Assembly: GCA_021904315.1 (NCBI GenBank)
Contig: CM038911.1
Coordinates: forward strand, 16,961,390-17,025,389
Length of the DNA: 64,000 nucleotides
Direction of reading: 5' to 3'
Source of the DNA: Sphagnum magellanicum
Taxonomy: Eukaryota; Streptophyta; Sphagnopsida; Sphagnales; Sphagnaceae
Numbering within the stretch: the first letter of the stretch is position 1; every line of letters starts with the position of its first letter. The position numbers were made by a program, and so were the translations under genes. Shown here in pieces: positions 1 through 64,000 of the stretch. The notes beneath the pieces were generated by a model that was given only the letters and a program-made list of their open reading frames with translations, was not told the origin of the DNA and searched no databases.

Positions 1-235
1 AGAATGGAAATCAATACAAATTTTTTCATTTTCTAATTTTTGAATCTAGCCAATCGGTCCCTATTTTTGGACTTTAAAAGTCCATTACTATTAGTGGATG
101 AATGTTTTTTTTTTAAAAACTACATGGATGTGTTAATAATGAAGTTGTTAGTCTAAATTCAATTGCTAATTATTATGTATATATATATATTAAATACCAT
201 ACACATTTGAACAAAAGGTGCCCAAGAAAAAAATG

Positions 236-1090
236 TCACATTGTCACAAAAATGAGCCATTCAACCTTGCATCTTCCCCAAAACCTCTTGAAATAAAATG
301 ACTTTAAACTTACAAACCTATAGGAAACAAAGAATATATTAATAATTGTAAAAGAGAACTTCAAATTATGAAAAATATAAGACAAATTGAAAGTGAAGTT
401 TAATTTACCTAAAATTAACCTTGTTTTTACTAGTGTATTTAAGTTTTTGGGGCAAACTCCAACATCCATACATGCCTTGTTCCATTTTGGTCTGCCCTTA
501 CTAGAGTTTTTCAACCAAATAATGCATTTTGAATGTTGGATTGCACATTATTTATTGACATGAATTTCATATCTTTGCAAATTTTCTCCTTAACAATCCC
601 ATATTGGCATGCCTTGGAAAAAAAATGTCCAAATTAACTTCCACTGAAACTTTCCTCCCACCCTAAAATATCATAGTTCACAACAAACCTTAGTGCTAAA
701 GTCATTGCATTCAAATTAGCCCCCTCATCTTTAACAAATGCAATGATTTTCTCCCTAAAGCCAAAGGAATCCAAAAGATTATTCAAGTTTATAGCTAGAG
801 CTTGCCATGTGGTTTCAATAGCTTCAAATAACCTAATAGTCACTTGCCATGTGGTTTTAGTAGTTTCAAATAACCTAATAGGTCTTGCAAAAATTATTTT
901 TGTTGCACATCATCCTTCTTAAAATGATCTTTAGCAAAAAAAACTAAGAGATTTCATTAGCAAACCCATTAGGTCTTTTTTTTTATGGTTGTCTCTTGAA
1001 ACCACTCCTCACATAATTGTTTATTTCATTATAAGGAATCCTATCCATTCCAACCCATGCGTTTGTAACTTTTGTCCAAATCAACCATTT
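236..1090 (-). mobile_element. hAT-family transposase relic, central and C-terminal part
   Basis: Read on the minus strand, this stretch gives peptide pieces I recognise from plant BED-finger hAT transposases. In order from high to low coordinate they are a KKRPNGFANEIS-like piece with FKKDDVQQ, then IETTWQALAINLNNLLD, then AFVKDEGANLNAMT, then FSKACQYG, then KGRPKWNKACMDVG with LNTLVKTR. The longest open pieces are 634-843 and 236-514, and the frame changes between them. The part normally lying between DDVQQK and the IETT block is missing, so an internal deletion of the core is inferred. No terminal inverted repeats were found. The relic is dead. The N-terminal half lies at 3095-3500. Confidence 0.72.
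801..884. repeat. 42-bp tandem duplication
   Basis: Two adjacent 42-bp units (801-842 and 843-884) differ at only a few bases. They fall inside the hAT relic and duplicate the piece coding for the LFEAIETTWQA-like segment, so the duplication arose within the element and probably after it stopped coding. Confidence 0.85.
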
Positions 1091-1156
1091 TTGCGATTTC
1101 AGATACAATTGTCCTTTATGGCATTTGGTAAAAATGACTGGTAGTTGCATAAACAA

Positions 1157-3090
1157 CTACAAAATGGCTTGTAGTTGCATATGCAACTTATACTTATGAC
1201 TTATGTCAATTTGGATGAAAATGAAAATGAAAAATACAATTATATCATCCATTTTTAATGGCATCCCAAAATAGATGAAAATGTAGTTGTTTTTGTGACT
1301 TGGAAGGCGGTTCAAGGGCCATTGGATACCATGCGGCATTTTTTCAACTTGATTTGTGACTATAGATTTTTGTTGCAAATGCACATGTAGTCAAATGTGA
1401 AAAAAAAAAGTTGGTCAATGAAATTACTAGATTTAGTAGTCTAATTGTTTTCCTTTAACTTTTTTCAATGAATTAACCATTAAATGTGTAATAGGGTTTG
1501 GTGGGTTTGTGAGAATTTCAAAGGACCCATGGCAATTAATGGTAAAAATAAGGTTAAATAGTAGGTATTTGATCATATTGTTGATATGTGATAATGCTTT
1601 TGTGTTAATTATTTAATTAATTAGGCTATGTAATTAATGTATTAAATAGGCAATAAGTAGGATAGGTAGTAAGTAGCAAGTAGGTCATATGTATGTGGGT
1701 TAAGTAATAAGTATTTTATCATGTTGATAAATGTGATATTTTTTGAATAATTACTATATTAGGTAGGCAATGTAATTTATTTATTGAATATGTTAGGTAC
1801 TAGGATATGGCCCATTTCATATCAGACATTTAAATTACATTTTTTGGGTACAATTATGATCTATTATAAGTAAAATTGCATAATATAATATTTTAAATCA
1901 AATAGATGTTTGAGATGTGAAAAAAACAAAAAAATTACATAAATTTTTTATCATAATTTTAAGTAAAACTTAAGATATTATATGTGTAAACATAATAAGA
2001 TTTATAGTTCCATGAAATTAATTAATTATATGGCATTAATCAATATATAGAAATTAAAATTGATTATTTAGATTAATCTTTTATATCACAAATATAGTTA
2101 ATAAGATAAAATTTATTATATTTCTATTATAATTTATTTATGATTCATTTATAAATATTATATGTGAATAAATTATATATCAGGAAAATTTAATTAAATT
2201 TTATTGGTAAAATTATGATATATCAAAAAAAAATTGTATAATATAATTTTTAGAATCAAATGAAGGTTTAAGACATGAAATTTATATATCTATTTGTTAT
2301 TATATTATCCATTTATAAATCATGTGATTGAATTTTTTTTTCCCCTGGAATGGTCTTTGAAATTTATTGCATAACAAAATTCAAATATTTTTCTTTTCAA
2401 ATCAATTTATACTTTTAAGAGGAAAAAATATTTTTGTGTACATTATTTGAAAAAAATTAAGTTTAAACTTTAATCTTGTCATTTGGACAAAATTGTAATA
2501 AAATATCAAAGTTCAAAAATGATATTTTGTGTAATGTTTGAAATCAAATAAGTTAAATAAAATGCACATTGCTTCTTTTCCAGAACATGTGGGGTGGTTT
2601 CGTGGTAAAGGAGTTGATTTCCATCCTTTGGGTTCAAGGAGCAATCCTCATGAATGGCATATGTTGTGGTCAATGTTGGAATGTTGACCAAATATTCTCT
2701 ACCTACATAGCCAACAAAGGTTAAGTGCTTATTAGGTGACCTAAATAGGCACAATAGGGGGCCTACTTAACAACTTAAACTAGCTTTTAAAGCCTAGCCT
2801 ATGTAATGACATGTGTCAACATGGTACATGTTGAATTTAATGAAATTAACAATAATGTAAATATATATAATGTCATTATTTTATTATTTAAATAATAAAT
2901 ATTTAAACAAATATAAATAATGCAACTACATTTTTGAGTCATAAAATTAATCACAAAATGACAATGCCATGTAAGCTAATTTGGATGGATGAAAAATTCA
3001 TGAAAATTGCATCCTTATTCAATTGCCTTGGCAATTTGGTGCCACATATTGTTTTTTGCAACTAAAATTTTATGCGACCTGTCCAAGGTG
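1157..3090. other. AT-rich insert between the two hAT halves
   Basis: About 1.9 kb separates the two parts of the hAT relic. It holds a stretch rich in TAGGTA/AAGTAGG motifs (about 1550-1800), very AT-rich DNA (1830-2480) and a SINE-like unit at 2586. I see no coding signal. It is best explained as later insertions that split the transposon, though exact borders are not visible. Confidence 0.4.
2586..2745 (+). mobile_element. tRNA-derived SINE candidate
   Basis: A possible pol III A box (GGTTTCGTGGTAAAGGAG) is followed about 35 bases later by a B-box-like GGGTTCAAGGA. This is the usual head of a tRNA-derived SINE. The downstream body is unremarkable and no clear poly(A) or target-site duplication was seen, so the 3' border is a guess. 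The minus-strand ORF here is probably accidental. Confidence 0.4.
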
Positions 3091-3094
3091 ACTA

Positions 3095-3500
3095 GGCACT
3101 ATAGCAAGTCACATGTGGTAATTGCCACTAAAATGAGTCATATATCTAATCGTATATTTGCAAATTCCTTGTAATGCTTCTTCCTTGAATTTCTTTACAA
3201 ATAATGTATGTTTTACATCCACATGTTTTTTAAAGGTAGTTATTCCATAAGTTTAAAAATATGAACTCCTTTTCTGAATTTGGTTTTTATAGTAAGAGGG
3301 ACATACTCATTGTGACAAATCATGTAGCACATCACTTGAGGTACCTTGCCATGTATTTGTGTATTGTCATTGACAACATAAAAGGCCCAACATAGTGCAT
3401 TTTTGCCATGAGATTTCCAAAATCTTTAAGCATGCAAAACCTAAAGTCTTTGATTCACATTCTTCTAATCATTTTCTAGAATTGTGCTCATTTGGGTTTG
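3095..3500 (-). mobile_element. hAT transposase relic, N-terminal BED-finger part
   Basis: The minus strand translates in pieces to CWAFYVVNDNTQIHGKVPQV, MCYMICHNEYVPL, IKTKFRKG, ITTFKKHVDVKH and TLFVKKFKEEAL. This matches the N-terminal BED zinc-finger region of hAT-like proteins, including the closing H-x4-H (HVDVKH). Several frame changes and stops interrupt it. It lies upstream, in the transposon's own reading direction, of the piece at 236-1090, so the two are inferred to be one element separated by later insertions. Confidence 0.62.
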
Positions 3501-4189
3501 CAAGTTCTCATTTCCTTGTGATGTTTCAGGGAAAGGTTCTTCTTCCATAGAAACATCATTTTGGAATATTTCACAAAACTTTATTTCAATTTTCATAACA
3601 TTTTCATTCTAATTGGATTGGGCCATTATAATAGAAAATAATTGGCTAAAAAAAGGTACAATTATGAAACTTGAAAAGTTGGTAAGGAAGAGGAATTAGG
3701 GTATAGGGTTGAGAATCATTTACAATAATTTACAAATAAGAAAGTTCACTTCTAAATATAGTTGAAATGAAAAATGTATAATAAGTAGTTTTTTCAAAAA
3801 AATAATGTTTCTGCACCATTTAGCCACAAAAATGTTTTTTTAGGTTTTAGGGTTAGATTTTAATGGACAATATTAGAACAACTTAACCCTAACCCTAAAA
3901 AATAAATAAAGAAAAAAAACACAAGGGTGTAGAGAGGATTAGATGCTTGAGGAATTTGTCAATCAAAAGATATAAACAAATTAAAGAAAATAAAAGTTAA
4001 TTTCAAGTTTACTTCAAAAAGAGCTTGGAAGCATGACCTCCACCTTGAATCGGCTTTGGAATCTTGAAATTGCGAAAAAAAGGAGGGGAAAAATATTAAC
4101 TTATAGAAACAATGCATATAATGCAAGTTAAAATTCAAGCAAAAGCTAGAAGTGAAAGATAAAACCAAGAAATGAGAGTCGAAAACAAG

Positions 4190-4870
4190 AGCTAGAACAT
4201 AAAACTACCTTGAGTTGAAGCAACAACTAGTGAGATGCGAGAGCCATGTAAGCTAGAATGTAAGCAAAAGCTAGAAGTGAGAAATGAAAAACAGAAACAA
4301 GATATGAGAGCCATGCAAGTTAGAATGTAAGCAAAAGCCAAAAGTGAGAAGCAAGAAATAAAAGCAAGATGCGAAAGCCATGCAAGCAAGAGCTAGAAGT
4401 AAGAAGTGAGAAGTGAGAGACAAAAATGCGGAAAGCAAAAGTGAAAGATAAAAGTGCAAGAGATAAAACCAAAAAGAGAAAAACAGAAGCAAAAACAAGA
4501 GACAAACGCGAAAAGCAAGAGAAAAATGTGAAAAACAAGAGACAAAAGCGAGAAATGATAGACAAAAGCAAGAGATAGATGTGAGAAATGAAAGACAAAT
4601 GCAAAGTGAAAGATAGACATGAGAAGCGAAAGGTAGATGCAAGAAGCGAGAGACAAAAATGAGAAATAGAAGTGAAAAGTGAAAGACAAAAATGATAAGT
4701 AGAAGCAAAAGTCAGAAACAAAAAGTGAAAAATAGAAACGAAAACCAAAAGTAAGAAGTAAAAGATAGAATTGAAAGTTAGAAGCAAGAAGCAAAAGCAA
4801 AACAAAAGCTAGAAGTGAAAAGCGAAAGTTAAGCAAGAGCGAGAAACGAAAGTTCAACAAGAGTCATAAA
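4190..4870. repeat. Purine-rich degenerate repeat tract
   Basis: Almost pure A/G on the plus strand, built from variants of short words such as gaagcaagag, aagtgagaaa and agataaaag. The unit is not fixed. All three minus-strand frames stay open for 65-160 codons, which is a base-composition effect and not coding. The tract could form triplex or other non-B DNA (inference). Confidence 0.75.
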
Positions 4871-4888
4871 CGAGGAGCAAGAGATAAA

Positions 4889-4980
4889 AGTTAAATGGCT
4901 AGCCCTAAACCTTAAACCTAAAACAACTGACCCTAAAACCTAAACTTAAAAGGGCTAACCCTAAACCCTAAACTTGTATT
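4889..4980. repeat. Interstitial telomere-like CCCTAAA motifs
   Basis: Several imperfect CCCTAAA words (agccctaaacc, gaccctaaaacc, taaccctaaaccctaaac) sit next to the purine tract. CCCTAAA is the common plant telomere repeat. Similar short clusters occur at 3884-3899, 27178-27195 and 31988-32005. There are too few copies to call a telomere fusion. Confidence 0.5.
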
Positions 4981-4995
4981 TATAACTTATAACGC

Positions 4996-5191
4996 TAAAG
5001 CTGAAAATTGAGAAGGGTATTGGGAGATACCCCTCCCAATTTTCAATTTTTGAAAACTTTAAAGGTTTTTAGGGGGGGTGGTTTTCATTAAGATGAAAAT
5101 TGTCAATCAATTTTTTAATTCAATTTTCATTCGATCTAAGAACCGACAGTTTTCAGCTTTAAAATTGGCCTAAAAACCTTAATGGTTTTCA
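4996..5191. repeat. Nested foldback (MITE-like)
   Basis: A 23-bp inverted repeat (5051-5073 against 5169-5191, three mismatches) encloses a second inverted pair, atgaaaattg and caattttcat (about 5093-5130). Further out, aaagctgaaaa near 4997 pairs with ttttcagcttt near 5150. The segment could fold into a branched stem-loop. No transposase or target-site duplication was identified. Confidence 0.45.
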
Positions 5192-5199
5192 GGCTACCT

Positions 5200-6600
5200 T
5201 TATGAATCGTTCAACATTAGTTAAATCCTTAAAATTGAAGGGCCCCCAAATTGTTTAATTGTTAAAGTTTGGTAGTTTTTTCTAACTTGTGATTTAATTA
5301 AGGCCATCAATTCCACATTGGTATTTATGGATTATTGTATTTGACCATTATTTTTAATAAAAAGTATTCATAAAGTTAGCCAAATTAACGACCAACGTGT
5401 AAGTTTCATTAAAAGTGATGATTACTCCAAGAATTTGAAATATGAGTTCACCAAAGGGGGAAAATGCATTTTGACTTAAGATCGTAGGAATTTAGGCATG
5501 CATTTTGTCAAAAAATGAATTTTTTCTCATTCTTGTGCCATGTAAGTGAACTTTGTTGTTTTTTTTAGCACTTGGGAAAATAGTGAAAGGTGATAGGTTT
5601 TTCTAGGTTTTTGCAAACAAAAGACGAGGCAAGGCGTTTGTTGGTGAAACATAATGAACTTCTTGTTTTTGTAGGTGAAGGAGTTCAAAGTTGGAAGCTT
5701 ATAACAAACTATGTGATTTTTAACATTTGGGAGATAGATAGGCAACTTGGAAGGCAAAGGGTGTAGGTAAAGGAACTAGGAATGTGGAGCTTGCAATAAC
5801 CTCCAAAATTGAAGTGATGAACATATGTCATAATCAAAAGTTATAAAGTCATCAAAAGTTGCAAAAGAGTTAAAGTCAAATCTTATTTTTGAAATTAGTG
5901 AACTAGTTCAAATTTGAAGTGCGATTGTTTTGCATAAGAGAAAATAACATTCCTTTTTGGGGATACTTGTAATTAAAGTGTGACGTTGTGAGTTTGATAC
6001 ATATGTCACTCTAAAAGAAAGAAAAATAGATATAAGAAGCTTGTTAATTGTTTCAAAGATCACAATAGATTTCTTTTGTTTGGTTTCCATGGCTTGAGGT
6101 TGTTTCTTTAATTTGTTTTCTATATTGTAGTTATGATGATGGAATGATCTTAACATGTTTTGAGTGCTTATACAAGGATGTTGAAGATAACTATTTAGTT
6201 TTTAATACTTCAAAACAATGCAAAAGACTTGAAAAATCATTAGGAAAGTTGTAGGTTGCTTGATGAACCATGTTGAAGTTGGAAACTTGACATGCTTTGT
6301 TAGTACACTTTGAAATCACTTGTTTTGCAGTTGCATTTGCAATATCATCATATTCAAGGTGTGGTCAAGTTTCTTTCATTTGTTTTAAATAGATAGAGCT
6401 TGTTTGTTGTTGCTAAGTTAATATTCATTCAAGTATTGCATTTTACCTTGTTATTATCACTTGTAAATTTTCATTTCTTATTTTGAATTAAGTAGCCTTT
6501 ATTATATAATCATTTTCATAGTTTTTTTTTCTAGAAGAAAAGGAAAGTTCTCATACATCAATTTAAATCAAGTGTCGAAAACAATTTTAAATATAACATT
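5200..6600. other. Non-coding intergenic stretch
   Basis: AT-rich sequence with only short unrecognised open frames (for example 5527-5757 and 5908-6156, minus strand). I see no conserved protein motif, RNA gene or clear repeat. Confidence 0.5.
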
Positions 6601-6606
6601 TTGAAG

Positions 6607-7100
6607 CCATTTTTCAATGGAAGTAGTTTCTTGAATGAAAGCAGTTTTTCAATGGAAGTAGTTTTTTGAATGAAAGCAGTTTTTCAATGGAAGTAGTTTT
6701 TTGAATGAAAACAGTTTTACAATGGAAGTAGTTTTTTGAATGAAAGTAGTTTTTCAATGGAAGTAGTTTTTTGAATGAAAGCAATTTTTCAATGGAAGTA
6801 GTTTTTTCAATGAAAGCAGTTTTTCAATGGAAGTAGTTTTTTCAATGAAAGCAGTTTTTCAATGGAAGTAGTTTTTCCAATGAAAGCAGTTTTTCAATGG
6901 AAGTAGTTTTTTCAATGAAAGCAAATTTTCAATGGAAGCAATTTTTTCAATGAAAGTAAATTTTTAATGGAAATAGTTTTTTCAATGAAAGCAATTTTTC
7001 AGTGTAAATAAAAATTTTCAATGAAAATAACTTTTTAATGGAAGTAGTTTTTTCAATGAAGCAATTTTTCAATGAAAGTAATTTTTCAATGCAAATAATG
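6607..7100. repeat. 35-bp tandem array built from two related half-units
   Basis: The unit is a 17-bp half tttttcaatggaagtag followed by an 18-bp half such as ttttttgaatgaaagcag. About 13-14 units are recognisable. Copies near 6640-6900 are almost identical, and similarity fades toward 7100. The two halves resemble each other, so the 35-bp unit is probably itself a dimer. Confidence 0.88.
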
Positions 7101-7345
7101 TTTTCTAATGAAAGCAGTTTTTCAGTGCAAATAATCTTTCAATGCAAATAATTTTCCAATATAATTTCTTTTCCAAAACAAGTAATTTTTCAATATAAGT
7201 AATTTTTAATGAAAATAAATTTTTAGTGCAAGAATTTTTTTAATGCAAGCTTTAATTTTTTAATGTTAACAATTTTTCAATTTGAGAAATTTTTTCATTT
7301 AAGCAATTTTCAATATAATTTTTTTTAATGCACGGAATTTTCCAA
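7100..7345. repeat. Degenerate tail of the 35-bp array
   Basis: Words such as aatttttcaatgcaaataat and ttttaatgcaagc continue the half-unit pattern with loss of the strict period, giving an older, eroded edge of the array at 6607-7100. Confidence 0.6.
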
Positions 7346-8086
7346 AAACAAAAGTAAATAATTTTGAATGAGTCATTGATTTTATCTTTTTTGAATGTGT
7401 TTATGTGGGAACCATGTTTTTCTTAATATAGATATCCATTAAATTGAAGTTCATAATAATGGAAACATCTTTATTAAATTTTTTTGATTGATCATTTGAA
7501 CATGTATTGCATTCATATGGTTTTCATTTAATTTCAACATACAAATATGAAATAGGCAATTATCTTTTTGATTCTATATATCTTATTTATTGAATAATCA
7601 TTTATTATCTTTTGAATTGAAGCAAAATAACATGGCACATTTATTTAGAAGAAATTAAAGAACCAATTCCCACAGAACAACTTTTTACAAAACATGACGT
7701 TCAATAAAATATAATAAAATGTTAATAAAAAATACTCATAATTCAATATACATTGAAATTTATAATAAAAAATCCAAGATGTTCCCATAATTCCATGTTT
7801 TTAGTTGTGAAAGGTTATGTTTTTAAAAATAACCTAAATGTTTTTCAAATGAATTGTCAAAACAACAATCTATATACTTTCAAATTCAAATAAAACCTAG
7901 TTCAACATCATACATATGTATAATTTATTTACATAATATTAATGAAAATAAACCACATTTATATCAAATACCAAAAAAAATTTCTAGAAATAAAATCATT
8001 CCATTAATCCAAAAATTAACACAATTAAATTTTTAAAAAATTTCATCATGATTTGTTTATACTCAAATTTATAAACTCCAAAGGTA

Positions 8087-11000
8087 TGGGCATATAAGAT
8101 GCATGGTAATGTTATTAATGTCCCTGCAAATGTGGATCAAATTCAATCAATACTATCACATTTACTACATGATGGTGCAACTATAGGTGTGTTTTTTAAA
8201 TGACGTCTTGAATACAAATCATTTATATGTCAGGAAATGTTCGTCCAAATAAGGTGGTGGTTGTTTTACAAGATTTAATTGAAACACCATTATGCAAAAA
8301 AATTGAATGTTACCATTCATCATTACTGGACAAGTTTTTTTTCTTAGCATATGAATTCAGAATTTGAAATTCCTACTTATAATAATGCATCATCTGATAA
8401 TTTTGATTTTGACAATGAAGAAATACATTGTACACCAACATAATCAATGATACATAATTTTTTAGATGCTCCAAAAATAATGGATAATGAAAATATTATA
8501 TATTCTATTACCCCAAGTCATAATTTTCACCCTTTAGGTTTATTTAAATATAAACATTCAGAGAAACTAAATTTTCAAACATTGTTATATGGGCAACCTC
8601 AACAATTTTCTAAAAGCTTTTCATATCAACAAATAGCTCAATGGGAATTATTTCATAAATTTGGGGATTTTTCAACAAATATTTCAAACCTTTTTTTTAA
8701 AGCTGCTAAAGTTTCCATCCAAAAAATCATAGGTTTTGGTTGGGTGCGAATATGAAAAAGAAAACTATGTGGTAAAACTTTAAAAGCTTATTTAGTACGA
8801 GATAAATCAAATTTAAGTAATATTTAAAAATCATATTTAGGTTATTATGATTTGGAAAACTTGAATAATTCATTTGATTATTTTGAAAGGTTATGGAAAA
8901 CATTATTTACAATGATTCAACAACTCACTCTTCCAACATTCTTACCAAACCCATTACAAAATGCACAACAACACTAACACACACATACATGTGAGGAAAA
9001 AAATCATGTTTGTAAATTTCATTATTCATTGTTTCCTATGAGTGAAACAAAATATTTCAATTTTTAAAAGATTTAAAAGAAAATGATGATATATCATTTC
9101 TAAAATTCTAAATTCTTTAAACCTCAATGAAAGTACATATATATTAAGTTTGAGAAGTAAATTAACAAAGCCGCACATTTTCTTTAAAAAAACATTTAAA
9201 AACATAAAAATTAATGCATTTAGTATATGTGCTGTTCATTTATGGTTTGCAAATACAAATATTCAATTTATCTTGGACTCATATGTAGTTGCAACATATT
9301 ACACGTCACATATGAAAAAATAAAAATGAATAACATCAGAACTACATTTTATCAGAAAAATGCATCACACATAATATAAATGCAAATATAAGAATTCAAA
9401 AGTTAGCTAATGTTTTTGTTAATGCCCAACAAATGGTTGTTCAACTTGCTACTTACCTTGTGTTTTCTTTACCAGTATATCATTCATTTGGAACATTTCA
9501 ACTCATAAATACTTTTTTTTTTTGAATAATGGGCTTTTATATTAAAACCATAAGTTGCATTAAATGAATTAGAACCAAATTCAACTCATATAATGTGTTG
9601 ATTGATCATAGATAAGTATATTAATTATCCTAGTCAATATGAATTTAGTTTTTTTAATAACATTTGAAAAATAAGATTTCAAAACATCGCAAACCTAAAA
9701 TGATTAGGTTTATAAATTATAATAAATATAAATATATTGAAAATTGGTTGAGAAAACAAGTTTTATTGTATTCAGGTGAAAGCACATTAAGGTGGAATAC
9801 TTTCTAGCATATGTGGAGTCCATACTAATGTTAAAATAAAAGTCCATTTTACATTATAATATAATACATTATATTGCACAAGTCATATAACAAAGTTAAA
9901 TAATTTATTTTTTACTTTTAAACTTTGTCAATTGTAGATAATTGTATCAAAAAAATTACATTTAAAAAATGAGAAGTTGAATTATTAATTCGAATGAACA
10001 AAGGACTTTATAAAAAAATCCATATTTCATTGTATATTTCAATTTATGGTTTTCAAAATCTTTCAAAATTGTTTTTTTTTGTATCAATGGCATCACACTA
10101 CTTTTTATGTCAAAAAAATCATTCAATTAAACATTCAAAACTTATTCATGAAATTCATACAATGTGATCACATCACATGAAATATTATTATTTTGAGTCC
10201 TTTTCACATATTATTCTTTTATATTTTGTTCCATGGCCCATGATTGATAATCCAACAAGTTGTGACAAGATTATGTACTTTGCATTAATGTGCTTTCACC
10301 CATTCACCATTTTGAAATTCAGAAAATTTACAACTTGGAACTAATGTAACTTGACATGATGCATATTGTCAATAATTTGATGAAATTTCTAAGATTAAAT
10401 CTATTTTCAACTACCAAATGCCATATCCAAATACCAAAAAAATAGATGATTCAATAGATTCAAAATCAAAACCATTAAGTTCAACTAACATTTGGACTAA
10501 CGATATAAATAATGAAGTAAATGATCCACGTCGTACAATTCTTATAACAAACATAATCAATATTGAACACTATGATTTATAATTTGATTTTGTCATTTAA
10601 TCACGTAATGGATCAAACCAAAAATCACAATTTTTAGAACATGAAAATTTTACAAAATCATCATATTCCATGATGATGAAGGAACTTGCATATCATAGTT
10701 TACATAAACAATTAAATGAAGAAAAAATATTAATATTTGATGATGTTATGCATAGAAACAATTGTACCTTGATACACTGATATGTTTATTTTTTACAGGG
10801 GGTGCTAAAACCGATAAATTTTTTACATTAAAACTCATAATTCAAGGATTATTACAATTATACAATAGAAACATGTCTTCTAACTTAACAAAAAAAGGCT
10901 TTACTTATGGCATCAATAGGTAAAATTGCTTTCAATATTGACGGTTTAATAATACATTAAGCATTGAACATATTTGTTTAACAATCCTTATCTAGTTTAC

Positions 11001-12834
11001 CAAACTTATCATTAGATTCATTAAATGGGCTTACATGTCGATATGAACAATTACAACTTGTTGTCATAGATGAAATATCATTTGTTAGTGCTATAATGTT
11101 TAATGTTATAGATAATAGGTTAAGGTCCATAAAACACATTTAAACAATTTTTTTGGTGGTGTTGATGTTACCATGATAAGTGATTTCTATCAAACATCCC
11201 TTGTGAAAGATAGTTGGATCTTTCAAAATATCAAAGATAATGTTCATGTGTTAGCAACAAATTTTTGGCAAACATATGTCCAATGTTATGAACTAAATAA
11301 AGTTATGTAGTAGTTTGATTTGGTTTTTATACAAACTTTGAACAAATTTTATATTGTAATAAAAAACACAAAAAAATTCAATTTGTAATCAATAACCACC
11401 TAACAATTTTGTTATTCCACATTTATTTTATATAAATAAACTTGTGCAAAAACAAAATGAAAATGTGTCACAACACATTAGGTCTCACATTTATTTTCAA
11501 AGCAATGGACATTAACCATTAATCATGTCCACCATCTTACAAACTTTCAAATGATCCAAGTAAAACTATGAGTTTGCATTTTATAATTCATATAAAAAAA
11601 GATATGTTGGTTGAATTATGTGCTAGTAATTATGCAACATTTGATGGTCTTATGAATGGAGCTAATGACATTTTTAAAACATCAACATATTGTGAAAAAA
11701 CCATTATGTGGATAATGTTTCAAAATTCTAAAATTGGAACATTAACAAGAAAAAAATATAGTCATTTATGACAATAACATTGAATCAAAATGGACACCAA
11801 TTGAACCTATCATCAAAGATATAAAAGTTGATAAATCCCAATCATTTATTATAACAAAGATTCAATTTCTAATTCAACTTGCAACAACAATAACCATTCA
11901 TCGTTTTCAAGGATTATCATTAGATGAATTGGTTTTTAATCCCACTAATGTTTAAAAAATGGGTTTAACATTTACTACATTATCCCACATTTGAACAAAA
12001 GAAAAACTATTTTTGTTAGCTCCTCTTCAACATGAAATTTTTTATGTGGATCCAAAAGTACATATAGAAATGAATAGATTGAAAACAATTACAACTTAGA
12101 TACCATTAATTTTTCAATTTAAAAAATTACATAATTTTCATGTAATTATACAAGCCTTGAATACAACTTCTTTATGCCAACATTACAAAGACATCAATCA
12201 TGATCATAAACTTCAAATGTCTCATATCTTATGTTTTACAAAAACAAGAATACACCATGCATCAACAAATGTGCACAAATTTATAAATTCATTGAAGTAT
12301 TCATATATTTCAATTCATGACGGTCATGGGTTAATGACGATGTATGACATACACATGTAGTTAGATTCTTTTAATACAATAATTAATGATGGCTCAAAAT
12401 ATATAGCAACAACTTTTAATATTAATACATGAAAACAATACATATTGTATGTGTGTATAAAGCTAAATCATGTTCAATTTCTATATTCCTAAATAATCTT
12501 CAAATTAAAATTCAATAATATCCCAAACATTGTCCAATCATCATTATGGAAAATTTTAATATTGACATTCTAAAAGACAATAACCAAACAAAAAAAACAA
12601 GAACTATTATATTTCATGGATAAATTCCAATTAAAATCATAATTTAGTGAAAACACCACAAAAACTAGATTTTAATTAGACCATATATGGATAAATGTCC
12701 TTGGAAATGAGTGCAAATTTGGTGGAACAAAAGCATATTGGTCAAATTTTCACACACCGATTTATATTGCATTCAAATTACCAAACACACTTCCAATGTA
12801 TAACAAAAAACCATTAATGTCTCCATTTATATAA
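8087..12834 (+). mobile_element. Helitron relic with DUF6570-like, Rep/helicase and endonuclease-like segments
   Basis: The plus strand carries, in order and in shifting frames, the conserved pieces of a long Helitron protein. There is a DUF6570-like start (NVPANVDQIQSIL, LEYKSF; 8087-8340). A Helitron-N-like block follows (FHPLGLFKYKHSEKLNFQTL, YQQIAQWELFHKFGDF, FFKAAKVSIQKI; 8447-8755), then LGYYDLENLNNSFDYFERLW near 8840. Next come FNICAVHLW and FVNAQQM (9210-9510). PIF1-like helicase pieces include GLLQLYNRNMSS and VVIDEISFV (10780-11290), then a C-terminal helicase stretch (MLVELCASNYATFDGLMNGA, 11568-11771; FQGLSLDEL, near 11910). An endonuclease/exonuclease-phosphatase-like tail follows (SHILCFTKTRIHHAS, 12157-12360; ENFNIDILKDNNQ, near 12550), ending at a TAA at 12832. 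Many stops and frame changes make it non-functional. Element ends (5' TC, 3' hairpin with CTRR) were not located. Confidence 0.8.
8447..8755 (+). pseudogene. Longest surviving Helitron ORF piece (102 codons)
   Basis: This open piece holds the segment that ends in GFGWVRI just before the Helitron-N-like domain. The following bases continue the same protein after a stop (LCGKTLKAYLVRDKSN, then the LGYYDLENLN block). It is a fragment of the relic at 8087-12834 and not an independent gene. Confidence 0.75.
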
Positions 12835-13480
12835 AGTGTAGCGTTTGTGAAAATATGCATATAAATGTTGCATTTTTCACCTAATTAATTACTCCCAAAA
12901 TGTTAGTAGCTTGTGGCTTGAATTTGTATTTTTACATTTTTTTCATGGACCATGTGTAAAAAAAATCATAAATATCATAACAAGACAAAAAAGAAATTGG
13001 ATGATTTTTTTATCCACATGTACACCCATCAAACACTATAACAAAACACCTTTTATGAAAAACCTAAACCCAAAATATGACCCAAAAAAATATAAAAATT
13101 GCCAAACTTCTCAAACTTCAAAATGAAAATGTGATTAAAAATTTAAATCTTTCCATGTAAATTATATACATTCAATATTGATGTTTGTTTCAAACATTGA
13201 AATACCCCATGCACATTGCTAAAAATTGTTTACATTATCCAAGTTTGAAAAACTTGAATTTTCTTAAAGAATATAATTATTTACAAACTTTATATTCATG
13301 TGTATGATTTTAAAAAAGACAATGAAACTACGGTTTCAATTTCTAAATATCCACAATGAATTTTAAGATTGTTTAAAAAACTTGATTTTTAAAATATAAA
13401 TGTGAAAAAAAATTCATGCTCTTTCATAAAGCCAACAAACTTTCATCCAATATAACTTGAGTTCATAGTAAAATATTAAA
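12835..13480. other. AT-rich flank downstream of the Helitron
   Basis: Homopolymer-rich AT DNA with one small open frame (12911-13126) that resembles nothing I know. It may still belong to the Helitron's 3' non-coding end. No terminal hairpin was recognised. Confidence 0.35.
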
Positions 13481-13486
13481 TGTAAT

Positions 13487-14452
13487 ACCGGACAGAGCCT
13501 CTCATTGCAGAGCCGCTTGTTTTAGTTCTTGTTGAATTTCTGTCTAAGCATAGAACCTGGTTTCTATTGTAAGTGTATGTGGTTTAGGGCTCCAGCACTC
13601 CAGCAACAAAATTCTGGGTTTTGCAAATGGCTTTCAAATATGTTCTTCTCTAGCTGTTTTATGTAGCCACTTCTTTTTGCCATGACCTATTGTGAGAAAA
13701 ATCTTTAAGGTGCAACTTAAGGTGCAACTCCTAAATTGTTAAGGCTTTACAATATTTTTAGCTCCATCATTGTAAAGACATGTGCTTTGGTGGCTTGGCA
13801 AAATTCCTTAAGAAAAAAATTTACCACTAAAAACCATTTGGAAGAAGACGATAATGCTAAACTTTTCATAAGTGATGAAACCCTACCAAACTTCAAAAAG
13901 GGGAAAATCACCCACCCCAAAGGGAAAGGGAAGGACCAACAAGGACCAACAACAAGAGAGGACCAAAGGCTGACCCAGAGAAAGCTCCCAAAAGCACAAA
14001 CCCACAACCTGGGGGCCAAGTTGAATTAACTCCACAAAGGACACTCCAGAGCTAAATTTGTGTACACAAACTCAAATATTTTCACAGTAGCCCAAAATGC
14101 AAGAACATGATGAAGAAGAAAACAGACAAATCCAGGAGTTAGAAATTTCATACAAGTTCCCACCCCCAAAAATTAAAGCAGGAGTTGGACAGATTGTTTG
14201 GTACAACCTTGTTTTTTTTGTACAGATTTGGATCTCTAGATAGTCCTCATTTGGTGTATACACATTTCTCGAAGAAATTGAAAGAAAGAATCTCAAACAC
14301 TGGAAAGGTACTTGCTCACCTTGATGGGATCCTGGAAGACGACAACAACAACAACCAATTTAAGAATTTGTAGACAGTGAAGTGGTTTGCTGTAGGTTTT
14401 TCACAGAATGGACATAACCCCATTATGTATATGACGCAAGAAGGAGAAGTGT
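13487..14452 (-). other. Probable 3' UTR and downstream region of the F-box gene
   Basis: Sequence following the stop codon of the minus-strand F-box gene. It is less AT-rich than the surrounding DNA, without long homopolymers in the half nearest the gene. Small ORFs on both strands look accidental. The polyadenylation site could not be fixed. Confidence 0.35.
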
Positions 14453-15985
14453 CTAGTAATACTTGAGGTAGAAGAAAAAGAAATTTAGGCAGATGAAGAC
14501 ACAGATTGCACTGATGGCCATAGCTGTATCAAGCTGAGCTTCAGCCCGGATCTTGCTCTCCTTCAACTGGCTTTTTATCCTCAAGCATGCTTGATAGGAC
14601 TCGACAAGCTTGCAGTGATCTCTGGTTTTTAAATCACGAGTTATTGAGCCTAGTCTGGAAAGTGTTATGAGACTGTTCCTCCCATTCAGAATTGCACCTT
14701 CCATATTCTTCAGTTGCATACTGAGCTCTGTCATCCAGAGCGTCGTCTTTAAGAAGATGGGATCTTCTGGCACTGAGCAAGATTCGGGAATGTTCCGTGT
14801 TGCTGTGCGAAGTTTACATTTGAGTATAATGTTGCACTGAATCGAGTGGGAACTTGCGGTTTTACTGTTACCGCTAGACTTGCTGGGTCCTGCTGATCCG
14901 TTACTAGAATACGAAGTTGTAGCTGGGAGAATAGATCCGAATTGAAGAACAAAGTCTTCCTCATATGGCCACCCACATGTTCCGCCTTCCAGAGGTTTCC
15001 AGCTCGCGAGATTGATCATCTGTTTCGTGCTCTTCCTCATGAGAATCCAACTCATCCTCATATTTTCCTGCAGAGTTTTCCAAGCTCTCTTCAAGGCAGC
15101 AGCGTCGTTGGTGAATCTTTCTTCCTTCACCTGGTGCACGGTGGTGCATCTGACAGGAAAGTAGTCCGCTCTACTCATCATATTCGTGGCTACGACAGAA
15201 TTCTGAAACCCCTCGTCGTCTTCTTCCAGCGAGAACCCATAATAATCTCTTTCTGAATCTCGATGATCCCTCAGCACGTCGAAACTGAAAGGACAAACCG
15301 AGAACCAATCCGCTACGAAGTCTCCTGTTTCGGGAATACCTTCGATTGTTCTGGAGAGAACCGAGTCTCCATTGTACACCACGTCAATAATGGAAATGAA
15401 ATCGGAAGCAGCGACTTCTTCACTGGAGCCATCATTATCAAGTTGTAAACCTCCGCAGCTGTCCCACCCCGTACTATCATGAGAATACTCCGCCTTGCAG
15501 GACCATGTCCTCATGGTCTTCTCGTCCTTGGATGTTTCAGCTCCCTTGGTGAGAATGAACGGATAGCAAGCTGCATACAATTTCCTGAATCCACCCTGCA
15601 GTAGAACACCATTAATTGGCTGAAGGTACACGAGTTCTAATACTTCAAGCAGAAATTGTGATCCTGGACTACACTGTAACCCTGAATTTGTTTCGAAATT
15701 CCTGAGTTCAGTACTACTACTACTCACCATCGACGACACGATCGATTTCACATGCGGTTCCTTAGTAGACGGCCAGCGAGCAGTACACAGCTTCTCCCAC
15801 AAGCCTTCATCCGCGCAAAGAGTGCGGAACTCGGGGCTAACGCAGCTTGCTTTGGCCAGCGTCAGTGCATCAACACGACTCAATACCTCATACACCAACT
15901 CGGCGCTCATGAGCTGCAGTAGTGCAGTACCACCGCCATACTCGGAAGCTTCAATTCCCTCTTCTCTCTCAACAAACTGTTCCAT
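14453..15985 (-). CDS. F-box protein with C-terminal membrane anchor, CFB-like
   Basis: A single uninterrupted reading frame of 510 codons, from ATG at 15985-15983 to TAG at 14455-14453. Residues about 24-70 form an F-box (LMSAELVYEVLSRVDALTLA, then SCVSPEFRTLCADEGLWEKL), the part that binds SKP1 in SCF ubiquitin ligases. A middle domain with GGFRKLYAACYPFIL (after residue 130) resembles the Arabidopsis At3g44326 (CFB)/At2g27310/At2g36090 group. The C-terminal 25 or so residues hold a hydrophobic stretch (about 488-507, AMAISAICVFICLNFFFFYL) followed by KYY, fitting a tail anchor; CFB is known to have one. No leucine-rich, kelch or other substrate-binding repeats are visible. No intron is needed. 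Codon composition is clearly richer in G+C than the flanks. The F-box call is firm; membership of the CFB group is likely but from memory; the substrate is unknown. Confidence 0.9.
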   Translation of the reverse strand: MEQFVEREEGIEASEYGGGTALLQLMSAELVYEVLSRVDALTLAKASCVSPEFRTLCADEGLWEKLCTARWPSTKEPHVKSIVSSMVSSSSTELRNFETNSGLQCSPGSQFLLEVLELVYLQPINGVLLQGGFRKLYAACYPFILTKGAETSKDEKTMRTWSCKAEYSHDSTGWDSCGGLQLDNDGSSEEVAASDFISIIDVVYNGDSVLSRTIEGIPETGDFVADWFSVCPFSFDVLRDHRDSERDYYGFSLEEDDEGFQNSVVATNMMSRADYFPVRCTTVHQVKEERFTNDAAALKRAWKTLQENMRMSWILMRKSTKQMINLASWKPLEGGTCGWPYEEDFVLQFGSILPATTSYSSNGSAGPSKSSGNSKTASSHSIQCNIILKCKLRTATRNIPESCSVPEDPIFLKTTLWMTELSMQLKNMEGAILNGRNSLITLSRLGSITRDLKTRDHCKLVESYQACLRIKSQLKESKIRAEAQLDTAMAISAICVFICLNFFFFYLKYY

Positions 15986-16530
15986 GGGAACCCGATTCTG
16001 GTCGACGACGTCCGGAGCTTCGCAACGAAATCACTCAATTTTCTCACAAGATTCTCTAACACACGGCGATCTAACAATATTAAAATGAATTGTTGGAGAA
16101 ATCAAAGGAACTTCAAAGCCCAAGTTCTGCTCCTCCTGCGTCGGACTCGATCCCGCCAGAAGAAATTATTCTTCAAACCCAATTGATTTTTCTTCTTCCT
16201 CTTCACACTTCTTCCAAATTGCTAGAGTCTTCTGGCAGCAGATTCAAGCCCATCGAATAATTCTCATAGAAAAATCCAATCTTTTTCGCAGCTTGCTTGC
16301 CACAAGCTGCTGTGGATGTACTTACTATAAAACCAAGTTCCAATTTTCTTTTCTTTTCTTTCCTTTCCTTTTTTGTTTTGCTTTGCAGCTACACTTTACT
16401 TGGTCTTGTTCCACTCAGAGTTCAATGCAAGACTCCGTACTTTCTCCCAAAAATTGACACCACAAAACACAAAAACAAGAACAAATTTAAAAAATTAAAA
16501 AAAATCTACAAGTCTCCCTTAGGGTTTATA
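15986..16530 (-). promoter_or_regulatory. 5' leader and promoter region of the F-box gene
   Basis: Upstream of the F-box start, the minus strand is rich in GA tracts (plus-strand CTTCTT/TTCCTTTCC between about 16180 and 16390), as in many plant leaders. On the minus strand a TTATAAACCC lies near 16524-16533 and could be a TATA element, which would give a leader of around 500 bases. This is an inference with no transcript support. Confidence 0.35.
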
Positions 16531-16575
16531 ATAATAATAATTTTTAAAAATATTATTATTACTATTTATTATTAT

Positions 16576-16665
16576 TTTAAAAAAATTGTGAGGTAGGTGG
16601 ATCGGCCTTGGGTGAACCACCACCACCCACGTTCGAGTCTAGTAGCCTATCATGGCTTTTTTTTA
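16576..16665 (+). mobile_element. SINE-like fragment with a B-box motif
   Basis: A short G/C-richer unit contains acgttcgagtctag, a good match to the pol III B box, preceded by ggtggatcggccttggg as a possible A box, and is followed by a T-run. It sits in AT-rich DNA just upstream of the F-box promoter. Length and target-site duplication could not be defined. Confidence 0.38.
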
Positions 16666-17059
16666 AAATTAATAAACTAATGGGAAAAACCCAAAATTCT
16701 ATGTAAATTGCTTCTGAAATATTTGTAAATATATCCCATGCTTAAGACAATATCAGGTATGGTCTCCAAGTCCAAATCTAATAATTTTTTGAATTAATAT
16801 GGCCTCTAAGAAGAGGCCTCCTCACTCCAAAAGGTAAAGGTACCAGTATGGGTGCTGATTTCACTGGTGATCATCCACAAGAGGACTTAGCCAAACCAAA
16901 CATGACTACGGGGCCACACAGGAAAGTGGAAACATTTTGTTTTGGAACTGGGCTATATTTTTTGCTAGAACCAGTGTGTGTGTGAGTATTTTTAAAAATA
17001 TATATATATTTTTAAAAAATAATTAAAATTTTTAAATATTTTTTAAAAAGAATTTTCGC

Positions 17060-17345
17060 AACCTGGAGACAATAAAAAAAGGGGGGGCTGGCGAATCCAA
17101 CAAAGGGATTTTAAAGATTTAAACAAATTATTTCGCCATATCTTGACCCCAAAAAAATTTAGAAGTCGCCAGATTTAGACAGGGTGTTCCTGTAGGTCGC
17201 CAGAACTAGGTAGGACTCCAAAAAAGATCTACTAGTCCACCAGGACAGTCGCCATTTACTGCTAATTAATAACTAATGCTGAGGATCCTAGCCAGTGTAC
17301 CTACTTGAGGAATTTGAAGACAAAAAAACACTGGCTAGAACCTAT
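17060..17345. repeat. Dispersed repeat shared with 60540-60725
   Basis: Contains gtcgccatttactgctaa followed by gatcctagccag. The region upstream of malate dehydrogenase carries gtcgccatttaatgctaa followed by gatgctagcca. Weaker similarity (ttcgcca, tttagacagg) extends 5' of this in both places. The family is not recognised. Confidence 0.5.
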
Positions 17346-18600
17346 TGTCTGAATCTGATCATTTCAAAAAAAGAAAAAAAATACAAATCTCTCAAAATAT
17401 GGCGACTTTGGGCTCCTGGGTGAGCCCAGTACGCCCAATGGCTTTTCCTTATCTGACGGCGAATTTCGTTTTTTCAAAATAGCAGGAAAAAAAAGGTGGT
17501 TTCTTGGGTATTGAAATTACAAAATTTCGAATTTTTATATTATTTTTTTTTGCCAGATGTAGTTACATAGTTCCAGAAGGTAGCCAGAAATATAGAAGGA
17601 TGCTTTTATTTTTTAAACATTCATGTTTTTAATAGCCAGATTTTGGCTAAATTGTCTTATCAAATGATCACATACAATACAAAATTGGTGAACAATAAAA
17701 AGGAAAAAACAACACTGCCGGTTCTGTTAGGAAAAGGACAAAAAAACAGTCTTGAATAGGACACCCAAACAAATCTGTGTCAAATTTAAAATTACATTAC
17801 ATCAATTTAAAAATTAAAATTTTATATATCTTTTTAATATTTCTGGCTACCCTATTACCTACTCGAAAATGACATAAAATTTGCTAAATCTGACTTAAAA
17901 AAGAATATTATTTTTAAAAAATAGACATTTATAAATATTTTTGGCTCCTATAGGTATTACTCCAACATAATATAGAAATATGGTAATTTTGATGTCCTTA
18001 CTTTCAAAATCTGACAATTAAAAAACCCACCCAAGTTGGAAGCCACTACTGTTTTTAGCATTTTTGTTTTCAATTTGACTTGCCATTTGCTTTTCCAAAA
18101 ATGGCTCCAATTCCCCAAAACACCAAAAATGCTCCTACCCAACATTTTGGGCCTACTTCTCTTTAGAATTATATCAATCTGGTGGAATCTTGAAGCTCTT
18201 CTTAAAACACCAAAAATAGCCACCAACATTTTTCGAACTTACACAAAAATTCTATCATGCTTCAACTTAGAGTTGAAGCTCCTCTGAAAAACCCAAAATA
18301 GCCAACTGAAGGGCAATAAGTGAGTCCAGGCCAAAAATAGTGGCAGCCAATTTTTTTGCAATAGAATTTCCATACAACCAATGAGAACACCCTACCTATT
18401 AACTCTCTGAAGACAAAAACTTATTATCCTCAACTTGGATCCATAAGGTCCCCCACTTGTGATATCCCCAAGTCTTGAATTTTCCCAATCCAACAGTTTG
18501 TTGTTTCAAATCCTTGAATTTGCTGCTATTTCCAATCCCCCAAGTTGCAGCACTTTTAATCATTCATGAACTAAAAATATATATTTTTATTTGGAAGTTC
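17345..18600. other. Intergenic DNA, no gene recognised
   Basis: Contains recurrent words such as tagccag, ggcgaattt and aaaacaccaaaaat, giving a feel of an old degraded repeat. The overlapping small ORFs (17957-18229 minus, 18036-18287 plus) are opposite-strand shadows without recognisable motifs. Confidence 0.4.
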
Positions 18601-18607
18601 CCAATCA

Positions 18608-18830
18608 AGAAGTTTGTTGGCCTTGCCTACCAAGACAAGAATATTGTGTTTAGATTCATTATAGAGTATAGTAGCTAGCTTAAGGGATTTTGGCCCCTAG
18701 GTAATAATATGTCTATTTTTATATACAAGGACTTTTGAAAGATGATATTTTGGCTTGTGTTGAAAATTGAAATTAGTTATAGAGTTATGATATCTTGAAG
18801 GATTTTGGTTTCTTTCAAAGGATTTTTTTG
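18608..18830. repeat. Dispersed repeat copy (related to 51720-51808), partly doubled
   Basis: The stretch from aatattgtg through ttcattatagagtatagtag to aagggattttggcccctag matches 51745-51808 with about four in five bases the same. A second, weaker version (ttatagagttatgatatc, ttgaaggattttggtttc) follows about 110 bp later, so the unit appears partly duplicated here. Confidence 0.6.
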
Positions 18831-18962
18831 AAGATTATATTTTCACATGGTGAAATATTTGAATTTCCATAAGTTCTCTTTTGCCTTAAGATACTTTTTA
18901 ATGTAAATGGCAAGGCCACATTGTGACACACCCCTTGTTTCTATAAAATCTAATCTCTTTCC

Positions 18963-19283
18963 TCATATACGATACCTTAGTCCCTTGGCCAATTTGACAT
19001 TAATTATATTATTTTCAGAAATGTTGAAATTTTCAAAAATTATTTCTTCGAAATCAAAAAAATATTGTGAAGAAAAATAGTGAATATTTAAAAATATTCG
19101 AGGTGTTGAAATGGCCAAGGTACCACCACAGTACTCATCACCGTCAAAAGCTTTTTTCAAAGCAGATCCATCAAACTTGCATGTCAAACCTTCATAATCA
19201 CTCCAAATAAAATATTTGTAGATTGTGAGTGAGCACCACCTCTCACAATTTTGTCTGGAAGTAGGAAATTGCAAAGTCACCAA
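18963..19283 (-). other. Unrecognised 106-codon open frame
   Basis: An ATG-started frame, including peptides CKFDGSALKKAFDGDEYCGG and TLAISTPRIFL. The first two thirds look more protein-like than most ORFs here, and the last third is low complexity. I recognise no family. The 3' part (about 19010-19090) is also similar to 25614-25690, a non-coding repeat, which argues against a real gene. Confidence 0.2.
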
Positions 19284-19496
19284 CTTTTGTGATAGCGGTG
19301 TCCATATTCAGTGGTAGAGTGAGCTTTAGGACTATTGAAAAAGACCACATTCCATTATGGCTCAATACAAGTTGATTCCATGGTGTTAGTGGGGGCATGG
19401 GACCAACCAAATTACCTCACACCCCACCCACCTTTGTTGTACCTGCTGATTAGAAATTAGTTGCGAAGAAGACCTTTTTTGGATCAATTATTGGAG

Positions 19497-19860
19497 TTTC
19501 ACCTAAGTGAACATTTCAACACTTCATTACTCAATAGGTAGCCAAGACTCTTCTTAGCACAGGTGTTAATTAGCCCACGGCCAAAATGCTCAAAGGATTT
19601 GGATCAATTTGTCACTCTTTCTATGTAAACCCAAATCTTAACTCTAATCCCTCAATGCACTATTGCTTCAACCCAACCCAATGCAGTTTCTCCTAAGTGA
19701 ACATTTGCAGACTTCATTGCTCGATAGTTACCCATGCTCTTGGGAAGGGTTTTTAGCCCAAGGCGAAAAATGCTGAAAGGATTGGACCACTTTGTCACTC
19801 TTTCTATACAAACCCAAATCTTAACTCTGATCCCTCAATGCACTATTGCTTCAACCCAAT
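19497..19860. repeat. 190-bp tandem duplication
   Basis: Two adjacent units begin with tttcacctaagtgaacatt (19497) and tttctcctaagtgaacatt (19687) and end with gcactattgcttcaaccca. They are diverged but clearly collinear. No coding function is visible. Confidence 0.85.
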
Positions 19861-19869
19861 GGAATATTG

Positions 19870-22800
19870 CATTCAATTCGTGGCTTACAATAGGTTAGAC
19901 TTTTGCATTCCACACCCTACTCACATGTTGCATGCAGTTTCAAAATTATTGTTCTTGTGGAGCCCAGCCAGATACAAGGAGGCATGAAGAGAGAGTAGGG
20001 GGTCACCGTCTTCTTCAACCTTCAATTTGGACTTATTCTCCATGGAAATGGAACTCCACCAAATGTTATGGCCTTGGGGTTCATGAGTAAGGTATGGGGC
20101 ATTTGGACATACTTACCCATCAACGTATAATGTTGTTAAATTGCAAATATCATTTCTATAGGCAATAGAGGTTAGACCCAAATGTAACATTTTTTTTGCA
20201 TATTTAGCCCAAATCCTGAAATATCAAAAAAAATTGTAGACATGACCCTTAGTTTACAATTAACACATTCATCTTGGCAAATTCCAACCAAGATTTCACC
20301 TTTTTTTTTTGTCAAGGACACATATTGACACACCTGTGCTTTTCCTATCCATTTCGATCATGGATAAAGTCTAAGACATTGGCGACCATTTTGTTTAAGT
20401 TGTGAACATGTGAAATGAAATTATTGTTTTGAAACCAATATCCTTAGTAACATTGACTGGTTTCTCATGTGCGTAACCTTTGTTGCCTTGGTCTTAATTC
20501 AAAAATATCAATCTAAAATATGTTTTGGTACCCTTTAATATTGAAGACTCTAAATGTAAAATCATTCAATTTTTTAAAATGATGAATTAAATTATTTCTT
20601 GGGTTAAATATTTTGAATCATAAGTTGTACATCATCATATGCACCAATAACAAATTTCAAGCTCATTTAATGAAATTTTAAATTCCTTCATATTCCTTTA
20701 ATATATTTATATTTATATGTTGTGAGATAGTTGTCCTATAATATTTAAAAGGAACCATGAAGAATTGTAATAATTGAATAGGTGAAATTTTTAGATTTTT
20801 TGGGATACATGATTATCAAAAATGTTATATATAGAAGTAAAATTGCATTCTAAGTATTAATATATTGATTCAAACTTTGAAAGAAATGCAAAATTTGTGT
20901 TGAAACATCAATTTTTTGGTGGCCTAACCATAGCTATATGCCCAACTCTACCAAATTGTGTCAATGTAGATGTGATATAGTTACATTTGAAAGGTGTTCA
21001 CACTAAACAATGGTCAATTGTTATAATGTCAGGCGAAATCTAATCAAAGGTTTTTTCCTTTATTGCAACCTTGTGTGCTTGAAGGGAAGCTATCTCCACC
21101 AAATCCTTGGTTGCAACCCATGCTTGCATTATCATTCTTTCACAAGGAGTTGTTCATTGCAATTGTTTGTTTTCATGTGGAAAGCCTTTTGCTTGCAACT
21201 TGGCTTTAAGATGTTGAAAGGTGTTTTGGTGTATACAATCCCAATTTACTATCATTCAAAACCCTTAAAAATTGTTGTAAATGTATACAATATATGACAT
21301 CATGATAGCTTGTGTGATTTTACAAAACATCATGATTGAGCATAATTTTTTTGTTCATCACTATTTGATTAAGCAAAATTTTTAAGACTATTGAAAAAAG
21401 GACCAACTTTGAAAATGTTTTAGTTGTTGGGAGTAGTTGAAATCATCTTTGCAACTTCTATAACTCCTATTGTCAATTCTTGAAGTATTCTAATAATTCA
21501 TCATTGAACAATCCATCAAATTGTGAATAGGTCAAATGCATTTTGAACTTGACATTTTTTTGTGCTCTAACAACACATTCTCTCACCTTCTATGCTATTT
21601 GGTCTTCTTTACCCACACAAAAGCCTTACATTGTTTCAAAAGTTTTCATCTACCAAAAGTTTTTAAACTTGTAACTACCTCCAACACCTCAATGAATTCA
21701 CAAAGGCTCTCAACTACTATTGCTTGTGTAGATGTTCTCCTCTTCATGGAGGTGGTATTCATATTATCTTTTCTAGTTTCTACCCATTTCAATATTGCTT
21801 TCAAGAGAAATAAAAAATGCATGAGAAATTCAAGAAAACATTTTCTAGGGTGCTTGGATTTGTAAAGCTCCAATCTTTTTTGTAGTGTGTATTCACTATT
21901 TGGGTGTAGCTCTTGTTTAATGTTTCTCCTTTTTTTGTTCTCATGGCCACAAGTTGCAACATCTTGTTCCAATGATTCCATGGTGCACACACAAGAGTGC
22001 TCCCATGCAATGATCTTCTATTGTGGTTGACATTGTCAAGGTGGTTCACATTCCTTGATTTTATCTATAAAGCATTTTACAAAGCTCTATATACTACACT
22101 ACACTAAATTGCAAAGCCCAACTCAAAATTGCATGCGACTTTTATTTCATATGTAGTTTTCAATGACCTTAGAGTTAAATTTTCAATGTTCAACATCCTT
22201 GACACCTCTATATTAAATTGTTTTTGGCGTCATTTATTGAATCTCATTAGAGATGTTTTTACAAGTTTATTTTTGGTCTTCTTTTGTATTCAATTTCGAG
22301 TTTTTCAAACATAATATGTTTGATTTTGAAAAAATTATAATTTCAATAACCTTGAACCTAGCCTCTTGATCGAATCATATTAAGAATTAAATACAAAACA
22401 AGTGTTATGTTAAAACCCAAACCAACAACATATTTATTGCATGTTTAAGTTTTTTAAGTAATTTTTTTTTTTTTGGAATTTCAAGGGACACAACTTTTTT
22501 TTCTTCGAAAAGGTCACAAGTAAGTTTTTTTTATAATTATGTAATCACTTTTAATTGGTTTTAGAACATGGGCGCCTACATAATGTCTAAGCTCAAATTG
22601 TACACAATTAGGTGTCCAACTATTACTTAATGTTAAATTTTCAAATTGTTTTCATTAAACAAACATTGGGGGAGGGGGGGGGTGCACATTAAGTGAGGAA
22701 TTTTGTGTTTCTCCACCCCATTATTATCTATTTTCTTAACATGCACATATTGTAACTACCCTATGGTTTTTAATAATTTGGTTTTGCTTCCAATTTCAAT

Positions 22801-24030
22801 ACCTTATATTCATTTAATTTTTTAGTTTTATAGCAGGAACTTGTCAAATTATAAATAGTTTGGCAATGTTTGGATGACAAAGATTTTTCATTGTTGCACA
22901 TATGACAACTTGTGTTGTGAGTGGAATTGACTCATATTCTAAGTTTCATGTTTCTTTGTCCATACCCTAAAGCTTAAACCAAAACCAAGTTTGCTACCAC
23001 AGCTTGTTTGCAATGGGCAAAACAAGATGATGAGAAGCCATGACAATAATAATAGCAATGGCAAGATTTTAAAAAATTAAAACAATAGAATGGCTATGCA
23101 TGAGGAGGGACAATGATAGTAGCATTCCAAGAATGGTGTAACCTTAATGAACTATTAACACCTTAACAAGGCTGGAATCTCGTAAAGGCAACCTTACAAA
23201 TAATGTGTTATTCTATTACTATTTCATTTGTTAAAATTATTTTGTTGAGTAACTTATTATTATTAATTCACTTACTAACTTACTAATTGAATCTACCAAC
23301 AACTAATACCTTTAACTTTTAATACATACTTTATTTTTTCTATTTTTTTAATACCAAGGATCAACACATACATGACCCTATTATAGAACTTATGAATTTT
23401 TTTTAATATTCATAACCAACAACATTTCATCAAATCGAACATCACCACCAATTGATGAGATTGAAATGATTAGGAAAAGCAAATCATTTTATCATGTGCC
23501 AATCACCACTAGTTAAAAGGTCACAAACCATTTGATGACAAATAATTTGTTATGTTGTGTTAACCAAGCTATCCAAATTCAATTTGAAAGCTCTATCATG
23601 TCATTGACATCTCATTCAACAATTGCTTATGACCAATAATCACACCAAGCTTCAATTGCATAACATTTGATGAAAAATGATCTAGTGCTAGAGGCATGTG
23701 CCATAGATATTCACAAAACCATTGTTTATGTTAACATGTTTACTTTGGACTTACAAGGGATTGGAAGCGCGAGTCACAAGTGTAGGTTAAAACCTTAAAG
23801 TGGGGGCATTCCCAAAACAATGGCGTGAAGATGATGAGGTGGTAGCAAAATCATGCCTCCACATTTTGGACATGCCCCCGCCCCACCCATGGATCTTTCA
23901 TGATAGTAAAGCATTAGGCAAATGTTATCATGAACCTAAACATACATAGATTAGAAGGTGTATGAAGGCTTGTTCCATACTTTAAGATTGGGAGGGATCT
24001 TAAAACTATGAGTAAGCAATTGAGATATTT
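19870..24030. other. Long intergenic stretch without recognised genes
   Basis: Contains a G-run with ggggggg near 22670, several unrecognised open frames (21010-21297 and 21536-21865 plus; 21646-22049 minus) and AT-rich filler. The minus-strand pair at 21646-22049 reads through a modest peptide (MESLEQDVATCGHENKKRRN) that I could not assign. I see no domain, RNA gene or repeat with clear ends. Confidence 0.45.
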
Positions 24031-24039
24031 CAATTGATA

Positions 24040-24175
24040 GGTGGATATTAGGTAACTTAAGCAAGTGGGTAGGTATGTAGCCTAGGTACATATGTAAGTA
24101 GTTAATGTGAGTAGGTAGAGAGGTAGTTGGGTAGGTAGCCTAGGTAGGTCTCTAATCGAGGTAACTAGACCCCTT
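24040..24175. repeat. TAGGTAG-rich degenerate repeat
   Basis: Irregular copies of taggta, gtaggtag and agcctaggtag fill about 135 bp. The same vocabulary appears at 1550-1800 and 44030-44560, and as its complement at 36715-36975. Confidence 0.6.
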
Positions 24176-24795
24176 AGCTAAGTACGAAGTCTTCAGGTGC
24201 AGTTTTTAAAAAAGTAACCATGGTCAAAATTTTAGAGCTCTCGGTCCTAATTTGGGGGACTTAAAACCTAGCCTTTAGGGTGAGGTAGCCAAATGAGGAT
24301 GAGAAGGAGGGACTTTGAAGATAGCCTGCAAAGGAAGGGTGAGATGGCCAAGTGAGGATGAAAAGAGACCCAGGATTGGAGCCCCACTGTACCCATGTCT
24401 CTACTAATATCTCTCCTGTTGTCTATTAAAGATAGACTACTCACTCCCACATGCTGCCATCCGAATACAATAAGAGATTTGTAAGTGCTTGACAACTTTA
24501 AACACCCGACGAGTCAGGCGTCTTGTACACTTGGTTTTGGAATGATAGCCAACAATGCTGCACTGGATTTTGTGCTGCAGGAGAACATTTTGGGTGCAGT
24601 TGAATTCTTTAATCCGAGGCACCCCCACTTATGGAATAACAAACAATCTAGATTCTAGCTGGACTCTCTACTTGGAACTGGCATGCAAGAGCACATAGCA
24701 CAGCACAACTTGTCGTCAATGTGGCGTCACTAGTAAGCACGTGTTGCTAGTTTTTACACTCTCACTGTCTTGCTAATGTCACGAAAAACTTCTCA

Positions 24796-24949
24796 CATTG
24801 CAAAAACCCTTAGCTCCGAGAGTGTAAAACTTCCCTTATTGCAAAAACCCTTAGCTTGGAGAGTGTAAAACTTCCCTCATTGCAAAAACCCTTAGCTGGG
24901 AGAGTGTAAACCTTCCCTCATTGCAAAAAACCCTTAGCTCAGAGAGTGT
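24796..24949. repeat. 41-bp tandem repeat, about 3.8 copies
   Basis: The unit reads cattgcaaaaacccttagct, then a variable dinucleotide, then gagagtgtaaaacttccct. Four copies follow one another with only a few changes, the last incomplete. Just upstream (about 24753) tttttacactctc is an inverted echo of the gagagtgtaaaa part. Confidence 0.93.
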
Positions 24950-25399
24950 GGATTATGGACGGTTGTAAAAAAAGTTATAGAAACAAAAAAACACATCCTC
25001 AAGCAACTTTTAGTACAATACCCTAGTACAAGTCACCAGCACCCATGTTGATACGAGCTTCATATTTTGGAGTGAGGCATCTTAGTGACCATATTTTAGG
25101 CTTTAAAATATTGTTAGATTTGAACCGAGAGACTGTGATTTAGTCTAAACATGAGATATCTGTAAAATCTTTAGAAATAATTTAAAGATTTTAGAATCAG
25201 TATTGGTTATACTGATTCCACCCAAGACATGTCTGGGCAGCTTCAACACAATTCTCTGTGGAACAAGTAAATAAAGTCTGAAGATTTCATATTTGTGCCA
25301 AAATGGGTGCATAAATTAATGAATCCAAGCAGGTAGCTATCAGCTAGTAGAACTTTTCCAGGTTTTCAAAATCGGAGCAGTGAATCGCATAGATAATAA

Positions 25400-26100
25400 T
25401 CCACGTGCAATCGCACTGCAACTAATTCTAGTCCCCTGTCAACAAGATCAACACGACATGTGCGCCTTAATATGGCTGCCCAATGAAATCTAATGCACGT
25501 TGTGCTTGCCCCCTCCTCCCCCCTCCCACTCGGCAGCTGTTGCCAGACACCTAACGTACTACCTTGGCAGATTGGACACTAATTGGATTATTTATAGAGG
25601 GATTATTTATAGAGAGATGTTGAAATTTTCAAAACATTATATTTCCAAAGAAAAAATAATTTGTGAATGAAAATAAGAGAAAATCTATTCAGGAATAATG
25701 CAATTCAAGAAACCAACTTGCTTGGATTTTTCTCACAGTGGTTGTTGGCAGTTGGAATTTGAACCCAAAACAAAATTTAACAGTCAACTCTGAAAGAGCA
25801 GCAAGCCTGGTTCTTTGTACCCAAGTTGCAATGCACTCAATCTACTTAGCCTATTATTATTGCTGCTCATCATCATCATCATCATCACCAGCAGTCCTTA
25901 TGGATAGCTTGAGGCTCCTGCCAACATACTCTCACTCTTTTCATTGCAGCAGAGTGCACAATGATTAGGGACAAAAGCAAAATAGAAAATCATGGTCCAG
26001 AGACAGAATCTCAACCATTGTGGACAGAATATCCATCTATCACAATGGTGAGCAGCATTAATGGGACACATGTATGATTTCAAATAAAAAGGCATAACTT
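25400..26100. other. Less AT-rich low-copy-looking segment with a CAT microsatellite
   Basis: This part is richer in C and G, with a cccctcctcccccctccc run near 25510 and a (CAT)n run at 25867-25889. The plus-strand ORF at 25738-25968 encodes a serine run from the microsatellite and looks accidental. Similarity between 25614-25690 and 19010-19090 (tgttgaaattttcaaaa) marks a dispersed repeat. Confidence 0.4.
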
Positions 26101-26297
26101 ATTTGATATAGCGGGTGGAATACTTATCCCATTGAACAACAAGTTGCATACTTATAATGTCCACAGTAGCAAAAGTGGATTAGAATCTTCCTTCCTCTGT
26201 TATTGAGACCCTCTATTACAAAGTTAGTTTTTGTACTATGGTGCAGTTGAGCCCCTGCCCATTACAGACTAGGTGACCAGCAGGGAGAGGGTGCTGG

Positions 26298-26617
26298 TTA
26301 CTAGACATAACCATCCCTTGTGAGAATCAAGATGCCCTCTTTCATTTATCCAGGGAATAGTTGTTTTGAAATGTTGATCCAAAGCAGCAAAGGGTTACAA
26401 AATCATTTGGGTCGATGAGAGTTTTAAGTGTGTACTAGTTGCAAAAAATACTTTGCAACTACACTTGTTCTTTTAAACTATGTTTTATAGTATGTACCTT
26501 GTGATAATTAGTAAGTTGCTGATGAAATGGAGCTCAAAGTTACGAGTTGTAACTTGCAACTTGATAGTCAATCAGAGTGTAATTGAGATTCTCACAAGGG
26601 ATCATTCTATTGAGTAA
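26298..26617. mobile_element. MITE-like element with about 33-bp terminal inverted repeats
   Basis: The left end (ttactagacataaccatccc, continuing ttgtgagaatcaa) pairs with the right end at 26583-26617, whose complement reads ttactcaatagaatgatccc and continues ttgtgagaatctcaa. The inner 15 bases, atcccttgtgagaat, are identical. Total length is about 320 bp with no coding capacity. Flanks show no sure target-site duplication. A diverged relative lies at 51508-51808 (agacataac, then aagatgccctctttt, then gttgct-atgaaatgga). Confidence 0.65.
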
Positions 26618-26619
26618 GG

Positions 26620-28500
26620 CACCAAGTGAGCTAATTGCTAGGTGATGCATCAGCAACATAATGGGCAAGAGTGAAATCATTCCATGACATTAAGGAATGA
26701 CAGATTCAACAATTTTTACAGAAAAAAAACTTCATATTCAATAAAGATTTTGGTCACGATTATGAGTGTATGATCGTCACCCCAAGCTTTATGTGCTATA
26801 GTGTGGTCAAGAAAATGGCATAATCTGCCACTGTAGACCTTAATGTATACACTAACCTTTATTCAGTCCCCCTTAGATTTATGGCTTCCTGGGGGGAACG
26901 ACAGAGGAAGGGGAGAGGGGGTGATGGCCACATGGATTGGCGTTAACAGAAGTCCTAAATTTGAGTTTAAGTTTATTGAGGATAATAGGCTTGAGTGACC
27001 CAGCACCCACCAGTGCACCATCCAAAAAATCTCGTTCTGGGATTTCATGGATGGGATGAAACTGTCCTCCCAGGGCTCAGTTGCTTGGTCAGTTAAAAAC
27101 ATTTCCCTCTGAAATTTTATTCATTTATTTCTTTCTTTTTCGGGCCTCCCCTTTTATCTTAATTTTTCTCCAACAAACCTAAACCCTAAACCCTACCACC
27201 CTTCCTCCTACCAACCCATCTACCTCCCTCATCCTACCAACCCACCCTCCTCACACTCCTTTTGCAATCATTCCATCACCAACGGGTTGAGTGTTTGGGT
27301 TTAGGGAGCTTAAAGTGTCACCAAAAAACAAGGGGAATACTTTCTGCAATGTGCATTTTTCCATTGTTGGACATACATGGACCAAAGTATATTTCTGAAA
27401 CATTTATTAAAATAGAATGAGTTTGTTTCATATATTGCTTCGTCTTCAAAATCCTTACAGACACCTAAGTTCTATTGTTTTAATTTTATGGATCACAAGA
27501 GATTAGTCACTCATCTTGATTTCCTCTCTAAGAGTCAACAGGTTGTCTTATGTGAGATGGTAACTCATTCCCAACAACAAAATCCCCACAAAGATTAAAT
27601 CTACTATTTCAACATGGTTCAATCTTAGAGATTGGACAGAGATTTAGGGTAGGATCAGCGAGTACAATCTTCTTTACTTCCCAACATTCCTTCGGTCCTA
27701 GAACCTCCAAAGCTCCCACATGCAGCAAGTACTCTTCTCAAGACAAAACACATTCTATGTTTAATTCAAAAATCCCCAAAAATATCACACGTGAATTGCC
27801 ACACAACCACTCCAAAAATCCTAAACACAATCATCCTTTCCTTTGTGTTGGTCCCTATAGAAACACATGCAACAACTTTAGACCTTTTCCTAACATTTTT
27901 AGCACAACGGAAGTTTTATCGTTAGGATTTCTTTTGATCCAGCAATTCTAATCAAGTTCTATTTCTATCTATCTACCACAACCAAAGTCCAAATCCGACA
28001 CATTTTTTTCATTATTCCAAAAAGTCCAGCAACTTAACTTTTCTTCATCACCAAAAGCTTGTTGTTCACTTCCTCAACATGCATCAAATATTTTCCCCGT
28101 CAACTCATCTCCTCGCTTCCCTAAAACCATTCTGCCAATCTTCTTACAAAAACCTGATCCACAAAGTTCATGAAGAGTTTTCATTGAACAACAGTGATTG
28201 CACTCCATATTAGAGACTAACTCACCAAGCTCCCATCATCATAACCTGCAAAACAACAAAACACACCAAAAACATAAACACATAAAAAACAAACTTTTTG
28301 GTATTGTTGAAGCACTGCGCCGCACAGCCAGTGGTCCAAACACCAATTTGAATTAGGGTTTGTAGTCTTCATCCACAAAAAATAGCTGACATTGTTTTTA
28401 GGGTATAAAAGCTTGAAAAGTGGAAAGCTTGGAGCTTAAGAAGTGAAGAGTTTGGATGCATGAACTTAAAGGTAAGCATCCTATTTTCTTTTATGTTTTG
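26620..28500. other. Intergenic DNA with short telomere-like motif
   Basis: Mostly unstructured. Contains cctaaaccctaaaccctacc (about 27178) and pyrimidine-rich text. Small ORFs (26863-27102 minus, 27757-27951 plus) match nothing I know. Confidence 0.4.
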
Positions 28501-28514
28501 GTTTTGGTTTTGGT

Positions 28515-29850
28515 GGGCACCATCGCCAACTTTCGACAAAGGCTAGTTCCCCCTTTTTTCTTTTTGTTTTGTTACTTCTAAGAATGGGTGGGTGCCATCA
28601 CCAAGTCTTGACAGAGAATCAAGCTCCCTTTTTTTCTTGTTTTTTTCTTTGTGTTTTGTTGTTTGGGGGTGTAGGTGGGTTCCATCATCAACTCTCAACA
28701 AAGGGGGAGCCCAAGCTCCCCTTTTTTCTTTTTTCTCCTTTTGTTTTGTTGCTTCTAGGTGCAGGTCGGCTCCATCACCAACTTTCAACAAAAAGGGAGC
28801 TCAAGCTTCCTTTTTTTTTTTTGGTTGCTTATGGGTGCATGTGGATGCCATTGCCAAGTTCTAACAGAAGGGGAGCTTGCTCCCCCTTTTTTTCATTTTT
28901 TTTAATTAATTTTTGGGTGCCATTGTTAGGTCTCGGTAGAAAGGGAGCTTAGCTCTTCATTTTTTCATTTTGTTTTATTACTTATGGGTGCATGTGGATG
29001 CCATCACCAAGTTCTAGCAAAAGGGGAACTTGCTCCCACTTTTTTTTGTTTTTTTAAACTAATTCTTGGGTGCCATCATTAGGTCTCAATAGAGAGGGAG
29101 CTTAGCTCCTCCTTTTTTCGTTCTTTTTTATTGCTTTTCCAATGCCATCACCAAGCCTTCGGCAAAAGGGGAGCTTATTACCTCTTTTCTTTTTTTTCTT
29201 TTTTTTTTGGTTGTTGTTTTTAAGACGCCATCACCAAAATTCAGTAGAGAGGGAGGTTGCTCCCCCTTTTTCAATTTTTTTGTTGCTTATGGGGCACCAT
29301 GGCCAAGTCTTGGTAGAAGGGAAGCTTGAGCTCCCCCTCTTCTTCCTTTTTTTGGTTTTTTTTCTTCTGGGTGCAAATGGGCGCCATGGCCAAGTCTTGG
29401 TAGAAGGGGAACTTTGAATCCCCTTTTTTTCTTGTTTTTCTTTTTGTTTTATTGTTTCTAGTGCAAGTGGGTGCCATCACCAAGTCTTAGCACAATTTGG
29501 CTCCCCTTGTTTTTTGGTTGTTTTTAAGTGCAACTAAGCACCATCACCAAGTATTGACAGACAAGGAGCTTCAACTCCCCCTCTTTTTATTTTTTTGTTT
29601 TGCTACTTTTGGTGTAGGTGGACACCATCATGAAGACTCAGCATAGGGGGAGCTTGTGCTCCCTCTTTTTTATTTTATTTTTTATGTTTTGTTGCTTTTG
29701 GGTACCAATGGTTTCAACAAAGGGGAAGTTTGAGCTCCTTTGTTTTCTTTTTTTCTTTTTTTTCTTTTGTACTTTTGGGTGAGTGGGTGCCATCACCAAG
29801 CTTCAACAGAGGGGGAGCTTCGACTCCCCCTTTTTTTTTTCCTTTAATGC
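28515..29850. repeat. Minisatellite of about 17 units (65-90 bp), hairpin plus T-tract in many
   Basis: Each unit starts near gtgccatcaccaagtctt, continues to a short palindrome of the type ggggagcttgagctcccc, and ends in a T-rich tract with gttttgttgcttttgggtgc. Unit starts fall near 28519, 28592, 28681, 28770, 28848, 28917, 28998, 29069, 29140, 29226, 29297, 29380, 29472, 29538, 29622, 29703 and 29788. Sequence and unit length vary, so the array is not freshly amplified. The many ORFs on both strands here are by-products of the repeat. Confidence 0.9.
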
Positions 29851-29942
29851 AATTTTTTTCTTCATCATTGTTCCCTAAATTTTTTTTAGTGTTGGTAAGA
29901 AAAAAAAATTATTTTGCTTTGTGGTTTTTGCAACTTTGGTAG

Positions 29943-30290
29943 ATGCAACCCCAACAAAGAACAAGGACTGTTAAAAAAGAGGACCATGCCTCAACTAAAT
30001 TGGTAGATGGCATGGGAAGTGTCATGAGTGAAGGAGGTTTGGAGGGATGGAAGATGCAAAAACACGTGCAAACAAGTGTTGAAGATGGTGCATTGGCTTA
30101 GTGTAATGTTAATGAGAAACAAGAGTAAACAAATGTTGAGGTGGGGGAAACCTCAATAACAAATGCTACCATAAATGAAGTTGACTTGCAAAAAACTATT
30201 AAAATGTTAGTGGAATAAGAAAATGTAGTTCTTGCTCCAAAGCTAGAGGAAGATGAACATGTTATAAGACATGTTGAGATTGATGCATGT
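29943..30290 (+). pseudogene. Possible decayed coding segment, unrecognised
   Basis: One plus-strand frame starting at ATG 29943 reads a charged, protein-like sequence (RTVKKEDHASTKLVDGMG, then VMSEGGLEGWKMQKHV, then KLEEDEHVIRHVEID), interrupted by three stops over about 115 codons. It follows directly on the minisatellite. I know no matching family; it could equally be chance in a purine-rich stretch. Confidence 0.25.
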
Positions 30291-30320
30291 GAAATTTTTA
30301 TCTTAATTTACAATCAATTG

Positions 30321-30368
30321 CCCACCCATCCTCTTTATTTGAGAGGATGGGTGGGTTTTTTTTGGAAA
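30321..30368 (+). repeat. Perfect 14-bp GC-rich hairpin followed by a T-run
   Basis: cccacccatcctct (30321-30334) pairs exactly with agaggatgggtggg (30342-30355) around a 7-base loop, and nine or more T follow. A second, imperfect hairpin with a T-run follows at about 30417-30462 (ccttttccatgtgaaaagg core). Confidence 0.85.
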
Positions 30369-30904
30369 AATTTTTGTTTGGAATATTATTATTAATTTTA
30401 GTTTTCAAACTTTTGCCCCACATTCCTTTTCCATGTGAAAAGGTGGGCGGGGCATTTTTTTTTGGTTTAAATCTCTAAGCAATACCCTATAACTTTGTAG
30501 GTAATATTATTTTCTTTTCAGGGTTAATTTCATTATATGCAAATTTCGAGTTTGAGTTTTAGCAATATTTTCATCTTGAGTTTTTGTCTATCTATCCATT
30601 TTTGCAATACCCTCATTGTATGTTTAATCTTTTATCTATAATTGCAATACCCTCATCATGTAGAAATAACCTTCATTTAGAATGTTAATTCTCACATTAG
30701 GTTTATTATATTTGTTTTTTAATTTCAAATGTGGTTACCCCTTCTTCAATTGTCATAAAGGGTGTCCATTGGGCAAAGGATGGGCCCAAATTTGTTTGCA
30801 TGGTTGATAGGTGCAATGCATTGTCTATAGCTAAATACAACTTGGTATGGCATTTGTGACCATGGAGCCGAGCAAGCCTGGATGCCCATTTACTCAGGAG
30901 TAAA

Positions 30905-31490
30905 GCCCAAAGGTTCAGGCTATTGGAAGGGTATTACTTATGCCCAAAAGTACTCAATGCACATCAATACCCCTATCAGGGTATATTATAAAACCTTTGG
31001 TCTCCATAACATATTTAAAAAGTCCTAGAAGGGTATTGCATAGCCCCAACAAATCCTAGAAGGAATGTAATACCTTCATAAGGATATTTTGTAAATAATA
31101 TGAATTAAATTATTTTAGTCCAAGCTACTGGAAGGGTATTGATTGTGTCCATATTTATTCAATGGCTTTGTAATACTTCTCTTAGGATATATAAAAAATA
31201 TTTTGGGCTCCATCACATATTTATTGCAATTTAGAAGTGTATTGTTCAAACCTACAAAGAAAGTAATACCTTGCTTGGGGTAATTTACAAACAACATGGG
31301 CTTAATTATTTTGGTTCGGGTTGTCAAAGGGGTAATGCTCATGCCCAAAAGTACTCAATTCACAAGCACTACCCTTTTTTGGGTATCCCATGAAACCTTT
31401 GGGCTCCATAACATATCTTTTGGAATTTGGAAGGGTATTGTATAACCCTAGCAAAACCTAGAAAGAAAGCAATACCCACATCATTTTGCA
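30905..31490 (+). repeat. About 200-bp tandem repeat, three diverged units
   Basis: Three collinear units (about 30910-31120, 31122-31312, 31315-31490) share tggaagggtattg, cccaaaagtactcaat, tttgggctccataacatat, a second aagggtattg and taataccttc. The same unit occurs twice in reverse orientation at 35400-35765. No coding sense was found. Confidence 0.82.
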
Positions 31491-31745
31491 ATAATATCAT
31501 AAACCATGAAACAAAAGAATATTTTTAAAATACTTATTCCATGTTCATTATATCATACTAGACATATTAATTCAAGTAAATGAAGGTATTGCAAAGTTTT
31601 TCACAGTATCATAAACCATGATACAAACAAGGGTATTGTAATTACACTTCAAAACTTTGTTGAAGTAAAACCTTTTACCATCAATGTGGCAAATATTGCA
31701 ATACCTTCATTTACATGTACTGACAATTTTGCATTGGTCCACTAA
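31490..31745 (+). repeat. Left arm of an inverted repeat matched at 35030-35400
   Basis: The piece cataaaccatgaaacaaaag, followed by an AT stretch to attccatgttc, and the later taccatcaatgtg block appear as reverse complement at 35030-35400 with high similarity. Together with the 200-bp units at 30905-31490 and 35400-35765 this makes inverted arms of roughly 800 bp, about 3.3 kb apart. Confidence 0.75.
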
Positions 31746-32249
31746 ACGATTCTTACCATTTATTAATTTGAAAATGTCTTTCAACTATGTTTAATGTTTA
31801 TTGAAAAAAATTAACGTAAAATAATCATTAAGATATTATATGTATAAAAATGCAAAAATAATAATAAATCCGCACATTAATTAATTAAACATCATTTTTT
31901 GATATATTGTAAAATAAATTTTACATAGAGGTAAGAAAATACATTGACTAAATGTACATGATATTAGGTACTTATATTGTAAATTTCAATTAAAACCTTG
32001 AATACTAAACCCTAAACCTTGATTGAAGGAAGTCAAGGTTTTTACTAAAGGATTTTTTTTTATGTTCCAAGAAAAAAAAATAACGAGGATGATTTTGTTG
32101 ATGCTAGATGAAAGATGCATATGGCTTGCCTTGCACTATTGATAAATGATACAATGCATTACTATGTTATAAGAAATTCTAGCTGCATTTTGGAGGTAGC
32201 ATAATTCAATAATGCAAGAGGTCTTAACTCTACAAGGAGGAGACAATGG

Positions 32250-32515
32250 GGGAGCATCTGGTGTTTACTCTAATTAAAATGATTGCTTTGATGTTCATAT
32301 TTTTGATGAATTTAGTTTTGAAAAGGCAATCTTTAGAGGTTTGTCAATCCAAAGACTAAGGCAACATCTTGACTATATTCAATTAAGGCAAAATGATGAC
32401 ATCACAAAATTAGGGGTATTTGAAAAACAAAAACCACCTAGAGCTAGGATGCATGAAAATGGAGCTTGGACACATTCATCCAATGTCCAAAATGATCCTA
32501 ATATTAGTCTTTGAT
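32250..32515 (+). pseudogene. Unrecognised coding-like relic
   Basis: One plus-strand frame is open for about 78 codons without ATG, reading DCFDVHIFDEFSFEKAIF, then RGLSIQRLRQHLDYIQLRQ, then NDDITKLGVFEKQKPPRARM, then HENGAWTHSSNVQ. The composition is more protein-like than anything else between 30 and 40 kb. I do not recognise the family; a transposon protein is the natural guess in this setting. The minus-strand ORF 32379-32585 is its shadow. Confidence 0.3.
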
Positions 32516-34547
32516 CATCATTGACAAGTCTAGCCACATGAGGTAACATATAGATTAGTTGCATGAAGGACATGAATTCTACCAACCATTTGACTAGCTA
32601 TGTGATATTGGGTCTTCCCTTGGAAAATCTACTGAAAATCTACTATATTTTTTTATCGAAACATCGATTTGATGATCTGGGTGGTGAGCATCTTAAGATA
32701 GTTCCATTCATAACAGAATCATCGATGTGATCGACGAAAGTCAGAGGATTCAACATCATCATGCTTAATGCAATCGTAACTTAATCATAATAATTATAGT
32801 GTTGTCTAACTCTTTGGTCGATTCGATTTGCACAAGGAATTGCATGGTTGAATCATGTTAAACTTTCAAGGTGTTGAGAACATCGCATAATAACTTTGCC
32901 TTCACAAAGTTTTTGAATCCACACAAACTCTAACATGGCTTCCAAAAGTTTACGAACATTTTCATACCCAACTATTTGAAGGTTTCTAGGAAGCTTCCAA
33001 GAGTAGACCCTCCTTTGTGAACAAACAACAATTCAAACACTAACTCCTTGTAGTTAGCTATCATCTTTAGAACATTATGAATGTTAATTATATTGTTGTT
33101 GTTTATCTCTATTGTTGCAATGATAGTGGTGTGGTGGGAGATGGAAAACGTACTTCCTTTGCCTTATGATTTACTAGAGCATTCCCATGTTCTTCTAAAT
33201 CACATTCTAATTTTCCACTGCAAAGAGAATTTGGGCTTGTTCGGTGTGCAACTGCCTATTTAAGTGCTTGCATATGGGTGCATGGAAGGATTATTTGAAG
33301 TTGTCTGTACTACTATCACTAAATTAGGCATCTATTTACAACATTGTTGCTACACTTCAACATCATTTGGTGAAAAAAAACTCCTCTTTGAATATCTTAT
33401 CAATTTGATGGGTAGAGAATCTCTAGTAGATTGGAAAGTAGGCAATTTCCTTATTCTTGTTTGCTTGCAAGTGAAAAGAAGCATGATTTTTGTGTGTTTG
33501 TTGTGTAACTAATGTGGGACATCACCTAATGTGGAAGAGCTGAAGGTTACATCTAGTACAAATTATAAATCTTCATTGCTAATACTTTGTTACAAAATTC
33601 TAAAGCTTCATATTAGAAGTAACAATTTACATAATTTATATATTGGTTTCATGGTGCACTATTTTTACTTTTCATTTTGAAAATTTGCAATTATACTTGA
33701 AGAATTTGACTCACAACTCACAACCACCTTTCGTGTAATGGATGCATGAAAATGGAAACAAAACTATGACCAGGAAAATTATTTCAGGTTTAACTTTCTA
33801 TAAGTTGATAGTATCTTAGTTTATAATCATCATAAATGCAAGGATTTAAATGATGGATCTTGGGTAAATCATGTTGCATCCATTACAAGATTATTACATA
33901 CCATAGCCCAACTAATGAACTTAGTTGCTACTTTCAGAACATTTGGAACACCAATTCTAAACAACTACAATTGGAAGAAATTTCAAGGTTCTAAAAGCTT
34001 CATTTGAAGAATGCACCTCTAAAAAATACCCCACCTTTGCCCCACCTTTTTATTCCATAAAATTTTTAATTAAAATTTCTACCAAGTTAAAATAATTATG
34101 CAAATATTATATATTTATAATGCAAAAATATATAATTTCACACACTAATAAACTAAGTATATCATCATTTAGTACATTTTAAATTAAAATTTACATAAAA
34201 TTAACTTACAAGGACTAAATTTACATAATATTAATATCTTATATTTCAAACTTCAATTAAAATGTTTCAATTTACATAGACATAATATTCAGTTATATGC
34301 ATTAATAAAATATACAACATCAATAATTAATCTTTTGGAAATTTTTTTAACTCATTAAAAATAAATTTTACAAAAACAATTGCATTATAAATAACCATGG
34401 GTTTATATATATAGTTTAAATCTATATATTTTTTCAATCAAATTTTATCGTATTTTGAATAAATATGAAGATATTTATATGTATTAAAACGAATCAATAA
34501 CATAATTCCATAATCTCATTAATTATATATAATGTACTACTCGATAT

Positions 34548-34548
34548 G

Positions 34549-34580
<32 letters not shown>
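34548..34580. repeat. (AT)n microsatellite
   Basis: About 15 uninterrupted AT dinucleotides inside copy 1 of the long repeat. The matching place in the second copy (around 37440) has only a few, so the run expanded after the copies separated. Confidence 0.95.
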
Positions 34581-34583
<3 letters not shown>

Positions 34584-35029
34584 AATATTTAAGCCAATAT
34601 TACACATGATAAAAAAAAAAATTTACATATGGACTTGTGTTATATCTTTATAAATATAAAATATTACTGACCTACTATATAATTATTTAAGGCTAGAAAT
34701 TAGGGTTTATTGTCAAAAAAAATTTAAATAAAATTTCAATTATACATAGGATTAATATATGGGAGAAACCATTTTTATTATTATGTGAACCATTAAAAAA
34801 AGTAAAAAATCATGTGCTTTAATTAATTTCTTAAAATATGTATTAAAATATTATTAAAATTTTATTAAATTAGAGACTTGATGTTTTTATTTTTTGAAAT
34901 GAGTTTACAACTTTAAGAGGGAAAAACATAAATATGTACATCATTGAAAAAATGTTAAACATGAGTTTTTAATTTTTTGATTTTGACAAATTCCGAATTC
35001 TAACATTAATTAGTAAATTTTACATTAAA

Positions 35030-35765
35030 CCTTAAACCATTGTACCATCAACATGACCAATTTTGCATTACATTCATTTTTATATATGTTAAATCATATT
35101 GTAGGGTGTATAAATAATTTTGAAAACATGAATTTCATGATATATTGGTGGGGAACTAAGTATTTAAAAAATATTCTTGTTTCATGATGAATGCAAATAT
35201 CCCATGATGATGTAGGTATTGTATTTAAATTTCATAACTTTGTTCAAATGACCTTCTACCATCAATGTGAAGAACCTTGCAATACTTTCATTATTTGAAT
35301 CAATATGTAAGGCATGTTATTTTGAACATGGAATAAATATTTTAAAAAATATCCTTTTGTTTCATGGTTTAAGATATTATTGTAATATGATGCAAATATT
35401 GTTTTCCTTTTAGGTTTTGGTATGGCTATGCATTACCCCTCCAAGTTTGAAAAGATATGTTATGGAACCCAATGTATTAATGGGATAACTTATAAGGGGT
35501 ATTGCAAGTGTATTGTGTAATTTTGAACATGAACAATACCTTTCTAATAGTGTAAGCCCAAGGTGTTTAATTATTGAATACCCTAATGACGGTATTGGTT
35601 TTTTTGGAGGTTTTATTACAGCTATGTAATATCCCTCCATGTGTCAAAATACGTTATGGAGCCCAATGTATTTATGGGATACCTAAAGAGGGTTATTGCA
35701 TGTTCATTGAGTATTCCTTGCCATAAGATATACCCCTTTGATAGTTAAGACTAAAATATTCTAGC
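35030..35765 (-). repeat. Right inverted arm: reversed 200-bp units and flank
   Basis: The reverse complement of 35400-35765 gives two units of the 200-bp repeat seen at 30905-31490 (tatcccataaatacattggg, ctccataacgtatttt). The adjoining 35030-35400 matches 31490-31745 in reverse. The small ORF 35410-35640 is a by-product. Confidence 0.75.
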
Positions 35766-35999
35766 CCATAGTTTTTACTATAATTAATTAATTAATTGGT
35801 TGAACCTTAATTAATCAGATAATTAAATTATAGATTTAAAAAATCAAATTGATAATTTGATATTTAGTTTATTATCTTAATTAAATTTTTTATGTTGATA
35901 AGTTATTCATATCATTATTTTATATAATTATTCATGAAAATTAATTCAAAATAATAATTAATCCATGTATATAAAAAGACATATTTTTGGTACCCAAAC

Positions 36000-36345
36000 C
36001 ATTTATTGGTTATTTTGAAATGACTTTACATGTGGTTATTACATTTAGGGTTGGGTCTTGATTTAAAGTTGTTTAAATCATTTATGGATTATTTAAAAAT
36101 GAACTTGCATGCAAGTATTACATCTAGGCTTTAGTTTTCATTCAAAGGTGCACTTAAACTCCATACTAGGTATTTTGAAGCGACCCTACACGTGGGTATT
36201 ATATTTAAGGTTAGGATTTCATTTAAGCTTTAACTAAATCACTTATGGGTTATTTGGAAATGAACTTGAATATGCCTATTGCATTTAAAGTTAGGGTTTC
36301 ATAAAATTTTGCAATATCCAAACATGTATTTATTTTCATCAACTA
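36000..36345 (+). repeat. Diverged copy of the 81-bp tandem repeat
   Basis: Four loose units of ggttattttgaaatgact, ttacatgtgg-tattacattt and agggttgggtcttg type. The regular version of this array is at 39180-39600. Their shared position inside the two long-repeat copies shows the array predates the duplication. Confidence 0.7.
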
Positions 36346-36714
36346 AAAATTTGGCCTTAATTTTTCTTTAATTAAATAAAATTTGAAACAAAACACAAAA
36401 GAAGGTATGTCTCTTACCATTTGCTAATATCTCCAAGCTTATTTCTTTCATTTTCTTTAAATATATATATTGCATTGTTTTGCATGTAAAATTCCCCCCA
36501 AAATGCACCTTACATTTATTTTAGTTACTGTAGACTTGTAAAAAAAATGTTAATTAATTTATATGTCCCAAACTCTAATCTTGAATCATAATCCAATAGT
36601 ATATATTTGTAACAATTATATGAAAAAATGTGTTTTTTTTAATAAGTTTTTAAATTCAAATTTAATATGTTATAATATAGAAAGGAATAGACATTAAACT
36701 ATTATAAATGCTTA

Positions 36715-36975
36715 CTAAGTTTACATGGCCTAGGTTAGTAAACTACCTACATAACAAGTAGGTTTACCTAGTAAGTTCAACCATTTTGAGTACCTACCTA
36801 GACCATTTAAGATATTAACCTAAAAGGCTTACACTAATGAGTAAACTACATAATAGGCCTATATTAAATAGGTAGCATATTAGGTACACCTAGGCTAAAC
36901 TACTAAATAATTAGTTAAGTTACTTAACAAGTAGCTTACTAACCTATTACGTATGCTAGGCTAGGTTGTTTAACT
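36715..36975. repeat. CTACCTA-rich degenerate repeat
   Basis: Irregular aactacctac, tacctacctag and taggtacacctaggc words. This is mostly the complement of the TAGGTAG-rich tract at 44030-44560, with the MULE relic lying between the two. Confidence 0.55.
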
Positions 36976-39179
36976 TGGTCAATGTTGACATTTTAATCAA
37001 TTTGACAACCTTGGTGATGAATTTTTGTTGTGGCTAGTAATTTGTCGGGGTTACAAATTTTTTATTTATTTATATTATTAATAATGTTGTGTTTTTTGGA
37101 TGGTCAAATCATGTTTCAGCTTCTAAAGGTGTCGAAAGCATTACATACTAACTTGACCCTCACAAAGCTTCCAAACCCACACAAACTTTGGCATGGCTTC
37201 CAACAGCTTGTGAACATTTTCATACCCAACTACTTATATTTTGGAATTTTGGAATTTTCATTAAAAGTAAAGTTCATTAAAAATAATTGCATTATACATA
37301 ACCATGGGTTTATATATATAATTTAAATTATATATATTATTTTATATTATTTTAAATAAATATGAAGATATTATATGTATTGAAATGAATCAACAATATA
37401 ATTCCATAATATCATTATTTATATATAATGTGTTATTCGATATGTAATATATAATGATATATTTGGACCAATTTCTAAACGAATATTATACATCATTAAA
37501 AAAAAAAATTACATAAGAACTTGTGTTATATATGTATAAAATATAAAATATTACCAACCCACTATATAATTATTTTAACCAAGAAATTATTTACTATATA
37601 TCAGAAAAGTTTAAAATAAAATTTCAATCATACATAGGATTAATATATGGGAGAAATCATTTTTATTATTATGTGAAACATTTTTTAAAAAGTAAAAAAT
37701 CATGTGCTTTAATTATTATTTTAAACATGGTTTTAAATCTTAGTAAATTAAAGACTTTATGCTTTTGTTTTTTGAAATGAGTATACAACTTTAAAAGGGA
37801 AAAAACATAAATATGCACATATTTGAAGAAACGTTAAGCATGAACTTCTTCTTTTTTTATTTTGACAAACTCTAGATTTTAACACTAAGTAGTAAATTTT
37901 ACATAAAACCTTAAACCTTTGTACCATCGATGTGACCAATTTTGCATTACTTTTATTTTTATATATGTTAAACCATATTTTAAAATGAATAAATAATTTT
38001 GAAAACATGAATGTCATGATGTATTACCAGGGAATCAAATATTTTAAAAATATTTTATGTTTCATGGTTAATGAATTATCACCATATGATACGAGTTTAC
38101 ATTTAAACAAAAGTGGATTTGGAAATATTGAACTTTAACAATTATAAAACATATGGAAACAAAGGATATTCATAATTATGTTATAGATCTAAATAATTGA
38201 TCAAATTAAAAACCAATACAATGAGCAAAGTTTAAAGTTTAAACCTTAAGCCTTGAAATATATGAACCAAATTCCTTAACCATAAAGCATAAGGCCTAAC
38301 CCCAAAAATCCAAATTATATTTGCCATAGGCCCTATGAAAACCTTAATTATACAAACCCCATAAAAAAAAAGCCTAGTGATATATGCCCTAAACCCAAAA
38401 AACTATACAAATTATATAATGCAAAATAGAAAAAGTTTAAAATATATAGGAAAAAATTTAGAAACCAAATTGAAAAACTTTTAAACTACAAATATTTACT
38501 AACAAATTAACAACCTTTTAATTTTCGAAAAAAATCAAATAAATTTTTGTAAAAAACCAAAAGAAAATGTTTTTTTTTTAATCGTGTGATCTTTCAAAAT
38601 TAAATTTTCCAATCTCTTTGAAGAAAATATAGAATGAAATTGTATGATTTCACATAAGTCTAAACTTCAAAAATTTCCCCCCAATTTAATGAATGATTAG
38701 AAAATTATTTTAGATATTTAATGTATTATCAACAAATTATGTCATATAATTAAAAAATGAATAGACAATTATTTCAGATAATTTAAATGATTAATTATCA
38801 AGAATTAGATAATCATTACTTATTTAAAATAATTAATTAATCATTTGGTTTAACTTTATTTATTTGGATAATAAAAAATTGGATCTAAAAATTAGATTGA
38901 TTAATTTGATATTTGATTGATTAACTTTTTTTAAATAAGTTATTAAAATCATTATTTAAAATAATTATTCCACATTATAGATTACAAATTCAAATTTTCC
39001 ATGAAAAATTCCTACACCAAAATAAGAGCTTGATCACAATTGCCATTGTACTATTTGTTCCACAAACAATACAACCTTTTTTCAATTTCAATGAAACAAA
39101 ATAAGAATCATGGAACTCTTATTCAACAACCCCAACTTCTATACACACCTTTGTTAGCATAATATTTGAAATTAACTAT

Positions 39180-39600
39180 TTATTTTGGAGTGACCTAACA
39201 TGTGGGTATTGCATTTAAGGTAGGATCTTTGTTTAAAAAAGCCCTAAACCCCACATGCGTTATTTCAAAGTGACCTTGATTGCAAGTATTGCATATAAGG
39301 TTGGGTTATTTCGAAGTGACCTTGCATGTGGGTACTGCATTTAAGGTTAGGTCTTCACTTAAGGGTATCCAAACCATTTAGATGGGTTATTTTGAAATGA
39401 CCATGCATGTGGGTATTACATTTAGGGCTAGGTTTTCACTTAGGGGTATCCAAACCATTTAGATGGGTTATTTTGAAATGACCATGCATGTGGGTATTGC
39501 ATTTAGGGCTAGGTTTTCACTGAGGGGTATCCAAACCATCTAGGTGGGTTATTTTGAAATGACCATGCATGTGGGTATTGCATTTAGGGTTAATTCTTCA
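39180..39600 (+). repeat. 81-bp tandem repeat, about five units
   Basis: The unit contains gggttattttgaaatgacca, tgcatgtgggtattgcattt, agggctaggttttcactta and ggggtatccaaaccattta. The last three units are almost identical, the first two diverged. The identical block suggests recent local amplification compared with the surrounding DNA. Confidence 0.92.
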
Positions 39601-39604
39601 CTTA

Positions 39605-39790
39605 AACTTGTAATACCTACACTTGTATTTACTTCTACCAACTAGAATTTTGGGGCTTTGTTGCAATATCTGCACCCGTATTTACCTTTAGCAACTAGAA
39701 TTTTGGGGCCTAATTGTAATACCTACATTCGTATTTACTTCTACCAACTAGGATTTTGGGGCTTAATTATAATACCTAAATTTAACACTA
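39605..39790 (+). repeat. About 58-bp tandem repeat, three units
   Basis: Three units of ttgtaatacctacacttgta, tttacttctaccaactagaa, ttttggggctt. A single related unit lies at about 36304-36365 beside the diverged 81-bp array, supporting the pairing of the two long-repeat copies. Confidence 0.88.
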
Positions 39791-40052
39791 ATATTATCAT
39801 TATCCTTGTGTTTTTACATTTCAAATTTTTTGTGCTTATTACTTGGAAACAATAATTACCTTTGTGGCATATTAGACTTCATGTGTGCGTTGAATACATG
39901 ATCAAAAAATTTGGGCTATGGTTTCCTCCATACAAAATTGATTTTGAGACAAAGTTTTTAGTGCTAATGGCAACAATCTTGATTAATAATTGATAAATTT
40001 ATTCATGACATCATTTAGTACGTACATTTATGTGATTGAACATTTTTTCATG

Positions 40053-42660
40053 TCAATCTTTGAACCATTTGACATTATTTCCCAATCCATCTTCTACGTA
40101 ATGTAACATCAATCTTGGGTGTAAAACTTCATTTACTTTTGTGAGGTGTATGTTACGAATATTGCATGCCAATATTCTCATGTGTGAGGTGGCATGTTCA
40201 CAAAGTATCATATTGCCTTCTTTACATTCATTTGTGATATTTTGCACTGTAGTGACCAATTGTGCAAAAGCCTTTTCCATCGGGGTTGATGAATTTATTG
40301 TGTCATTAGACCCTACAATGGCACCCATAGGGAGATCACTTTGTTCCATGCTCATGATCCCATCATCACCTTCAAAATGCTCATTTTCGTCATCATCATT
40401 GGACTTCATATCATTTGAAATATGTTGTGGGTTTGCAAACATGTGATCCAACCTTCCACAATGTGATCCATACCATGTTCCCTAGTAATAAATGATATCC
40501 TCTTGAGAAATGTCTATGCATGTGAAAATGACCACAATTTGGAATTTACACATGTTCCCTCACAATGCCCATTCACATGTGCAACAAGATATTTTGGTGA
40601 ATGGGAATTTCACTGCATAAGTGATGTTGGGAAGGTGTTGGTTCCATACGCCCCAAGCTCCATCACTCTCAAAGGTTGGTTAGTACACATGGGTGAGTGG
40701 AATAAGGTTACCTTTTCCACATTTTGTGTAATAATGGCCTTCATAACCTTGGTTTTTATGAAACCTTTTTTTTCATTTCCAATGTGTGCATGTAATGTTG
40801 TGCAATGGTTGTTGTTAATTGCCACATTAACCAATCAATCCTACGCCCTTTAATGCCTTTTGTGTCAAGAACAAACTAACATTTCAACACACCATGATAT
40901 GATTCAATGCTTGCCTAGGTGTTTTGGTTAGAATGGGGCACTTTTTGAACACCCACCATCCATAATTTTGCAAACATAAACACAATGCACAAAGGTGAAT
41001 AACATGATTACAAAAGAGTTTTGAATACTAAACCATGATAAACATTATCACTTACCAAATTGATGGCAAAAAGTCCATAAGTAATTTGTCCACGCATCAC
41101 CAAGCCTATGTTTGTGAAGGATTTCTCTCACAGCAACTCTCCCATGCTCTTTGAAGTCATCAATTGTTTCTCCATGATTGATGAACATGTACATCACATC
41201 ATGAAGGTCTTGGAGGATTCCACCCCACACTTCCACATCTTTGATTTTTTCGGTGCCACGTAAACACCATGCTTTGAAAACATGCCAATAACAAAGGTAG
41301 ATGGGAACCTCGTCCATACCCCATATGACCTTAATAGGGACACATATGCAATAAAATCACCATGAATGGATGGGGTTACTACAACATAAAATGCATATGA
41401 ATAAATCAAGAATTTTATGAAATATACTAAAAAACATCTAAAGAAATAAACACAAAGTAGGTACTAGGTGTGGAATTAACCATAATGCCTTCAATTCTTG
41501 CGATGCGTCATCAACAAAAAAACATGATGGTTTCTAATGTGGCATGTGTGATAACATCTTATTTTTTACTAGTTTCAACCATTCGATCAAATCCTCAACT
41601 ATTTGCTTACTTATAATGATCCACATTGAAGGGACACCCGTGTGATGATCATTAAACCCCATCAAGGTGAATAAATGGAATTTCATATCATTTGTGCCAA
41701 ATATGGCATCTATAAAAATGGCACCATTGTGACCATATGATAGCATGGATTCACATTGAATTGGTGTTTAAATACCTATGGTGGATGGGACTTGAGTCTT
41801 GTTGATCTCACCAACATTTTGGAAAAAAAACACATCTTTCGAATGTTGGAAAGCCCAAGATTGAATGGAAATTGCAGGGTTGGTGTGTAAACACCAACTC
41901 CTTTTCTTATGTTTCCGATCCAAATATGCAATGTCTTGAAGCCGAATGAAATCATCTTGTGTCTTGCTTTGACCCGCATTCACACATTCCCACCAAATTG
42001 CTTTATGCTTGTCATATATTTGTTTGGCTATGTAACCTTAGTTTAGTTGGGCCCATATGTGGTCCTTGAATGCTTGTGACATACATGGAATATAACAAAA
42101 CATATGAGAAATGGACTCTAAGTCATGCTCACCATGTGCAAATGACCCATCAATTCGTGTATGGGCCTTATGATAAATCATGATTTTAACCACATCGAAT
42201 TATGTGTATAGACATTTGATTGAGAATGACGCTAGGCATTCTCATTTCATAGATCAAATGTGGGTTGAATCTTTCGAATAGTCCTCTGGTCCATATTTGC
42301 ACTAATACCTAGACCAAAAAATGTTCAAGAAGTAAGTGATTACACCTTTGGTATATGAATTAAAGAAATTATAATGGTTAATGCCGTAAATGTTTACCAT
42401 GTATGGTCGAGGTGGTTTTTGATAGTTGGTTGTTTGACATCCATTTGGTTTGGAAAGTTTTTGTAAACATTTCATTCCACAGGGGTGCTTGTATCCCTTC
42501 ATTCACCTTCCTAGAATTCCGGGATGTGAGCATATGGAACACAAGCAAATTGAATGGTCATTGTATTTTGGCCTTTATGGTGTATCCCGCATGTCCACAC
42601 CAAATCCTTGTTTGAGAAAGTGGACTTGGTGGGGTTTTGGACATGAATGGAATGGGAATT
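40053..42660 (-). mobile_element. MULE (Mutator-like) transposase relic
   Basis: The minus strand reads, from 42660 downward, decayed N-terminal text (LVWTCGIHHKGQNTMTIQFA), then an open block NAGQSKTQDDFIRLQDIAY at 41768-41983. A MULE-type catalytic-core block follows (GHNGAIFIDAIFGTND, KFHLFTLMGFNDH, GVPSMWIIISK; 41534-41746). The next block (41048-41317) has VPIYLCYWHVFKAW, which fits the downstream part of the MULE/FAR1-type core. That block ends at a possible splice donor (gtaagtgat, minus strand, near 41057). A decayed SWIM-like region and an acidic tail follow (40053-40451, NDDDENEHFEGDDG). At least half a dozen stops or frame changes make it inactive. Terminal inverted repeats were not identified. 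Confidence 0.75.
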
Positions 42661-43134
42661 TATAACTCTTCCCATGATTGAAGGGAAGTAGGACAAATTC
42701 CTGCACCAAAAGAATTTATAATTTTATAAACATTCATCATTGAACAAAAACCAAAAATGCAATACCTACATAATGATCATTAATGCACACTGTTTGAGAG
42801 GTGCAAAATGCAATACTTGCCTTAGGCTGTAAAACCCATGTTGGTTATGAAGAGTAAATGCATTATTCACATTTGGATATGAAAAAATAAACTACAAAGA
42901 GATATTCAATATGAGATACCCCAGTAAAGGTATAAAACTTTATTTTATGGTTGTATACTTAATGAAACTTGATGCCCATTCTATATCCAATAACTAGGAA
43001 ATGAAAAAAAGTTGAATTGTGAAAATATAAACACAAAACAAAAGAAGTAACAAGAAACAAATGCATATTTTTAAGAATAAAAAATGACAACATTCCACCA
43101 AAGTTTGTAGTCCCAATTGAAAACACAACCCTAA

Positions 43135-43870
43135 AAGATCATAACTCGTACAAAAGTGGGTCAGAAAATATTGAATTCTAACAATTATGGAACATATGGA
43201 AACAAAGGAAATTCATAATTATGCTATAAATCTAAACAAGTGATGAGATCAAAAATTAATACAATGAGCAAAATCTAGAGTATAAACCTTAAGCCCTAAA
43301 ATATATGAACCAAATTCTTAAACACTAAATCATAAGGCATAACCCTAAAAATCCAAATGATATTTTGCCATAAGCCCTATTACAACTTTAATTATACAAA
43401 CCCTAACAAAAGAAAGTCCTAGTGATATATGCCCTAAACTTAGAAAATATACAAACTATACAAATTATAATGCAAAACAAAAAAATTAAAAAAAAACATA
43501 AGAAAAAATTTAAAAACAAAATTTTTAAGCTTTTAAACTATAAATATTTATTGACCGAAAGAAAAAACCTTAATCTTAAAAAATAATCAATTAAATTTTG
43601 TAAAAAACCAAAAAAAAAAAAAAAGTCTCTTACCTTTGTGCGATCTTTCCAACCTAATTTTTTCCACTCTCTTTGAAGAAGATATAATATGAAATTGTAT
43701 TACTTCACATATGTCAAAACCCTAAAAATTTATCCTCAAATTTAACCTATTTTAGGTTAATTACTATACATTTGTGAAAAACTTGTTAATTAATTTATGT
43801 GTCCCAACCCTAAACTTAAACCATAATCCAATAGTACATATTTATAATAATTACATGAAAAGATGTATTG
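43135..43870 (+). repeat. Third partial copy of the long repeat, right of the MULE
   Basis: 43135-43740 matches 38100-38690 in direct orientation; 43600-43870 also matches 36380-36630 (gtctcttacc, ttaattaatttatgtgtccc, ataatccaatagtacatatt). The pair 38.1/43.1 kb brackets the MULE coding relic as direct repeats about 5 kb apart. Confidence 0.78.
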
Positions 43871-44029
43871 TAATGTCCATTCCAATTAGGTAAACAAAAT
43901 TTAGTAAAATATGAATTAACTAAACCAAAATGGTTGCAATTATGGCATTGTTTCCACTATAAATTGTTTGTAATACCTACATATAAGGACCTATGTTCAT
44001 CATCCATGAACTAGGGCAAACCTTAATAA

Positions 44030-44560
44030 ATTGATAGGTAGGATTGGGTTGGAAAAAGTGAATAGGTAGTTAATTAAGTATTTGGTTATGTAAAAAACAT
44101 AGATAGGTAGGTAAGCATAGTGGATAGGTAGGAAGGTGGGTGCATAAGTAGGGAAGGAAGTATATAGGTAGGTAGTTGGGTTAGTAGGCAATTTAGTAAA
44201 TAAAAAAGAAGTTCAAGGAGCAAGGTAGATAGGTAGATAGGCAAATTAATACATAGGAAACAAGCTACCTTGTCAAGGTGGCTAGGTTTATAAAGTATTT
44301 ATGTCAATAAGGTGGTTGTGTATATAGGGTAGCTAAGTCAATAGGATAGGTAGTTAATACAGTGGTTAAGTTAGTAGGGAAGTTAAGTTAGTAAGGTATG
44401 TAATTAATAAGGTAGTTAAGTTAGTAGGGTAGGTAGTTAGTATAGTAGCTAGGTCAGTAGGATAACTAGTTATTAAAATAGTTATGTTAGTAGGGGATAA
44501 TAAATAAGGTACCAAGGTTGGTGCAATATTTATGAAGGTAGGAAAGTGAGTAGGGTAGCT
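44030..44560. repeat. TAGGTAG-rich degenerate repeat, 530 bp
   Basis: Dense irregular copies of gataggtaggtaag, aagttagtaggg and taggtagttagtatag. A 4-base GTAG/TAGG theme with a looser 15-20 base rhythm. It is the longest of four such tracts in the window. Confidence 0.75.
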
Positions 44561-44889
44561 ATGTGTGAGGTTAGGTCTAGGGAAAAACGGCCAAGAATCA
44601 AAAAATCAAATAAAAAATCAAAGTATAATGATTAGCAACAAAAAGAAATGGATTGTGATTAACCCCATCTAGTGCCAAATGAAAAAACGCAACCTGTCCA
44701 GTAGACAGAATGACCAATTAGTGCATTGATGGTTGTTAATTCACTGTGGCCCAAAGTTTTGAGCCTCCACACAAACAAAATGTACACAAACTTTGCAAAT
44801 CATTTGTTTGCATTTCAAAAGCCTTTTGCAGAAATTGGATTCTCTTTTTAGCAAAGTGCACAAGCACTACTACAACATTGGCACATTGC

Positions 44890-45180
44890 ATGATGTGTCA
44901 ATTCATTAAATTGTCATTCAAATGGAAATGATAGGATGAGATTTCATATGATCACAACAACATATTGTCTGATCACACACGATGCACATCTGATTTCATG
45001 CAACACACATCCTGCTACACGCAATCAATGAAAATGGTTTCATTTCAAATATCTTACAAGTGTTCAAATTTGCTTCAAATAAAGATCACATTAAAATATG
45101 AATATGGCACTTTCCATTCATCATTCTTTATTAACCATTGCAACAAATGGTTCAAAAGTAAGTGAATATAATACTTTAAC
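44890..45180 (+). repeat. Dispersed repeat shared with 49160-49350
   Basis: Both copies share gaaatgat-ggatgatatttc, catcacac-gatgcacatc, atcaatgaaaatggtttcat and a tttgcttcaaataaa-like end, in the same order. Further similarity appears between 45440-45500 and 50930-50990 (aagatcatgttttaatt, cttcatttga). The family is unknown. Confidence 0.5.
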
Positions 45181-45572
45181 CAGAAATTATAATTATTGAA
45201 TATTTCATATAACCAAAATAACCTTGTTGAAGCTTTTATGAAGGCCTTGAATCTCATATTGAATTTAAACACCTTTAGAACGTTGAATGTCAATTCAAGG
45301 GGAAAAAAAAACATTCACTTTGAGTTACTCCCAATCTAAAGTGAAGAGAATATTAAATCTGATTTGCAAAATGTTTTTGACCTTCAAAAACCTTTCTTCA
45401 AATGGTTTGAACATTTGTAAGAAAAAATTGAATAAATTTTGGTAAAATTTCCAAAATCATGTTTTAATTTTCTTCATTTGAGATTTGAGAAAAAAAGGGC
45501 AAGTCATGAAAGTTTGGGTTCCAACAAATTGAAAAATAATATGATAAATAAGACATTAATTAGCATGTGGTC

Positions 45573-45700
45573 TTTGTGGTTTGATGGTTTAGGCGTTGGC
45601 TATTCTTCCAAAAGGTCATGGGTTCATGTATGTACGGCTCATAGTATGAGGCTATTTTCCATATAAGTTATATGGTGTCATCATGCCTTTTTTTTAAATA
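45573..45700 (+). mobile_element. tRNA-derived SINE candidate
   Basis: gtttgatggtttaggcgttg fits a pol III A box, and aaaggtcatgggttcatgta about 30 bases later fits a B box. A T-run follows at about 45687. Length is uncertain. Confidence 0.45.
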
Positions 45701-46199
45701 TGGATATTTATAAAGTGCTTTTAGAAATAAATAAGTTATTTATTAAAAAATAGTTTCTTTTCAATAGTTTGAGATTAAAATTAACTCCAAAATATTTCTG
45801 AAATGCAAATGTTAAATTCTGAACTTTTTTTACATGTTACTAACGATTTATGAAAACAATTGTCTTTCAATTCTATAAGTAGATTGTTAATAAATGGAAA
45901 TTAAAAAATCCACAGGCAAACAATGTACATGTGTGCAAATCATGTACGTCACTTGCTAAATAGAACTGGTCCTAGTTCACTTAATCCATCTCTTGTTGTT
46001 CACATTTTTTTATTGTGAATTCGTTGTAGCTTAGTGAATTTCCATGCAAAATGATTGAAATGTTGTTGAGTGTATTGGGCCCTTAGTTCCTTGTAGTGGA
46101 GCCAACCAAGCATTCTTGTGCACAATGGGTATTACAACATTTTAGTGTTGCTTGCCAACAGCAACATGTTACATAATACTTAAGGTTCCCTCTCTTCCC

Positions 46200-47200
46200 A
46201 GTCTCGTAATAATTATTAATTAATAATAGAGATATCCGCAAACTCACCCTGTCTTTGGACCTCCTTTCACCTCCTGACCCCTCTTTTAGTCGTATCTGTA
46301 ACGTAAGGAAATTTTATTAAATCTGAGTATGAAATGCTGAATCTCAGCAATTTAATGCACAAGGTTCGAGAGAATTATAGTAGCCGTACACGTAGGAGCA
46401 GTGAAAATCTATGTAGCAGCAGCAGTGGAGGCGCCCAGGAAAAAAGAACGACAGTGTGAAACTCAGGAACCACCATCATAATTGCTGAGTTTTCTGAGTT
46501 TCACACACCATTGAATGCTAATGTACTTTTTTGCAGGTTTTTTTGAGAATCTCACCCTGTGTATGAATGACCAAACTCAGGGTAGTGGTGCTGTCTTTTC
46601 CTGACTTTACCGAGACCTCTAATACCTAGTAGAAAAGTTTTGGAAGATTCTGATCAGCTGCTACCTAGTCATGTAGCTCTGCGGCAATAATAAGTTCATA
46701 GTTCATAAGTTTTGGAAGATACTTTACTTAGATGGTGTGTTGTTGCTCCTCACCATCAGCTTCTTGTCCTGTCCCAACATGTCTACAACATTCTGCTGCT
46801 GCAAACTAGAATAGGGGTATGTGATGATGGCAGGCCATTCCTCCCTGACTGCAGTTTTTATGAGCAGTTTGACCTTGATCAAGTTTGTTCGTTTGTGGGT
46901 TTTGCTTTCCCATCTGCAAGGACTTTTGAACATAGAAATTGATGAAAGGGAGTCTTCTTCTTACTACTATTATTTTTGTTTGCTCTTCATAATTTCATCA
47001 TTGTCTCTTCTCCCCTTTCAAGTTGTCCTTTTGATTGCATTGTTGCAGGTTGAGTGGTCTCTTGTCTCTTCTCCTCTACCTTACTGCTTTGTGTGATAGG
47101 TGCAGCTGAACTGGTACACAAAATAATGTAGACAGATGTGTTGCTAATGACCTATCTTTCTCGTAAAATGTTAGACAATGTGGAGCCCTTGCCACTCCCC
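46200..47200. other. Low-copy-looking segment with a perfect hairpin
   Basis: Less AT-rich than its surroundings and with varied sequence, as in UTRs or decayed genes. A perfect 13-bp inverted repeat, gtgtgaaactcag (46454-46466) and ctgagtttcacac (46494-46506), lies 27 bases apart. ORFs at 46712-46942 and 46821-47096 show no family likeness. It could be an isolated exon or UTR of an unrecognised gene. Confidence 0.35.
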
Positions 47201-50200
47201 AGTTCCAGTGTTTTAATTTTCAATTTTGTCATGTTGCTCAAGTGGTGAACATCCATATAAAAATATGTAGAGCCAAATTTGGCAGTATTCAAAATATGAA
47301 AGTAGAGATATCTTCAGCACCCTTCCATGTTGTAGGCAATTGTGGTGATTTTTGGTGATTTTTTTGAATTTCTTTTCACCTTTTGATGAGTTTTTTCCCA
47401 AATAAAGGGGTAGGGATTTGTAACAGAATGTATTTTTTAGATTTTTTTTTTGGAAAAATGCTGAGAATTAAAAGGAGAACTTGAAAGGGGAGACAATGAT
47501 GTTTGTTGCATTCAAGGAGAAATTGAAAGGAGAGACAATGATGTTCAAGTTGCATTCAAGTTCTATGTTTGTAATGGATCAAACTTGAATCCCTCATGAG
47601 TTATCACCACAAGCCCAAAAGGCAATTGAAAGACCTTAAGTTCAAAGTTCAAACCACTCTACTTTGCTCACAACAACTACTACATAATTCATTGGAATTG
47701 TGATTGAAACCTAATTGAAGAACTAACTTATTTTCAAATTTTGAATTAGAACTTGAATTGAGGTGCTATCCCATTTTAGAAAGGTTCAGGTTGTTTAGGT
47801 ACATAAATATAGTTTTATTAAAATATATATAAACTTGGCATTATATTTTAAACAATTTATTGCATTTGATTGATTATACATGATTAATATTACATAATCT
47901 TTATTTTGAATTGTGTGCACTAATTAAACAAACTAATATTACACCCCTCAAAAAAAATGGTTCAGTTGTGTGTAACAGAGATGGAACCGCACCTTGCCTC
48001 AAACCATGTCACCTCGAAATTTTTGAAAATGACTAGAACCAAGGATTTTAAAATCCAAAGAACCGCTCTCAAGACTTGTTCAACGGTTCCATCAAAACCA
48101 AAAAAGGTTAGAACCAAGATCGAAGGTTCCTTTTGGAATCAACAATCGAACAACCGTGGTTTACACTAGACCCCAAACAATTGTTCAATGTTTTGATAAA
48201 ACATTGTTCAATGTTCAAGTTGCAAATGTTTCACAAATTTGCTATCAAATAGCATATTTTCTTGAAGAACATGGAACACAATTTTTTTTTTAAAAACAAT
48301 TGTTGGGTGCCTATCCTTTGACAAGCATGTTAGAGAAGGCTTTTTACTTTTATTATATAATAATATTTTTGAGCATGTAAGGCCAACGAAAATTCCAACC
48401 ATGCCACAACCATGGATCCAATACAACACGGATAATGAAGTGGTAATTAAGGCCCACTTCAAAAATATTCATTAAGGGATAGCATCAAATTTGGGAACCC
48501 ACGTGGTCTTCCCATGTATCTTCAAAAGGAATAAATTTCCAAAGATGGCTATTTTTCAATGTACATTTATTAAGGTGGTAGAGCATAGATTAGTGACACC
48601 TTCAATTATAGCACAAGACAACCAAAGAAGTCAACCCACAACTTGGATAAAGTAGGCAAAGATCAAATTGGCAATTCTTCAAGAGGTCATTCTTGTAGAT
48701 TTTAAAAATAACCTAAGAAAGGGTATTTTTTAGTTTGCTATGAAATAATGACATATTTTATGTATATTTAAAATATATTTTCATAATGAATTATTAGCAC
48801 CCTATTCACATTTAAATAAATTACAAATGATTTATTTTTCATAAGAAGTCACACGTTATATTTTTTCCTCGTCGCTTGGGATAAAATGAAAATGACCTCC
48901 CCAATTGGCAATTGCATATGATCAAATAAGTGAAAGGTGGAAACATTTTTCATGTCATACATGCCTATGACCTATCATTCACTATTTGCAAAAGAAAATT
49001 ACCATACATAACACAAATCCTTGTGAACTCAACCACTATTTATGCTTCCCTATATTGCACATCAATTTACACTTAAGGGACATTATCAAATAAAATCATC
49101 TATGTAATTTTTAATTTTTATTTGATTTTTTTTTATTATTATTTTTACCACATTAAAAGCAAAACAAGGCCCACTATGAAAATGATGGGATGATATTTCA
49201 CATTACCAAAATAACACATGTGCACATTGCCTCATCACAAAAAATGCACATCACACTACAAAACATCAATGAAAGATGATTTCATTTCAAACATGTTTGT
49301 CTTAAATTTGATTCAAGTAAAATTTAACTTGGCCTTTAAATAGGTAAATGACACAAGATATTGATAGCAATCAGTTTGTTTTGCTAATACCTTTAATTTA
49401 AAATTAATTGTGTCATTTAATGATTTTATTAAGATATGTTAGGGGAGGCACAATGTATGTTTCAACAATTTTCATCAAAATTTTAATTAAATTATAATGA
49501 CTATTTTATTACAATTTTTGTAAAGGATTTGTTTGTGTGGGTGTGTGGGCATTCAACTCACAATGTTCATTGAAGGTTTATTTTTGCATATCAAGCTTTC
49601 TAGACATATTAACAAATATTGATTCCATTTTTATGGTTCGTAGATGAAAGTAGCCAATGTATGTATTGGATGAAAGAAAATTAAAATTCAAGTATGCATA
49701 GTTTCAACAATTAAAGGTGCTTTTGAGAATCAAAGCCACAAACATAACAAATTAACTCTTTTGTTCATTTCCAAATCCTCCTCTTCTATAATCTATCTCT
49801 AAAAAAATTTGGTTCATATTCATAATATATGTTCATTTTGCTTGTAAATAATTTGTAAAAACCCCAAGCATATTCTAATAATATATATATAAGGCTGCAT
49901 TGTACCCATGTACATTCGCAACAATGTGCTATATTATATGTTGTGACATGTTATATATTGTTAGCATGGATGTTACAACATAATCATTGAATAATATTTT
50001 TAAAGTTATTTTTAATGTGAAAAAACTTGGTGGTCATGGTTTGCTTAAGTTTTTCAAAAATGTTATTTGTCATAGTCTTAAGTGCAAATTTTGAAACAAA
50101 ATACCACATGAGGCAATGTTAAATATGTGATAATGAATTTTTTAAATTATAATCTTGTAATATGGAATAAGCACATCACAAAAATGAATATAACTAACAT

Positions 50201-51500
50201 TTTGGTAATATTGTATAAACATAAAAATCTTATCATGCAAAGGGAAATACATCTTATATGTATATAATTGTTATAGTAGAACCATTTTATAAGAAACAAC
50301 TATTATAATTTGATATGTATATATAATATGCATCTTTTTAAGTATTTTATTGGTCCATGGATTAAAATATCTTGATGTTTGTGAGAATGGCGGGCAATTA
50401 CCTCTTAATGTATTTAGTATGATATATTTTTATGCCATATTTATCTTTATGGTTGAAATTAATCCTTTTCAAGTTATAGTCATGTGGTTTAGATATGCCA
50501 AATCCTAGACTTATCCATAAAACTTGACTTCTTTTCACCATATATATATATATGGGTACATACAAAGAATGCCACATCTCATATGGTTTGAAATGTTTGA
50601 AGATCTTGACACATACAAGATTGTGCAATTCAAATGTTTAAGTGGGAAGGTTAATGGAAATATTTTAAAATGTTTGGCATTTTAAAATACTAAAAGATTA
50701 CAATACCTTATGATATTTGTGATATTAAAACAAACCAGGACCCTTTGTTGCAAAATGTTTCCAAGTGAACATTTATTCAATAAAATCATGAATAGAATTT
50801 GAATAGGAAGAATCATAATTTAACACGTTTGAATTTGTGATTCATTCTTTTTCAAAAAAAAGAACTTTAAGATCATTTAGACATATATTTAATATGTTTA
50901 TTTTATTGAATAGATTTTTGAACAAACTTCAAGATCATGTTTTAATTATTTGCTTCATTTGAAAAAATAAATAAAGAAAAACTGCATGTCAAATTTTGGA
51001 TTTGCAAGCTTCATATTTAACATAGTAAAAAAAAATGTTACACATCTTTTATTAATATTTAAGCTTGTTAAAATTATACACATGCTACATTGATGCATTA
51101 AAAACATTATTTTATAAATGTAACAAACACTTTAACATGTGATAAGAAAACATCCACCAAATCATAATAACCTAATTGCAATGGTTACACATCTAGTGGC
51201 TGCTTTGACTATGAATGTACTCACACTTTATGATCTTGTTCTCAACACATGGGTTAAATATATTTTCTCTCTTTTTTCATTTTCTAAATTTTTTTTTGCC
51301 AAGGTGCAAAAATTAGCCCCCCCCCCAAAAATGTGGTACCCACTCCTTGCCAATGTTGGTGGTAACATACCTCACATGATATAATTGTGATCATTTGTAA
51401 ATGGTTAAATACATGCCCTATTAATTTGTTATGGAATAGGTATTTAGCGAAAGGCACATGCAAGTTATTGTGAATTGTTGAGGCTATTTATGGTAATTAG
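47200..51500. other. AT-rich intergenic DNA
   Basis: No gene or clear element recognised. A minus-strand ORF at 48208-48462 and a plus-strand ORF at 47957-48169 show no known motif. 49160-49350 is the partner of 44890-45180. A run of ten C occurs near 51319. Confidence 0.45.
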
Positions 51501-51507
51501 CATGTTT

Positions 51508-51808
51508 ATCTAGTTACCAGACATAACTATAACTCATGTGAATTAAGATGCCCTCTTTTAATTCATGCAAAGAGCAATTATGAAAACTTTATCCAAGCAA
51601 CGAAGGCTTATAGATAATCATTGGGCCAATGAGAACCCAAGGTGACACCTTGTGTTAACTAGTAGGTTGCTAATGAAATGGAAATTGAAGGTTATGGGAT
51701 GTTCCTTGTAAAGCACAAAACCTTTTATTGGGTCTACCTTGTAAGGTAGAAATATTGTGTTGAGAATCATTATAGACTATAATAGCTTCAAGGGATTTTG
51801 GCCCCTAG
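51508..51808. repeat. Dispersed repeat, relative of the MITE at 26298 and of 18608-18705
   Basis: The left part (ttaccagacataactataac, aagatgccctcttttaattc, gttgctaatgaaatgga) matches the MITE-like element at 26298-26617. The right part (aatattgtgttgagaatcat, aagggattttggcccctag) matches 18640-18704. So 18.6, 26.3 and 51.5 kb carry parts of one family, of which this copy is the longest. Confidence 0.6.
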
Positions 51809-52065
51809 AAACTAAACTAGGTGAGATGATTCATCTTAATTTGGTTGTAAAAGGATTCACATTCATCTTTTGACCTTTTGTTTTCGTTGTCGTCTCCTCA
51901 AATGTGCACTCGACCCCAAGTGACTTTGTCACCAATCCATAACCCACAAAACTAAATATGAAACTATGTTCTCCAAAAATGGTTAAGGCACTCATCCTAT
52001 GCAAAACTTCATGTAATTTTTGCAAAATGTTACAATGTGATTCAAAACATTAAAATACACATCTC

Positions 52066-55000
52066 ATGACGAGTCAATGGAGGAGCATCATCGCATTTGA
52101 GTGCCATAGCTTTACCTTAAGCTCGGTGCTGCAACTTCTCGCTGTTGTTCTTCGGCCATTAGTTGTTCATACGCCTTCAGCCATAGCGGGCGAGGGGATG
52201 GAGTCGCGATGCGGAGTAGATGGATGCAGGCGGGACAGCAACGAACCGCTAGCGCATGAGGGAGCTGCTATTCACGTGGCCTCGGAACCGGTGCAAGCAG
52301 AGATGGCGGTAGGTAGACAGGGGCATCACCATTGGACAAGTTGCGCTCCAGGGGCCTCGTGAGGAAATGGAGGATGAACTGGTGACGGAGTCACATGGTC
52401 CGAGTGGCTTCATGTACGCTGCAATTTTTTACGGCCACGCAGGGTTCTCATCAGTTCAATTCTTGAGGTAGGCCCGAGAATCACGTGGATCATTCTATGG
52501 GAAGTATTGTAGTCGTTAGAAATGATGGTCTTGATGTGTGTATGGCATGGTCCACATGTTGACAGGGATGAGCTCTACATGGAATGTGTGACGGCATTGG
52601 AGGGAGGTGCATTGTTGGAATCCCAAGATTTGAGTGAGGCAGAGACAGCCGTCACTTGTGCCTTCTTGCAGGCAGATAAACGACTTCTTTCATGGTGTGC
52701 ACTCTGTTTGTCTCATGTATTCTGTCTGTGGAATAAAGCACAACTGGTGAATAATGAGGCAAGTTAGTCATAGAGACAGCAATAGATGTTCTGTTCGTGT
52801 TGAGACAACAAAGACGACTGAATGTGCATGATATTTACATTCCTGAATAATGCTTGCAAAATAATCTTCAGGCACAATTTGATAAACATTGTGTTTCAGA
52901 CTTTTATCTAGATTAATGCATAGGGGCACTTGCTTCTGCCACACACTAGTCAGTCCAAAGTTTCACAGAGGGCTCTGTACTAGAGGGAACATAGACAGGT
53001 TTATGCAAATTAGCAATTGAATTATATACATTGGCTGTATCAGCTTGTACATGTCCTACTGGGCTTCATGTTTTCTTTCTCAGTATGCATCTTCTGTGGA
53101 GACTGTGGCTGTTGGAAATGGGAACTATCGGTTGGAAGAAACCCAAACAGGGGCAGAGAAGGAGTCAGGATCAACTGCAACTATTATGTTTGTCTGCTCT
53201 GATCGGTTGCTACTAGCCCATGTAGGGGACTCACATGTGGTGGGTAATAACTTGCAAACCTCCCCTTCCATCTTCCCATTTCCCTTGCAAAGTAGTGCAG
53301 GTTCTATTTCCACAAGGCTATGGCAACCCTGGTCCTAAGAGTGCAGACTTTTCTTCCTTCATCAACTTTCTTGTCTTGCCTCCCTTGCATTGCCAAATTA
53401 TGTGTGGCCAATGTTATATGAGATAAAACTGAGTACAGTTTCTTTCCAGAGGATTGCAGTGCATTGGAACCTGCTACCTGATGTTTTAGCCATACATCAG
53501 AAGGAAAGTGAGTATCATTGTGTTTTTCTCGCCCTTTCATAGTAAAGCATGATGCTCATGACCTCCTGTACCTTCATTCCAAAGTACTGGCATGCAAGTG
53601 CCCTGTTTATTGACGACTCTGTATGGAAGCAGAATAATCTTGACTGATACATCCAGATTTGTGGTGATTTCAGATACTTCAAATGGGCTTGAAGATGCTG
53701 GAAGAAGTTTTTTACAAGAACTTGTAGGATAGATTAGTAGAGTCAGATGATTCTATCTGAAATTGGGTAAAGTGGACATTGTTGCAGGTTCTGAGCAAGG
53801 GTGGAAAAGCTGTGGATCTCTGTTCAGATCATCGACCACATGGGAGTAGCAAATCCTCTATAGCAGAGGTTAGACAAATTCAGGCAGCAGGTGGATGGGT
53901 GTGTAATGGCAAGACCAGAACCTGTGCCTTTCAGTCTGCTTACTTAAAGCTGCAACCAAGTATACCTGTTAGTCGCTTTTTAACTTAACAACAGTAATTG
54001 CTTCTGTATGCGTATCCAGGTGAGCCATGGGCGAGTTTGTGGGTCCCTCTCTGTTTCATGTGCCTTTGGAGATGTCCCATTCAAGTCACGGAAGAAATTG
54101 TATGTTTTCTTAATCCAATGTGTTGGAGTGCATATATTGGTTTATTTTGATGAACGAATGCTCTGGATGCTGGAGATTAGCGTGCTTAATTGCAGGATGA
54201 TGGAAGGACTAAAAGACAGGCGCTGGACAGAAGCATTTGCATCCATGTGAGCTGCTTTGGAAGCTGCAATTTTTGAGCTTGTTGTTAATTGGACTCTTAT
54301 AAATACTGGCATCATCATGATGCTCTTTAAGTGTATTTCTGGCAACCTGCAGGTTCTTCCCTCTCTGACTCAATTGGGCTTTTGTGCATGATGCTCATAC
54401 GGAGATTTATGTGCATGATCAGGAAAAAATTGGATAGAGAATGGCTTGTGGCATTACCAGACACAAGTCACATAGATGTTGATGAAGACATGGAATTCAT
54501 CATTTTAGCTTCTGATGGTCTTTGGGACTCCTTCAAAAGGTAACTTTGGCCTACATGTGCTCATGAGGTAATGAGTCCTCAGGAGTTAACCATCCAGTCA
54601 GTGGTAACATGCACTGCAGGGTTTATTTTGTACTCCCAGTTACTTTGGATCAGGTATTTCTTCTAAGAAGTCTGGCAGTACACACTGTTGCTGTTGTATA
54701 GATTGCTCATGCCCTTTGAATATAATACAACCTAAAGGCTGCCATTTTCACCTCTTGTTTAGGTAGAGTTGAAAAACTCACATACCATTACCACTGGCAG
54801 TGCTGATGCTGTTCAATTTGTCCAGAAGAAACTGAAGGAGCATGCTGATGCACAGGTAGATGCCAAGTTGATCTGTGACTTCCCCATTTCATATTCATTT
54901 ACCAAGTGGGAAGATTAGAAATGATGTGGCTTGGAGTGATTTTAATTCCATTCTCAGTAAAGATTGTGCAATCATCTGATTTTTGTGGGTTGTTGAATGC

Positions 55001-55529
55001 AGCGTGCATCTGAAGAAATTGCCAGAGAAGCTCTGGTGAAACAATCCCCCTTCTTGATTCACACTTCATCACCCACTGCTAGTTTCTATATTCTGCACAC
55101 AAGCCCAACTTTCTGTAAAGTTTCTGCTCATGATGTCTACTTCCTCTCAGCTGGTGATTGTATGTCTTCTGCAGATGCGGAATGGACAAGACAATGTTAG
55201 TGTAATTTTTGTTGATTTTGGGTACCGCACAATCCACCCCTTGTTTTTGCTTCAGATTTCTCAAGTTCTGAATTGACATCCATCTCTTATACAGCAGAGT
55301 TATTGGTGTTGTGGAAGATTTTGCAGGAAAGTGCAAGCAAATGGTGCATCACGGAATCCATTTGGGTTATCAAAGTGGTGGTGATGAAAACATAATGCTG
55401 AGATTCCCACAAGCACTTATCAACAGATTTGATTATGAATGTAATTCTACATGCCAACCTGTGGTGATCATTTCAGACTCCCTTATTTTAGCTCCTTTCC
55501 ATTTGGAAAAAGAACCATTGCAAAAATGA
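52066..55529 (+). pseudogene. PPH1/TAP38-like PP2C phosphatase copy, probably a pseudogene
   Basis: PPH1/TAP38 is the thylakoid PP2C that dephosphorylates LHCII in state transitions. Visible exons: to 52467 (QGPREEMEDELV, YGHAGFSSVQFL); 52566 to about 52695 (DELYMECVTALEGGALL); 53084-53239 (ESGSTATIMF, AHVGDSHV); 53788-53898 (SDHRPHGSSKSSIAEVRQIQ, AAGGW); 54020-54099 (GRVCGSLSVSCAFGDVPFKS); 54196-54246 (GLKDRRWTEAF); 54423-54539 (MEFIILASDGLWDSFK); 54801-54855 (SADAVQFVQKKLKEH); 55003-55035; 55175-55221 (GQDNVSVIFVDFG); last from 55295. Nearly all junctions are GT-AG with matching phase. Against function: the metal-binding Asp of the usual DGH is Tyr (52430-52432), SRAFGD is SCAFGD, and a TAG at 52310 closes the conserved frame upstream. 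The GC-rich ORF 52066-52362, a possible transit-peptide remnant, is in another frame. The C-terminal exon does not resemble the usual tail. Confidence 0.72.
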
Positions 55530-58500
55530 AGGTGGTGAACTTTGGTTGCTACATTGCAGATATTCACTGGAAAACAGATGAGAATTGGCTGATTTCTTTT
55601 TAGGCCCCATGAAAAATGTGTTTGCCCCACCATAGAATTGCTCCTAGTGGATTTTGCAAAACATAATTCAATTAGCATGCTCAGGATCGTAGGAGAGTGA
55701 AAAACAAAACAAGACAAGGGATTCTCTCCAACAGTAACCAGTTTCAGTGGCCTATTTAGGCACTTTTTTAGGTTTTTTCTTGGGTGGGGCAGACAGCCCT
55801 CTGCTGACTCCATTTTTCATGTGTTAAGTGTGACATTTTTACCATTTGAATTGATGACATCTAACATGATTCAAGTGCAAATTGTCGGGTTTAAAATTGG
55901 GTTTTGAACCAGGCCCTGGAAGAGCCCGTTACCACCTATCAAAATGGCAGCTTGCCCTGCCAGGCTTGTTGTGTTCGTGGGTGGAGGACAATGGAGGTAA
56001 AATGTTTTCCCTCACATCACTTAAAAGCATTTCCATCAAACAAGTATTTTATTTTGATGTCAATTTTTTCAACAACAAAACCATGCCCAACAACATTATC
56101 CATTTCATCTTGAGCATTTTGATGTCACTGTTGCACATATTACAGATCCCCCAACCTTGGTTGCAAGCTCAAGGTGTTTTTATATGCTTATATCTAAAAA
56201 CATATATACACATTAGATTCAATATTGCCTGCATTCTTTATGTATTTGTGAACTTATTACATTTGATCAAGATTAGTAATGAAACATGGTCCTAGGTCTG
56301 AAGATCGAATGGAATAATCTATTCAATTGAGACAACACTATTTCCAATATATTTGTCCAGGAAACGAAAAAGCTTCTGAAAAATAAAGTAACACTGATCC
56401 TAAGGTGCACCCATCTCATTTGCCCTTTGTTTTATTAAGCTTTAGCAAGCTAAAAGATTGGAACTAAACTCACTAAGTCCCATCAAGATTATCTGACCCA
56501 GCAGCCATCAGTGCACCATGTTATGACCACACGTCCAAGAGTCCTATGACTTGGACTAGTGACTACAAGCCCAAGTCAATCAAAGACTCTTCAAAATGAC
56601 ATACACATTTATGAAATCAAAAGACTCTTCAAAATCATATACATATGTATGAAATTACATAGCAAAATCCACAATAATAATACTTTGAGAAATAAAAGCA
56701 AGTTAACTTTGATGGATGGCTCCTGTTTCAATCAATGCCCTTCAACTGATGATCCAAAAGAGGCAAAAAAAACACTAAGGAATGTAGTAGTAGAGTAATC
56801 TTGAGATGTTACTTCAAACATCCAGGGACCACATCCACTGATGAGAAACGAAATGGCAACAAGACTTCTTTTGCTTCTCTTTCAAAAAAACCCAATCCAC
56901 CAAATGGAGAATATTTATATCCTTGGACAACCTTTGGTATCTATACCTCACATAGGCTGAATAATTTTGTGAAGAGGAAAGCTTAAATAGAAGAAAGATT
57001 ACAAACGCATTTTGGGCAAGACATTCAAGCAACTTCCATTTCCAATCCACTGCTTTTGGTATTGTTGATGTCAAGGAGATTTAATTGAGTCCCATTAAAA
57101 CTTGGGGAATACATTATTATTCTATTGCTACAAAATTATTAAAATTGATGTGTATTTTAAATAATGCCATTTCATCATTTGTCAGTGTAATAATCTGATG
57201 AAACCAACAAAACATTCTCTACCTGTCTGTCACACAACTCATGCACAGATTTATTGATAAGACAAAAGAGAAGAAATCAAACATGTCCTTCCAACATAAA
57301 TACCCTTACATCTATGCCCACATCAAAGTTTCAACATCTTCAACAATTGCTCCATTTGCAAAACATGTTTGTGAAGCACATGAGTAGGAAGCAATGAGCA
57401 TTGCTAAGCTCTAACTGCCCATGCAACTTGTCCTCACTATTGGGTAAAGCACTCCATGAAAACTCCCCAAGTGTATTTAGATGGCACCTTATTATGTCCA
57501 TGAAATTCTCTCCTTAAAACTAATAGGTCTCACTCCTAAATACTAGGTGTAAGATCTCTCCTACTCTTAGCACCTTGGGATCTACATGTGTTTTTAGGCT
57601 TATGAAAAGGTTTGCCTCATGCTTGACATTGGATTAAGGCCCACAACTGGGAAACAATCACCAAACTGTGGTAGATTTTGGCTACCGTCTGCCTCATCCT
57701 ATGCCCCTTATTTGAGGGGGATGCCCCACCCAGACGGTTTAAAGTACAATAGAAAGCCCTAACTAAGTCTTAGCTGCCCAGACATACCTCCAGAAAGGGG
57801 CTAACTAGTTTAGTTTATTTCGAGATGCTGATTTGTTTCGGCCATATGATATGATAAGGGCATTTGTGGGGCATCTGAATTAAATTTAGGTGGACTAAAA
57901 AATTTCTTGGTTGCCTTGTTGAGCTGACCAGAATTTTAAGAATTTGGGCATAGGGCTCCCATGCATCGTCCCCTGACTTAAAGCTTGTAACTCTAGTTCC
58001 CAGACTCCAGTGTCAGGGAGCAGGCACAGTTTGGCTGATTCTGGCTCCTAGCTAACCCATGGTCAAGCCTGGTAGCTACGGGTGGTATGTGGATTTATGT
58101 CCTAAAGACAGGACATAAATCCTCAACATACAAGGGTTACCGTCATCCCTCCATGTGCCTTTGCAGTTTGGGAATGGCTTCGCACTGGGGTTTTACCATT
58201 CAACCCCTTCCTATTGAATCCCAATGTGGTGATACTATAGCTTAAAGAAAATTTTCAAAATTCTCCTAGAACTTTCCTGTAATCTTGAGAATTTGCTCAA
58301 AAAAGTAGAAGTAAAAGATATCAATCCCAGTTTTTTTTTAAATATAGGGATAGTCATCCCCCTAACGTCTACCTAGGTGTTTCTTGTGGACAATTTTTTT
58401 GACCAAAAAAATTGACATAATTTTTTTAACTATGGGAAACTTTTGAAGCTTTTCTTTATTGGGTAGTGAGAATTGACTAATTTTTCTAATTTTTTTGGGA

Positions 58501-60530
58501 AAATTTCCCCATATTTATGATATCACAAAATTGGAAGAAAAAAGAAAAAGAAACCCTAGTCTAACTACCTTGATATTGGGGTCTCAGATACCATAGACCT
58601 AGTTTGGGTCAAATTTCTGACTCTGATATCATGATGTACCTTCAAGCAGAGGACTTCCCCTGTACAAAAAGCACTCAATAGATTTCAATATAATATTATT
58701 TATTTTTCTTAAAAAGCTTTCCATAGACGTCAGATGACAGGCTTGCAAGCTTCCACATCAAAACAAACTGACCTTTGGAATCTGAGGCTCTTGCTGCTAT
58801 GGAACAATCCCTTCAGGGATGATGGTGGTGGTTCCACCACCCATAATGCTCACCTTCCATATCCCAGACTTTTGCTACTTTAGAACAATCCTTTGGAGTA
58901 AGGTAACACCCAAGCATGAGGGCATTCTCTAAATAAGCACCTGCCTGAGGCAGAGCCCTAAGAAGATGCTTATTATGAGAACACCCTGCTCTCAGGCTGT
59001 TACTTACTTACTTGATGGAAAGCAAGCAAGCATGGATAGTATATCCTTTTATTTTCTTTTTTCCCCAGAGCAAGAAAAAAAATGCATTCCAGTAAAAGAA
59101 AATACCTGCCCCCTTTTGTGAAGGAAAAATTAGGCTTAAGAAGGTGCCCTCCAGATACATTAGAAATTTTTAGCCAGTCCTTTACAGAATCATAGTACCT
59201 GAATGGATTCGGCAACAAATTGTCAAATAATTAATTAAATTTCAAATCTTAACTTCAGCAGTTGGTTTTTTAATTTTGAAATTTTTGGCAGTAATGTTTA
59301 TATAAACTAATAAACATAATTTGGCTATTTTTGTGAGACAGTTTCAGTGTGGTTAGACTAGACTGTCACATTTTTCACTTCTAGAAGTGGCAGGTCTGAA
59401 GTTCAAACCTGACAGTTGAAATATTTTAAATTTTGATTTTATACTAATTATTAAAATTTTGGCACAAATAATTTTTAAAATTTTAATTTATGCCGAAATC
59501 GTTCGTGTACTACGATAATGTTTCACCACCCACAATGCAAAATGGTGTGCACCTGCAAGATTTCATTCAAATTAAGAGGAAAAGAATGTGGAAGAAGACA
59601 TTAGTTCATACTGAACTGTTAAGTTGTAAACCTCAAGAAGTAATTTAGATGTTTAGATCTAAACTAGAACTTAAGTAATTTAGAGGTCTACAACTGAATT
59701 AGAAATTAAAAACCTTCAGTAGCTTAGGACTCGTATGAAATTTCAACAACACTAAACAATAGTTTTTAAAATTTTCATCAAGAAAGGACATTGATTTATT
59801 TTTAATTTCAGCATTTAAAAAAATAATATAATTTTTTGTCGAACCTAAAAAGGTACTTTGATATCTAAAAGGGACAATCTAGTAAGCAAAGGGTTCCCAA
59901 GATGTGAAAGTCAAGACAACCAAAAAAACACAAAAATAATTTCATCTCAAACTTCATAAATATTAGTGTACCTTATGCCGTTGGCCCAAGTGTGAACACA
60001 TTGAGAACTCAACTGAATTTTCTTTCCAAACACAATTTTTACAATTTGTTTGAATTTCCAGCAACAAAATCCACTTAAAAATCAATATGTTTCAAACGTT
60101 ACCTCTGAAAATTGTAAAATAAACTCGATTAGATCTGACTCGCCAAAGGCTTTCCAACAACACCAACAACAACCCCCCCAAATTCCAATACAATTTTCAG
60201 TTTCTATTTTATTTAATTTTCATTATGAAAATGATACAATAATCACTAACTTCCACACCATAGCTCCAAACAATCTGAAACCAAATCATTGCAACTCTAC
60301 ACATTGACAGCTTTCCCCAGATACCAAGATGGGACATGAAGCACCATGATTTGGGAGATATGAGTGTGACAAACAAAACAAACTACCTTGCTTCATAGAT
60401 AGATATCACAACAACTTCTGGACAAGAAAATAGGTCAACTTTCTTCCCAATTTCCCAAGGATTCAAAACATCCATATACTCATTTCTCAAAATAAGGGAA
60501 GAAATTAAGCCAATCTTTTTACTCCAGGTT
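55530..60530. other. Intergenic DNA between the PP2C copy and malate dehydrogenase
   Basis: Mixed-composition DNA without a recognised gene. ORFs at 55433-55813 (minus), 55882-56295 (plus) and 59000-59218 (minus) show no family motif. 57600-58250 is richer in G+C with phrases like ccccttatttgagggggatg, suggestive of an old repeat. 60140-60200 has CAA-rich text. Confidence 0.4.
59341..59445 (+). mobile_element. tRNA-derived SINE candidate
   Basis: cagtgtggttagactagact fits a pol III A box, and gaagttcaaacctgacag is a close match to the B box 45-50 bases downstream. AT-rich sequence follows. This is the best B box of the SINE candidates in the window. No target-site duplication was identified. 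Confidence 0.5.
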
Positions 60531-60539
60531 CAGCTTTTT

Positions 60540-60725
60540 CTTCTCTTTTGGTGCAAAATTTCGCCAAAATGCTCCAAAAAATAATAATAATAATTTCTGA
60601 AAAAAACAAAGAAGAGGCCAAATTTTTTAATCAGCTAGTATTTTTTAGCTAAATTTTTAATCTATTTAGACAGGTTTAAAAAGCTGTCGCCATTTAATGC
60701 TAAACCCCTCTCGAGATGCTAGCCA
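60540..60725. repeat. Dispersed repeat in the malate dehydrogenase upstream region
   Basis: Shares gtcgccattta-tgctaa and gatgctagcca with 17243-17295, plus weaker similarity further 5'. It ends about 300 bp before the malate dehydrogenase start codon. Confidence 0.5.
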
Positions 60726-60744
60726 ATTATGCAACATCAGAAGC

Positions 60745-61031
60745 GTGCACAAGAAGAGTTTTCTTTTTCGTTTATTTTTCCTTTTTCTATTTTCTTTTTT
60801 CTTTTTTGGGAACGGGTTGCCGTTCCCTGGCGGCGCCGTCTAGTTCCTCGGGGCTCGGCCGGGTTGAGTCAGCGACGACGACACACGCGACGTGACCCGG
60901 CCCGCGATTCCTCGTCGTCTACTCTTCCTCGTGGTCTTCGCGGGCTGTAAGCGAGTTTCCATCTTTTCTTTGTTGCGCAAAACAGATCACGAGCGACGTT
61001 TGGTGATTTTTGGCAAGTGCAGAGAACGGCA
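60745..61031 (+). promoter_or_regulatory. Promoter-proximal region and 5' leader of malate dehydrogenase
   Basis: A pyrimidine tract (about 60760-60808, tttcctttttctattttctt type) is followed by a sharply GC- and CpG-rich stretch (60820-60960), then the start codon context ggcaATGGCG at 61032. Such a pyrimidine-rich plus GC-rich leader fits a housekeeping gene. The transcription start is not defined, and ORFs here on both strands are accidental. Confidence 0.5.

Positions 61032-64000
<2,969 letters not shown>

Follow-up and report, generated by a model that had tools for sequence, protein, structure and literature searches.

At 6480-13522, the 64,000-nucleotide window of Sphagnum magellanicum DNA analysed here holds what is almost certainly the fossil of an autonomous Helentron, a decayed and 5'-truncated copy, from an old, high-copy family with relatives across the chromosomes of this moss genome. 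Helentrons are rolling-circle jumping genes with an extra DNA-cutting domain. Elements with Rep, helicase and endonuclease are reported from invertebrates, fish and fungi, and a 2014 survey describes, in the text available, a broad opisthokont spread with few plant hits, for which contamination was considered possible (PMC4067079). The family is assigned to this already known kind, as a new member in a plant host. A sequence-only reading had described a non-canonical Helitron with a C-terminal endonuclease at 8087-12834, and had suggested a horizontally acquired or poorly described plant lineage. The class is upheld, the element being a Helentron and not one of the canonical RepHel Helitrons that the same genome holds, and the idea of a poorly described lineage fits the available text of PMC4067079; the interval was too narrow, homology running from 6480 to 13522.

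These limits come from blastn of window positions 6001-15000 against 14 fetched loci, in which the region common to the window and other copies extends from 6480 to ~13522 (L026 gave no row); among the upstream-extended loci L041-L052, the match starts at 6480-6481 in 8 of 12. The window element is homologous to a 12.65-kb copy at G000:C16:3041715-3054363, the full copy measuring 12,649 bp. All the pieces named from sequence, NVPANVDQIQSIL, PLGLFKYKHSEKLNF, YYDLENLNNSFDYFE, the helicase and an endonuclease tail ending PLMSPFI, are present on the + strand in the order originally given, interrupted by stops and frame changes (Table 1). In the 438,994,042 bases and 31 contigs searched, a 103-aa block (8444-8752) and an 86-aa block from the tail each have at least 149 further match rows at E <= 0.001 (150 of 328 and 150 of 417 candidates scored, respectively, some places yielding two rows), so that the finding is far beyond chance; the best amino acid identities among the rows listed are 78% and 85-86%, respectively.

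Table 1. Features of the Helentron copy in the window.
Feature	Position	Strand	Details
Helentron copy, decayed, 5'-truncated	6480..13522	+	blastn against other copies
35-bp tandem repeat array, 14.6 copies	6610..7122	+	matching arrays in other family copies
Remnant of OTU-like protease catalytic-Cys motif	7543..7590	+	window sequence KYEIGNYLFDSI
Deletion junction, ~0.9-1.0 kb lost	7643..7646	+	rest of OTU-like protease removed
DUF6570-like start of RepHel frame (NVINVPANVDQIQSIL)	8075..8200	+	PF20209 E 0.049 in window, 0.0012 in L025, under cut-off
Rep N-terminal part (PLGLFKYKHSEKLNF block)	8444..8752	+	at least 149 further genome rows
Rep part (YYDLENLNNSFDYFE block)	8828..8974	+	broken by deletion junction
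Deletion junction, ~0.3-0.38 kb lost	8936..8937	+	in relatives the lost stretch carries the HUH (HDH) motif of Rep
Candidate Rep motif 3 with tyrosines (DSYVVATYYTSHMKK)	9276..9320	+	translation; presumed assignment
MITE-like insertion, 526 bp	9775..10300	+	perfect 16-bp terminal inverted repeats
Helicase-region remnants, three frames	10376..11952	+	PIF1 matches within 10982-11307
Apurinic-type endonuclease (EEP fold) remnant behind helicase	12100..12831	+	ends PLMSPFI
3' copy of asymmetric terminal inverted repeat (GTTTGTTGGCTTTAT)	13426..13440	-	82 bp from 3' end
3' terminus GGACAGAGCC...CCGCTTGTT, weak palindrome	13490..13522	+	folding no better than shuffles

Little is left in the window of an OTU-like protease, most of which relatives in the same genome retain. 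A GNCLF-type motif with a Cys codon at the OTU site occurs in 5 of 13 distinct copies, and PF02338 (OTU) matches relatives at E 0.038 and 0.074, below the Pfam cut-off. The DUF6570-like start of the Rep frame, proposed from the letters alone, is recovered weakly, in the window and more strongly in the relative L025, with both matches under the curated cut-off. An HUH Rep domain is present in the family, HDH being read in 5 of the 9 copies inspected (L024, L026, L031, L035, L039); L037 has HNH at this position, and the motif is not visible in L025, L033 and L034.

The domain names rest on better-kept relatives, the window pieces giving only weak Pfam matches: a first scan of four window pieces returned no hits, PF05970 (PIF1) reached E 0.0031 and 0.021 in window pieces, under the curated cut-off, and two window endonuclease pieces scanned had no match. 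Three relatives exceed the PF05970 cut-off (1.1e-14, 9.6e-11 and 1.2e-8), identifying a PIF1-family helicase behind the Rep. Helicase and endonuclease are fused in one open frame in L023, with which window 11908-12831 shares 49% amino acid identity over residues 2-309, with 9 stops. PF14529 was found in 5 of 29 pieces (best E 1.2e-7), while 12 further Pfam families, each matching one member at E 0.011 or worse, were taken as chance. L023 itself had no Pfam hit. Its structure model, with a mean pLDDT of 55 (68-85 over residues 91-180, <50 from 243 on), matched structures that, among the rows listed, by title belong to the endonuclease/exonuclease/phosphatase superfamily or are DNase I complexes, other folds being possible. 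The endonuclease gave chance-level hits only against PDB sequences, and a PHROGs search returned helicase families only. Judged by PF14529 and the predicted endonuclease/exonuclease/phosphatase fold in relatives, the endonuclease proposed in the sequence-only reading is a real domain.

The ends of the family were read from other copies. A 5' end stands near L053:316 (G000:C16:3041715), L053 and L055 sharing nothing detectable upstream, and in a search that scored 40 of 347 candidates all 39 other places begin at positions 82-102 of the 5' query, with 34 falling within 86-89; this count leaves out five partial-repeat rows within one C1 copy. Three other candidates for this end, at window position 6480, at L039 position ~466 and at L053 position ~1213, where ACAAG seemed to form a terminal repeat, were overturned by family sequence lying further upstream. 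In the window there is no match to the family's 5' ~5.1 kb (L053, L055 and upstream sequence of L042), and the match starts abruptly at 6480; either the window copy is therefore truncated at its 5' end, or the missing 5' part is located outside the window. The 5' part of several copies shares a reading frame, MHVVITIES...FFHMDSIR... (L042 304-615, L049 2-394, L052 7-450), for which Pfam returned nothing near a cut-off; it may be a further family gene or reflect chance conservation. One copy (G000:C1:14371152-14371901) has part of the Helentron 5' end arranged as a tandem repeat spaced at 160 bp.

The L053 5' terminus, GTTTGTTGGCTCTAT, matches window 13426-13440 inverted at 14 of 15 bases, a match that never arose when the last 150 bp were dinucleotide-shuffled 2000 times; L055, the only other 5' end read, has a weaker inverted repeat with an 8-base exact run. 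The 3' repeat is kept in all seven other copies examined (13-15 of 15 bases, in chosen copies and at the best place per locus). Copies retaining the 3' terminus end in ...TTGTT or a close variant, and 31 of the 39 other places listed reach the last base of the 3' query or the one before. Folding draws a stem for the 3' palindrome, no better than those of shuffles; the one exception among hairpins is a weak one at the L055 5' end (z -1.9, 10 of 200 shuffles as good), in which the repeat is not used as expected. With ends TTTGTTGG...CTTGTT and an endonuclease, the element differs from canonical Helitron1, defined by a 5' TC, a 3' CTRR and no endonuclease.

The family agrees with Helentrons in its HUH Rep, PIF1 helicase and C-terminal apurinic-type endonuclease, in having internal tandem repeats as well as an inverted repeat near each end, in its non-autonomous deletion derivatives, and probably in an OTU-like protease, a cysteine protease that some Helentrons carry, as far as these are described in the available text of PMC4067079. 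It differs in its plant host, a moss, in that no intact copy was found here, and in its 3' repeat, placed 82 bp from the end compared to 38-60 bp in the mite Helentron families of that source. The asymmetric arrangement of inverted repeats has been described for both Helitron2 (PMC3627910) and Helentrons (PMC4067079). Helitron2 elements, from Chlamydomonas and others, likewise have a terminal 5' repeat and a subterminal 3' repeat, of 8-15 bp compared to 15 bp here (PMC3627910), but their 3' repeat lies directly upstream of the hairpin (PMC3627910), whereas here it precedes the candidate palindrome by ~55 bp, and their proteins are described as lacking the endonuclease present here (PMC4067079). 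Canonical plant Helitrons share the Rep and PIF1 helicase, but are without an endonuclease and have TC/CTRR ends. The SMo of the element name Helitron-5_SMo presumably stands for Selaginella moellendorffii. This element is listed among Helitron2 (PMC3627910), and no endonuclease was found in the fungal Helitrons covered by the available text of PMC5148889.

The window copy also carries an insertion, so that the block treated as one in the sequence-only reading contains 526 bp of other sequence. This MITE is absent from all seven other Helentron copies that match both sides of 9775-10300, and the scoring of 40 of its 253 candidate places in the genome gave at least 39 besides this one. Most of the MITE copies listed are 85-89% identical over positions 1-361, one place matches over the whole length at 78%, and in many of them additional sequence separates position 361 from 361-370. 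Non-autonomous partners with the same ends are present in the form of internal deletion derivatives: in L044, L045 and L050 the alignment to the window breaks off at 7643-7645 and resumes at 12438-12439, with one common junction, which was found in 5 of 40 scored places (C8, which is L044, C14, C4, C1 and C6). The C6 copy, ~5.9 kb in all, has the 5' end, junction and 3' end, as judged by position only. Movement in trans best explains a common junction at dispersed sites, segmental duplication being an alternative.

The L023 helicase-endonuclease query gave at least 129 rows (128 of 1027 candidates scored, a few copies yielding two rows). Stops interrupt 123 of the 129, and the six stop-free rows are full-length only in the query itself; the search of the same genome suggested in the sequence-only reading yielded the element ends, and no intact copy among these rows. 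Amino acid identity to the query falls as low as 31%, if a single marginal row at 29% is set aside. Ten other copies differ from the window copy by 0.117-0.170 substitutions per site (ts/tv 1.8-2.6), corresponding to split ages of ~32-74 million years on a clock taken from Sphagnum Ks peaks and the duplication dates given in PMC9946827, a crude estimate that would be too old if methylated repeats mutate faster. For the window copy, observed/expected CpG is 0.27, as against 0.32 in the flank at 14-34 kb of the window and 0.81 at L028, the locus of a canonical Helitron with an open frame; the low CpG of the window copy is therefore partly regional. Wide diversity and decay argue for long residence, not recent arrival.

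Canonical Helitrons in the same genome have at least 150 matches over the cut-off (150 of 576 candidates scored), and some, unlike the Helentron copies seen, keep long open frames; those that do probably represent a younger rolling-circle lineage of the genome. Long frames were noted at L028 1829-6352, L029 5383-8385 and L030 1903-4704, the L028 protein of 1508 aa having PF14214, PIF1 and Pif1_2B. A decayed Helentron lineage thus stands beside canonical Helitrons with open frames in one genome.

The abundance of canonical Helitrons, some with long open frames such as that of L028, gives a basis for reading the window element as Helitron1 with a chance insertion of a non-LTR retrotransposon endonuclease. 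This is highly improbable, as 23 of the 128 other rows, spanning the helicase-endonuclease query (residue <=10 to >=290, the window included) at 32-60% identity, likewise have the endonuclease behind the end of the helicase, and the termini are asymmetric inverted repeats rather than TC...CTRR. A search for a canonical Helitron in the window, by tblastn with the 1508-aa L028 protein, gave no match at E <= 1e-3. Contamination of the assembly by another organism, a concern that the 2014 survey voiced about short plant contigs (PMC4067079), has a negligible likelihood here: rows of the 86-aa block are listed on 19 contigs (C1 to C19), the window copy holds a MITE whose family is dispersed in this genome, and it lies 0.9 kb from a 525-aa F-box frame. 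As the copies in this one plant genome are anchored on chromosomes, dispersed and decayed, and have defined ends, the doubt about contamination falls away for this lineage.

How the family came to a moss is a separate matter. Since published Helentrons are mostly animal and fungal, and rare and doubtful in plants, according to the available text of PMC4067079, the family might be suspected of having arrived recently by horizontal transfer, with a fungus, an arthropod or a protist as donor. We consider this improbable given the divergence of 0.117-0.170 across ten copies, amino acid identities down to 31% and stops in 123 of 129 rows, and the low CpG of 0.27, partly regional as the flank has 0.32, points the same way. 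Viral contigs and prokaryote genomes scanned gave pattern matches with no relative confirmed; the lack of a donor there is weak evidence, because these collections hold no eukaryotes. An old acquisition in an ancestor of the host lineage, followed by long vertical decay and radiation of subfamilies, is a tentative but real possibility, in keeping with the observed diversity and decay as well as with the patchy occurrence among plants in the available text of PMC4067079; nothing positively points to a donor, and an ancestral plant element lost elsewhere fits the same data. On the whole we lean towards Helentrons with an endonuclease and OTU protease being native and ancient in moss genomes, or transferred tens of millions of years ago, having reached at least 100 dispersed copies together with non-autonomous derivatives, and having died out while canonical Helitrons kept open frames. 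Whether Helentrons were ancestral in green plants and then mostly lost, or were acquired, becomes a testable question.

The parent element, of ~12.65 kb, would have encoded the OTU-like protease and a Rep - PIF1 helicase - apurinic-type endonuclease protein. By analogy with the known Helitron/Helentron pathway, the HUH/tyrosine domain of Rep would nick one strand at the element's end, the helicase would peel the strand off in rolling-circle copying, and the terminal inverted repeats and 3' hairpin would mark where copying ends. The endonuclease may assist in nicking the target or in processing an intermediate, and the deletion derivatives, sharing the same ends, would have been moved in trans. 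The window copy cannot move itself, as its 5' part, its HUH motif and the greater part of the OTU-like protease are gone and it has gained the MITE.

No title on Helentrons in moss appeared among the open-licence PMC papers listed, one of the listings covering 40 of 44 papers. HELIANO and later plant surveys may reportedly include plant Helentrons. The word 'helitron' is absent from the main text of the paper on the Sphagnum genomes (PMC9946827). Rfam gave 0 matches at gathering score on the window. On the - strand at 14456-16030, 0.9 kb past the Helentron's 3' end, the 525-aa open frame, in which PF00646 (F-box, E 1.6e-5) was found, is likely a host gene.
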